A DNA stretch of 42,302 nt from Candidatus Saccharimonas sp. (lineage in GTDB: Bacteria > Patescibacteriota > Saccharimonadia > Saccharimonadales > Saccharimonadaceae): contig DZCW01000005.1 in assembly GCA_022736555.1 (NCBI GenBank), positions 1 to 42,302 of the forward strand, written 5' to 3'. The position numbers were made by a program, and so were the translations under genes. Below the pieces are notes generated by a model that searched no databases, had not been told where the DNA came from, and was given only the letters and a program-made list of their open reading frames with translations. Positions 1 to 42,302 of the stretch are shown piece after piece. Positions within the stretch are counted from its first letter, which is position 1; each line of letters begins with the position of its first letter.

Positions 1-89
1 CGGGACAGCAATCACTAGTAGCTCGATTACGGTTGATAGTTATTTTCATAATTAAATGATTAGAATAAATAGTTTAAGGGGTAATAAAT

Positions 90-1250
90 ATGAATACATC
101 AAAGAAAAACAAATCCAGAATAGTAGTAAGCCTATTGGGTTTTGTTATGGCTACGCTTTTAACTATACCTTTTACTACAATCACAGCACACGCCTATATT
201 TATAGTGTGCCAGTTGATGTTGTGTTGGTTGTTGATAAGTCGGGTAGTATGAGCGGCACGCCGTTGAGCTCCGAAAAAACCGCGGCTAATGCTTTTATCA
301 ATTCAATGGATGCAACTCAAGATCAAATATCAGTGGTGGCGTTTAGTAGTTCGGTTTCAACACAAACACTTACGGGTACTTTTTCTACTGCGGCAAGTTT
401 CGTAAATAATATAACTGCTGGTGGCGGGACGAGTTACTTACCTGCATTGAACGCCGCAGGTGATGAACTGACGAGTATACGAGCGCACTCTGGCAGTATG
501 AAGGTTATAGTATTTATGTCAGATGGTGGCCCAAGTGAGAGCTCGGCATCAATATTAGCAAAAACCACCGCACTGAAAGCCAGTGGTATACAAATATTTA
601 CAATTCAACTAGGTAGCGGCGACTCGGCTTTATTAAAAAGCATGGCTTCATCATCGTCTGGTACAGATGACCATTATTATAACGCACCGTCTGCCTCTCA
701 GCTGGCCGGTATATATGTAGCGATCGCTGGTTCATTACATACGCCAAACGTTACGTTTATAGGTACCCGTAATGGCGACTTAACACTAAATACTAGTACG
801 CTCGCGCCAAGCAAATCGGTCATATTAAAAGTAACAGGTACGGTGACTATTGCTGGCAATCAAACTAATAACCCGGATAATAACGGGGCAGGGTATAAGG
901 ATATATCCCAATTGCCACAACTAGTTATTATCGCCAATAAAATCGTGATTAATAGCGGCGTTACTAATGTTGATGCCTGGTTAGTTGCCGATACGGTTCA
1001 AACTTGTGACTATGTTGGCATACCAACTATAAATACTTGCACTCAAAAACTCACAGTAAATGGCCCAGTTATGGCTAGCCATTTAAATCTACTGAGAACC
1101 GCTGGTTCTGGTGTTGGCACACCAGCTAGCGGTTATCCTGCGGAAGTATTTAACCTCAGGGCAGATGCCTATTTGTGGGCAGCAGCTCATGCTACTACGA
1201 TTGATCGAGCTCAGACGGTTTATAGTGTCGGGTTGCCACCAAGATTCTAA
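90..1250 (+). CDS. Secreted VWA-domain protein of the type IV pilus locus
   Basis: 386 aa. The N-terminus is a basic stretch followed by a hydrophobic segment (about residues 11-33) and an AHA site at 33-35, a likely signal peptide. A von Willebrand factor A domain starts near residue 40: the metal-binding MIDAS motif is D49-K-S51-G-S53, with the later GGGTSYLP threonine and SDGGPSES aspartate. The C-terminal third (beta-rich, with paired cysteines and an ending in LPPRF) resembles tails I associate with CPR pilus-locus proteins, but I cannot name the domain. The start is supported by AAGGGG just upstream. It is followed closely by pilM, so it may serve as a pilus-associated adhesin or tip protein, by analogy with VWA-containing PilY1. 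That role is inference; the VWA fold and export are well supported. Confidence 0.8.
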   Translation: MNTSKKNKSRIVVSLLGFVMATLLTIPFTTITAHAYIYSVPVDVVLVVDKSGSMSGTPLSSEKTAANAFINSMDATQDQISVVAFSSSVSTQTLTGTFSTAASFVNNITAGGGTSYLPALNAAGDELTSIRAHSGSMKVIVFMSDGGPSESSASILAKTTALKASGIQIFTIQLGSGDSALLKSMASSSSGTDDHYYNAPSASQLAGIYVAIAGSLHTPNVTFIGTRNGDLTLNTSTLAPSKSVILKVTGTVTIAGNQTNNPDNNGAGYKDISQLPQLVIIANKIVINSGVTNVDAWLVADTVQTCDYVGIPTINTCTQKLTVNGPVMASHLNLLRTAGSGVGTPASGYPAEVFNLRADAYLWAAAHATTIDRAQTVYSVGLPPRF

Positions 1251-1301
1251 CCTACATATCGCTTGCTTTTTGTGCTTATGTTTATGTATAATAGGGGTAA
1301 T

Positions 1302-2348
1302 ATGGCATTACTAAAGGGATTGGGCGACTTTTTCGCGCTGGACATAGGAACTACTGCAGTACGAGTAGTACAGCTTTCCGAGTCAGGCCCTGATATCTGG
1401 AATCTAGAACATTATGGTTACGCACCTGTCGATGAAAAGGTGACTAGTAGCAATTCAGCCGATGATATTCGTCGTTTAGGTGAAATTATTATGACCGCAG
1501 TTGGTCAGAGTGGTATTAAGAAAAAGAACGTAATAATCGGGTTACCATCTAATAAAACGTTCACGACCGTGATAGATGTCCCGACCATGAGTATGGCAGA
1601 ACTTAAGGGTACGATGAAATATCAGATCGAACAATATATACCTATGTCGATCGAAGATGCCAAAGTCGATTGGGCGCTGCTTGGGCAGTCGCTTCATGAC
1701 CATAAGCAGCAAGAGGTATTATTGGCCAGTACTGCTAATAGTTATGCTGAGGAACGATTGGAATTTGTCGAGGGGTTAGGATTTAATGTAATTGCTGCCG
1801 AACCAGATCCTATCGCTATTATACGTGCGTTACTACCAACCGGCGTTCAGGATGCTCGACTGATTATAGATATGGGTGAAAGATCAACTGATTTAGCGAT
1901 TACTTATGGTGGTACGCCTAGGTTAGTTCGTACTATCCCAACTGGTCTAAAAACGCTGATCAAAGCCGCTGTCCAGAATTTGAATGTTCAGGAAGACCAA
2001 GCCAGACAATTTATCTTAAAGTTTGGGCTAACTCCAGACAGATTAGATGGTCAGGTGTACCGATCGATCGAAAGCATATTAGATAATTTCTCAACGGAAC
2101 TTATTAAATCTGTTAAGTTTTTCCAGACTCGTTACCCTAATGTGGTTGTCGGTGGTATTTTATTATCTGGTTTTTCGGCAGTAGTGCCACAATTTGGCGC
2201 TTACGTAACCGCCAAGACTACTATTGCATCAAGTGTAGCTAATCCATGGCAAAAAGTTCATGTTGCTCAAACCGATCAGCAGCAACTGGGCCCAATTGCA
2301 TTTGAGTTTGCGACAGTTATCGGTCTTGCCCAGAGGAAAAGTTCATAA
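1302..2348 (+). CDS. pilM: PilM, actin-like type IV pilus assembly ATPase
   Basis: 348 aa cytoplasmic protein of the FtsA/PilM actin-like family. The phosphate-1 motif is FALDIGTTAVRVVQLS near the N-terminus, and a second phosphate-type motif, RLIIDMGERSTDLAI, lies near the middle. PilM forms the cytoplasmic ring that binds the N-terminal tail of PilN and links the assembly platform to the motors. An upstream in-frame TTG exists at 1263, but ATG 1302 has AGGGG at proper spacing and gives the conserved start MALLKGLGDFFALD. The stop overlaps the pilN start by one base (TAATG), so translation is probably coupled. First gene of the tight pilMNO-pilBTC block. Confidence 0.93.
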   Translation: MALLKGLGDFFALDIGTTAVRVVQLSESGPDIWNLEHYGYAPVDEKVTSSNSADDIRRLGEIIMTAVGQSGIKKKNVIIGLPSNKTFTTVIDVPTMSMAELKGTMKYQIEQYIPMSIEDAKVDWALLGQSLHDHKQQEVLLASTANSYAEERLEFVEGLGFNVIAAEPDPIAIIRALLPTGVQDARLIIDMGERSTDLAITYGGTPRLVRTIPTGLKTLIKAAVQNLNVQEDQARQFILKFGLTPDRLDGQVYRSIESILDNFSTELIKSVKFFQTRYPNVVVGGILLSGFSAVVPQFGAYVTAKTTIASSVANPWQKVHVAQTDQQQLGPIAFEFATVIGLAQRKSS

Positions 2349-3070
2349 TGATTGAGATAAACCTAGTCCCTGATGTAAAGCAAGAGCTAATAAAAGCGCA
2401 GCGGATACGTTCGGCTGTTATTACTATTTCCATTGCTGTTTGTATAGTTTCGATTGCGGTTGTTATGTTATTGGTTTCGTACATCTATACGGTCCAAGCT
2501 GTTAGGGGTGGTATTGCGGATAATTCTATAAAACAAGGCAATAGCCAATTAGGTAATGTCAAAGATTTATCAAAAACACTTACGATCCAGAATCAATTAA
2601 CCAAGATATCGGCGCTGAATAGTAGTAAAAAGATAGATTCTCGTATATTTGATTTGTTATCCGCTGTTATTCCGCCATCACCTAACGATGTCAAGTTTTC
2701 TAATTTAGCAATTGATTCCACCACTAAGACGATATCGATCGATGGGCAAGCGGCTAATAGTTACGCTGCATTAGAGATATTCAAGAAAACCATTGCCGGT
2801 ACGAGTGTTAAATACGATGACGGTAATAGTGATTCAACGACTACCCCAATAGCCTCGAATATAAGCATAAAGGACGTTAGCTACGGTCAGGACTCATCAG
2901 GTGTCAAGGTGCTTCGTTTTACTATCAGTTTCACTTACGACGAAGCGGTATTTGCTCCTTCTTCAAAGAACTTATCATTCATAGTTACGGTTGATGGTGA
3001 TGTTACTGACTCATATTTAGGTGTACCGACTTTCGTTGATCGTGCCAAAGATTTAACGGGAGAGCAGTAG
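2348..3070 (+). CDS. pilN: PilN-like type IV pilus inner platform protein
   Basis: 240 aa. It begins MIEINLVPDVKQ, the short cytoplasmic INL(L/V)P motif through which PilN docks into PilM. One membrane helix follows (about residues 23-47), then an extracytoplasmic coiled-coil and ferredoxin-like region. It shares a one-base overlap with pilM and is two bases from the next gene. Together with PilO it forms the membrane ring that connects motor to pilus. Family assignment rests on the motif, topology and position. Overall sequence similarity in this family is low, so the C-terminal part is not diagnostic. Confidence 0.88.
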   Translation: MIEINLVPDVKQELIKAQRIRSAVITISIAVCIVSIAVVMLLVSYIYTVQAVRGGIADNSIKQGNSQLGNVKDLSKTLTIQNQLTKISALNSSKKIDSRIFDLLSAVIPPSPNDVKFSNLAIDSTTKTISIDGQAANSYAALEIFKKTIAGTSVKYDDGNSDSTTTPIASNISIKDVSYGQDSSGVKVLRFTISFTYDEAVFAPSSKNLSFIVTVDGDVTDSYLGVPTFVDRAKDLTGEQ

Positions 3071-3071
3071 T

Positions 3072-3791
3072 ATGAAACCAAAAGACACAACAGCTATACG
3101 TAAACGCACTCAAATAGCTATGGCTAATCGTATAATGTTCTCGTGGGTTGCCGGTGCATCAGTTCTGTTCGGTTTTGCACTGGTAGCGGCAATATTCTTG
3201 GCACAGATGCTTTTGTTCAACGAAAAAGTGTTACACGAGAAAGACGTCACTGTTTCCATTCTTAAATCTAACTATGACAGTATAAAGCCCCTAGAGGCAC
3301 AAATTAGAGTGCTGGACACAGACCAAGCCTTAATAGATTCCAAGGCCAATCCAACCGACAATGCCGTTCAAGTTATTTTGGATGCTTTGCCATCCGAGGC
3401 AAACTCATTAGCGCTTGGCTCTTCACTTCAGAAAAAACTACTAGAGCCCGTAACTGGTTTATCAATAGAATCTATATCTATCAATCCTGTCGTAGGTATT
3501 GAAACTTTAGACAACAATTCAACTATGAGTGTAGTGTCGGATGTAGCCGGTGCACAAAATTTTATATCTTTTAATATAGCAGTAAGCGGTACTAGGGACT
3601 CCATAAAACAGATGCTGATAAACCTAGAACGTTCAATTCGTACTATTGACGTAGTATCGATAACTATAGAGAACCAATCAACGACAGGCGCCGATGGACA
3701 GGCTAGTGATCATATATTAGTGAAAGTCCAAGGTCAGGCGTTTTACGAACCAGTTCGCATAGTAGAGTTAAAGGATAAAACGGTAAAATAA
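3072..3791 (+). CDS. pilO: PilO-like type IV pilus inner platform protein
   Basis: 239 aa. A short basic cytoplasmic tail is followed by one membrane helix (about residues 26-48), then a helical linker and a beta/alpha extracytoplasmic domain. This is the bitopic architecture of PilO, partner of PilN. The assignment is mainly positional (directly after pilN, before the small gene and pilB), because PilO proteins diverge strongly in sequence. Its stop overlaps the next start by one base (TAATG), so the block is translationally coupled. Confidence 0.75.
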   Translation: MKPKDTTAIRKRTQIAMANRIMFSWVAGASVLFGFALVAAIFLAQMLLFNEKVLHEKDVTVSILKSNYDSIKPLEAQIRVLDTDQALIDSKANPTDNAVQVILDALPSEANSLALGSSLQKKLLEPVTGLSIESISINPVVGIETLDNNSTMSVVSDVAGAQNFISFNIAVSGTRDSIKQMLINLERSIRTIDVVSITIENQSTTGADGQASDHILVKVQGQAFYEPVRIVELKDKTVK

Positions 3792-4012
3792 TGAAAAAAA
3801 CAGATATAGCGATGATAATCCTTATAGCCTCTATTAGTGTCGTCATAGCCTTCTTTGTCGCAAAGGCTGTCTTTGGTGATGCCTATAGTGGTAAGGCTAC
3901 GGTAAAGACTATCGACAAAATTGATTCATCAATTACCCAGCCATCACCCGATATATTTAACAAGAATGCCATTAACCCAGCTGTTCAGGTTGAAATTAGC
4001 GGGACTAAATAG
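3791..4012 (+). CDS. Small single-pass membrane protein in the PilP position
   Basis: 73 aa. One membrane helix (about residues 7-29) is followed by a short outward-facing tail of about 45 residues. The gene overlaps pilO by one base and lies 12 bases before pilB, so it belongs to the pilus operon. In diderm pilus operons this slot is held by the lipoprotein PilP, which links PilNO to the secretin. This protein has no lipobox and is far too short for PilP. It may be an accessory subunit of the PilNO ring in a monoderm pilus. I recognise no family; its expression is credible from the coupling and the GGGGG signal that follows for pilB. Confidence 0.7.
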   Translation: MKKTDIAMIILIASISVVIAFFVAKAVFGDAYSGKATVKTIDKIDSSITQPSPDIFNKNAINPAVQVEISGTK

Positions 4013-4024
4013 GGGGCGTTAACT

Positions 4025-5794
4025 ATGGCGCTTCTAACTGGTGACATACAGGAGAAACTTGTCAGCCTTCTTATTGATGAGGGTTTAGTTGAAGCTAGCG
4101 TATTACAAGAAGCTAAGCTTTTGTCTACCAAGACCAGCAAACCACTATTAGGGCTACTGACCGAGGAAAAGATCGTCGATGACGAGCTATTAACTCATGC
4201 TATCGCTCACGTATCGGGCGTGCCTTACGTTAGCTTGGTTAACAGTGTTATCGAACAAGATATCCTCAATCTATTGCCAGAGGACATAGCCGAACGGTTT
4301 ATGGCAGTACCACTGGCCGAAGTCCAAAATCGTCTAGCGGTGGCTATGATTGATGCCAATAATGTTCAGGCAGTTGATTATTTATCCAGTCGCATAGAGC
4401 GACCATTAAAAGTATTCATGGCATCCGAAGCTGGCGTACGCCATGTTTTAGGTTTATATAAAACTGACTTATCGAGTGTTGATGTGGCAGCCCAAGTCAG
4501 CCAAGCCGAGGCCACCCAAGAATCCAACAAAGAAGTTAAGACAATCGTTCAAGACTCTCCGATCAGTAAAGCCCTGAGTACGATCTTGGAATATGCACTT
4601 AGATCTAGGGCGAGCGATATTCATATCGAACCGTTGGAAAAGTCACTGCGAATTCGTTGTCGAGTTGATGGAATGTTACGTGAGATTATGCAGTTACCAA
4701 AGAGTATTGAACCGGCGCTAATCAGCCGTATCAAGATTTTATCCAATCTCAAAATCGATGAACACCGCACGCCTCAGGATGGCCAATTTACAGTCAAGAT
4801 AATTAACAAAGAGGTTGATTTACGTATCGCAATTAGTCCAGTTATATGGGGTGAACAAGCGATATTACGTTTACTGGATAAAACAGGTAATAGTTTTGAT
4901 TTGCAAGAAATGGGCTACGCTGGTCGTGCTCTGAGGACTATTCGAAAAGGCATTCGCCAACCTAACGGAATGGTTTTAACATCAGGACCAACTGGTAGCG
5001 GTAAAACCACTAGTTTGTATGCTTTGATTAAAGAAATAAAGAGTGATAGCGTTAATATTGTTACCTTAGAGGATCCAGTTGAGTACAAGATGGATGGTGT
5101 AAACCAAATTCAGGTCAATACGGATGTCGGCCTGACGTTCGCTAGCGGTCTAAGATCTATCCTTCGTCAAGATCCGAACGTAGTGATGGTCGGAGAAATT
5201 CGCGATAGTGAAACTGCTAACTTGGCAGTGCAGGCTGCTTTGACAGGCCACTTGGTGTTTAGCACGCTACATACAAACAGTGCGGCCGGTGTTTTGCCAC
5301 GACTTTTAGACATGGGCATTGAGCCGTTCTTGATTGCTAGTACGGTGAATACAATTCTTGGTCAACGTCTAGTTCGCCGTGTAGCCAGAAGGCGCGAAGA
5401 GTTCCAATCAAGCCCAATCGAAACCAAGAACATATTAGACGTGGTCGGGCATTTACTGCCTAGAACGAAGGAAGATGTTGCCAGGGTTTCTGATGATTTT
5501 GGGTACAAAGACTTGCCCTTGGCTGGTCAAAGCGCTTATACTCTAGTTAAGGGCGTTGACACTCGGCAGGACCCGGCTCCGATGGGCTATAGTGGCCGAG
5601 CTGGTCTTTACGAAGCTATGGATGTTAACGAAGAAATTCAAAAATTGATAGTTGCCAGAGCCACGAGTGCCGATATCCAACGCAAGGCTCAAGAACAGGG
5701 GATGGTGACGATGCGCCAAGACGGTTACCTAAAGGTGCTGCAGGGCATTACTACTATCGAAGAAGTAAATCGTGTAACAACTGATACGTTATAG
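4025..5794 (+). CDS. pilB: PilB, type IV pilus extension ATPase
   Basis: 589 aa, of the GspE/PilB secretion ATPase family. The N-terminal MshEN-like domain spans about residues 1-150. The ATPase core carries Walker A GPTGSGKTTS at 321-330, the Asp box (VTLEDPVEY), Walker B (VVMVGEIRDSETA) and the His box (GHLVFSTLHTNSA). PilB powers pilus polymerisation at the inner face of the membrane. The start is supported by GGGGG about 7 bases upstream. Odd point: the C-terminal zinc-binding tetracysteine region usual in GspE/PilB is absent. The segment after QRLVRRVARR has no cysteine at all and holds a different insert. Followed by pilT after 16 bases. Confidence 0.96.
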   Translation: MALLTGDIQEKLVSLLIDEGLVEASVLQEAKLLSTKTSKPLLGLLTEEKIVDDELLTHAIAHVSGVPYVSLVNSVIEQDILNLLPEDIAERFMAVPLAEVQNRLAVAMIDANNVQAVDYLSSRIERPLKVFMASEAGVRHVLGLYKTDLSSVDVAAQVSQAEATQESNKEVKTIVQDSPISKALSTILEYALRSRASDIHIEPLEKSLRIRCRVDGMLREIMQLPKSIEPALISRIKILSNLKIDEHRTPQDGQFTVKIINKEVDLRIAISPVIWGEQAILRLLDKTGNSFDLQEMGYAGRALRTIRKGIRQPNGMVLTSGPTGSGKTTSLYALIKEIKSDSVNIVTLEDPVEYKMDGVNQIQVNTDVGLTFASGLRSILRQDPNVVMVGEIRDSETANLAVQAALTGHLVFSTLHTNSAAGVLPRLLDMGIEPFLIASTVNTILGQRLVRRVARRREEFQSSPIETKNILDVVGHLLPRTKEDVARVSDDFGYKDLPLAGQSAYTLVKGVDTRQDPAPMGYSGRAGLYEAMDVNEEIQKLIVARATSADIQRKAQEQGMVTMRQDGYLKVLQGITTIEEVNRVTTDTL

Positions 5795-5810
5795 AAGAAG
5801 GGTGGATATT

Positions 5811-6884
5811 ATGAACAATAATCAGGAATTAAAAATCGAAACATTACTAGAGGAAGTAGTACGCCGGAAAGCCTCGGACTTGCATCTCCAGGTTGGATTG
5901 CCTCCAATGCTACGTGTGGATGGTGCATTAACTCCCTTTATTGGGTTTAATCCACTTGATGAACAAGCTGTTGAGGGCTTGGTCTTTGCTATATTAGACC
6001 AAGATCAACGTCAGATATTATTAAAAGATAAGGAATTTGATTTTAGCTTTGCGTTTGGGACATTAGGGCGTTTTCGTGTTAACGCCTATCATGAACGTGG
6101 TAATCTAGCGGCGGCGTTACGCTTAATTCCTAATGAAATAAAAACAGTCACCGAACTTGGTTTACCAAATATAGTGATGGGATTTGCTGATTACCCTCGC
6201 GGCCTAGTTCTAATCACAGGGCCAACTGGTAGCGGTAAATCCACGACATTAGCGGCTCTAGTGGACAAGATCAATAGTGAGCGATCGCAACATATTATAA
6301 CTATTGAAGATCCGATTGAGTTTACTCATAAATCTAAAAAATCAGCTGTCGTCCAACGTGAGGTCCATTACGATACATATAGTTTTAGCGCTGCGCTTCG
6401 TTCTAGTTTGCGCCAAGATCCAGACGTTGTTTTGATCGGCGAGATGCGCGATCTCGAGACTATCAGTGCGGCCATTACAATTGCCGAGACTGGCCACTTA
6501 GTGTTCGCGACCTTACACACTAACAGCGCTTCGCAATCAATCGATCGTATGATCGATGTATTCCCACCACATCAACAACCGCAAATTCGTGCTCAGTTGT
6601 CGAATATTCTGATGGCTATTTGTTCACAACGCCTGGTTCCATCAATTGGTGGTGGGCGAGTGGTGGCAGCTGAAGTTTTAGTCACAAATCCAGCTGTACG
6701 AAATATCATACGTGAAGGTAAAACTCATCAGCTTGATGCTGTTATCCAAACCGGTGCCGATCAGGGCATGCAGACTATGGACCGAACGCTTGTCAGTTTG
6801 GTCCAAAATGGTACGGTAACATACGATAACGCTTATGAGGTAGCTGTTGATTTAAATGAATTCCAAAGGTTAATGCGGGGATAA
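5811..6884 (+). CDS. pilT: PilT, type IV pilus retraction ATPase
   Basis: 357 aa. It has Walker A GPTGSGKSTT from residue 137, Asp box ITIEDPIEF, Walker B VVLIGEMRD and His box GHLVFATLHTNSA. The PilT hallmark AIRNLIRE appears as AVRNIIREGKTHQL, which separates it from PilB and supports a retraction motor. A working retraction ATPase suggests twitching motility or DNA/host-surface pulling. I chose ATG 5811 because the purine stretch GAAGAAGGGTGG sits just before it; the in-frame GTG at 5802 lies inside that signal. The next gene, pilC, begins three bases after the stop. Confidence 0.96.
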   Translation: MNNNQELKIETLLEEVVRRKASDLHLQVGLPPMLRVDGALTPFIGFNPLDEQAVEGLVFAILDQDQRQILLKDKEFDFSFAFGTLGRFRVNAYHERGNLAAALRLIPNEIKTVTELGLPNIVMGFADYPRGLVLITGPTGSGKSTTLAALVDKINSERSQHIITIEDPIEFTHKSKKSAVVQREVHYDTYSFSAALRSSLRQDPDVVLIGEMRDLETISAAITIAETGHLVFATLHTNSASQSIDRMIDVFPPHQQPQIRAQLSNILMAICSQRLVPSIGGGRVVAAEVLVTNPAVRNIIREGKTHQLDAVIQTGADQGMQTMDRTLVSLVQNGTVTYDNAYEVAVDLNEFQRLMRG

Positions 6885-6887
6885 TGA

Positions 6888-8099
6888 ATGAAAAAGTTTA
6901 ATTATGAAGCGCGTGATCAGACGACTAACAAGGTTACTAAGTCGGTGGTTCAGGCTGATTCGGAAAGCGCCGCCGCACGGTTATTGATCAAGCAGGGTTT
7001 TATACCGCTGAATATCAAGGAACAAAACGATAATAATAATTTTATTACTCGCATAACTGGCAAGATAACGACCAAGGATAGGATTGTGTTCACTCGTCAG
7101 TTAGCCACTTTGATTGGGGCTGGTATACCCCTTTCACAAGGTCTATATACCGTACTAGAACAAACGCAAAATAAACAAATGCAGGCAGTAGTTCAAGAAG
7201 TTGCATCATCTGTCGAGGGTGGTAAGACATTGTCTGAATCTTTTGCCAAGCATCCAGATGTGTTTGACGTAGTATTCTTGTCGTTGGTTGGTGCTGGTGA
7301 AGTGTCTGGTACGTTAGACCAATCGCTACAAAGGGTAGCTGCTCAGCAAGAAAAAGATGCCAATACTATGGGCAAGATTAAAGGAGCTTTAACTTACCCA
7401 ATCATAGTTCTGGTTGTCATTTTTGCTGTTGTTATATTTATGCTGCTAACTGTTGTGCCACAAGTCCAAAAACTTTATCATGACTTAAAAAAGACATTGC
7501 CGTTCCTTACGCAGGTTATGGTCGCTGCAGCTGATTTCTTGACTCATTTCTGGTGGATAGTGATTATAGCGATGGTAGTAGGTGGGTATTTCTTGATACA
7601 ATTCTCTAAAACCAGTACTGGTATTAGGGCTATGGATATATTCAAACTAAAGGTTCCCGTGTTTAGCGGTATGTTCAGGAAATTATACATGGCGCGGTTT
7701 ATGCGTACTGGCCAAACATTACTTAGCACCGGTGTTAGCATGCTAGATATGCTCAGGCTGACCTCTAAGTCGGTTAATAACTCGGTTATCGAAGAGAGCA
7801 TAACGCGTGCTGCTGATAAAGTTAAGGGCGGCAAGGCATTGTCTGTTGCGCTTAAACCCGAAGCTATAATCTTGCCGTTAGTTCCGCAGATGATTAGTAT
7901 TGGTGAGCAATCTGGTCGAATCGACGAGATGATGGGCAAGGCTGCCCAGGTATACGAGGAAGAGCTTGATGAACAAATCAAGACTATATCTACGGCGATT
8001 GAGCCTATATTGATGGTCGTGCTAGCGGTTGTAGCTGGTAGCATGGTCGGTGCGATTCTAATGCCTATATATAGTCTAGTAAATGGCATAAACGTATAG
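6888..8099 (+). CDS. pilC: PilC, type IV pilus platform membrane protein
   Basis: 403 aa, with two GspF/T2SSF domains. Each has the pattern of a helical cytoplasmic bundle followed by membrane helices; strong hydrophobic segments lie near residues 168-190, 220-238 and 370-395. The N-terminal KFNYEARDQ start and the motif FTRQLATLIGAGIPLSQGL are typical. PilC is the rotor-like platform on which PilB and PilT act to insert or remove pilins. Last gene of the pilMNO-BTC run; a 70-base gap with its own possible promoter follows before the pilin. Confidence 0.95.
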   Translation: MKKFNYEARDQTTNKVTKSVVQADSESAAARLLIKQGFIPLNIKEQNDNNNFITRITGKITTKDRIVFTRQLATLIGAGIPLSQGLYTVLEQTQNKQMQAVVQEVASSVEGGKTLSESFAKHPDVFDVVFLSLVGAGEVSGTLDQSLQRVAAQQEKDANTMGKIKGALTYPIIVLVVIFAVVIFMLLTVVPQVQKLYHDLKKTLPFLTQVMVAAADFLTHFWWIVIIAMVVGGYFLIQFSKTSTGIRAMDIFKLKVPVFSGMFRKLYMARFMRTGQTLLSTGVSMLDMLRLTSKSVNNSVIEESITRAADKVKGGKALSVALKPEAIILPLVPQMISIGEQSGRIDEMMGKAAQVYEEELDEQIKTISTAIEPILMVVLAVVAGSMVGAILMPIYSLVNGINV

Positions 8100-8181
8100 A
8101 CATTGTTTTGTCGGTACAGTATTATAAGCTCAAGCGTTAATACGTTAACAAAGATTCATAAGAAAGGTGGAAGAAATTCTA

Positions 8182-8679
8182 ATGAGTATTAAACAAAAAG
8201 AAAAAGGCTTTACGATCATCGAAGTCGTATTAGTACTGGCTATCGCTGGTCTGATATTTATGATGGTATTCGTAGCGTTGCCTGGATTACAGCGTGCTCA
8301 ACGTGATACTCAGCGCAAGAACGATATGGCTCGTATGATGACACAGCTATCAAGCTACTCGTCTAATAATCGTGGTGCAATACCCGCAAACCTCATACTC
8401 CCAGCTGCGACCAGTTTTGTCTTGAACTATCTTGGCGGAACTGCAGCGAATACTGCAGGACCTGAGTACCTAGAACCTTCAACTGGTCTTGGCTATACAT
8501 TCGTGACGGTCAATACAGCTATTCCAGCTGCTCCAGCTCTCGGGGCTATATACTACGACACTTCAGCACACTGTGGCACTGATGGTGCGCTTATCGCTGA
8601 TACGGCTCGCAAGTTTACTCTCAGGACTAGGCTCGAAGGCCAAAAAGACAATGTACCATACTGTATAGACAACCGTTAA
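8182..8679 (+). CDS. Type IV prepilin, probable major pilin
   Basis: 165 aa. Class III signal: short basic leader MSIKQKEKG, cleavage after G, mature start FTIIEVVLVLAIAG with Glu5, then the hydrophobic N-terminal helix. The helix continues into QRAQRDTQRKNDMARM, and two cysteines near the C-terminus (AHCGTDG and VPYCIDNR) could close a D-region loop. I chose ATG 8182; AGAAAGGTGG precedes it by 11 bases, and the upstream in-frame GTG overlaps that signal. A strong terminator directly after the gene, and the gap before it, suggest a monocistronic, highly expressed unit. That favours the major pilin over a minor one, though expression data would be needed. Confidence 0.88.
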   Translation: MSIKQKEKGFTIIEVVLVLAIAGLIFMMVFVALPGLQRAQRDTQRKNDMARMMTQLSSYSSNNRGAIPANLILPAATSFVLNYLGGTAANTAGPEYLEPSTGLGYTFVTVNTAIPAAPALGAIYYDTSAHCGTDGALIADTARKFTLRTRLEGQKDNVPYCIDNR

Positions 8680-8698
8680 GAGTTAACAGTTACAAACC

Positions 8699-8727
8699 AA
8701 AAAACCCGGTCTTGTCCGGGTTTTTTG
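8699..8727 (+). terminator. Rho-independent terminator after the pilin gene
   Basis: Inverted repeat AAAAAACCCGG / CCGGGTTTTTT with a 6-base loop, ending in a T run. It isolates the pilin transcript from pilD. Confidence 0.92.
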
Positions 8728-8746
8728 ATTCCTGATGGTTTAAAAA

Positions 8747-8755
8747 TGTTATGAT
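8747..8755 (+). promoter_or_regulatory. Extended -10 promoter of pilD, near-leaderless
   Basis: TG-T-TATGAT, ending 7 bases before ATG 8763. Expected transcription start is at or one base before the A of the start codon. Confidence 0.7.
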
Positions 8756-8762
8756 AGTGCTT

Positions 8763-9632
8763 ATGGAACAAGCGGTTGTATATTTGTCATTAATTTTATT
8801 TGGCCTAGTCTTCGGCAGTTTTGCTGGTGCTTCGGTATGGCGGTTACGTGCTTCGCAGTTGGTTCAAGATAAAAAGGATGGCGAGCATGTCGACTGTGAT
8901 GAATACGATAGTCTTAAAAAGTTAACTAAATCTTCGATATTAAACGACAGGTCACGTTGTTTGCATTGCCCATATATACTTAGGTGGTATGATCTAATGC
9001 CGCTATTTAGTTGGATCTCTCTAGGTGGAAAATGTCGTAAATGTCGCAAGCCGATTGGGTATTTAGAACCAGCAATTGAGATATGTGTTGCGTTATTTTT
9101 TGTTATCTCTTATATATTTTGGCCTAGTGCGCTTAATAGCTCACTTGAAATTATGCGTTTTATGATCTGGCTGATGGCTGGCGTGGGCTTGGCTATTCTA
9201 TTTACGTACGATGCAAAATGGTATTTATTACCAGACCGTGTGAACTTCATAATAATAGGGCTTGGGGTTATCAATGCAACACTAGTGGTTTTATCATCAT
9301 CGGATAGAGTGAGCGCGGTAATTGGGGTAGCTGGTTCTGTAGCTATATTGAGCGGTATATATTGGGGCTTATACCAAATTTCGAGCGGCAAATGGATTGG
9401 TTTTGGCGATGTAAAACTCGGTCTTGGGCTGGCTTTATTACTGGCTGATTGGAAATTGGCTTTTATCGCGCTATTTGCTGCTAATCTGATTGGCTGCATA
9501 ATTGTGCTGCCGTCTGTGGCTAAGGGCAGGTTAAAAAGGGATTCGCATGTACCATTTGGACCCTTATTAATTATCGGTTATGTATTAGCAGGATTATGGG
9601 GCCATTATATAATTAGCGTACTCTTTTTGTAG
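8763..9632 (+). CDS. pilD: PilD, prepilin peptidase / N-methyltransferase
   Basis: 289 aa polytopic membrane protein. The N-terminal part has the two CxxC pairs of the zinc-binding methyltransferase-associated domain (CLHCPY and CRKCRKPIGYLEP). The catalytic aspartates are in the FTYDAKWYLLPD region and in GFGDVKLG (GxGD motif). It cleaves the leader of the five prepilins in this locus and methylates the new N-terminus. The in-frame ATG at 8751 lies within the -10 hexamer, so ATG 8763 is the likely start. There is no Shine-Dalgarno sequence, in line with a leaderless mRNA. Confidence 0.93.
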   Translation: MEQAVVYLSLILFGLVFGSFAGASVWRLRASQLVQDKKDGEHVDCDEYDSLKKLTKSSILNDRSRCLHCPYILRWYDLMPLFSWISLGGKCRKCRKPIGYLEPAIEICVALFFVISYIFWPSALNSSLEIMRFMIWLMAGVGLAILFTYDAKWYLLPDRVNFIIIGLGVINATLVVLSSSDRVSAVIGVAGSVAILSGIYWGLYQISSGKWIGFGDVKLGLGLALLLADWKLAFIALFAANLIGCIIVLPSVAKGRLKRDSHVPFGPLLIIGYVLAGLWGHYIISVLFL

Positions 9633-9652
9633 GGCCTCTATTAAATAGCTTA

Positions 9653-9661
9653 TGTTATAAT
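9653..9661 (+). promoter_or_regulatory. Extended -10 promoter of the pilin-like cluster
   Basis: TG-T-TATAAT, a perfect extended -10, ending 9 bases before ATG 9671. The leader would be 0-3 bases. Confidence 0.75.
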
Positions 9662-9670
9662 TATATACAA

Positions 9671-10411
9671 ATGAAGTCCTTATCTATGTCTGGATTTACT
9701 ATTATCGAGGTGATGCTAGTCTTAGCTATATCTAGCTTGTTGACTATGGGTGCTGTTATTGGCCTTAGCGGGTCGCTAAATACTCAGCGATATCGCGATA
9801 GCGTATCGTCGCTCCAATCACTCATACAGAAGCAATTTTCGGATGTTAATAATGTCAGCAACAGCACTAGCACGCTAAATTGTGCGGTTGTAGCTGGTGC
9901 CCCCGTTTTAACCGCAGGGGCGGGTGTATCAAATGGCAAGACGGATTGTGTCATATTGGGCAAGCTAATTACAACTAACGATGGCAAGACGGTTCTCACC
10001 TATAATGTTATCGGTGCGGCCGTGTCCGGTTCTTTTGCTGGTGACGTTACTATGCTACAAGCTTCTAAAATAATATTAAATTCAGTAGGTGTTGAATCTT
10101 ATGATCTAGAATGGGATGCATCGCTAAAAAATATTAATGGAACCGTAGCTAAGTTCTCTGTACTTATAGTCCGTTCACCAGCTAGTGGTGCTATCAGGAC
10201 CTTTATTGACCCGGCTATTGGTATTGTGTCTAGTGGCGATACGGTTAACCTTCGAAACGTTATTACTGCCGGTAAGTTACAGTCACAACTCAAGGTATGC
10301 GTTAAATCTGATGGCTCGATACGCTCTGATAGAACGGCTATATTCATTAAGGCAGGGGCAGCTAGTTCTAGTAGTGTCGAAACGCAAGGGGAGACAACAA
10401 GCGGATGCTAG
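9671..10411 (+). CDS. Type IV pilin-like protein (GspH/FimT-like position)
   Basis: 246 aa. Leader MKSLSMSG, then mature FTIIEVMLVLAISSLLTMGA with Glu5: a PilD substrate. The remainder is a beta-rich globular domain with a few cysteines (C at the C-terminus and in NCAVV, KTDCVI, KVCVK). First gene of a four-gene run of pilin-like proteins, each overlapping or touching the next. Such clusters encode minor pilins that prime assembly and form the tip complex. No Shine-Dalgarno is seen; the -10 box directly upstream makes the mRNA nearly leaderless. Confidence 0.85.
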   Translation: MKSLSMSGFTIIEVMLVLAISSLLTMGAVIGLSGSLNTQRYRDSVSSLQSLIQKQFSDVNNVSNSTSTLNCAVVAGAPVLTAGAGVSNGKTDCVILGKLITTNDGKTVLTYNVIGAAVSGSFAGDVTMLQASKIILNSVGVESYDLEWDASLKNINGTVAKFSVLIVRSPASGAIRTFIDPAIGIVSSGDTVNLRNVITAGKLQSQLKVCVKSDGSIRSDRTAIFIKAGAASSSSVETQGETTSGC

Positions 10412-11031
10412 CTTTTAAAAAAGGCAATAGTCGCGGCGACACCTTGATTGAGGTGCTATTTGCCATTACTATTTTTAGCTCAGTAGCGGTTGCTAGTATA
10501 TCTATAATGAACCAGGGGGTTACGGTAGCTCAGCGGGCTCTAGAAATCACACTAGTTCGCCAAGAAATAGATTCACAGGCTGAAACATTGCGTTATTTGA
10601 ACGCGGCATATATAAGTGCTTATCAATCAACGGCGACGGCTAGTAGCTACACTGGTCCAGCCGCACAATGGAAATCAATACGTGATAATAATTTGCTAAC
10701 AACAGTGTCTAGTTTTGGTAGCAGCGCTACTTGTGGTACCCCTCAGGCTAGAAGTTTTATATTGAATACTAATAATGCTACGGCCGTATCGCTAAACGGT
10801 GCTAATTATGCGGTTCCGTCGACATTTTCTCAGGTACGTTATAATGCGGTCGGAGCGTTTACTTCAGCTGACGGTATATGGATAGAGGCGATTCATTCGG
10901 TTGCATCCGTTGATGCTTTTCAATCCGATGCCGGTTACATAGACTTTCATATTCGGGCATGTTGGACTAGCGCTGGCCAGTCTGCGCCATTAACTATAGG
11001 TACGATCGTGAGGTTATATGAACCAATTTAA
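10405..11031 (+). CDS. Minor pilin-like protein (PilV/GspI-like)
   Basis: 208 aa. Leader ends SRG, followed by DTLIEVLFAITIFSSVAVAS: the class III site has Asp rather than Phe at +1 and keeps Glu5. The DTLIEV start is common among Gram-positive and CPR minor pilins. The start overlaps the previous gene by 7 bases, with GGGAG upstream. The soluble domain has two cysteines (SATCGTPQ and IRACWTSA). Likely part of the tip-initiation complex; the exact GspI correspondence is inference from position and the modified N-terminus. Confidence 0.82.
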   Translation: MLAFKKGNSRGDTLIEVLFAITIFSSVAVASISIMNQGVTVAQRALEITLVRQEIDSQAETLRYLNAAYISAYQSTATASSYTGPAAQWKSIRDNNLLTTVSSFGSSATCGTPQARSFILNTNNATAVSLNGANYAVPSTFSQVRYNAVGAFTSADGIWIEAIHSVASVDAFQSDAGYIDFHIRACWTSAGQSAPLTIGTIVRLYEPI

Positions 11032-11725
11032 TAAGAAATCCGGGTTTACTATAGTAGAGCTAATGCTAGCCATGAGCTTTGTTGCGGTTTTACTAGTCAC
11101 CATTGCTATGATTGTTGTCCAGATCGGCTCGACTTATGAACGGGGATTAACCCTCAAAGAAGTCAACCAGTCCGGCCGAGCTATCTCTAGTGAGCTACAG
11201 CAGAATATTAATAGCGGTCTTCCATTTGAATTGATAACTTGCACTGGTGCTAATGCGTGTAATTATTCGAATAATAACACGTCCGGCGGACGTTTATGCA
11301 TTGGGCAATATAGTTATATCTGGAACTACGGCAATGCTATAAATAATAATACTACAACTAATAGATATTCTGGTTCTAATACCGTGATACGTTTTGCTAA
11401 AGTCCTCGACTTAAATGCAGATTATTGCTCAACTGCGTTAAAAGATATCGTAGTTGCTGATGCAGTAGAATTGCTAGACGTCAGCCAGCATAATCTAGCA
11501 ATCCAGGGTTTTTCTATGGCTAACTCATCAAACGACCCAAGAACCGGGCAGCGATTATATAGTATAGGTTTTCTATTAGGCACTAATGAAACTAATACAG
11601 TAGTACCATATACTGCTGGCGTAGAAGCTAGATGCAAGACGCCAAAAGAGCTCAATACGGCCGATGCCGCGTATTGTTCGATTAATAAGTTCAACGTAGT
11701 AATACGCGCTGGTAGTGTAAAATAA
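11018..11725 (+). CDS. Minor pilin-like protein (PilW/GspJ-like)
   Basis: 235 aa. Leader MNQFNKKSG, mature FTIVELMLAMSFVAVLLVTIA with Glu5. Six cysteines in the soluble domain. The start overlaps the preceding gene by 14 bases with GAGG just upstream, indicating coupled translation. The PilW/GspJ label follows from its place as third in the cluster and its larger size; sequence alone only proves a prepilin. Confidence 0.82.
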   Translation: MNQFNKKSGFTIVELMLAMSFVAVLLVTIAMIVVQIGSTYERGLTLKEVNQSGRAISSELQQNINSGLPFELITCTGANACNYSNNNTSGGRLCIGQYSYIWNYGNAINNNTTTNRYSGSNTVIRFAKVLDLNADYCSTALKDIVVADAVELLDVSQHNLAIQGFSMANSSNDPRTGQRLYSIGFLLGTNETNTVVPYTAGVEARCKTPKELNTADAAYCSINKFNVVIRAGSVK

Positions 11726-11743
11726 ATAATGACGGGGGTTGAT

Positions 11744-12928
11744 ATGGTAGTAGATAATAAACAGAGGGGTGCCGCATCATTAATAGTAGTGATATTTACG
11801 GTCCTGATTTTATCTCTAATTATAGTTAGTTTTGTGCATATAATGCTTAGTGACCAACAACAAGCTACGGCTAATGACTTGTCACAGAGTGCTTACGACT
11901 CAGCCCAAGTTGGGGTAGAGGATGCCAAACGTGCAATACTTCGCTATCAGAATATATGTGACACTGGCACATTAGCAGCGTGTAATGCTGCATATACTGA
12001 ACTAACTTCTTCTACGTGTAATCATGCGAATTCAATAGTGACTGACAGTGCAGCGTATAATGCCACAACCCTAGAAGTAAAAGTACAGACTAGTACCTCT
12101 AATAAACTTGACCAGGCCTATACGTGTGTCAAGATTACACTCGATACGTTCGACTATATAGGTGACCTCAAGAAAGACGAAAGCAGGCTCATTCCATTAA
12201 TAGGCGATTCATCGTTTAACACTATAAAGATCGAATGGTTTAATTCGGCTGATGTTCTAGGATTAGGCGCGACAGTTAATGTTCCGGGTAACCCGACTTC
12301 ATTACTGACTTTGCCATCCTGGACTGGGACATTGATTTCCCCTACTAATTATCCAGCTGTAATGCGTACACAACTTATACAATATAATACTTCTGGGTTT
12401 AAACTAGCTGATCTTGATACTAACACGGGAGGGGGGTTTAATAGCACAATGTTTCTATATCCATCCAGCGTTAGTACTATACCCGTTACCGGATTCCCGT
12501 CTGCTCGCATAACACCTACGTTCAGCCCATATAGAGTCGTATGTAACTCTGTTAATTTATTAGCTAATGGCTATGCTTGCTCGGCTACGATAAAATTACC
12601 GATGACACAAGCTGCTGGGGCTAGGAGTGCTTATTTAAATCTAACATCTTTATATAAAGAGTCTCACTATAAGGTCAGTATGTCTAATAGCGCTAGTAGC
12701 TGTAATATGGTTACCGGGGTAGGATGTGTTAGGTTCCATGCTATCCAGCCCGAAGTAGATTCAACTGGTCGGGCAAATAGTTTATATAGGCGAGTCGATG
12801 CCAGAGTCGGGTTAGGGGATATAACATTCCCTTATCCAAAAGCAGAGATTGACCTTACTAATAATTTCTGTAAAAATTTCCAAGTTACCGATAACCCAGT
12901 AGACTACGTTAATTCGTGCTCGTTTTAG
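11744..12928 (+). CDS. PilX/GspK-like pilus tip protein
   Basis: 394 aa. The N-terminus MVVDNKQRGAASLIVVIF has a basic leader ending in RG and a hydrophobic helix, but the mature segment lacks Glu5, as in GspK and many PilX-like tip proteins. The following region (QSAYDSAQVGVEDAKRAI) matches the alpha-helical spine of that group. The large C-terminal domain has several cysteine pairs. I prefer ATG 11744 because ACGGGGG lies 6 bases upstream; the in-frame ATG 11729 would place this signal inside the gene. Last gene of the pilin cluster, convergent with the recombinase. Confidence 0.72.
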   Translation: MVVDNKQRGAASLIVVIFTVLILSLIIVSFVHIMLSDQQQATANDLSQSAYDSAQVGVEDAKRAILRYQNICDTGTLAACNAAYTELTSSTCNHANSIVTDSAAYNATTLEVKVQTSTSNKLDQAYTCVKITLDTFDYIGDLKKDESRLIPLIGDSSFNTIKIEWFNSADVLGLGATVNVPGNPTSLLTLPSWTGTLISPTNYPAVMRTQLIQYNTSGFKLADLDTNTGGGFNSTMFLYPSSVSTIPVTGFPSARITPTFSPYRVVCNSVNLLANGYACSATIKLPMTQAAGARSAYLNLTSLYKESHYKVSMSNSASSCNMVTGVGCVRFHAIQPEVDSTGRANSLYRRVDARVGLGDITFPYPKAEIDLTNNFCKNFQVTDNPVDYVNSCSF

Positions 12929-12935
12929 TAGTAGG

Positions 12936-13847
12936 CTAGCCTATATTATCACTGTGAAATTTTTCGTGGACTTCGCGTAGATGTTCGTCTGTGACGTGAG
13001 TGTAAATTTGAGTTGTGCTAATACTGCTATGGCCTAACATTGACTGAACACTGCGGATATCAGCACCATTCATTAGTAGGTCGGTCGCAAAACTATGTCG
13101 CATAGTATGTGGGCTAACGTGTTTAGTGATTCCTGCCAGTCTAGTATATTTATTGATAATTCGTTGTATACTTCTCGCACCCAATCGTCGATAGTCGCCG
13201 CTAGTCGTGGCTTCATTGTTACGGCTGTAACTAATAAATAATGGCTGCAGGGAATCGGTTCTAGCCGATAAATAATTCTTTACGTGCTCACTAGCGCTCC
13301 CGCTTATAAAAACCGGACGGTCTTTTTGACCTTTACCGCGGACCATAAATTCTCTTCTGGCGGTATTAACGTGATCGCGATTTAAGTTAACTAACTCGGA
13401 TACACGTAGGCCACTTGAAAAAAGTAGTTCAATAATAGCACGGTCGCGTAGACCGCTTTCGTCGTCGATGTTGATTTGTGAAATAATTTGTTCAATCTCG
13501 TCATAGTACAGGAACGTAACCTGTTTCCGTGATGTTTTTGGCAACACTATTTTATCCGGTGATAGGCTAGCTATATCACGGTTGGACAGATAACTTAGAA
13601 ACCCACGGAGGGCTATTAAATGGTAACCTTGGGTGATTGTAGCTAATTCATCATCGTTATTATTTTTATAACGGTTTAGCCATAGTCGATATTTGCGTAT
13701 AATCTCTGATGTTATTTTCCCAACTTCTATATCGTTAGTGAATTCAACAAAGCGTTCTAAATAGAGTGTGTAATTTTCAGCGGTATGTGCCGACCGTCCA
13801 CCCTCAACTTCTAGGTGCTCAATGTAGTCGAGCAATAATTCTGACAT
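12936..13847 (-). CDS. XerC/XerD-type tyrosine recombinase
   Basis: 303 aa. The N-terminal SAM-like core-binding domain spans about residues 1-95, the catalytic domain about 110-300. Catalytic set: R148 (SSGLRVSEL), Lys in GKGQKDRP (172 or 175), H247 and R250 (HTMRHS), H273 (LGHSS) and nucleophile Y282 (IYTHV). Length and motif spacing fit chromosome-dimer-resolving Xer proteins rather than phage integrases. No second copy is visible here, so I cannot say whether it works alone or as half of a pair. ATG 13847 is chosen because the promoter's -10 box ends 7 bases before it; the in-frame ATG at 13853 would be untranscribed or at the very 5' end. Divergent from ndk. Confidence 0.92.
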   Translation of the reverse strand: MSELLLDYIEHLEVEGGRSAHTAENYTLYLERFVEFTNDIEVGKITSEIIRKYRLWLNRYKNNNDDELATITQGYHLIALRGFLSYLSNRDIASLSPDKIVLPKTSRKQVTFLYYDEIEQIISQINIDDESGLRDRAIIELLFSSGLRVSELVNLNRDHVNTARREFMVRGKGQKDRPVFISGSASEHVKNYLSARTDSLQPLFISYSRNNEATTSGDYRRLGARSIQRIINKYTRLAGITKHVSPHTMRHSFATDLLMNGADIRSVQSMLGHSSISTTQIYTHVTDEHLREVHEKFHSDNIG

Positions 13848-13854
13848 ATACATA

Positions 13855-13863
13855 GTATTAGCA
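13855..13863 (-). promoter_or_regulatory. Extended -10 promoter of the Xer gene, leaderless
   Basis: On the minus strand TG-C-TAATAC, ending 7 bases before ATG 13847. The -35 is weak (TAAACC at 17 bp). Confidence 0.6.
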
Positions 13864-13901
13864 TAGCGCAAAACCTCGGTTTACTACATATCGGTAATAT
13901 T

Positions 13902-13910
13902 TGGTACAAT
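13902..13910 (+). promoter_or_regulatory. Extended -10 promoter of ndk
   Basis: TG-G-TACAAT about 30 bases before the start codon, giving a short leader that contains AAGGAG. A contrast to the leaderless genes. Confidence 0.65.
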
Positions 13911-13940
13911 TAGGTAATAGTAATTAAGGAGCAAAACAAG

Positions 13941-14453
13941 ATGGCATCAAAAGAGCATATCGAGAGAACATTGGTAATTTTTAAACCAGATGCTATTCAG
14001 AGAGGTATCGTAGGGGATATCTTAGCTAGATTTGAGCGAGTAGGACTAAAGGTTGTTGGCATGAAAATGGCCACGCCAACCAGAGATCAATATTACGATC
14101 ATTATGAAACTATTGGTAAGGTTATATCACGTAGGGGCGAGGGTGTCTTTAATGCGGTGCTTGATTTTATGCTACAAGGGCCAGTCATCGTAATGGTGCT
14201 TGAAGGCGTTGAGGCTATTGAAGTAGTCCGAAAATTAGTAGGTTCAACTGAACCTAAATCAGCCGCAATCGGCACCATTCGAGGCGACTATAGCCACATA
14301 AGCTACCAGCGTGCTGATTCCGAGAAAAAGAGCACTCCTAACCTTATCCATGCTAGTGATGGTTCGGCAGATGCAGCCAAAGAAATTAAGCATTGGTTTT
14401 CTGATAGCGAATTATACGAGTACCAAGCTCTACATGAAAAGTTTACGCGTTAA
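13941..14453 (+). CDS. ndk: Nucleoside diphosphate kinase
   Basis: 170 aa. It transfers the gamma phosphate from ATP to NDPs through a phosphohistidine. The N-terminal motif ERTLVIFKPDAIQRG and the active-site region NLIHASDGSADAAKEI (His phosphorylated) are diagnostic. Slightly longer than the usual 140-150 aa, with an extended HYETIGKVISRRGEGVF segment and C-terminal tail. AAGGAG lies 9 bases upstream of ATG. In a Patescibacterium with few nucleotide synthesis genes, Ndk is a key salvage step; that last point is general knowledge of the phylum. Confidence 0.96.
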   Translation: MASKEHIERTLVIFKPDAIQRGIVGDILARFERVGLKVVGMKMATPTRDQYYDHYETIGKVISRRGEGVFNAVLDFMLQGPVIVMVLEGVEAIEVVRKLVGSTEPKSAAIGTIRGDYSHISYQRADSEKKSTPNLIHASDGSADAAKEIKHWFSDSELYEYQALHEKFTR

Positions 14454-14456
14454 ATC

Positions 14457-14465
14457 TGTTACAAT
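14457..14465 (+). promoter_or_regulatory. Extended -10 promoter of tRNA-Arg
   Basis: TG-T-TACAAT, 15 bases before the mature tRNA 5' end. It overlaps the end of the ndk stop region. Confidence 0.65.
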
Positions 14466-14480
14466 ATAGCAGTGATACGA

Positions 14481-14557
14481 GCCTCGATAGCTCAACTGGA
14501 TAGAGCAGATCCGTCCTAAGGATAAGGTTGTAGGTTCAACTCCTGCTCGGGGCACCA
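14481..14557 (+). tRNA. tRNA-Arg (anticodon CCU)
   Basis: Full cloverleaf: acceptor GCCTCGA / TCGGGGC, D arm, anticodon loop GTCCTAA (CCU, reads AGG), T arm GTTCAAC, encoded CCA end. The anticodon stem pairs ATCC/GGAT, with a G-A mismatch at the 27-43 position. The loop has G at position 32 where a pyrimidine is usual. Confidence 0.95.
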
Positions 14558-14580
14558 TTAATAATTTCATGGAATGATAT

Positions 14581-15111
14581 ATGGGCAAAAAAGTCGTCAA
14601 AAATACAGAGTCGCAATTTACTTTTGAGGGGCAGCGTGATGGTGAGAAACTATTATTTGTATTTCGTCGTCATATGATTGCAATGCGCAAAGGTTTTTAT
14701 TTATTGCTCATCCCAGTGGTCGTAACTTCATTACCGCCACTTATCTGGAGTTATAATCTCGAGTTATTTCTATTGCCGATAGCTGGACTTATTATTGGGC
14801 TGATGCTATTTTTCTATCATTTCATATTGTGGTATTTCACGATTTATATAGTTACCGATCAAAGGATCCGTCAGGTGACTCAGCGTGGTTTCTTTGGTAA
14901 GGATGTGATTGATTTGCGCCTGTCTAAGATCCAGAATATAAGCTATAATATACCAGGTTTTAGTGGTGAGGTCTTTAAATTTGGGACCATTGTTATTCAA
15001 ACTTTTGTTGGTGATTTGGTAATACATAACGTCGAACATCCCGACGAAATTTATAATAAATTACAAGATGCAACTAATGATGCTATCGAAGGTCAAGTAG
15101 ATAATGAATAA
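14581..15111 (+). CDS. Membrane protein with bacterial PH domain (bPH2, YdbT-like)
   Basis: 176 aa. Two membrane helices (about residues 40-60 and 65-92) are followed by a cytoplasmic PH-like domain with the typical run TDQRIRQVTQRGFFGKDVID and LSKIQNISYN. Proteins of this type are widespread in Gram-positives and CPR, but their role is poorly defined. The gene overlaps the next one by 8 bases, so the two are co-translated. Pairing with a membrane foldase hints at an envelope function, which is inference only. Confidence 0.82.
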   Translation: MGKKVVKNTESQFTFEGQRDGEKLLFVFRRHMIAMRKGFYLLLIPVVVTSLPPLIWSYNLELFLLPIAGLIIGLMLFFYHFILWYFTIYIVTDQRIRQVTQRGFFGKDVIDLRLSKIQNISYNIPGFSGEVFKFGTIVIQTFVGDLVIHNVEHPDEIYNKLQDATNDAIEGQVDNE

Positions 15112-16150
15112 ATTAATTAATAAAATCTGTAAACGCAACGTCCAACCATTGTCGTCTCGTATAACTAGCGAAACGGTATCCGAACATCGTGAGCAAATTT
15201 TAGCTGGTGGTCGTCGTTTTAAATATCCAATTCAGTATGTGCGCCATAAACTAGTGATTAATACGATTATTATTAGCTCGGCCGCGCTAATTGTATTACT
15301 AACTATAGGTTGGCTACAGCTATATCCAGCTCAAAATACTAGTGAATTCATGTATCGCATCACGAAAGTTCTGCCTTTGCCTGTGGCAAATGTTGACGGT
15401 CAGCCCGTTCTTTATAGTGATTACTTGATGAAATACCTTAGTTCGGTTCATTATCTTGAACAAAAAGAGCAAGTAAGCCCAGACACTAGTGATGGCAAAC
15501 GGCAGATCGAATACATAAAACAACAGTCCATGCAGGATGCAATCGCTGATGCTTATGCTGTGAAATTATCCAAAGACCTCGATGTGTCTGTAAGCCCGGT
15601 TGAGCTAAGCGTTTTCTTGAAAGGGCAGCGACAATCTAGTGATGGCGAAATATCTGAACAGACATATAATGCTGTAATTTTGGATTATTATGGATGGAGC
15701 CCTGCTGAATACCGTCACGTAACGGGGAATAAACTACTTCGTCAAAAAGTCGCCTATGCTATGGATAGAACAGCCAGCGAGACCATAAATGCCATTCTAG
15801 ATTCTACTAAAAGTAATTCAGGGATTGATTTCAAAACTTTGGCTAGCACGGTTTCCGGCCAAACTGGGGTTAGCGTGACTTATGGTGTTTCGAATTGGGT
15901 GCCTAAACTTAATCAAGACGGTGGGCTTGCTGCTGAAGCTAGCGGTCTAAGTAAATCACAGATGTCGGGGATTATTAAATCAACCATGGGTGATGGGTAT
16001 TATATTATCAGGCTACTAGACATAAATGCTACTCAGGTAAGTTATGAATATATCAAAGTCCCGTTAACTGCTTTTACCAAGAGCCTCGATAATATCAAAA
16101 ACAGCGGTAGAGTTACTGAATATATATCAATCAAACAGAACTCTAAATAG
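15104..16150 (+). CDS. Membrane-anchored parvulin/SurA-like foldase
   Basis: 348 aa. A cytoplasmic N-terminal stretch of about 50 residues precedes one membrane helix (about 51-70), then an extracytoplasmic part. It begins with the SurA_N-like stretch VANVDGQPVLYSDYLMKYL and helical chaperone segments. The C-terminal part (residues about 235-320) has a degenerate PpiC rotamase pattern: DFKTLASTVSG, a tryptophan in VSNWVPK, DGGLAAEASGLSKSQMSG and DGYYIIRLLDI. The probable role is folding exported proteins such as pilins and LPxTG proteins. Whether prolyl isomerase activity remains is uncertain, since the catalytic cysteine/histidine pairs of parvulin are not obvious. Confidence 0.75.
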   Translation: MNKLINKICKRNVQPLSSRITSETVSEHREQILAGGRRFKYPIQYVRHKLVINTIIISSAALIVLLTIGWLQLYPAQNTSEFMYRITKVLPLPVANVDGQPVLYSDYLMKYLSSVHYLEQKEQVSPDTSDGKRQIEYIKQQSMQDAIADAYAVKLSKDLDVSVSPVELSVFLKGQRQSSDGEISEQTYNAVILDYYGWSPAEYRHVTGNKLLRQKVAYAMDRTASETINAILDSTKSNSGIDFKTLASTVSGQTGVSVTYGVSNWVPKLNQDGGLAAEASGLSKSQMSGIIKSTMGDGYYIIRLLDINATQVSYEYIKVPLTAFTKSLDNIKNSGRVTEYISIKQNSK

Positions 16151-16174
16151 CTAAAATAATATCTTAGGTTTGAA

Positions 16175-18450
<2,276 letters not shown>

Positions 18451-18465
18451 ATATATATTGAAACT

Positions 18466-18494
18466 AAAAATACTACCTAATCGGTAGTATTTTT
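18466..18494. terminator. Bidirectional terminator between tgt and tRNA-Asp
   Basis: Perfect hairpin AAAAATACTACC / GGTAGTATTTTT with loop TAATC. It serves queA-tgt on the plus strand and tRNA-Asp on the minus strand. Confidence 0.92.
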
Positions 18495-18496
18495 AT

Positions 18497-18572
18497 TGGC
18501 GGGCTCGGCCGGATTTGAACCGGTGATCTCCTCCGTGACAGGGAGGCGTGATAACCCCTTCACTACGAGCCC
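18497..18572 (-). tRNA. tRNA-Asp (anticodon GUC)
   Basis: On the minus strand: acceptor GGGCTCG / CGAGCCC, anticodon loop CTGTCAC (GUC), T loop GTTCAAATC, discriminator G and encoded CCA. G34 is a queuosine site, and the gene abuts tgt. Confidence 0.96.
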
Positions 18573-18594
18573 ATATTTTTCTGGAACTTTAGGT

Positions 18595-18623
18595 ATTTTA
18601 GCAGTTTTTCACCCACAGTGCAA
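18595..18623 (-). promoter_or_regulatory. Promoter of tRNA-Asp
   Basis: Minus strand TTGCAC - 17 bp - TAAAAT with an extended TG-C before the -10. Confidence 0.75.
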
Positions 18624-18656
18624 CAGAGTAGTGGCGTTTATTTTGTGTCTATGGAG

Positions 18657-18665
18657 TGCTATAAT
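18657..18665 (+). promoter_or_regulatory. Extended -10 promoter of tRNA-Thr
   Basis: TG-C-TATAAT, 18 bases before the mature tRNA. Perfect -10 with TG extension. Confidence 0.72.
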
Positions 18666-18683
18666 ATCAATGGTTAACCGAGT

Positions 18684-18759
18684 GCCGCTGTAGCTCAGCT
18701 GGTAGAGCGGCGCTTTCGTAAAGCGTAGGTCTCCGGTTCAAATCCGGACAGCGGCTCCA
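18684..18759 (+). tRNA. tRNA-Thr (anticodon CGU)
   Basis: Acceptor GCCGCTG / CAGCGGC, anticodon stem GCGCT/AGCGT, loop TTCGTAA (CGU, reads ACG), T loop GTTCAAATC, discriminator U, encoded CCA. The U-CCA end pairs exactly with the UGGA of the T-box upstream of thrS. Confidence 0.96.
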
Positions 18760-18799
18760 CGATTACGGAAACGGTTATTCGATATCGCATTTCGAAATT

Positions 18800-19177
18800 A
18801 TGAAGAAAATTATAAAAGAGTCACTAAAACAACTTGTCGCAGACAGGTATCTTCTAATAGTCATATCTCTGATGTTAATACTATCTGTTGTGGCCGCTAT
18901 TGTGATTGGTTTATCGATTCATTCTAGTGAATTACAACTCGTGTCTCATTATTCGGCGTTTGGCATAACCCATCTATATCGTGACCAATGGTTTTATTTG
19001 TCGGTTTTTGTAGTATTCGAGATAGTTGTAGCTATATTGCATTCGATTATCTCTGTTAAGCTGCTAATAGCAAAGGGTCGCTCGTTGGCCGTACTGTTTG
19101 CCTGGTCTGGTGTTGGCGTTGTCCTATTAGGTTGGATTACTGCCGTGGCCGTGTTAAACGTTTGGACACCGCTATAA
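18800..19177 (+). CDS. Small three-helix membrane protein next to glycosyltransferase
   Basis: 125 aa. Hydrophobic helices lie at about residues 18-40, 65-90 and 98-120, with a short basic N-terminus (MKKIIKESLKQL). The gene ends 4 bases before the glycosyltransferase, so the two form an operon. I recognise no family beyond a polytopic membrane protein. A partner or accessory role to the glycosyltransferase is suggested only by proximity. Confidence 0.75.
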   Translation: MKKIIKESLKQLVADRYLLIVISLMLILSVVAAIVIGLSIHSSELQLVSHYSAFGITHLYRDQWFYLSVFVVFEIVVAILHSIISVKLLIAKGRSLAVLFAWSGVGVVLLGWITAVAVLNVWTPL

Positions 19178-19181
19178 TTAT

Positions 19182-20846
19182 ATGATTGATCTAGAAATAC
19201 CATTAGGAAAACGAACGTTAAAATATCGTTTGTTTGAAATGCTGCCAGCCTTCCTGAGTTATGGGGCATTGTTACTTATGGTTATATTGTCACTAATTAA
19301 CCCAACTCTGGCGGCTATCTATCTATTGATAGTCATCGTTATTTTATTAGTAAAAGCTATTGGCATTGCATTCCATACCATTCAGGGTCGTAATAGGCTA
19401 GAAGCCGCTCAGAAAGTTGACTGGCACACTAGATTGAATGATCTAGAAAACCCAGTGAAATCATATGCTGCTATGCAAAATAGCCATTCTAATTCATTCG
19501 GTTCTTTTGCGCATATCGATAATTTGAGGTTGATGGCTGCCAACCCTGGCGCTTTTCCGCGACCATCTCAGATATATAATGCTGTAATAATAGCAACATA
19601 TAATGAATCTTATGACATATTAAAACCGACCATTAAATCGGTTTTGAATAGCACTTTTGACAGTGACAAGATAATCCTAGTTCTAGCTTACGAACAAAGT
19701 GGTGGAGAGGCTACTAAGCATACAGCCGATAGACTACAGAAAGAGTTTAGCGATAAATTTCATACATTCCAGATAGTCGAACACCCCAGTGATTTACCAA
19801 ATGAAGTTATAGGTAAGGGCGGAAACATAACCTACGCTGGTCATTTTTTGAAAAAGTGGCTAAAAACAGAGGGTGTTAAACCTAGTGACGTTATAGTGAC
19901 CACTCTCGACTCGGATAATAGACCTCATCATACATATCTGGATTATTTGACATATGAATATATAGTCCACGAAGATCGTAAGCATTTAGCATATCAGCCC
20001 GTATCGTTATTTATGAATAATATATGGGATGCGCCAGCGCCGATGCGAGTAATTGCTACCGGTAACTCGTTCTGGAATATTATTAGTTCGATGCGACCCC
20101 ATACTCTACGTAATTTTGCTTCACATTCACAACCAATGGATGCCCTCGAGGAGATGGATTTTTGGAGTACGCGCACTATTGTCGAGGATGGCCATCAATA
20201 TTGGCGCAGCTATTTCTATTTTGGTGGTAATTACAGTGTTAGTCCGATATACGTACCAATTTATCAGGATGCAGTATTATCTGATACGTACAAGAAAACC
20301 CTTAAAGCTCAATTTGTACAACTACGTAGGTGGGCATATGGCGCATCTGATGTTCCATACGTGGCGGTCAGAGTTTTTTCGCATGATCGCAATGTATCAT
20401 TAGCCGAAGGTCTTGCGCGTCTGGGTAGATTGCTAGATGGTCACATAACACTCGCCAGTACATCAATCTTAGTGGCAGTCGGTGGTTGGGTTCCGTTACT
20501 TATAAATAGTGAGGCGGCGCGCAGCGTGTCTGCCCACCAACTACCAGATATAATTAGTACGATTCAACAGATTGCTATGATTGGGCTCTTTATAACTGTT
20601 TTTCTTTCATTTAAAATGTTGCCACCTCGTCCTGAACGCTATAAACGTACTCGTACCTATGCGATGCTGGCTCAGTGGGTTCTGATGCCATTCACGGCTA
20701 TATTATATAGTTCAGCCGCTGCGTTATATTCACAGGGTCGCTTGTTTATTGGCAAATATTTAGATAAGTTTGATGTAACCGACAAAGCTACACACGAATC
20801 GGTAGCTCTAGCTAAGCAGCAGGCCAAAAAAAGATTATCTAGATAA
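19182..20846 (+). CDS. Membrane glycosyltransferase family 2, processive type
   Basis: 554 aa. Two N-terminal membrane helices (about residues 20-65), a cytoplasmic GT-A domain (about 130-400), then C-terminal helices (near 415-435, 455-475 and 490-515). GT2 features: IIATYNESYDILKPTIKSVL, the DxD-type TTLDSDNRPHHTYLD, the acceptor-side EDGHQYWRSYF (ED motif) and QLRRWAYG (QxxRW motif). These place it with cellulose/hyaluronan synthase-like enzymes that make and often export a beta-linked polysaccharide. The product is unknown. A bidirectional terminator follows. Confidence 0.87.
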   Translation: MIDLEIPLGKRTLKYRLFEMLPAFLSYGALLLMVILSLINPTLAAIYLLIVIVILLVKAIGIAFHTIQGRNRLEAAQKVDWHTRLNDLENPVKSYAAMQNSHSNSFGSFAHIDNLRLMAANPGAFPRPSQIYNAVIIATYNESYDILKPTIKSVLNSTFDSDKIILVLAYEQSGGEATKHTADRLQKEFSDKFHTFQIVEHPSDLPNEVIGKGGNITYAGHFLKKWLKTEGVKPSDVIVTTLDSDNRPHHTYLDYLTYEYIVHEDRKHLAYQPVSLFMNNIWDAPAPMRVIATGNSFWNIISSMRPHTLRNFASHSQPMDALEEMDFWSTRTIVEDGHQYWRSYFYFGGNYSVSPIYVPIYQDAVLSDTYKKTLKAQFVQLRRWAYGASDVPYVAVRVFSHDRNVSLAEGLARLGRLLDGHITLASTSILVAVGGWVPLLINSEAARSVSAHQLPDIISTIQQIAMIGLFITVFLSFKMLPPRPERYKRTRTYAMLAQWVLMPFTAILYSSAAALYSQGRLFIGKYLDKFDVTDKATHESVALAKQQAKKRLSR

Positions 20847-20897
20847 CCACCGGGGGGTAGTCGCGCGATTCTGTATTTGACTATTTATCATATTAAC

Positions 20898-20928
20898 AAA
20901 AAACCTCGACTATAAGCCGAGGTTTTTA
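20898..20928. terminator. Bidirectional terminator
   Basis: AAAAACCTCG / CGAGGTTTTT hairpin with a 9-base loop. It ends the glycosyltransferase operon and the opposing small ORF. Confidence 0.9.
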
Positions 20929-20951
20929 TATAGATCCAAATCTAAATAGTA

Positions 20952-21086
20952 TTACAGCGTGCGTACGCGTGTCTCGCGTTTCAGTTGCTGTAGTGTTTTG
21001 TCGTACTCAAATGTCAGATTAAAACGCTCAAGTTGGGATGGTCTGGAAACAACATTGGGGTTTTGTATCTTTTGATTCTGTTGCAT
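20952..21086 (-). CDS. Hypothetical 44-aa leaderless protein
   Basis: Small ORF on the minus strand starting MQQNQKIQNPNVV and ending KRETRVRTL. Its ATG lies exactly 6 bases after the -10 of the best-matching promoter in the window (TTGACA - 17 bp - TAGTAT, TG-C extended), so the A of ATG should be the first transcribed base. A bidirectional terminator follows 23 bases after the stop, closing a neat 1-gene unit. The protein is polar and charged with no membrane helix; the C-terminal half (ERFNLTFEYDKTLQQLKRE) could form a helix. No family recognised. The unit could instead be a small RNA, but an ORF beginning at the predicted +1 and filling the unit favours a protein. Confidence 0.65.
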   Translation of the reverse strand: MQQNQKIQNPNVVSRPSQLERFNLTFEYDKTLQQLKRETRVRTL

Positions 21087-21092
21087 ACTTCT

Positions 21093-21121
21093 ATACTAGC
21101 ATAAACGGTATGAAATGTCAA
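21093..21121 (-). promoter_or_regulatory. Consensus promoter of the 44-aa ORF
   Basis: Minus strand TTGACA, 17-bp spacer, TG-C-TAGTAT. The -35 is a perfect consensus. Confidence 0.8.
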
Positions 21122-21221
21122 TGGAACACCTGCTTACACATTACATCATCCATGATATATAACAATCCAATGATCAGCTAAAACCCAAGTGGAAAACTTA
21201 TCAGGACTGTGGGTAATTGGC

Positions 21222-21255
21222 AAAAATAAAAACTCACCACTTATAGTGATGAGTT
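21222..21255 (-). terminator. Terminator of tRNA-Val
   Basis: Minus strand AACTCATCACT / AGTGGTGAGTT with a 3-base loop, then TTTATTTTT. Confidence 0.85.
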
Positions 21256-21266
21256 AAAATCTGATT

Positions 21267-21343
21267 TGGTGGGCCCTAAAGGATTTGAACCTTTCACCTC
21301 CACAACGTCAATGTGGCGCTCTAGCCAAATGAGCTAAGAGCCC
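21267..21343 (-). tRNA. tRNA-Val (anticodon GAC)
   Basis: Minus strand: acceptor GGGCTCT paired with AGGGCCC (with wobble), anticodon stem CCACA/TGTGG, loop TTGACGT (GAC), T loop GTTCAAATC, discriminator A, encoded CCA. Confidence 0.95.
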
Positions 21344-21354
21344 TTACCTTATAA

Positions 21355-21383
21355 AGAATATCAAAATAGAGGTGACAGTGCAA
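21355..21383 (-). promoter_or_regulatory. Promoter of tRNA-Val
   Basis: Minus strand TTGCAC - 17 bp - TATTCT with TG-A extension. The -35 is nine bases from the thrS leader's -10 on the other strand, so the two promoters overlap. Confidence 0.72.
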
Positions 21384-21388
21384 GAATG

Positions 21389-21397
21389 TGGTATTAT
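21389..21397 (+). promoter_or_regulatory. Extended -10 promoter of the thrS T-box leader
   Basis: TG-G-TATTAT. No good -35. Predicted start near 21404, which opens the T-box leader. Confidence 0.6.
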
Positions 21398-21403
21398 ATT
21401 AGG

Positions 21404-21590
21404 TAGACAGTGACGTAACCTAACCAATTACTGAGTCTCGTGGGCAGTTGTGACGTACGATAACGTTACCTCATAAGTGTCCTGTCATCACAGGAAAGTC
21501 CGGTGGAACCACCCTAATAACGGGGTCCGAGACATGCGATATATAGATTTAAATTAATTTTAAAACTAATCATCGCATGTTTTTTATTTA
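21404..21590 (+). promoter_or_regulatory. T-box riboswitch (transcriptional) of thrS
   Basis: The antiterminator is complete. Helix A1 is GTCCGG (21498-21503) with CCG-A-GAC (21527-21533). The 7-base bulge TGGAACC (21504-21510) follows, and helix A2 is ACCC (21511-21514) with GGGT (21523-21526). The competing terminator ACATGCGAT (21532-21540) / ATCGCATGT (21572-21580) plus a T run reuses the last bases of A1, so the two folds exclude each other. The bulge UGGA pairs with UCCA-3', the end of the tRNA-Thr(CGU) in this window. The upstream part can form Stem I (GTAAC 21415-21419 with GTTAC 21465-21469). Candidate threonine specifiers are ACG 21463-21465 and ACC 21468-21470; I cannot decide between them. 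Uncharged tRNA-Thr should raise thrS expression. Confidence 0.9.
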
Positions 21591-21610
21591 ATTAAAAAAG
21601 GAGTAACAAT

Positions 21611-23422
21611 ATGGATAAAGAACAATTACATATAATGCGCCACAGCTTGGCACATATAACAGCAGCCGCAGTCCGTCGAATTTGGCCGGATGCCAAGTTT
21701 GGTGTGGGCCCGGTTGTCGATAATGGCTTTTATTACGACATAGACCTGGGCGATACGAAAATATCGGAGGCTAATTTCCCGAAAATTGAGAAAGAGATAC
21801 ATAGGATCGTTGAATATGGTAGTAGCTTCGAGAAGTTAGATATGCCGATAGATGAAGCGATTAAATGGGCTAAGGATAATAAACAACCCTATAAAGAAGA
21901 ATTATTAAATGATCTCAAGCGCTCCGGAACGACCGCCGCTAAAGATATCGATGCGAGTGAACTTGGTTTAGTTGCAGATGGCGAGGCTGTAGTTAAGGAT
22001 GTTTCATTTTATAAAAATGGTGATTTTATGGATTTATGCCGGGGTCCGCATGTTGAAAACACAAAAAATATCGGCGCATTTAAATTAATGAGGGTAGCAG
22101 GAGCTTACTGGCGAGGTAAAGAGACTAATCCGCAGATGCAACGTTTGTACGTCGTGGCTTTTGCTGATCAAGGAGAATTAGATCAGTATCTCGAGCGGCT
22201 AGAACAGGCCAAACTACGCGATCATCGTCGCCTAGGTAGAGAATTGGATATTTACACTACTTCACCGCTCGTTGGGGTAGGCTTGCCACTGTTTACACCT
22301 AGGGGCACGATACTACGTGATATTATGTCGCAGTATTCCAATCAATTACGTATAGGATATGGTTTTGAAAAAGTTTGGACTCCACATATTACCAAGATTG
22401 ATCTATATAAAAAATCTGGTCACTGGGACAAATTTGGTGAAGAATTATTCTTGGTTACTAGCCAAGAAACCGATGACAAGATGGCATTAAAACCAATGAA
22501 CTGTCCACACCATGCTCAGATCTATGCAGGTCGTCCACGAAGTTACCGTGATTTGCCAGTTCGTTATCTAGAAACCACTACAGATTATCGTGATGAAAAA
22601 ACGGGAGAGTTGGGTGGCTTAGATCGAGTTCGCGCTTTAACCCAGGATGATAGTCATGTGTTCTGTAGCCCAGATCAAGTAGAGGGCGAGATTAGCAATT
22701 TATTGGCAACTGCTCGTGAATTATACGGTTCTATTAGTATGGCGCTACGCGTACGCTTATCGTATCGTGATAATAGTGATGGATATTTAGGTGAACTAGC
22801 ACTATGGGAATCAGCCCAGGCGCAATTAAAGGCTGCTGTTATTGCTAATGAATTAGATTATTTTGAACAAGAGGGCGAAGCTGCCTTTTACGGTCCAAAG
22901 ATTGATTTTATGGCCACTGATGCCATAGGCCGCGAACATCAGGTTGCGACTGTCCAACTGGATTTCGTGCAGCCTGGTCGCTTTGGGTTACAATACACGG
23001 ATGCCGAAGGAAATATACAAACACCTCTAATGATTCACTGTGCGATTCTAGGTTCAATCGAGAGATTCCTTAGTGTGTTTATCGAACATACTGCCGGGTG
23101 GTTTCCATTCTGGGCTGCACCCGAGCAAGTGCGCGTGCTAACTATAAACGATACGGTATCGGACTATGTTTCTGAAATCACCACGATTCTTGGTAGTTTA
23201 ATTTTGAATAAGCCAGTCAAGTATAATGAGATTCGCTATACCGTTGATGATCGTAATGAATCGCTTGGTAAAAAGATCCGCGAAGCAACAAACTGGAAAA
23301 TCCCAGTACAATTGATTGTTGGCCAAAAAGACAAGGATGCTCGGGAAGTTAGCGTGCGCACACAGTCGGGCGAGGAAAAGGTCAAGCTTGATGGCCTTGC
23401 TGACTACATAAAACAATTGTGA
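21611..23422 (+). CDS. thrS: Threonyl-tRNA synthetase lacking the TGS domain
   Basis: 603 aa, versus about 640 for the E. coli enzyme. The protein begins directly with the N2 editing domain: HIMRHSLAHI (HxxxH zinc/editing motif) lies at residues 7-16, and DLCRGPHV (CxxxH) follows. The N-terminal TGS domain is therefore missing. The class II catalytic core has MNCPHH (zinc Cys, near residue 297), motif 2 around YRDLPVRYLE, and motif 3 at HCAILGSIERF. The C-terminal anticodon-binding domain has WAAPEQVRVLTI and RNESLGKKIREA. AAAGGAG lies 7 bases before ATG. It is controlled by the T-box leader. Confidence 0.97.
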   Translation: MDKEQLHIMRHSLAHITAAAVRRIWPDAKFGVGPVVDNGFYYDIDLGDTKISEANFPKIEKEIHRIVEYGSSFEKLDMPIDEAIKWAKDNKQPYKEELLNDLKRSGTTAAKDIDASELGLVADGEAVVKDVSFYKNGDFMDLCRGPHVENTKNIGAFKLMRVAGAYWRGKETNPQMQRLYVVAFADQGELDQYLERLEQAKLRDHRRLGRELDIYTTSPLVGVGLPLFTPRGTILRDIMSQYSNQLRIGYGFEKVWTPHITKIDLYKKSGHWDKFGEELFLVTSQETDDKMALKPMNCPHHAQIYAGRPRSYRDLPVRYLETTTDYRDEKTGELGGLDRVRALTQDDSHVFCSPDQVEGEISNLLATARELYGSISMALRVRLSYRDNSDGYLGELALWESAQAQLKAAVIANELDYFEQEGEAAFYGPKIDFMATDAIGREHQVATVQLDFVQPGRFGLQYTDAEGNIQTPLMIHCAILGSIERFLSVFIEHTAGWFPFWAAPEQVRVLTINDTVSDYVSEITTILGSLILNKPVKYNEIRYTVDDRNESLGKKIREATNWKIPVQLIVGQKDKDAREVSVRTQSGEEKVKLDGLADYIKQL

Positions 23423-23426
23423 TTCT

Positions 23427-23738
23427 ATGGTTGACGGAGTTTTTCGTAGTAGCATATATAATTTAATAGCCCAGGTTCCAAAAGGCTTAGTCGTTACATA
23501 TGGAGATTTAGCTGCTCTTGCTGGTTGTCCTAATGCTTCACGTATTGTTGGTGGGATTGCGCATTATGGCGATATTAGTTTACCGTGGCATAGATTAGTT
23601 AATCGTTTTGGCGGTTTAGCGGCTGGTTTCCCGGGTGGTAGAGAAGTACAAATGCAATTATTGTTGCAGGATGGAATCTCTTGTGCCAATCATATTGTTG
23701 ATAATTTTAAGGATATAAGATGGAAGCCGATTTTGTAA
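23427..23738 (+). CDS. Alkyltransferase-like protein (ATL)
   Basis: 103 aa, the size of the C-terminal DNA-binding domain of O6-alkylguanine-DNA alkyltransferase. The signature ending in PCHRV is PWHRLV here: the acceptor cysteine is W54, as in bacterial Atl proteins. The arginine finger (R39 in NASRIVGG) and helix-turn-helix YGDLAALAGCPNASRIV are kept. ATLs bind O6-alkylguanine without repairing it and recruit nucleotide excision repair. The gene lies 4 bases after thrS and overlaps miaA by 19 bases, so it is co-transcribed. Confidence 0.9.
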   Translation: MVDGVFRSSIYNLIAQVPKGLVVTYGDLAALAGCPNASRIVGGIAHYGDISLPWHRLVNRFGGLAAGFPGGREVQMQLLLQDGISCANHIVDNFKDIRWKPIL

Positions 23739-24601
23739 GCCCACCCCTAATAGTCATAGTTGGCCCTACTGCTAGTGGTAAGACTTCGCTATCTATTAAC
23801 TTAGCCAAGAGGCATAGAGGTGAGATTATATGCGCTGATTCCAGGACTATATATAAAGGCATGAATATCGGTACAGTAAAACCAACTATTGATGAACAAG
23901 CTATAGTTCCACATTGGGGGTTGGACTTGGTTGAGCCTGGTGAATATTTTTCAGTCGCCGATTTCAAAGCCTATGCTTGCCAGAAAATTGAAGAAATCAG
24001 GTCTCGTGGAAATGTGCCGTTTTTAGTTGGGGGTACTGGTTTATATATTGATGCGGTATTATTTGACTATAAATTTGGTGCTGCAGCCGATAATGATGGC
24101 AGGATTAAATTACAACAGATGACCTTAACCCAGTTGTATGACTATTGCAATAAAAACAACATGTTATTGCCAGAAAATTATAAAAATAAGCGTTATGTAA
24201 TACGTTCAATAGAGAACCATGGTATGAAACTAGGTAAATGCCAACAACCGTTAGATAATAGCATTGTTGTAGGAATATCAACAGATAAAACAGTTTTACG
24301 TGACAGAATTGAACAGAGAATTGAACAATTATTTAATAATGGGGTAGTTGATGAGGTAAAAATAATAGGCGATAAATATGGTTGGGCGAGTGAAGCCTTG
24401 AAATCTAATATATATCCGCTAATTCATTCATACCTAATTGGCGACACGAGTCTGGCCGACGTAAAGACGAGATCCATAACTGCCGATTGGCGCCTAGCTA
24501 AACGTCAGATGACCTGGCTGCGTAGGAACAGGTTCATCCAATGGTTCCCATTAGGTGATGCTACTGAATACCTAGATGACCAGCTCGCCATATATAAATA
24601 A
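23720..24601 (+). CDS. miaA: MiaA, tRNA dimethylallyltransferase
   Basis: 293 aa. It adds a dimethylallyl group to A37 of tRNAs reading UNN codons. P-loop GPTASGKTS near residue 13, DSRTIYKGMNIGT, the substrate-binding FLVGGTGLYIDAVL, and the C-terminal ITADWRLAKRQMTWLRRN. AAGGAT precedes ATG by 7 bases; the start overlaps the ATL gene. Slightly shorter than the 300-315 aa typical because the insertion domain is small. With queA-tgt this makes two tRNA-modification units in the window. The isoprenoid donor DMAPP must come from elsewhere. Confidence 0.96.
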   Translation: MEADFVSPPLIVIVGPTASGKTSLSINLAKRHRGEIICADSRTIYKGMNIGTVKPTIDEQAIVPHWGLDLVEPGEYFSVADFKAYACQKIEEIRSRGNVPFLVGGTGLYIDAVLFDYKFGAAADNDGRIKLQQMTLTQLYDYCNKNNMLLPENYKNKRYVIRSIENHGMKLGKCQQPLDNSIVVGISTDKTVLRDRIEQRIEQLFNNGVVDEVKIIGDKYGWASEALKSNIYPLIHSYLIGDTSLADVKTRSITADWRLAKRQMTWLRRNRFIQWFPLGDATEYLDDQLAIYK

Positions 24602-24641
24602 TCATGATATTATTAGAGCAAGAAAGTTATACGGGGTTAAT

Positions 24642-25244
24642 ATGATTGATGCATTATTTGGTTCAAAAACAAGGGTGAAGCTTTTACATCTTTTCTTGAA
24701 TAATCCAGGTAAATCTTTTTATGTACGCGAGATTACCCGTAAAATAGAAGAGCAAATAAACTCGGTCAGGCGTGAATTATCTAATATGCTCGAGGTTGGT
24801 ATAATAACTAGTGATAGCCTGGATAACAAATTGTATTATCAAGTTAACCAAAGGTATGGTTATTATGTGCCTTTGAGAGATATATTTAATGACAATACGA
24901 CCGAGAGTAGTGTTGTTACACACAGCCCTGGTGATATATCAAATAATAAATATAATTTAATGTTGCGTGGAATAACTGGTCTTCGCCTGGCAATATTTTC
25001 TGGGGTGCTAGTAAAAGGCTCAAATGGTTCGGTTGATATTATGCTAGTCGGTGATATTTCGCAGGCCAAGGTTAAATCATTCATAAAAGATATAGAAAAG
25101 ATTGAGGGTCGCGAAATTAATTATAGTGTGCTGACATACGATGAATTTTATTATCGTCTGAGTGTTAGGGATAGATTTATCACAGAAATTCTAAACAGCA
25201 AACATGTGGTAGCGGTTGACGAAGACAAGATATTAAGTGAATAG
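24642..25244 (+). CDS. Winged-helix DNA-binding protein
   Basis: 200 aa. I chose ATG 24642 (MIDALFGSKTRVKLLHLFLN), because the upstream extension overlaps miaA and GGGG lies before this start. Residues 1-80 form a winged helix of the ArsR/MarR-like kind: ALFGSKTRVKLLHLFLNNPGKSFYVREITRKI, recognition helix around QINSVRRELSNMLEVGII, then the wing. The C-terminal 110 residues (ITGLRLAIFSGVLVKGSNGSVDIMLVGDI) resemble a nucleotidyltransferase-like fold found fused to such helices in archaea and CPR; catalytic aspartates are not evident, so I leave it open. Followed after 18 bases by the MBL-fold gene. Confidence 0.75.
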   Translation: MIDALFGSKTRVKLLHLFLNNPGKSFYVREITRKIEEQINSVRRELSNMLEVGIITSDSLDNKLYYQVNQRYGYYVPLRDIFNDNTTESSVVTHSPGDISNNKYNLMLRGITGLRLAIFSGVLVKGSNGSVDIMLVGDISQAKVKSFIKDIEKIEGREINYSVLTYDEFYYRLSVRDRFITEILNSKHVVAVDEDKILSE

Positions 25245-25262
25245 TAGGTAGGAGATAAAAAG

Positions 25263-25898
25263 ATGTTTGAAATTGAATATAAAGGCGCAAATTGCATAAT
25301 TATAAGTACTAAAAAGACTAAACTTGTTGTTGACCCAAAAATATCGATTGTTGGGCTTAAAGATATTTCTACTAATGAGGTGATCGAGTTGGCAACCGAA
25401 GATAGATTCGCCATTAATAATCCTGACGCTGCGCTACTAATAAATAGTCCAGGAGAGTATGGTATTTCTGAATTCGATATACGCGGTATTCCAGCTAGGC
25501 GTCATTTAGATAGTGAAAATGAGGCAATGATATCTACTATCTATAGAGTTGAGTTAAACGATACCCGTATTGGTATCCTAGGGAATATATATAACAAGTT
25601 ATCCGACGAACAGCTTGAAAGCTTGGGGGTAATTGATATTTTGGTAATACCGGTCGGCGGTAATGGCTATACCCTAGATGCTGTTAACGCGGCTAGCCTT
25701 GTGCGGTCTATTGATCCGAAGGTAGTTATACCCGTACATTATGCCGACGAAGCACTTAAATATGAAGTGCCACAGGATGAGCTGCAGCTATTTATCAAGG
25801 AGTTAGGCGCTCCAGTGGAGACGGTTTCTAAATATAAAGTCAAGCAGTCTTTGTCGACCCCGGCCACGCTATCAGTCATTGAAATTACGCGTAGTTGA
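25263..25898 (+). CDS. MBL-fold (UlaG-like) protein lacking the HxHxDH motif
   Basis: 211 aa, of the beta-lactamase-like group of small CPR/Gram-positive proteins. Recognisable parts: FEIEYKGANCIIISTKKTKLVVDP at the start, NSPGEYGISEFDIRGI in the middle, and IDILVIPVGGNGYTLDAVNAA plus DPKVVIPVHY towards the end. In related proteins a HxHxDH zinc motif precedes the PGEY stretch. Here that stretch is AINNPDAALLI, with no histidine. Only the late PVHY histidine remains. The protein therefore probably no longer binds the usual metal pair and may act as a structural or nucleic-acid-binding protein. AGGAG lies 8 bases before ATG. Confidence 0.8.
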   Translation: MFEIEYKGANCIIISTKKTKLVVDPKISIVGLKDISTNEVIELATEDRFAINNPDAALLINSPGEYGISEFDIRGIPARRHLDSENEAMISTIYRVELNDTRIGILGNIYNKLSDEQLESLGVIDILVIPVGGNGYTLDAVNAASLVRSIDPKVVIPVHYADEALKYEVPQDELQLFIKELGAPVETVSKYKVKQSLSTPATLSVIEITRS

Positions 25899-25907
25899 CC
25901 TAATTGG

Positions 25908-25955
25908 TTTAAACATAAAAAATCCCTCAATTTTGAGGGATTTTTTATGTTTAAA
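25908..25955. terminator. Bidirectional terminator with 23-bp perfect arms
   Basis: A perfect inverted repeat with arms at 25908-25930 and 25933-25955. The core is AATCCCTCAA / TTGAGGGATT, flanked by A and T runs on either side. It separates the MBL gene from convergent rpmB. Confidence 0.95.
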
Positions 25956-25969
25956 GGCCGTATTGGTAT

Positions 25970-26164
25970 TTAGGCTAAAATGCCTTTTTTCTTTAGGGTG
26001 CGTATAGCTTGGGTACTAAGTACCATAGTTATCTTTTGGCCGTCGATCTCAAAAGTTTTCTTTTGAAGATTTGGTTTAAAGACTCGATTTGTACGACGCA
26101 AAGAAAAGCTCACATTGTGACCAAATTGTTTGCCTTTTCCTGTTAACTCGCAACGTGCTACCAT
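25970..26164 (-). CDS. rpmB: Ribosomal protein L28
   Basis: 64 aa. It begins MVARCELTGKGKQFGHNVSF, the classical L28 start, and continues with SLRRTNRVFKPNLQKK. A 21-residue upstream extension is possible in frame but lies partly in the promoter and is not conserved. L28 is a structural protein of the 50S subunit. The C-terminal TLKKKGILA is typical of short L28 forms. It is transcribed alone between its own promoter and the shared terminator. No zinc-ribbon cysteine pair is seen. Confidence 0.95.
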   Translation of the reverse strand: MVARCELTGKGKQFGHNVSFSLRRTNRVFKPNLQKKTFEIDGQKITMVLSTQAIRTLKKKGILA

Positions 26165-26198
26165 ATTATGTTTCCAATTATTTTTAACAATCTGTATT

Positions 26199-26227
26199 AG
26201 TATAATTCTTTTCACCCCATACGTCAA
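26199..26227 (-). promoter_or_regulatory. Promoter of rpmB
   Basis: Minus strand TTGACG - 17 bp - TATACT. It gives a leader of about 28 bases. Confidence 0.75.
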
Positions 26228-26258
26228 GGATATAAAATAGTTACCACATTTGCATACC

Positions 26259-26267
26259 TGATATAAT
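26259..26267 (+). promoter_or_regulatory. Extended -10 promoter of the M50 protease gene
   Basis: TG-A-TATAAT, ending 8 bases before ATG 26276. Near-leaderless transcript expected. Confidence 0.72.
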
Positions 26268-26275
26268 AATAGGTG

Positions 26276-26911
26276 ATGAATATCGATATTATCTATATAT
26301 TAACTGTTGTTATGGTTGTTTTGGTTTCTATGACTTTGCACGAAACAATGCATGCTTTTGCTAGTTACTGGTTAGGAGATGATACTGCAAAGATAAATGG
26401 TAGATTAACGTTTAACCCAATTAAGCATATCGATCCGTTCTTAACTATATTACTACCTATAACGTTAGCTATAGTCGGTGCTCCTATATTCGGCGGCGCT
26501 AAGCCAATACCGTTTAACCGTGATAATCTACGTTGGGGTGATTGGGGTGTGGCAATAGTGGCATTATCAGGGCCACTTACTAATTTATTAATTTCTTTTA
26601 TTGCGTTTAGCGTGTTCGTATTGCTGGGGCTGTCAGCCCAAGGTGTTCTAGGACAAATATTTATCACTACAGTGTATGTTAACTTGGGGTTATTTATATT
26701 TAATATGATCCCAGCTCCACCATTAGATGGATCTAGATTACTTTATGCTTTAGCGCCAGATTTTTTTAGAAATATTCTTGAGTTGATAGAAAAATTTGGA
26801 TTGGTGATAGTTTTTGCTATCTTATTATTGTCTGGATCTGCCCTGGAAACTTTCATATCTAAATCTATTAGTTTCTTTATTAGCGCTTTTGGGCATGTCT
26901 TTGGTTTTTGA
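26276..26911 (+). CDS. Site-2 protease-like membrane metalloprotease (M50)
   Basis: 211 aa. Four to five membrane helices. Zinc motif HETMH (HExxH) near residue 25 within MTLHETMHAFASYWLGDDTA. The third ligand is in NMIPAPPLDGSRLL (the NxxPxxxLDG motif), and FNPIKHIDP follows the first pair as in other members. No PDZ domain, so it is the compact S2P form. This family cleaves transmembrane helices, but the substrate is unknown here. I use ATG 26276; an in-frame GTG at 26273 is nearer the -10 and is less likely. Confidence 0.92.
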   Translation: MNIDIIYILTVVMVVLVSMTLHETMHAFASYWLGDDTAKINGRLTFNPIKHIDPFLTILLPITLAIVGAPIFGGAKPIPFNRDNLRWGDWGVAIVALSGPLTNLLISFIAFSVFVLLGLSAQGVLGQIFITTVYVNLGLFIFNMIPAPPLDGSRLLYALAPDFFRNILELIEKFGLVIVFAILLLSGSALETFISKSISFFISAFGHVFGF

Positions 26912-26913
26912 AA

Positions 26914-26922
26914 TGTTATAAT
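26914..26922 (+). promoter_or_regulatory. Extended -10 promoter of the 6S-like RNA
   Basis: TG-T-TATAAT, ending 6 bases before 26929, where the closing helix of the RNA begins. Confidence 0.75.
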
Positions 26923-26928
26923 AGATAT

Positions 26929-27084
26929 GTCCCCATGGTAAGCCTAGGCGTTAATGATTTTCCTAGAATATCATATAGATAGGGAACTCTAATGGTCTAT
27001 CTCTGTGGAGATAGGTTGCGAGTACCCACCTTGCCTTTACGGTAGGGAATATCGTGCGCTGACGGCAAACCTAGGGGACTTTTT
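26929..27084 (+). ncRNA. 6S-like rod-shaped RNA
   Basis: 156 bases between a perfect extended -10 and a T run. Closing stem GTCCCC (26929-26934) with GGGGAC (27074-27079). Then GG/CC, GCC (26942-26944) with GGC (27064-27066), GCG with CGC (27057-27059), and GAT plus TTTCCTA (26959-26965) with TAGGGAA (27043-27049). A large bubble follows: about 16 bases (26966-26981) opposite about 15 (27028-27042). Above it are GGG/CCC, ACTC/GAGT and the apical hairpin CTATCTC-TGTG-GAGATAG (26997-27014). A long rod with a wide central bubble mimicking an open promoter is the mark of 6S RNA, which binds RNA polymerase. I see no 4.5S apical motif, so SRP RNA is unlikely. Confidence 0.65.
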
Positions 27085-27103
27085 GGTGTAAAGATGAGAT
27101 ATT

Positions 27104-27112
27104 TGATACAAT
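27104..27112 (+). promoter_or_regulatory. Extended -10 promoter of RNase P RNA
   Basis: TG-A-TACAAT, about 6 bases before the 5' end of the RNA. Confidence 0.7.
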
Positions 27113-27117
27113 ATTGA

Positions 27118-27466
27118 GTAGGCAGTTTATTAGATGATCGCCCCGTATTTATACGGAGAGGAAAGTCCGGGCAACGTAGAGTGTGACAGTCGCTAACGGC
27201 GACCAGAGGTAACTCTAGGGAAAGTGCCACAGAAACGAAACTACCTTGGGATATTTAATATCTCGGGAAAAGATGAAACGAGTGGGGTAAGAGCCCACAG
27301 CATACCATGGTGACATGGATTGAAGGTAAACCCTGTCAGTTGCAAGGAGGTCTGCATAAAAGGGCTACTCGTCCGCAGGCCGATATCCGCTTGATTTAGT
27401 AGGCAACTGCTAGGCTAGATAGATGATCATCCACGACAGAACCCGGCTTATCGATAGGCTGCCAAC
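27118..27466 (+). ncRNA. rnpB: RNase P RNA (bacterial class A)
   Basis: The universal motif GAGAGGAAAGTCCGG at 27156-27170 and the matching 3' element ACAGAACCCGGCTTA at 27436-27450 form P4 and the core. The P1 ends pair as GGCAG (27121-27125) with CTGCC (27459-27463). GAAACGAAACTACC and the helix regions between fit class A. The RNA cleaves the 5' leaders of tRNA and tmRNA precursors. It is expressed from its own promoter and ends at a strong hairpin. Confidence 0.96.
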
Positions 27467-27467
27467 T

Positions 27468-27505
27468 AAAATAACCACTTACTTAAATGCAAGTGGTTAT
27501 TTTAG
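27468..27505. terminator. Terminator of rnpB, probably also of rplT
   Basis: AAAATAACCACTT / AAGTGGTTATTTT perfect arms (13 bp) with a 10-base loop. T runs are present for both directions. Confidence 0.88.
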
Positions 27506-27529
27506 TTTTATCAACTTAAGACTGTGTGA

Positions 27530-27871
27530 CTATTTAGCTTCTTTGACGATCTCGGCGAAAGCCTTAGGCTCTTTGACGGCCAATTCCGATAAAACTTTTC
27601 GGTCAATCTGGATGTTGGCAGTTTTTAGCCCAGAAATAAGCTTGCCATATGTAGTACCTAATTCACGGGCAGCTGCATTAATCCTAGTGATCCATAAACC
27701 ACGTAGATCTCGCTTTTTATTGCGACGATCTCGGTAGGCGTACTGGAGGGCTTTTATGACCGCTTGCTTAGCTAGGCGGTAAGATCTAGTCCTACCGTGT
27801 TGCATGCCCTTAGCTAGCTTTAATATCTTCTTGTGCTTGGCAGTAGCAGTAACTCCTCGTTTCACTCGCAT
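27530..27871 (-). CDS. rplT: Ribosomal protein L20
   Basis: 113 aa, the usual length. Starts [20 protein letters not shown] and contains [29 protein letters not shown], the L20 signature. An early assembly protein of the 50S subunit. In many bacteria L20 or the L20 leader represses the infC-rpmI-rplT operon. Here rpmI-rplT lie 25 bases apart in the standard order. It ends just before the rnpB terminator. Confidence 0.97.
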
Positions 27872-27896
27872 AACAATTTTACCTTTCTTATTTAAT

Positions 27897-28091
27897 TTAA
27901 ATGCCCAGCGCTCGTTTAATATTTTTTACAGCTAGTCCGGTAACGATTGCGGTAGTGCCGATAGCGCGCTTGCGACTCTTACTCTTTTTAGCTAACATGT
28001 GGTTGCCGAATGCTCTACGTCGAGTCAATTTACCGGTACTGGTGATCTTGATGCGTTTAGCAGTCCCTTTGTGCGTTTTCATTTTTGGCAT
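27897..28091 (-). CDS. rpmI: Ribosomal protein L35
   Basis: 64 aa. [20 protein letters not shown] and [13 protein letters not shown] are the L35 signature. The start codon overlaps the infC stop by one base (TAATG), and AAGGAG lies inside the infC end, so the two are translationally coupled. Structural protein of the 50S subunit. Confidence 0.97.
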
Positions 28092-28600
28092 TATTTATTA
28101 CTCCTTACTACTATACTCAGATTGCGTCCCGCCATCTGGGGTTTTTGTTCTAATATTGCATCTCCTTCGAGTTTGGACACGATTCTATCAATCATTTCAT
28201 ATCCTAGTTCTTGGTGAGCCATTTCTCGTCCGCGGAAAAAAATCATAATCTTTACCTTGTGGCCAGCGACTAAGAACTCACGAATCTTGCGAAGCTTAAT
28301 CTCTAAGTCATTTGCCCCAATTTTTAATCCCATGCGCATTTGTTTTAAGTCAACGACTTTGGCATGTTTGCGGTTTTTCTGTTGTTCTTTCATCTTTTGG
28401 TATTGATATTTGCCCCAATCGACGACTTTCACGACAGGTGGGTCGGCGTTTGGCGAGATTTCAATAAGATCGACTCCAGCTTCTTCGGCAATTTTTAGTG
28501 CATCAGACAGGCTCATAACTCCTAGTTGATCGCCATCCGGTCCAATAACACGCAATTGTCCAGCCTTGATTTCTTGATTGATTCGAATTGATTTACTGAT
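28091..28600 (-). CDS. infC: Translation initiation factor IF-3 with AUC start
   Basis: 169 aa. The conserved N-terminal domain begins [20 protein letters not shown], which sits upstream of the first ordinary start (TTG at 28555). Reading this frame back to the stop at 28613-28615 gives no ATG, GTG or TTG. The only plausible codon is ATC at 28598-28600, exactly 8 bases after a perfect AAGGAG. IF-3 rejects non-canonical starts, so a rare start in its own gene makes a feedback loop, known for AUU in E. coli. The remainder ([32 protein letters not shown], and the C-terminal domain) is standard. First gene of infC-rpmI-rplT. Confidence 0.95.
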
Positions 28601-28650
28601 CGCTGAATCTCCTTAATTGAATCTGTTAGTTGAGCATTTACTCGATAATT

Positions 28651-28679
28651 ATTCTATCAGATATGTAACAGTAGTGCAA
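28651..28679 (-). promoter_or_regulatory. Promoter of the infC operon
   Basis: Minus strand TTGCAC - 17 bp - TAGAAT with TG-A extension, giving a leader of about 45 bases. Confidence 0.75.
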
Positions 28680-28682
28680 GCG

Positions 28683-30191
28683 CTATTGATTTCGGTATTG
28701 CAAAGCTTCAGCTATATGTTCCTTGGATATGTCGATCTCGTTATTTAAATCAGCTATCGTCCTAGCTACTTTAATTACCCTGAAATAACTGCGAGTGCTT
28801 AGTTTTAAACGATCAGCCGCTACTAGCAATAGGGAATTGGCCTCACTAGACAAAGGTGCGTACTTTTTTATATCTTGGTTGGTTAATGATGCGTTGTATT
28901 TTATGCTACTATTATATCGCTTTTTCTGCATATTAATCGCAGTATCTATACTATCTATAGCTGTTGTATGTTGTATATAATTCAACGTATCTATACTTAA
29001 TAATGATTCATTCGGCACGCGTGAAACGTTTATTACCATGTCTATACGATCCATCAAGGGGCCTGATAATCGTTTTTGGTAGGCTAGGATTTGGCTATTA
29101 CTACATGTACATTCTTTAGTGCTATCGCCAAAATAACCACAAGGACATGGGTTCATTGTGGCGACTAGCATGAAGTCGGCAGGGTAGGTTATATGGGCGT
29201 TTGCTCGGCTAATGTCTATCTTGCGGTCTTCTAGCGGCTGCCTTAGCGCTTCAAGGGTGATTCTGGGATATTCAGGTAGCTCATCCATAAATAGCACGCC
29301 AGCGTGAGCTAAGCTTATCTCACCTGGCTTTGGGTGACTGCCGCCGCCAACCATGGATATATGGCTGGCTGTATGATGAGGGGATCTAAAAGGTCGAGCA
29401 CTAATTATCTCCCCGTTAACCTTGCCGGCTAAGCTATGGATTTTTGTTACAGCTATTTGTTCTTCTGTCGTAAGCTCGGGTAGTAGATTAGATAAGGCCT
29501 TTGCTAACATGGTTTTGCCAGTTCCTGGTGTCCCGGACAACAAAATATTATGATGACCGGCTGCTGCTATCACTAATGCACGCTTTGCCTGCTCTTGGCC
29601 CTTTATATCGTCCAATACGGGTGGTGTTACGCTGCGCTGATTTTTATCAGACTTAGTCTGTACGTATGGTTTTATGACCACTTCTTGTTTTAGATGTAGA
29701 TATAGCTGCTTGAGAGAATTTAATCCAAATATCTCAATACCGTCTATCAAACCAGCTTGTTGGATATTGGGCGTAGGTAAGTAGATGTGCTTGAAACCGG
29801 CTTGTTTCGCTATTTGGGTTATGTTTATGGCGCCTTTTATAGGTCTTATGCTGCCGTCTAGGGCTAGCTCGCCAGCGAAAATAGCATTATCTAACTCTTT
29901 TTGGTTTATTTGCCCACTTACGCACAATATAGCGAGTGCGATTGGTACATCGTAGTGCGCGCCATCTTTTGGCAACTCAGCGGGGGCTAGGTTAATAGTT
30001 AGTCTTTTTTTAGGAAATTCTAATAGCGAATTTGTTATAGCGCTGCGCACTCGCTCTCTAGCTTCGTCTATGGCTTTATTACCCAGCCCAACAATTTGTA
30101 GTGAGGGGAGACCTTTGGTGGCATCACTCTCAACTTCGATAATAGATCCATCGAAGCCTATAGGCGCAACAGTCATAACTCTAGCAACCAT
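28683..30191 (-). CDS. comM: ComM/YifB-like Mg-chelatase-type AAA+ ATPase
   Basis: 502 aa. An N-terminal S5-like/Lon-type domain (IVGLGNKAIDEARERVRSAI), then the AAA+ core with P-loop LLSGTPGTGKTML and the Walker B/sensor region LFMDELPEYPRITLEALRQP. A cysteine-rich loop follows (CPCGYFGDSTKECTCS), and then the Mg_chelatase_C domain ending ISKEHIAEALQYR. ComM is a hexameric helicase that promotes branch migration during natural transformation. With the retractable type IV pilus it fits DNA uptake and recombination, although no ComEC or DprA is in the window. The TTAACT -10 ends 10 bases before ATG, so the mRNA has at most a 3-base leader. Confidence 0.93.
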   Translation of the reverse strand: MVARVMTVAPIGFDGSIIEVESDATKGLPSLQIVGLGNKAIDEARERVRSAITNSLLEFPKKRLTINLAPAELPKDGAHYDVPIALAILCVSGQINQKELDNAIFAGELALDGSIRPIKGAINITQIAKQAGFKHIYLPTPNIQQAGLIDGIEIFGLNSLKQLYLHLKQEVVIKPYVQTKSDKNQRSVTPPVLDDIKGQEQAKRALVIAAAGHHNILLSGTPGTGKTMLAKALSNLLPELTTEEQIAVTKIHSLAGKVNGEIISARPFRSPHHTASHISMVGGGSHPKPGEISLAHAGVLFMDELPEYPRITLEALRQPLEDRKIDISRANAHITYPADFMLVATMNPCPCGYFGDSTKECTCSNSQILAYQKRLSGPLMDRIDMVINVSRVPNESLLSIDTLNYIQHTTAIDSIDTAINMQKKRYNSSIKYNASLTNQDIKKYAPLSSEANSLLLVAADRLKLSTRSYFRVIKVARTIADLNNEIDISKEHIAEALQYRNQ

Positions 30192-30201
30192 AATTGTTAT
30201 C

Positions 30202-30230
30202 AGTTAACCATGATTGGTTCATGAGTGCAA
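30202..30230 (-). promoter_or_regulatory. Promoter of comM
   Basis: Minus strand TTGCAC - 17 bp - TTAACT with TG-G extension, ending 10 bases before ATG. It overlaps the divergent tmRNA promoter. Confidence 0.65.
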
Positions 30231-30243
30231 ATTATGGTATAAT
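30214..30243 (+). promoter_or_regulatory. Promoter of tmRNA
   Basis: TTGGTT - 18 bp - TATAAT with TG-G extension. The precursor begins about 7 bases before the mature 5' end. Confidence 0.78.
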
Positions 30244-30257
30244 CAAGGAGTTCTGTT

Positions 30258-30670
30258 GGGGCTGATATAGCTTTCGACGAAGGGATCTTAACAGGTTATT
30301 TTGCAAGTCGAAGGTACGCGTTAAGTACAAAATATAACTGCAACATTTATTGCAAAAGCAAAAAACTATGTTTCTGAGGTTGCATCTGGCTTAGCCAGTG
30401 TACTTCAGTCGCAAGTTCTAGCAACAGCTCGAATTTAATTTGAGCCATCTTATTATCCAGGCGACATAGAGATAGTAAGGTGTTATAAGTATGTCGCTAA
30501 CTGTTTAAATGGGGAGCAACGTTTAATAGGACATTACATTGCGCGACAGCCAGGGTATTTTTTGTTTAGCTTCTAGCTCTGTGAGTCGTAAAAATTTAAG
30601 TTAAAATATACTTGTAGACGAATAATCGGTTACCTTTCGGACCGGGGTGCGATTCCCCGCAGCTCCACCA
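30258..30670 (+). ncRNA. ssrA: tmRNA (transfer-messenger RNA)
   Basis: 413 bases. The tRNA-like end is GGGGCTG (30258-30264) paired with CAGCTCC, with the G3-U pair that marks an alanine tRNA. T arm GGACCGGGGTGCGATTCCCC, and encoded CCA. Resume context AATATAACT then GCA at 30340 resembles the E. coli AATAGTC-GCA. In that frame the tag ORF runs 32 codons to TAA at 30436-30438, which lies in the loop of a hairpin (GCTCGAA / TTTGAGC). The tag ends LATARI rather than LAA. It releases stalled ribosomes with SmpB and tags proteins for proteolysis. Confidence 0.93.
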
Positions 30671-30691
30671 ATCAAGAATTTATAGAAAAAT

Positions 30692-30725
30692 AAAACAACC
30701 GCCTGCGAGGAACGGTTGTTTTTTT
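30692..30725 (+). terminator. Terminator of tmRNA
   Basis: AACAACCG / CGGTTGTT hairpin with an 11-base loop and a run of seven T. Confidence 0.92.
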
Positions 30726-31314
30726 GTGGAGTTTTTGAATTTCTGTTTATTTTTGGCTTCTGTATAATTTTTTTATTCAGGAGCTACCCCTATAATAGTG
30801 CTACAAAGCGCTTGTGTCAATAATAATTATTAAAATCGTCTAGTAAAAAATACTACGTGTGGAAAACTATTATTTTAGGTGATAGTTCTCACAGTTAGCT
30901 GTGAATTATAAAATACGTGGGGTTTATCCTAGGTAGTAACAAAAGGTTATATTAAAAAGTTTAATAAATCAGCTAGACCTGAATAATTGCAGGGGACTAT
31001 TAAAAAACTCAATATAAGTCGAGAAGGCAATAATAAATAATCCGATAACTAAAACATATGGAATTAAAACTATAATTTTATTACAATTCAAAATAATATA
31101 TAAAATAATATATTATTAACTAAACTCGGTTTTTTATGTTCGTTAGCATAACTATCTAGCATGATTTTAATAGAAAATATTATTTTGGGCGTACCCTTAT
31201 ATTTTTCATAAAGCCGTTCGCGCGATTTTTGGTTTAGCTATTTTTTTATGAAGTAATGGGGTATGTTAGGCGGCTTAATTGCTGCCTGGTGAGCATAATC
31301 TTGCCGCTTAATAT

Positions 31315-31340
31315 ATATAATTACAACGTTGTAATTATAT
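31315..31340. repeat. Perfect 26-bp palindrome
   Basis: Left arm ATATAATTACAAC, right arm its exact reverse complement, with no spacer. Candidate operator for a dimeric regulator or a recombination site. It is not followed by a T run, so it is not a terminator. Confidence 0.8.
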
Positions 31341-31424
31341 CAAAGATTAACTAATTGTATCTTAAATGAACGTAGTATTATTTTTTGGATAGCTTAAATT
31401 ACAACAAATAATTCAAATATTTTA

Positions 31425-31453
31425 TTGACTAGGCGAGATGATTATGCTAATAT
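31425..31453 (+). promoter_or_regulatory. Strong promoter inside the AT-rich stretch
   Basis: TTGACT - 17 bp - TAATAT with TG-C extension. Predicted start near 31460, with no protein gene for 440 bases: either a small RNA or a long leader of the gene at 31903. Confidence 0.65.
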
Positions 31454-31726
31454 ACCAACAAGCTTTTATAAAAATAAACAAAAAAATAAAAAAGCCGCTT
31501 CACACCTTAACAATTCAAGAAATAGACCGACCGTATTTGACGGTAATTCGGTGACGACACCTGCACAGATCAATAATATAATGCCTTGGTTATAATACGG
31601 GGCACGCACCTTTTTATTGTAGCTGGCGTCGCCGATGCTCCGCCAAAAGCGTGAGCGCATACATCTAGTACTGGAGTATCGTTGTTAATAATATAACATC
31701 AGTATATTCTGTGGAATAGTGTATAA

Positions 31727-31751
31727 GGGCATATGCCCCGAGTTTTCTCGG
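31727..31751. other. Two adjoining GC-rich inverted repeats
   Basis: GGGCATATGCCC (31727-31738), a self-complementary dodecamer, then CCGAG-TTTT-CTCGG (31738-31751). Unlike the AT-rich surroundings. No T run follows, so a terminator is unlikely; part of a structured RNA or a protein site is possible. Confidence 0.45.
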
Positions 31752-31882
31752 AGCGGTCAGTCTACAGCCTGCAGTGGTAGGTTGTCTGTGGTTCACACGC
31801 TCAACTTATATTTTATGTGGCGTTTGTTGCAACTCAGACATTTAGCCTATCACTCAGGTTTGTTTAAAACCATCGACTTAGA

Positions 31883-31891
31883 TGGTATAGT
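31883..31891 (+). promoter_or_regulatory. Extended -10 promoter of the membrane protein gene
   Basis: TG-G-TATAGT, ending 11 bases before ATG 31903. Expected leader of about 5 bases. Confidence 0.55.
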
Positions 31892-31902
31892 TGCATGTAG
31901 TA

Positions 31903-32289
31903 ATGTTAGAGAGAATTATTCCAGCAATGACGATAACAAGCCTCTGCTTGTTGATAGTAATGTTAAATATTATAACGCCAGCTAGTGCTGGCCCTTTTGG
32001 GGTTCTATTGATTTTCATCTCTGCTTATTTATCGTTACTAGGTATATTAACTTATCTTTTGGTTGGCGTAAGCCGCGTGATTACTTATCTTTCTGTAGTT
32101 TTTATGACAAGAAAGCCTTTTGAGAGACTAACGTTAAAAAGATCTTATTATTTTTCAACTGTTGTCGCAGCTGCCCCAGTAATGTTAATCGGTCTCCAAT
32201 CAGTTGGAGCGGTTAGTGTATATAGTTTTTTGTTATTAATAGTTTTTGTTGTTATAGGATGTTTATATATATCAAAAATAGTACGATGA
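31903..32289 (+). CDS. Hypothetical four-helix membrane protein
   Basis: 128 aa, with helices at about residues 5-25, 30-55, 78-100 and 103-125, and a basic loop (FMTRKPFERLTLKRS) between the second and third. The start ATG is chosen over an in-frame TTG at 31891, which overlaps the -10 box. It lies upstream of a small disordered-protein gene and the TraG/VirD4-like ATPase in the same direction. No family recognised. Its place suggests a membrane partner of that ATPase, which is inference. Confidence 0.68.
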   Translation: MLERIIPAMTITSLCLLIVMLNIITPASAGPFGVLLIFISAYLSLLGILTYLLVGVSRVITYLSVVFMTRKPFERLTLKRSYYFSTVVAAAPVMLIGLQSVGAVSVYSFLLLIVFVVIGCLYISKIVR

Positions 32290-32316
32290 ATTATTGGCAT
32301 AAGCGCGTTAGTGACG

Positions 32317-32325
32317 TGGTATAAT
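32317..32325 (+). promoter_or_regulatory. Extended -10 promoter, leaderless
   Basis: TG-G-TATAAT, ending 7 bases before ATG 32333. Confidence 0.75.
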
Positions 32326-32332
32326 TACAGAT

Positions 32333-32755
32333 ATGAAACCAGAGACTTCGTTACCTCAGTTTAATATTGAACGGACGTCTATTCAACCTGAGGATGTTAT
32401 TGACCGTACTCCAAATACGGTTGATGCTAAACCTAATATCGAAATTGGTGGGTCTGAACGTTACGAGCGGTCAGCCGAAGCTAGTGCGGCTATTGCTGAT
32501 ATCGGATTATCAACAGCCCTACCGGCGCCAGTAATAACTAATGATAAATCAGCTGCTACAAAAGATTCACCTAATACTAGCGTCCCTATTACGGCTAGCG
32601 ACGATAATCTAATCGAAAGAGAGTGGGTTGATAGAGCAAAGAAAATCGTTGCTGACACGCAGAACGATCCACATCAGCGCGAAAATGAAGTAAGCAAACT
32701 GCAGATTGATTACATAAAGAAACGATACGGAAGGGAATTAGGTGTTGCTGATTAA
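32333..32755 (+). CDS. Hypothetical small soluble protein, largely disordered
   Basis: 140 aa. The first 95 residues are rich in Pro, Thr, Ser, Ala and Asp and probably unstructured. The C-terminal part (EREWVDRAKKIVADTQND and HQRENEVSKLQIDYIKKRYG) should form a helical hairpin. No signal peptide or membrane helix. No family recognised. It has its own leaderless promoter and lies 27 bases before the coupling-type ATPase, so it may be an adaptor for it. Its reading frame and composition look genuine. Confidence 0.72.
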   Translation: MKPETSLPQFNIERTSIQPEDVIDRTPNTVDAKPNIEIGGSERYERSAEASAAIADIGLSTALPAPVITNDKSAATKDSPNTSVPITASDDNLIEREWVDRAKKIVADTQNDPHQRENEVSKLQIDYIKKRYGRELGVAD

Positions 32756-32782
32756 GCTAACATCTGATCGAGATATGTTGTC

Positions 32783-35485
32783 ATGGTAGAATTTTTAATT
32801 ACAACAGTCCTTGTTTTGGCCGTAGGTGCTATATTGGCTACTTTTATATTTTTGCAATATAGAAAGACCGTGCGTGAGGCGAAAAATTACGAACGTGGAC
32901 TCAAGATGGTCCCTATGTACATTCACATACCACCATCAAGTGATGATCTGGAGTCTAATGGTCGTGACGAACGTGATATTACAGAAGAAGTTCTATCTCA
33001 GGCTCAGGTTATGTATAATATTATCTCTAGTACGGCCGTTAAGGGGTTTAGCAGTAGAATATACGGTCAACGCCATTTGTCATTTGAAATTATAGTTCAC
33101 GAGGGGTTAATACACTACTACGCTATTGTCCCAACGGTGTTAACGGATGTTGTAAAACAAGCAATAATAGCCGCTTATCCATCAGCTAGATTAGAGGAAG
33201 TGGAAGAATATAATATATTTAATCAAGCAGGTAAAATCAGTGGTACTATAGGTGGCGAATTCACCCTTAAAAAAAGCTACGTATATCCTATAGCTACATA
33301 TCAAGAATCAAAGCGTGATGCCGCTCGGGCTCTTTTAGATGCTTTATCTACTGCCACTCGCGATGATGGTATTGCTGTTCAATTATTGCTAAGGCCGGCT
33401 ACCGAGGGTTGGGTGAAAAATTCGATATATGCAGCAAATAAAATTAAAAAGGATAAAGGTGTAAAAAATTCCGGATTTGGTGACATATTAAGACCTAAAA
33501 ACTTAATGGAGGCTTTATGGAAGGCACCGGAATTAAAAGATACAAAGCCCGAGGATAGGCAGCTCACATCATTGGAACAGGGTCTGGTTGAAGCTATTGA
33601 AGAAAAAACTCGCCATCCAGGCTATGAGATCTTGATACGAGTTGTCGTTTCATCTAATACCGCTAATAGATCACAGGCTTTATTGAAAAATGTAATTGCT
33701 GCTTTTTCTTTATTTGATTCCCCGACTAATAATGGATTCAAATTTAATATTGCAAAAAATATTGAGGAATTAGCCACTGCTTATATTTTTCGTTTTTTCC
33801 CTCAGGGTGTCGCGCAGAATATATTAAATAGTGTTGAACTGGCTACAATATTTCATTTACCTGATCAAAATAGCATACCAACCTCACAGGTTCAGAGACA
33901 AATGATGAAACAAGTTGATGGTCCGACCCAGGTTATGGATGAAGGCTTTCTATTAGGCTACAACGAGTTCAGGGGCGTTAAAAAGCAAATTAGACTCAGT
34001 ACTAACGATAGACGTCGTCATACATATATGATAGGGCAGACTGGTACTGGTAAATCTGGGTTACTCGAGAATCTTGCATTTCAAGACATGATGGATGGTC
34101 GTGGTTTTGCGTTTATTGATCCACATGGAGATTCTGCCGAGAAATTATTAGGCATGGTGCCTAAGGAAAGGGTGGAGGATGTAATATACTTCAGCCCAGG
34201 TGATATAGATAACCCAATAGGGCTGAACCTATTCGAGTTTGAGACACAAGATCAACGGGATTTCCTCATCCAAGAAGCTATAGCTATGCTATATCGTCTA
34301 TACGATCCTGGCCACACAGGTATTATTGGCCCGCGATATGAGCATTGGTTCCGTAATGCAGCCCTCACTATTATGAGTGATCCAAATGGTTCGACTTTTA
34401 TTGATGTGCCACAAGTATTTAATGATCAAGCGTTCACTGACGAAAAATTAAAGTATGTGACTGATCATACTGTGTTGGATTTTTGGAATAAAGAGATGGC
34501 CCAGACTAGCGACGCCAATAAATCTGAAGTTTTGGGATGGTTTGTCAGCAAATTCGGTGCCTTTTTATCCAATGAGATGATGCGTAATATACTCGGGCAA
34601 ACAAAGAGCGGGTTTAGTATGCGTGACATCATGGATAATAAGAAGATCTTATTCGTTAATCTTTCCAAGGGCCGCACGGGTGAATTAAATTCGCAATTAC
34701 TAGGTATGATATTTGTTATGAAGTTTCAAGCAGCTGCTATGGGTAGGGCGAGCGTATCGGAAGACGAGCGAGAAGATTTTGCATTATATGTTGATGAGTT
34801 TCAAAACTTTGCAACCGATTCATTTGCGACTATTTTGTCTGAAGCTAGGAAATATAGACTGAACTTAGTTTTAGCTAACCAATTCATGACACAACTAACT
34901 GACAATATTCGTGAGGCTATTATCGGAAATATAGGTACTGTTATCAGCGGGCGAATTGGTATAACTGATGCCGAGATATTACAGAAAAAATTTGCTCCTA
35001 CGTTTGATGCAGAGGATTTAACTAAATTACCTAATTTTCAAACTATAACTTCAGTTATGATTAATAATGTTCCATCATCGGCCTTTAGCATGTCGCTGGT
35101 GCCGCCTATGGGCAAATCAAACCCTCAATTACGTGATGCCCTCAAAAAACTATCTGCAGCTAAATATGGACGTCCAAGAGCGTTAGTTGAAAAAGAGATA
35201 TTTGAGCGACTAGGCGCGGGCGATATGGCTAGGAAGTCAAAATTAGAGGCCTTAAGAAACTCACAGCAGCAGGTCTCTCCGATTAATAACTCTGCACCAT
35301 CGCATCAAGCTAGCAAGGCCGTAACTAGTAGCGGGTCATCATTTTTAGACGAATGGTTGGCGAAAAGGCAACAAATATCTAGCGCTAAGACGACTAATGC
35401 TGGTGATACTGATAAAAAAGAACTTTATCTTAGAAAAGATGAAGTAAATAACATGGGCGATGAAGTATCTATTAAGCTACGATAA
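32783..35485 (+). CDS. TraG/VirD4-like membrane ATPase (T4SS coupling type)
   Basis: 900 aa. One N-terminal membrane helix (about residues 3-25). A long domain of unknown fold (30-390) lies before the FtsK/HerA-type motor. Walker A GQTGTGKSG is at about 418-426, FAFIDPHGDSAEKLL follows it, and Walker B ALYVDEFQNF is at about 667-676. The ANQFMTQL sensor stretch is typical of TraM-recognition TraD/TraG proteins. It is common in CPR and usually called type IV secretion coupling-like. No VirB4, relaxase or VirB6 gene is in the window, so its substrate (DNA or protein) is unknown. A polar, Ser-rich tail (about 830-900) may bind partners. Confidence 0.88.
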   Translation: MVEFLITTVLVLAVGAILATFIFLQYRKTVREAKNYERGLKMVPMYIHIPPSSDDLESNGRDERDITEEVLSQAQVMYNIISSTAVKGFSSRIYGQRHLSFEIIVHEGLIHYYAIVPTVLTDVVKQAIIAAYPSARLEEVEEYNIFNQAGKISGTIGGEFTLKKSYVYPIATYQESKRDAARALLDALSTATRDDGIAVQLLLRPATEGWVKNSIYAANKIKKDKGVKNSGFGDILRPKNLMEALWKAPELKDTKPEDRQLTSLEQGLVEAIEEKTRHPGYEILIRVVVSSNTANRSQALLKNVIAAFSLFDSPTNNGFKFNIAKNIEELATAYIFRFFPQGVAQNILNSVELATIFHLPDQNSIPTSQVQRQMMKQVDGPTQVMDEGFLLGYNEFRGVKKQIRLSTNDRRRHTYMIGQTGTGKSGLLENLAFQDMMDGRGFAFIDPHGDSAEKLLGMVPKERVEDVIYFSPGDIDNPIGLNLFEFETQDQRDFLIQEAIAMLYRLYDPGHTGIIGPRYEHWFRNAALTIMSDPNGSTFIDVPQVFNDQAFTDEKLKYVTDHTVLDFWNKEMAQTSDANKSEVLGWFVSKFGAFLSNEMMRNILGQTKSGFSMRDIMDNKKILFVNLSKGRTGELNSQLLGMIFVMKFQAAAMGRASVSEDEREDFALYVDEFQNFATDSFATILSEARKYRLNLVLANQFMTQLTDNIREAIIGNIGTVISGRIGITDAEILQKKFAPTFDAEDLTKLPNFQTITSVMINNVPSSAFSMSLVPPMGKSNPQLRDALKKLSAAKYGRPRALVEKEIFERLGAGDMARKSKLEALRNSQQQVSPINNSAPSHQASKAVTSSGSSFLDEWLAKRQQISSAKTTNAGDTDKKELYLRKDEVNNMGDEVSIKLR

Positions 35486-35498
35486 GTAACTATATTGC

Positions 35499-35867
35499 TT
35501 AGGCACTTTTGCCAGTGAATAAAGCTTTTAGATAATCATAGACAATACCAACTATCCATCCTAAAATAAAGGCTCCAATAGTCTCAAACCCAGACAGATC
35601 GTAGCCAATATTTTTTGCCACTACGTAGACAAACAAGGGGAGTATGAATGCGAAAACTGAGCCAGCTAGGATGGCATTCGGTCGTGCAATAGTCCGGCTT
35701 ATGAAGTTGCTGGCTTTTTCTATATATTTATTATGTATGAATTTACTAAATGTACGGCTAGTAGCAGGTATCTCACTTTGAACTTGTTTCATAGCCTTGT
35801 CGTAACTATCATCAAGTTTCTTTTTACTTAAATTAATATGTAGTTCCTTGGCGCTATTGTGGCTCAT
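35499..35867 (-). CDS. Small membrane protein downstream of the LPKTG gene
   Basis: 122 aa. ATG 35867 (MSHNSAKELHINLSKKKLDD) has GAGGAGAT 5 bases upstream, so longer upstream frames are rejected. The N-terminal 65 residues are charged and helical. Two membrane helices follow (about 70-90 and 96-115), then a short basic tail (LKALFTGKSA). It lies 20 bases after the LPKTG surface protein and is probably co-transcribed. No family recognised. Confidence 0.75.
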   Translation of the reverse strand: MSHNSAKELHINLSKKKLDDSYDKAMKQVQSEIPATSRTFSKFIHNKYIEKASNFISRTIARPNAILAGSVFAFILPLFVYVVAKNIGYDLSGFETIGAFILGWIVGIVYDYLKALFTGKSA

Positions 35868-35887
35868 TGTATCTCCTCGTTCTGACT

Positions 35888-36685
35888 CTAAATGATGTCT
35901 GTACCAATGATTGATCGTATTAAATGGAGTTCTTTTTTCAGTTGTCGTGTGCGTGCATATAAAAATGTGGCTATGAGTAGTACGATAATCGCGAACAATA
36001 CATTGCCTAAGGTCCCAGTTTTGGGCAAATCTGCGGAAACTCGTTCGATCAACTTGGGCGCTGGGCAAGCTAAATTTACGTTTGTGGTATTACCGAAAGT
36101 ATTAGTCATTATGCAGTCGTATGATGTCTTATCGTTTTTACCACGAGCGGTTGCTGGTATTGTACTGAGTAATTTTACTGTGAAAGTCCTGGTTTGTTTA
36201 TCTTTCGGGCTGAGTGAGATATTAGGCCACGATAGTATATGAGTGTTTTGGTCTAATGTGCCACCACCGTTGTCAATTATATTTGAATATTCTGATACAT
36301 CAGCTAACTCGTCCTCTAATTTACTAGAAATTACACTAGTTCCAGTATTCTCAACTGTGATTGTGTAGCTGATTTGGTCACCTGCACGAGCTAAGACTAA
36401 CGATGCATCTATAAACCCCTGGGAGATATTAGTAGCTGTTTTAGTTTTAACTAGACCATTTATAGATCGATCAATGTTTCCGTATACCATACTATTTGCG
36501 TTGGTGGCATTAGCTGATTCCGGAGATTGGAACACAATTAGCGACTGCACTATAAGGGCTAAAGCTACAAATATTAAACTTAATTTTCTAGTTGCTTCTT
36601 CTTTGCGTAATCTTTTTGCATAGAATCCCAATTGCCCAACTAGAGCAGGGCTAAATAATAAATTAGATACGATCTTTCTAAACAT
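35888..36685 (-). CDS. Secreted DUF11-like surface protein with LPKTG anchor
   Basis: 265 aa from ATG 36685. Signal-type hydrophobic segment at 34-53 with ESANA before a possible cleavage near 60. Residues about 85-205 form a DUF11/Ig-like beta domain (ISYTITVENTGTSVIS is the classic strand pattern), with one cysteine pair (C191 and C207). Then LPKTG at 220-224, a membrane helix (227-243) and a basic tail: the order of a sortase sorting signal. The tail after the helix is about 20 residues, longer than usual. If a sortase is present, the protein is cell-wall linked and may mediate host contact. AAGAGG is rather far from the ATG (16 bases). Confidence 0.82.
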   Translation of the reverse strand: MFRKIVSNLLFSPALVGQLGFYAKRLRKEEATRKLSLIFVALALIVQSLIVFQSPESANATNANSMVYGNIDRSINGLVKTKTATNISQGFIDASLVLARAGDQISYTITVENTGTSVISSKLEDELADVSEYSNIIDNGGGTLDQNTHILSWPNISLSPKDKQTRTFTVKLLSTIPATARGKNDKTSYDCIMTNTFGNTTNVNLACPAPKLIERVSADLPKTGTLGNVLFAIIVLLIATFLYARTRQLKKELHLIRSIIGTDII

Positions 36686-36714
36686 TTTTATTTTAATTAC
36701 GCCTCTTATACAAC

Positions 36715-36744
36715 ACTTTAGCATAACAAATATGTTCAGTGCAA
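36715..36744 (-). promoter_or_regulatory. Promoter of the LPKTG gene
   Basis: Minus strand TTGCAC - 18 bp - TAAAGT with TG-C extension. It lies 5 bases from the -35 of the divergent gyrB promoter. Confidence 0.62.
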
Positions 36745-36748
36745 TAGC

Positions 36749-36777
36749 TTGAGTGAACACAATTTATCCGCTATAAT
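36749..36777 (+). promoter_or_regulatory. Promoter of gyrB-gyrA
   Basis: TTGAGT - 17 bp - TATAAT, with a leader of about 47 bases. Confidence 0.75.
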
Positions 36778-36800
36778 AGTAATATTGTAAATAGCCGTAA

Positions 36801-38810
<2,010 letters not shown>

Positions 38811-38812
38811 TT

Positions 38813-41323
38813 ATGAACGACGATGAAAACACACCGATTGAAAGTGAAGTTGTAATAAATGCAACGCATTCACGTGTTGTAGAAGATAGAACAGTTGAAG
38901 ATGTAATGGAGGATAGCTTCCTACGTTATTCGATGAGCGTTATTGTTGATCGCGCACTACCTGATGTACGTGATGGGCTTAAGCCTGTGCATCGCCGCAT
39001 ATTGTTCTCGATGGGCGAGCAAGGAATGCGCCCAGGGACAAAATTTACTAAGTCTGCTCGCATCGTAGGTGATGTTATGGGTAAGTATCACCCACATGGC
39101 GATACGGCTATTTACGACTCGATGGTTCGTTTAGCCCAAGATTGGGTAATGAGATACTCGCTAGTCGATGGTCAAGGAAACTTTGGATCTATGGATGGTG
39201 ACCCTGCCGCCGCTTCTCGTTATACTGAAGCTCGATTGGACAAAATTGGTAATGAATTATTGACGGACTTAGACAAAGATACCGTAGACTTTCGAGATAA
39301 TTATGATGGGTCAGAACGAGAACCGTCAGTATTGCCAGCTAAGCTTCCTAACTTATTATTAAACGGGCAAATCGGTATTGCGGTTGGTATGGCAACCAGC
39401 ATCCCTACGCATAACCTCAGTGAATTAGTTGATGCTACTATCCATCTAATTGATAACCCAGAGACTACCACATTAGATGACCTATTAAAATATGTTAAGG
39501 GACCAGATTTTCCAACTGGAGCCGTTGTTTACGGCGGTGCGCCAATGCGCCAAGCATACCAAACTGGCCGTGGTAGTGTTGTAATTCGTGCAGTTGCAAA
39601 TATAGAAGAGACTAAAAAAGGTCGTAGCCAAATTATTGTTACCGAAATGCCTTTTGCTGTAAATAAAGCAACATTAATAGAGAAAATCGCAGATTTAGTC
39701 AAGGAAAAGAAGATTACATCAATTAGCGACTTACGTGATGAGAGCGCGCGCGGATCAGTTCGAGTTGTTATCGAGCTAAAGAAAGACTCATATCCAAAGA
39801 AGGTGTTAAACCAACTATTCAAAATGACGGCCCTACAGACTAGTTTTCATTATAATATGTTGGCTTTGATCGACGGTATACAACCACGTATCTTGGGTCT
39901 GCAAGAAATATTAAGTGAATTCATAAAACATCGCCAGATAGTTGTTCGACGTCGAACCGAATTTGAGCTGCGTAAAGCCAAGGAGCGTGCGCATATATTG
40001 GAAGGTTACAAGATAGCACTTGATCATATTGATGAAGTTATCAAAACAATCCGTGCTAGCAGGACTAGTGATGATGCCGAAGCTGCTTTGATAGAGAAGT
40101 TTGGGTTGTCTCCAATTCAAGCCAAGGCTATCCTGGCTATGCAGTTGCGACGTTTAACTGGTCTAGAACGTGAAGCGATCGAGAACGAGCTTAGGGAGCT
40201 ATTTGATTTGATTGCAAAACTCGAAGCTATCTTGGCCGATGAACACGAAGTTTTGCGAATTATTAAAGAAGAGCTTTTGGATATGAAAGAAAAGTACGGC
40301 GATAAACGTCGTAGCAAGATGATTAACTATGAATTGGGCAAGTTTAGCGACGAAGAGCTTATACCGGAAGAAGATAGTATCATTTTGTTAACTACGGAAA
40401 ACTATATAAAGCGAACATTAGTCAGTGAATATCATCGCCAAAATAGAGGCGGTAAAGGCAAGCGTGGTATGACTACTAAGGCCGAAGATATAATCGACCA
40501 ATTAGTACCAGCTAGCACCCATGATTATCTGTTGTTCTTTACTAATCGCGGTCGTATTTTCCGTCTAAAGGCGTATGAAGTACCGGCTGCTGGGCTAGCT
40601 GCTAAGGGTGTGGCTGCAGTTAATCTATTACAACTTCAACCAGAGGAAAAGATAACTTCAATTATTAAACACGAGAATAATTCCAAAAACGAGGGTTATT
40701 TATTCATGGCCACCTCTAAAGGAACTGTCAAGAAAACCCCTCTGGAGGATTATGCAAATATACGAACAAATGGCTTGATTGCTATCAAACTTGATGATGG
40801 TGACGAACTGCGCTGGATACAAAAGACCACTGGTGATAATGATGTAATTATATCAACATCAGCCGGGCAAGCGATTCGATTTAATGAAAAAGATGCTCGT
40901 CCAATGGGTCGTTCAGCACGTGGTGTACGCGGAGTAAGATTGCGACCTAATGACCAAGTAGTTGGTATGGATATCGTTGATGATGATAGCCGTAGTTTGC
41001 TGGTTATTAGTGAAAATGGCTATGGCAAGTCGACAAAAGTATCTAATTTTCCTTCACACAAGCGTGGCGGGGTAGGGATAAAAGCTGCTGTTGTGACTGC
41101 TAAAACTGGTCCTATAATTGCAGTTCATACTTTGGAACCTGAGGCATGTGAAGTCCTATTGATTTCTAATGAAGGTCAGGCTATACGCGTTGGATTGAAA
41201 GATATACCGACACTAGGTAGGACAACTCAAGGTGTACGAATTATGCGTATGCGCGAGGGTGATAAGGTAGCTTCGCTTGGGCTAATGCCGGAACAAAAAA
41301 ACATAAGTAGTGAGGAGAGCTAA
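38813..41323 (+). CDS. gyrA: DNA gyrase subunit A
   Basis: 836 aa. The breakage-reunion domain has the active-site tyrosine Y137 in [10 protein letters not shown] and the quinolone region [19 protein letters not shown]. The C-terminal pinwheel domain carries the GyrA box [10 protein letters not shown] near residue 543, the feature that distinguishes gyrase from topoisomerase IV. It follows gyrB by 2 bases. The stop overlaps the region of the next gene. Introduces negative supercoils. Confidence 0.97.
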
Positions 41324-41327
41324 ACTC

Positions 41328-41765
41328 GTGAATTTTGAGATATTTTCACCGTATTTACTTACAATTTTAATCGCTTGGATCGGTGCTCATACGGTCAAGT
41401 ATGTGTTTAGTTCGGTAAAAAAAGAAAAACGAAACCTTAGATCACATCTGTTTATTTCTGGCGGTATGCCTAGTGGGCATAGTGCGACAACTATGGCTAT
41501 GGCCACGATTATAGGGCTACGTGATGGTCTTGGCTCTGGACTTTTCGGGCTTGCATTATTATTTGCGATAATCGTCATGTATGATGCTTTGAAAGTTCGC
41601 AGATCGTCTGGTGAGCAGGGAGAGGCAATACACGGGTTAATAAAAGAGGGTAAAAGTACAGTGAAGCTACCGCGTGTAGCTAAAGGCCACACCCCTTTAG
41701 AAGTTGTCCTGGGAGCGGTGTTTGGGACAGTTATTGGTATAGTTGTGTTTTTATCAACTAAATAA
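41328..41765 (+). CDS. Divergent PAP2-family (DUF212, YuiD-like) membrane protein
   Basis: 145 aa from GTG 41328 (AGGAG is 10 bases upstream). An alternative GTG at 41310 overlaps gyrA. Helices at about residues 8-25, 68-88 and 122-142. The core GGMPSGHSATTMAMATIIGLRDG and the later KGHTPLEVVLGAVFG give the SGH and H-T-P-x-E-V signature of DUF212, a divergent acid phosphatase/vanadium haloperoxidase-like family. Probably a membrane lipid-phosphate phosphatase; no substrate can be inferred. Co-transcribed with gyrA. Confidence 0.9.
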   Translation: MNFEIFSPYLLTILIAWIGAHTVKYVFSSVKKEKRNLRSHLFISGGMPSGHSATTMAMATIIGLRDGLGSGLFGLALLFAIIVMYDALKVRRSSGEQGEAIHGLIKEGKSTVKLPRVAKGHTPLEVVLGAVFGTVIGIVVFLSTK

Positions 41766-41778
41766 AGGAAAATTACCC

Positions 41779-41808
41779 TTGACTGATGTGTGAGTCGTAG
41801 GGTATGAT
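41779..41808 (+). promoter_or_regulatory. rRNA operon promoter
   Basis: TTGACT - 18 bp - TATGAT, about 145 bases before the 16S gene. The leader includes GATAAGAACTTTGACAA, reminiscent of boxA antitermination signals. Confidence 0.7.
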
Positions 41809-41951
41809 TGAAAACAATCTGGTCGCACAAATTTTGAGCGAAACAACGTGGAGTTGCAACAGATGATAAGAACTTTGACAATTTAGTTGTGCAAATCATC
41901 GTCAGTTTATATTGAGTTATGTTGATATATCGATTTATCGGTAATATCATT

Positions 41952-42302
<351 letters not shown>

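Follow-up and report, generated by a model that had tools for sequence, protein, structure and literature searches.

The unit at positions 26929-27084 (+) of the window, by which the whole analysed stretch of 42,302 nucleotides is meant, is very probably a 6S RNA gene, whose product most likely serves as a decoy for the housekeeping RNA polymerase and is released from it by the synthesis of a short product RNA (pRNA). The window is part of a genome of 0.69 Mb that is 97% complete (G000) and belongs to a Saccharibacterium, an ultra-small symbiont. The unit is flanked by a gene for an M50 peptidase (26273-26911) and by rnpB, and no open reading frame of at least 80 amino acids was found across it. 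A preliminary description, made from the sequence alone, had placed a divergent 6S RNA here, starting 6 nt after a perfect extended -10 element, ending in a T run and lying beside rnpB. Both ends and the neighbour could be confirmed: 6 nt separate the extended -10 from G26929, the unit closes with TTTTT, and rnpB begins on the same strand 37 nt past its end. The features of the locus are as follows.

26914-26922 (+), extended -10 promoter TGTTATAAT of the 6S RNA gene, read from the sequence
26929-27084 (+), 6S RNA gene (~150 nt), reaching from the putative start of transcription to the end of the T run
26929-26939 (+), closing stem, 5′ strand, pairing with 27069-27079 in the consensus structure
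26942-26951 (+), middle helices of the closing stem, 5′ strand, pairing with 27056-27066 (covariation and consensus structure)
26956-26964 (+), bubble-proximal helix (equivalent of 6S P2 / the downstream duplex), 5′ strand GATTTTCCT, putative pRNA template
26965-26981 (+), central bubble, 5′ strand, 17 nt, putative pRNA start region (consensus; aligned to the bubble of RF00013)
26982-27027 (+), apical, upstream-duplex-like arm GGGAACTC...GAGTACCC with the terminal loop
27028-27044 (+), central bubble, 3′ strand ACCTTGCCTTTACGGTA, 17 nt (RF00013 alignment and consensus structure)
27029-27047 (+), possible 3′-bubble hairpin CCUUGCC-UUUAC-GGUAGGG, putative release switch
27045-27053 (+), bubble-proximal helix, 3′ strand GGGAATATC, pairing with 26956-26964 in the consensus structure
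27056-27079 (+), closing stem, 3′ strand (covariation and consensus structure)
27080-27084 (+), T run TTTTT after GGGGAC (27074-27079), putative termination site or 3′ end
27104-27112 (+), TGATACAAT, judged from the sequence likely to be a separate extended -10, that of rnpB
27122-27466 (+), rnpB, RNase P RNA class A (RF00010, 253.3 bits), neighbour and synteny marker

The T run is present at the 3′ end of many homologues, not of all. In two relatives (L005 at about 1660-1684 and L008 at about 1658-1682) the 3′ end of the 6S RNA reads GGGATGTTATAATTATTAA, without a T run, and thus runs directly into the probable extended -10 of rnpB; in these two, processing at that element may generate the 3′ end.

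In the consensus structure a large central bubble separates the closing stem of the rod from its apical arm. The two bubble strands of 17 nt each come close to the bubble of about 16 and 15 nt, with paired helices on both sides, that had been described before. The minimum free energy of the unit is -59.8 kcal/mol, versus -42.1 +/- 3.8 for 200 dinucleotide shuffles (z -4.69), none of which folds as well. In the order-wide alignment the outermost helix of the closing stem (helix 1) is paired in 96.4% of cells and shows two-sided changes in 8/8 pairs. The bubble-proximal helix is near-invariant within the genus and changes two-sidedly both order-wide and phylum-wide. The apical arm adjoins the bubble with GGG/CCC, the first two pairs of which are invariant, and covarying helices lie beyond. 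A small hairpin within the 5′ bubble strand (26970-26972/26978-26980) was considered as a further conserved element and dropped, since outside the order just 51% of its cells are paired.

At E <= 0.001 a DNA search returned homologues from 28 of the 60 relatives, the weakest of which (L028) was excluded as a likely chance match. Since similarity at the DNA level reaches just the genus and part of the family, covariance models were needed: R1 was made from 26 sequences, R2 was built only from the order, and R3 was widened by sequences added from the class and the phylum. In the window they match 26928-27080 with 153, 141 and 136 bits, respectively. One copy of the gene is found in 16 of the 17 good-quality genomes of the genus. 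A search with a model built from Saccharibacteria homologues had been recommended in the preliminary description; R1 detects one copy in 86/149 genomes of the order, spanning 62/104 genera, and R2 one copy in 111 of the 286 phylum genomes sampled. R3 gives matches in 125 of these 286, a count less clean than that of R2 because part of its training set comes from the same genomes. On these matches a 6S RNA is predicted in roughly 40% of the sampled phylum genomes. As an internal control, no second copy was detected in any genome searched with the lineage models. The exact pattern of promoter and bubble motifs occurs in 34 stretches in named genomes; all taxon-named carriers are Saccharibacteria, Saccharimonadia, TM7 or Patescibacteria, oral TM7 HOT 352 included. 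Even R3 finds no match in over half of the Patescibacteria genomes sampled, near-complete ones among them, for which either loss of the gene or failure of the model may account; within one genus G303 has a match and G321 has none.

The pairing is conserved by compensatory change, on whose presence among relatives the preliminary description had made its reading depend. A MAFFT alignment of 26 sequences that was not fitted to the structure has 41 consensus pairs, 24 of them with two-sided compensatory changes. The alignment of 52 order-wide sequences, made by fitting to the structure, has 95.2% of its cells paired and two-sided change in 39/41 pairs. The order-wide covariation score is 0.596, versus 0.218 after shuffling and at most 0.12 with the partners slid; the slid controls share the same relatedness, yet they collapse. 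A further 26 more distant loci, mostly from outside the order and none used to build R2, were likewise aligned with fitting to the structure, with 89.8% of cells paired and two-sided change in 38/41 pairs. The promoter lay outside the covariance model, so that its conservation is independent: 46/52 homologues have a perfect TATAAT 4-8 nt ahead of the position where the model starts, and among the distant loci 10/26 have TATAAT and 19/26 have TANANT (backgrounds 1.2% and 9.7%). Conservation and compensatory change across relatives place the 6S unit far beyond chance.

At curated thresholds Rfam reports RNase P, tmRNA, tRNAs, rRNA and a rimP leader in the whole window, and no 6S RNA. When matches to 26880-27125 are listed up to E 10, a single one of the 4,227 families appears, namely 6S (RF00013), and no other family offers the better fit that would have spoken against a divergent 6S RNA. 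The alignment covers 26928-27081 and model positions 1-187, i.e. the full length, with 21.2 bits and E 0.015, below the gathering cut-off of 46.4, which is a threshold for annotation and not a biological property. Two motifs within it are aligned to the consensus with high posterior probability: AUAGGGA, which closes the 5′ bubble strand, and ACCCACCU, which opens the 3′ bubble strand. Homologues from the order score 30.7-45.8 bits under RF00013, at the coordinates given by the lineage models; the closest miss is that of L032, from the same family (45.8 bits), followed by L051 (39.5), L045 (38.2) and L053 (36.4).

Above its cut-off RF00013 finds 0/60 close relatives, 5/195 class genomes and 4/286 phylum genomes, against the 111-125 of the same 286 detected by the lineage models, which agrees with the earlier expectation that standard models may miss 6S RNA in this phylum. 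Class and phylum homologues above 46.4 bits include L060 (55.7), L061 (53.2), L064 (47.1), G324 (60.2) and G472 (56.3). In six cases (L060, L061, L064, G472, G440 and G540) R2 or R3 matches at the same place as the above-threshold RF00013 match, L060 scoring 54.3 bits under the lineage model, and among the 22 RF00013 matches in the phylum at E <= 0.001, 16/22 coincide with R2 and 19/22 with R3. Because the matches fall mostly at the same places and some of them exceed the cut-off, the RNA of this lineage is taken to be homologous to the 6S family. With the defining structure, the motifs and the homology at hand, and with the cut-off being an annotation threshold, we class it as a 6S RNA, and the earlier assignment to a divergent 6S RNA stands. 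The ssrS gene of Escherichia coli gives no match under R2 and R3, even with filters off, a result that neither supports nor refutes the 6S identity; the link to classical 6S RNA therefore runs via RF00013 and the intermediate homologues. R3 misses the RF00013 matches of G324, G372 and G401 (60.2, 29.3 and 33.8 bits), so further divergent branches probably exist.

Several other explanations of the locus have to be weighed against a 6S RNA gene. Ms1 RNA is structurally related to 6S RNA and binds the polymerase core (PMC9130861, PMC4191392), and shape alone cannot separate an Ms1-like RNA, with a similar rod and bubble, from 6S. Such an RNA would bind the sigma-free core and store the enzyme rather than imitate a promoter. 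However, the bubble-edge motifs and the full-length alignment fit RF00013, no other Rfam family appears at E 10, and homologues that share this structure score above the 6S threshold, so that we regard an Ms1-like RNA as improbable. That the rod arose by chance, or is an unrelated structured RNA resembling 6S, could be argued from the sub-threshold Rfam score of the window sequence, yet this has very little likelihood in view of the z of -4.69, the two-sided compensatory change in nearly every pair and the agreement in position between models that were built independently.

With rnpB following 37 nt away on the same strand, and staying downstream on that strand in 36/40 loci of the order, the unit could also belong to the rnpB transcript, as a structured leader or a processing unit, instead of being an independent RNA. 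The distance to rnpB varies, however, from ~10 nt to ~1.4 kb, being roughly 0.7-1.4 kb in most relatives, where a tRNA often lies directly 3′ of the 6S RNA. This variation and the intervening tRNA argue for an independent gene; moreover, rnpB was not found in the flanks of loci from other classes, and in the window it has a promoter-like site of its own at 27104-27112. We consider a leader of rnpB to be highly unlikely, and the following account keeps to a 6S RNA gene.

In 6S RNAs the apical arm stands for the upstream duplex of a promoter, the closing stem for its downstream duplex and the bubble for the melted -10 region. Synthesis of the pRNA uses the 5′ bubble strand as template and proceeds into the helix beside it. 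From this known biology we infer how the RNA of this lineage would be transcribed, bind the polymerase, template the pRNA and be released. The rod with its open bubble and flanking duplexes would mimic the DNA of an open sigma70 promoter and most likely bind the housekeeping RNA polymerase (core with an RpoD-type sigma); an RpoD with regions 1.2, 2, 3 and 4 is encoded in G000. As growth slows, the polymerase would be sequestered on the decoy, and upon the return of nucleotides it would copy the 5′ bubble strand into pRNA, the synthesis of which would invade and melt the bubble-proximal helix (26956-26964/27045-27053). The 3′ strand freed in this way may then complete the hairpin at 27029-27047, aiding release of the polymerase. 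This hairpin competes with the bubble-proximal helix for GGG 27045-27047. It is predicted in 43/51 homologues and shares 2-4 nt with the helix in 39 of them; the pairing of its arms amounts to 3.90 of 5, versus 3.30 +/- 0.10 in shuffled sequences, although by column count the covariation is weak. The hairpin is hence a plausible, not a proven, release switch.

Three further features were seen in this genome. The rimP leader reported at 25887-25992 of the window, by a gammaproteobacterial Rfam family at 48.6 bits, just above its cut-off of 47, is probably a spurious family call. The segment forms a strong near-symmetrical hairpin with T runs and a second small hairpin, and lies between two convergent genes, one for ribosomal protein L28 and one for a beta-lactamase-fold protein; it thus looks like a bidirectional terminator. 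A tmRNA of 413 nt at 30258-30670 scores 103.5 bits with Rfam and was missed by ARAGORN. On another contig of G000 (C1; L121:661-1716) a protein of 351 amino acids combines sigma-70 region 4 with a HARE-HTH domain and is devoid of regions 2 or 3; it is possibly a transcription factor of the lineage.

The open-access literature on 6S RNA in Saccharibacteria, TM7, Patescibacteria, Parcubacteria and the candidate phyla radiation yielded no report of such an RNA, although a 6S survey published behind a subscription may have escaped this search; the single co-mentions of 6S RNA with Patescibacteria and with TM7 look incidental as far as their titles tell. Only 2 ncRNAs are given in the published annotation of an oral relative (PMC8830319). 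As a few members of the phylum already pass RF00013, the RNA represents a divergent branch newly added to a known family, not a new kind of RNA. By standard annotation nearly all Patescibacteria would seem to be without 6S RNA, an impression reversed by its predicted presence in about two fifths of the sampled genomes, and the lineage models fill this gap in annotation pipelines.

The genomes of Patescibacteria are tiny, few regulators are known from them, and the episymbionts among these bacteria depend on scavenged nucleotides. The RNA offers a global transcription regulator for study in cultivated oral Saccharibacteria, and its distribution bears on the age of 6S RNA in bacteria. Tentatively, and with more doubt than conviction on our part, 6S RNA may be an ancestral and widely kept regulator of Patescibacteria (candidate phyla radiation) that standard annotation has largely overlooked, its NTP-dependent release sensing host-supplied nucleotides and switching transcription between the free-floating and the host-attached state. 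The distribution has been shown in part; the nucleotide-sensing role is conjectural.

Compared with known systems, the RNA shares with RF00013 the order of closing stem, bubble-proximal helix, large bubble and apical arm, the motifs AUAGGGA and ACCCACCU at the bubble edge, the coverage of the model over its full length, the single copy and a sigma70-type promoter of its own. It differs in its length, ~150 nt against 187 model positions, and in scoring below the curated cut-off throughout the genus and in nearly all of the phylum. Ms1 RNA of Actinobacteria is likewise rod-shaped and polymerase-binding (PMC9130861, PMC4191392), a binding that is presumed for the RNA described here; Ms1, however, binds the core without sigma, whereas our RNA matches the 6S model alone in Rfam. 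In E. coli 6S the release hairpin is formed by the 3′ bubble strand together with the 3′ side of the helix next to it, while 6S-1 of Bacillus subtilis has a smaller 3′-bubble hairpin that is able to form already in the free RNA (PMC8876501). The predicted 3′-bubble hairpin of this lineage resembles that of E. coli in competing with the bubble-proximal helix (PMC8876501), and differs in that most of it could apparently form beforehand inside the bubble, with only ~3 nt shared with the helix; E. coli ssrS itself is unrecognised by the lineage models. In this apparent ability to form in the free RNA the predicted hairpin is like that of B. subtilis 6S-1 (PMC8876501).
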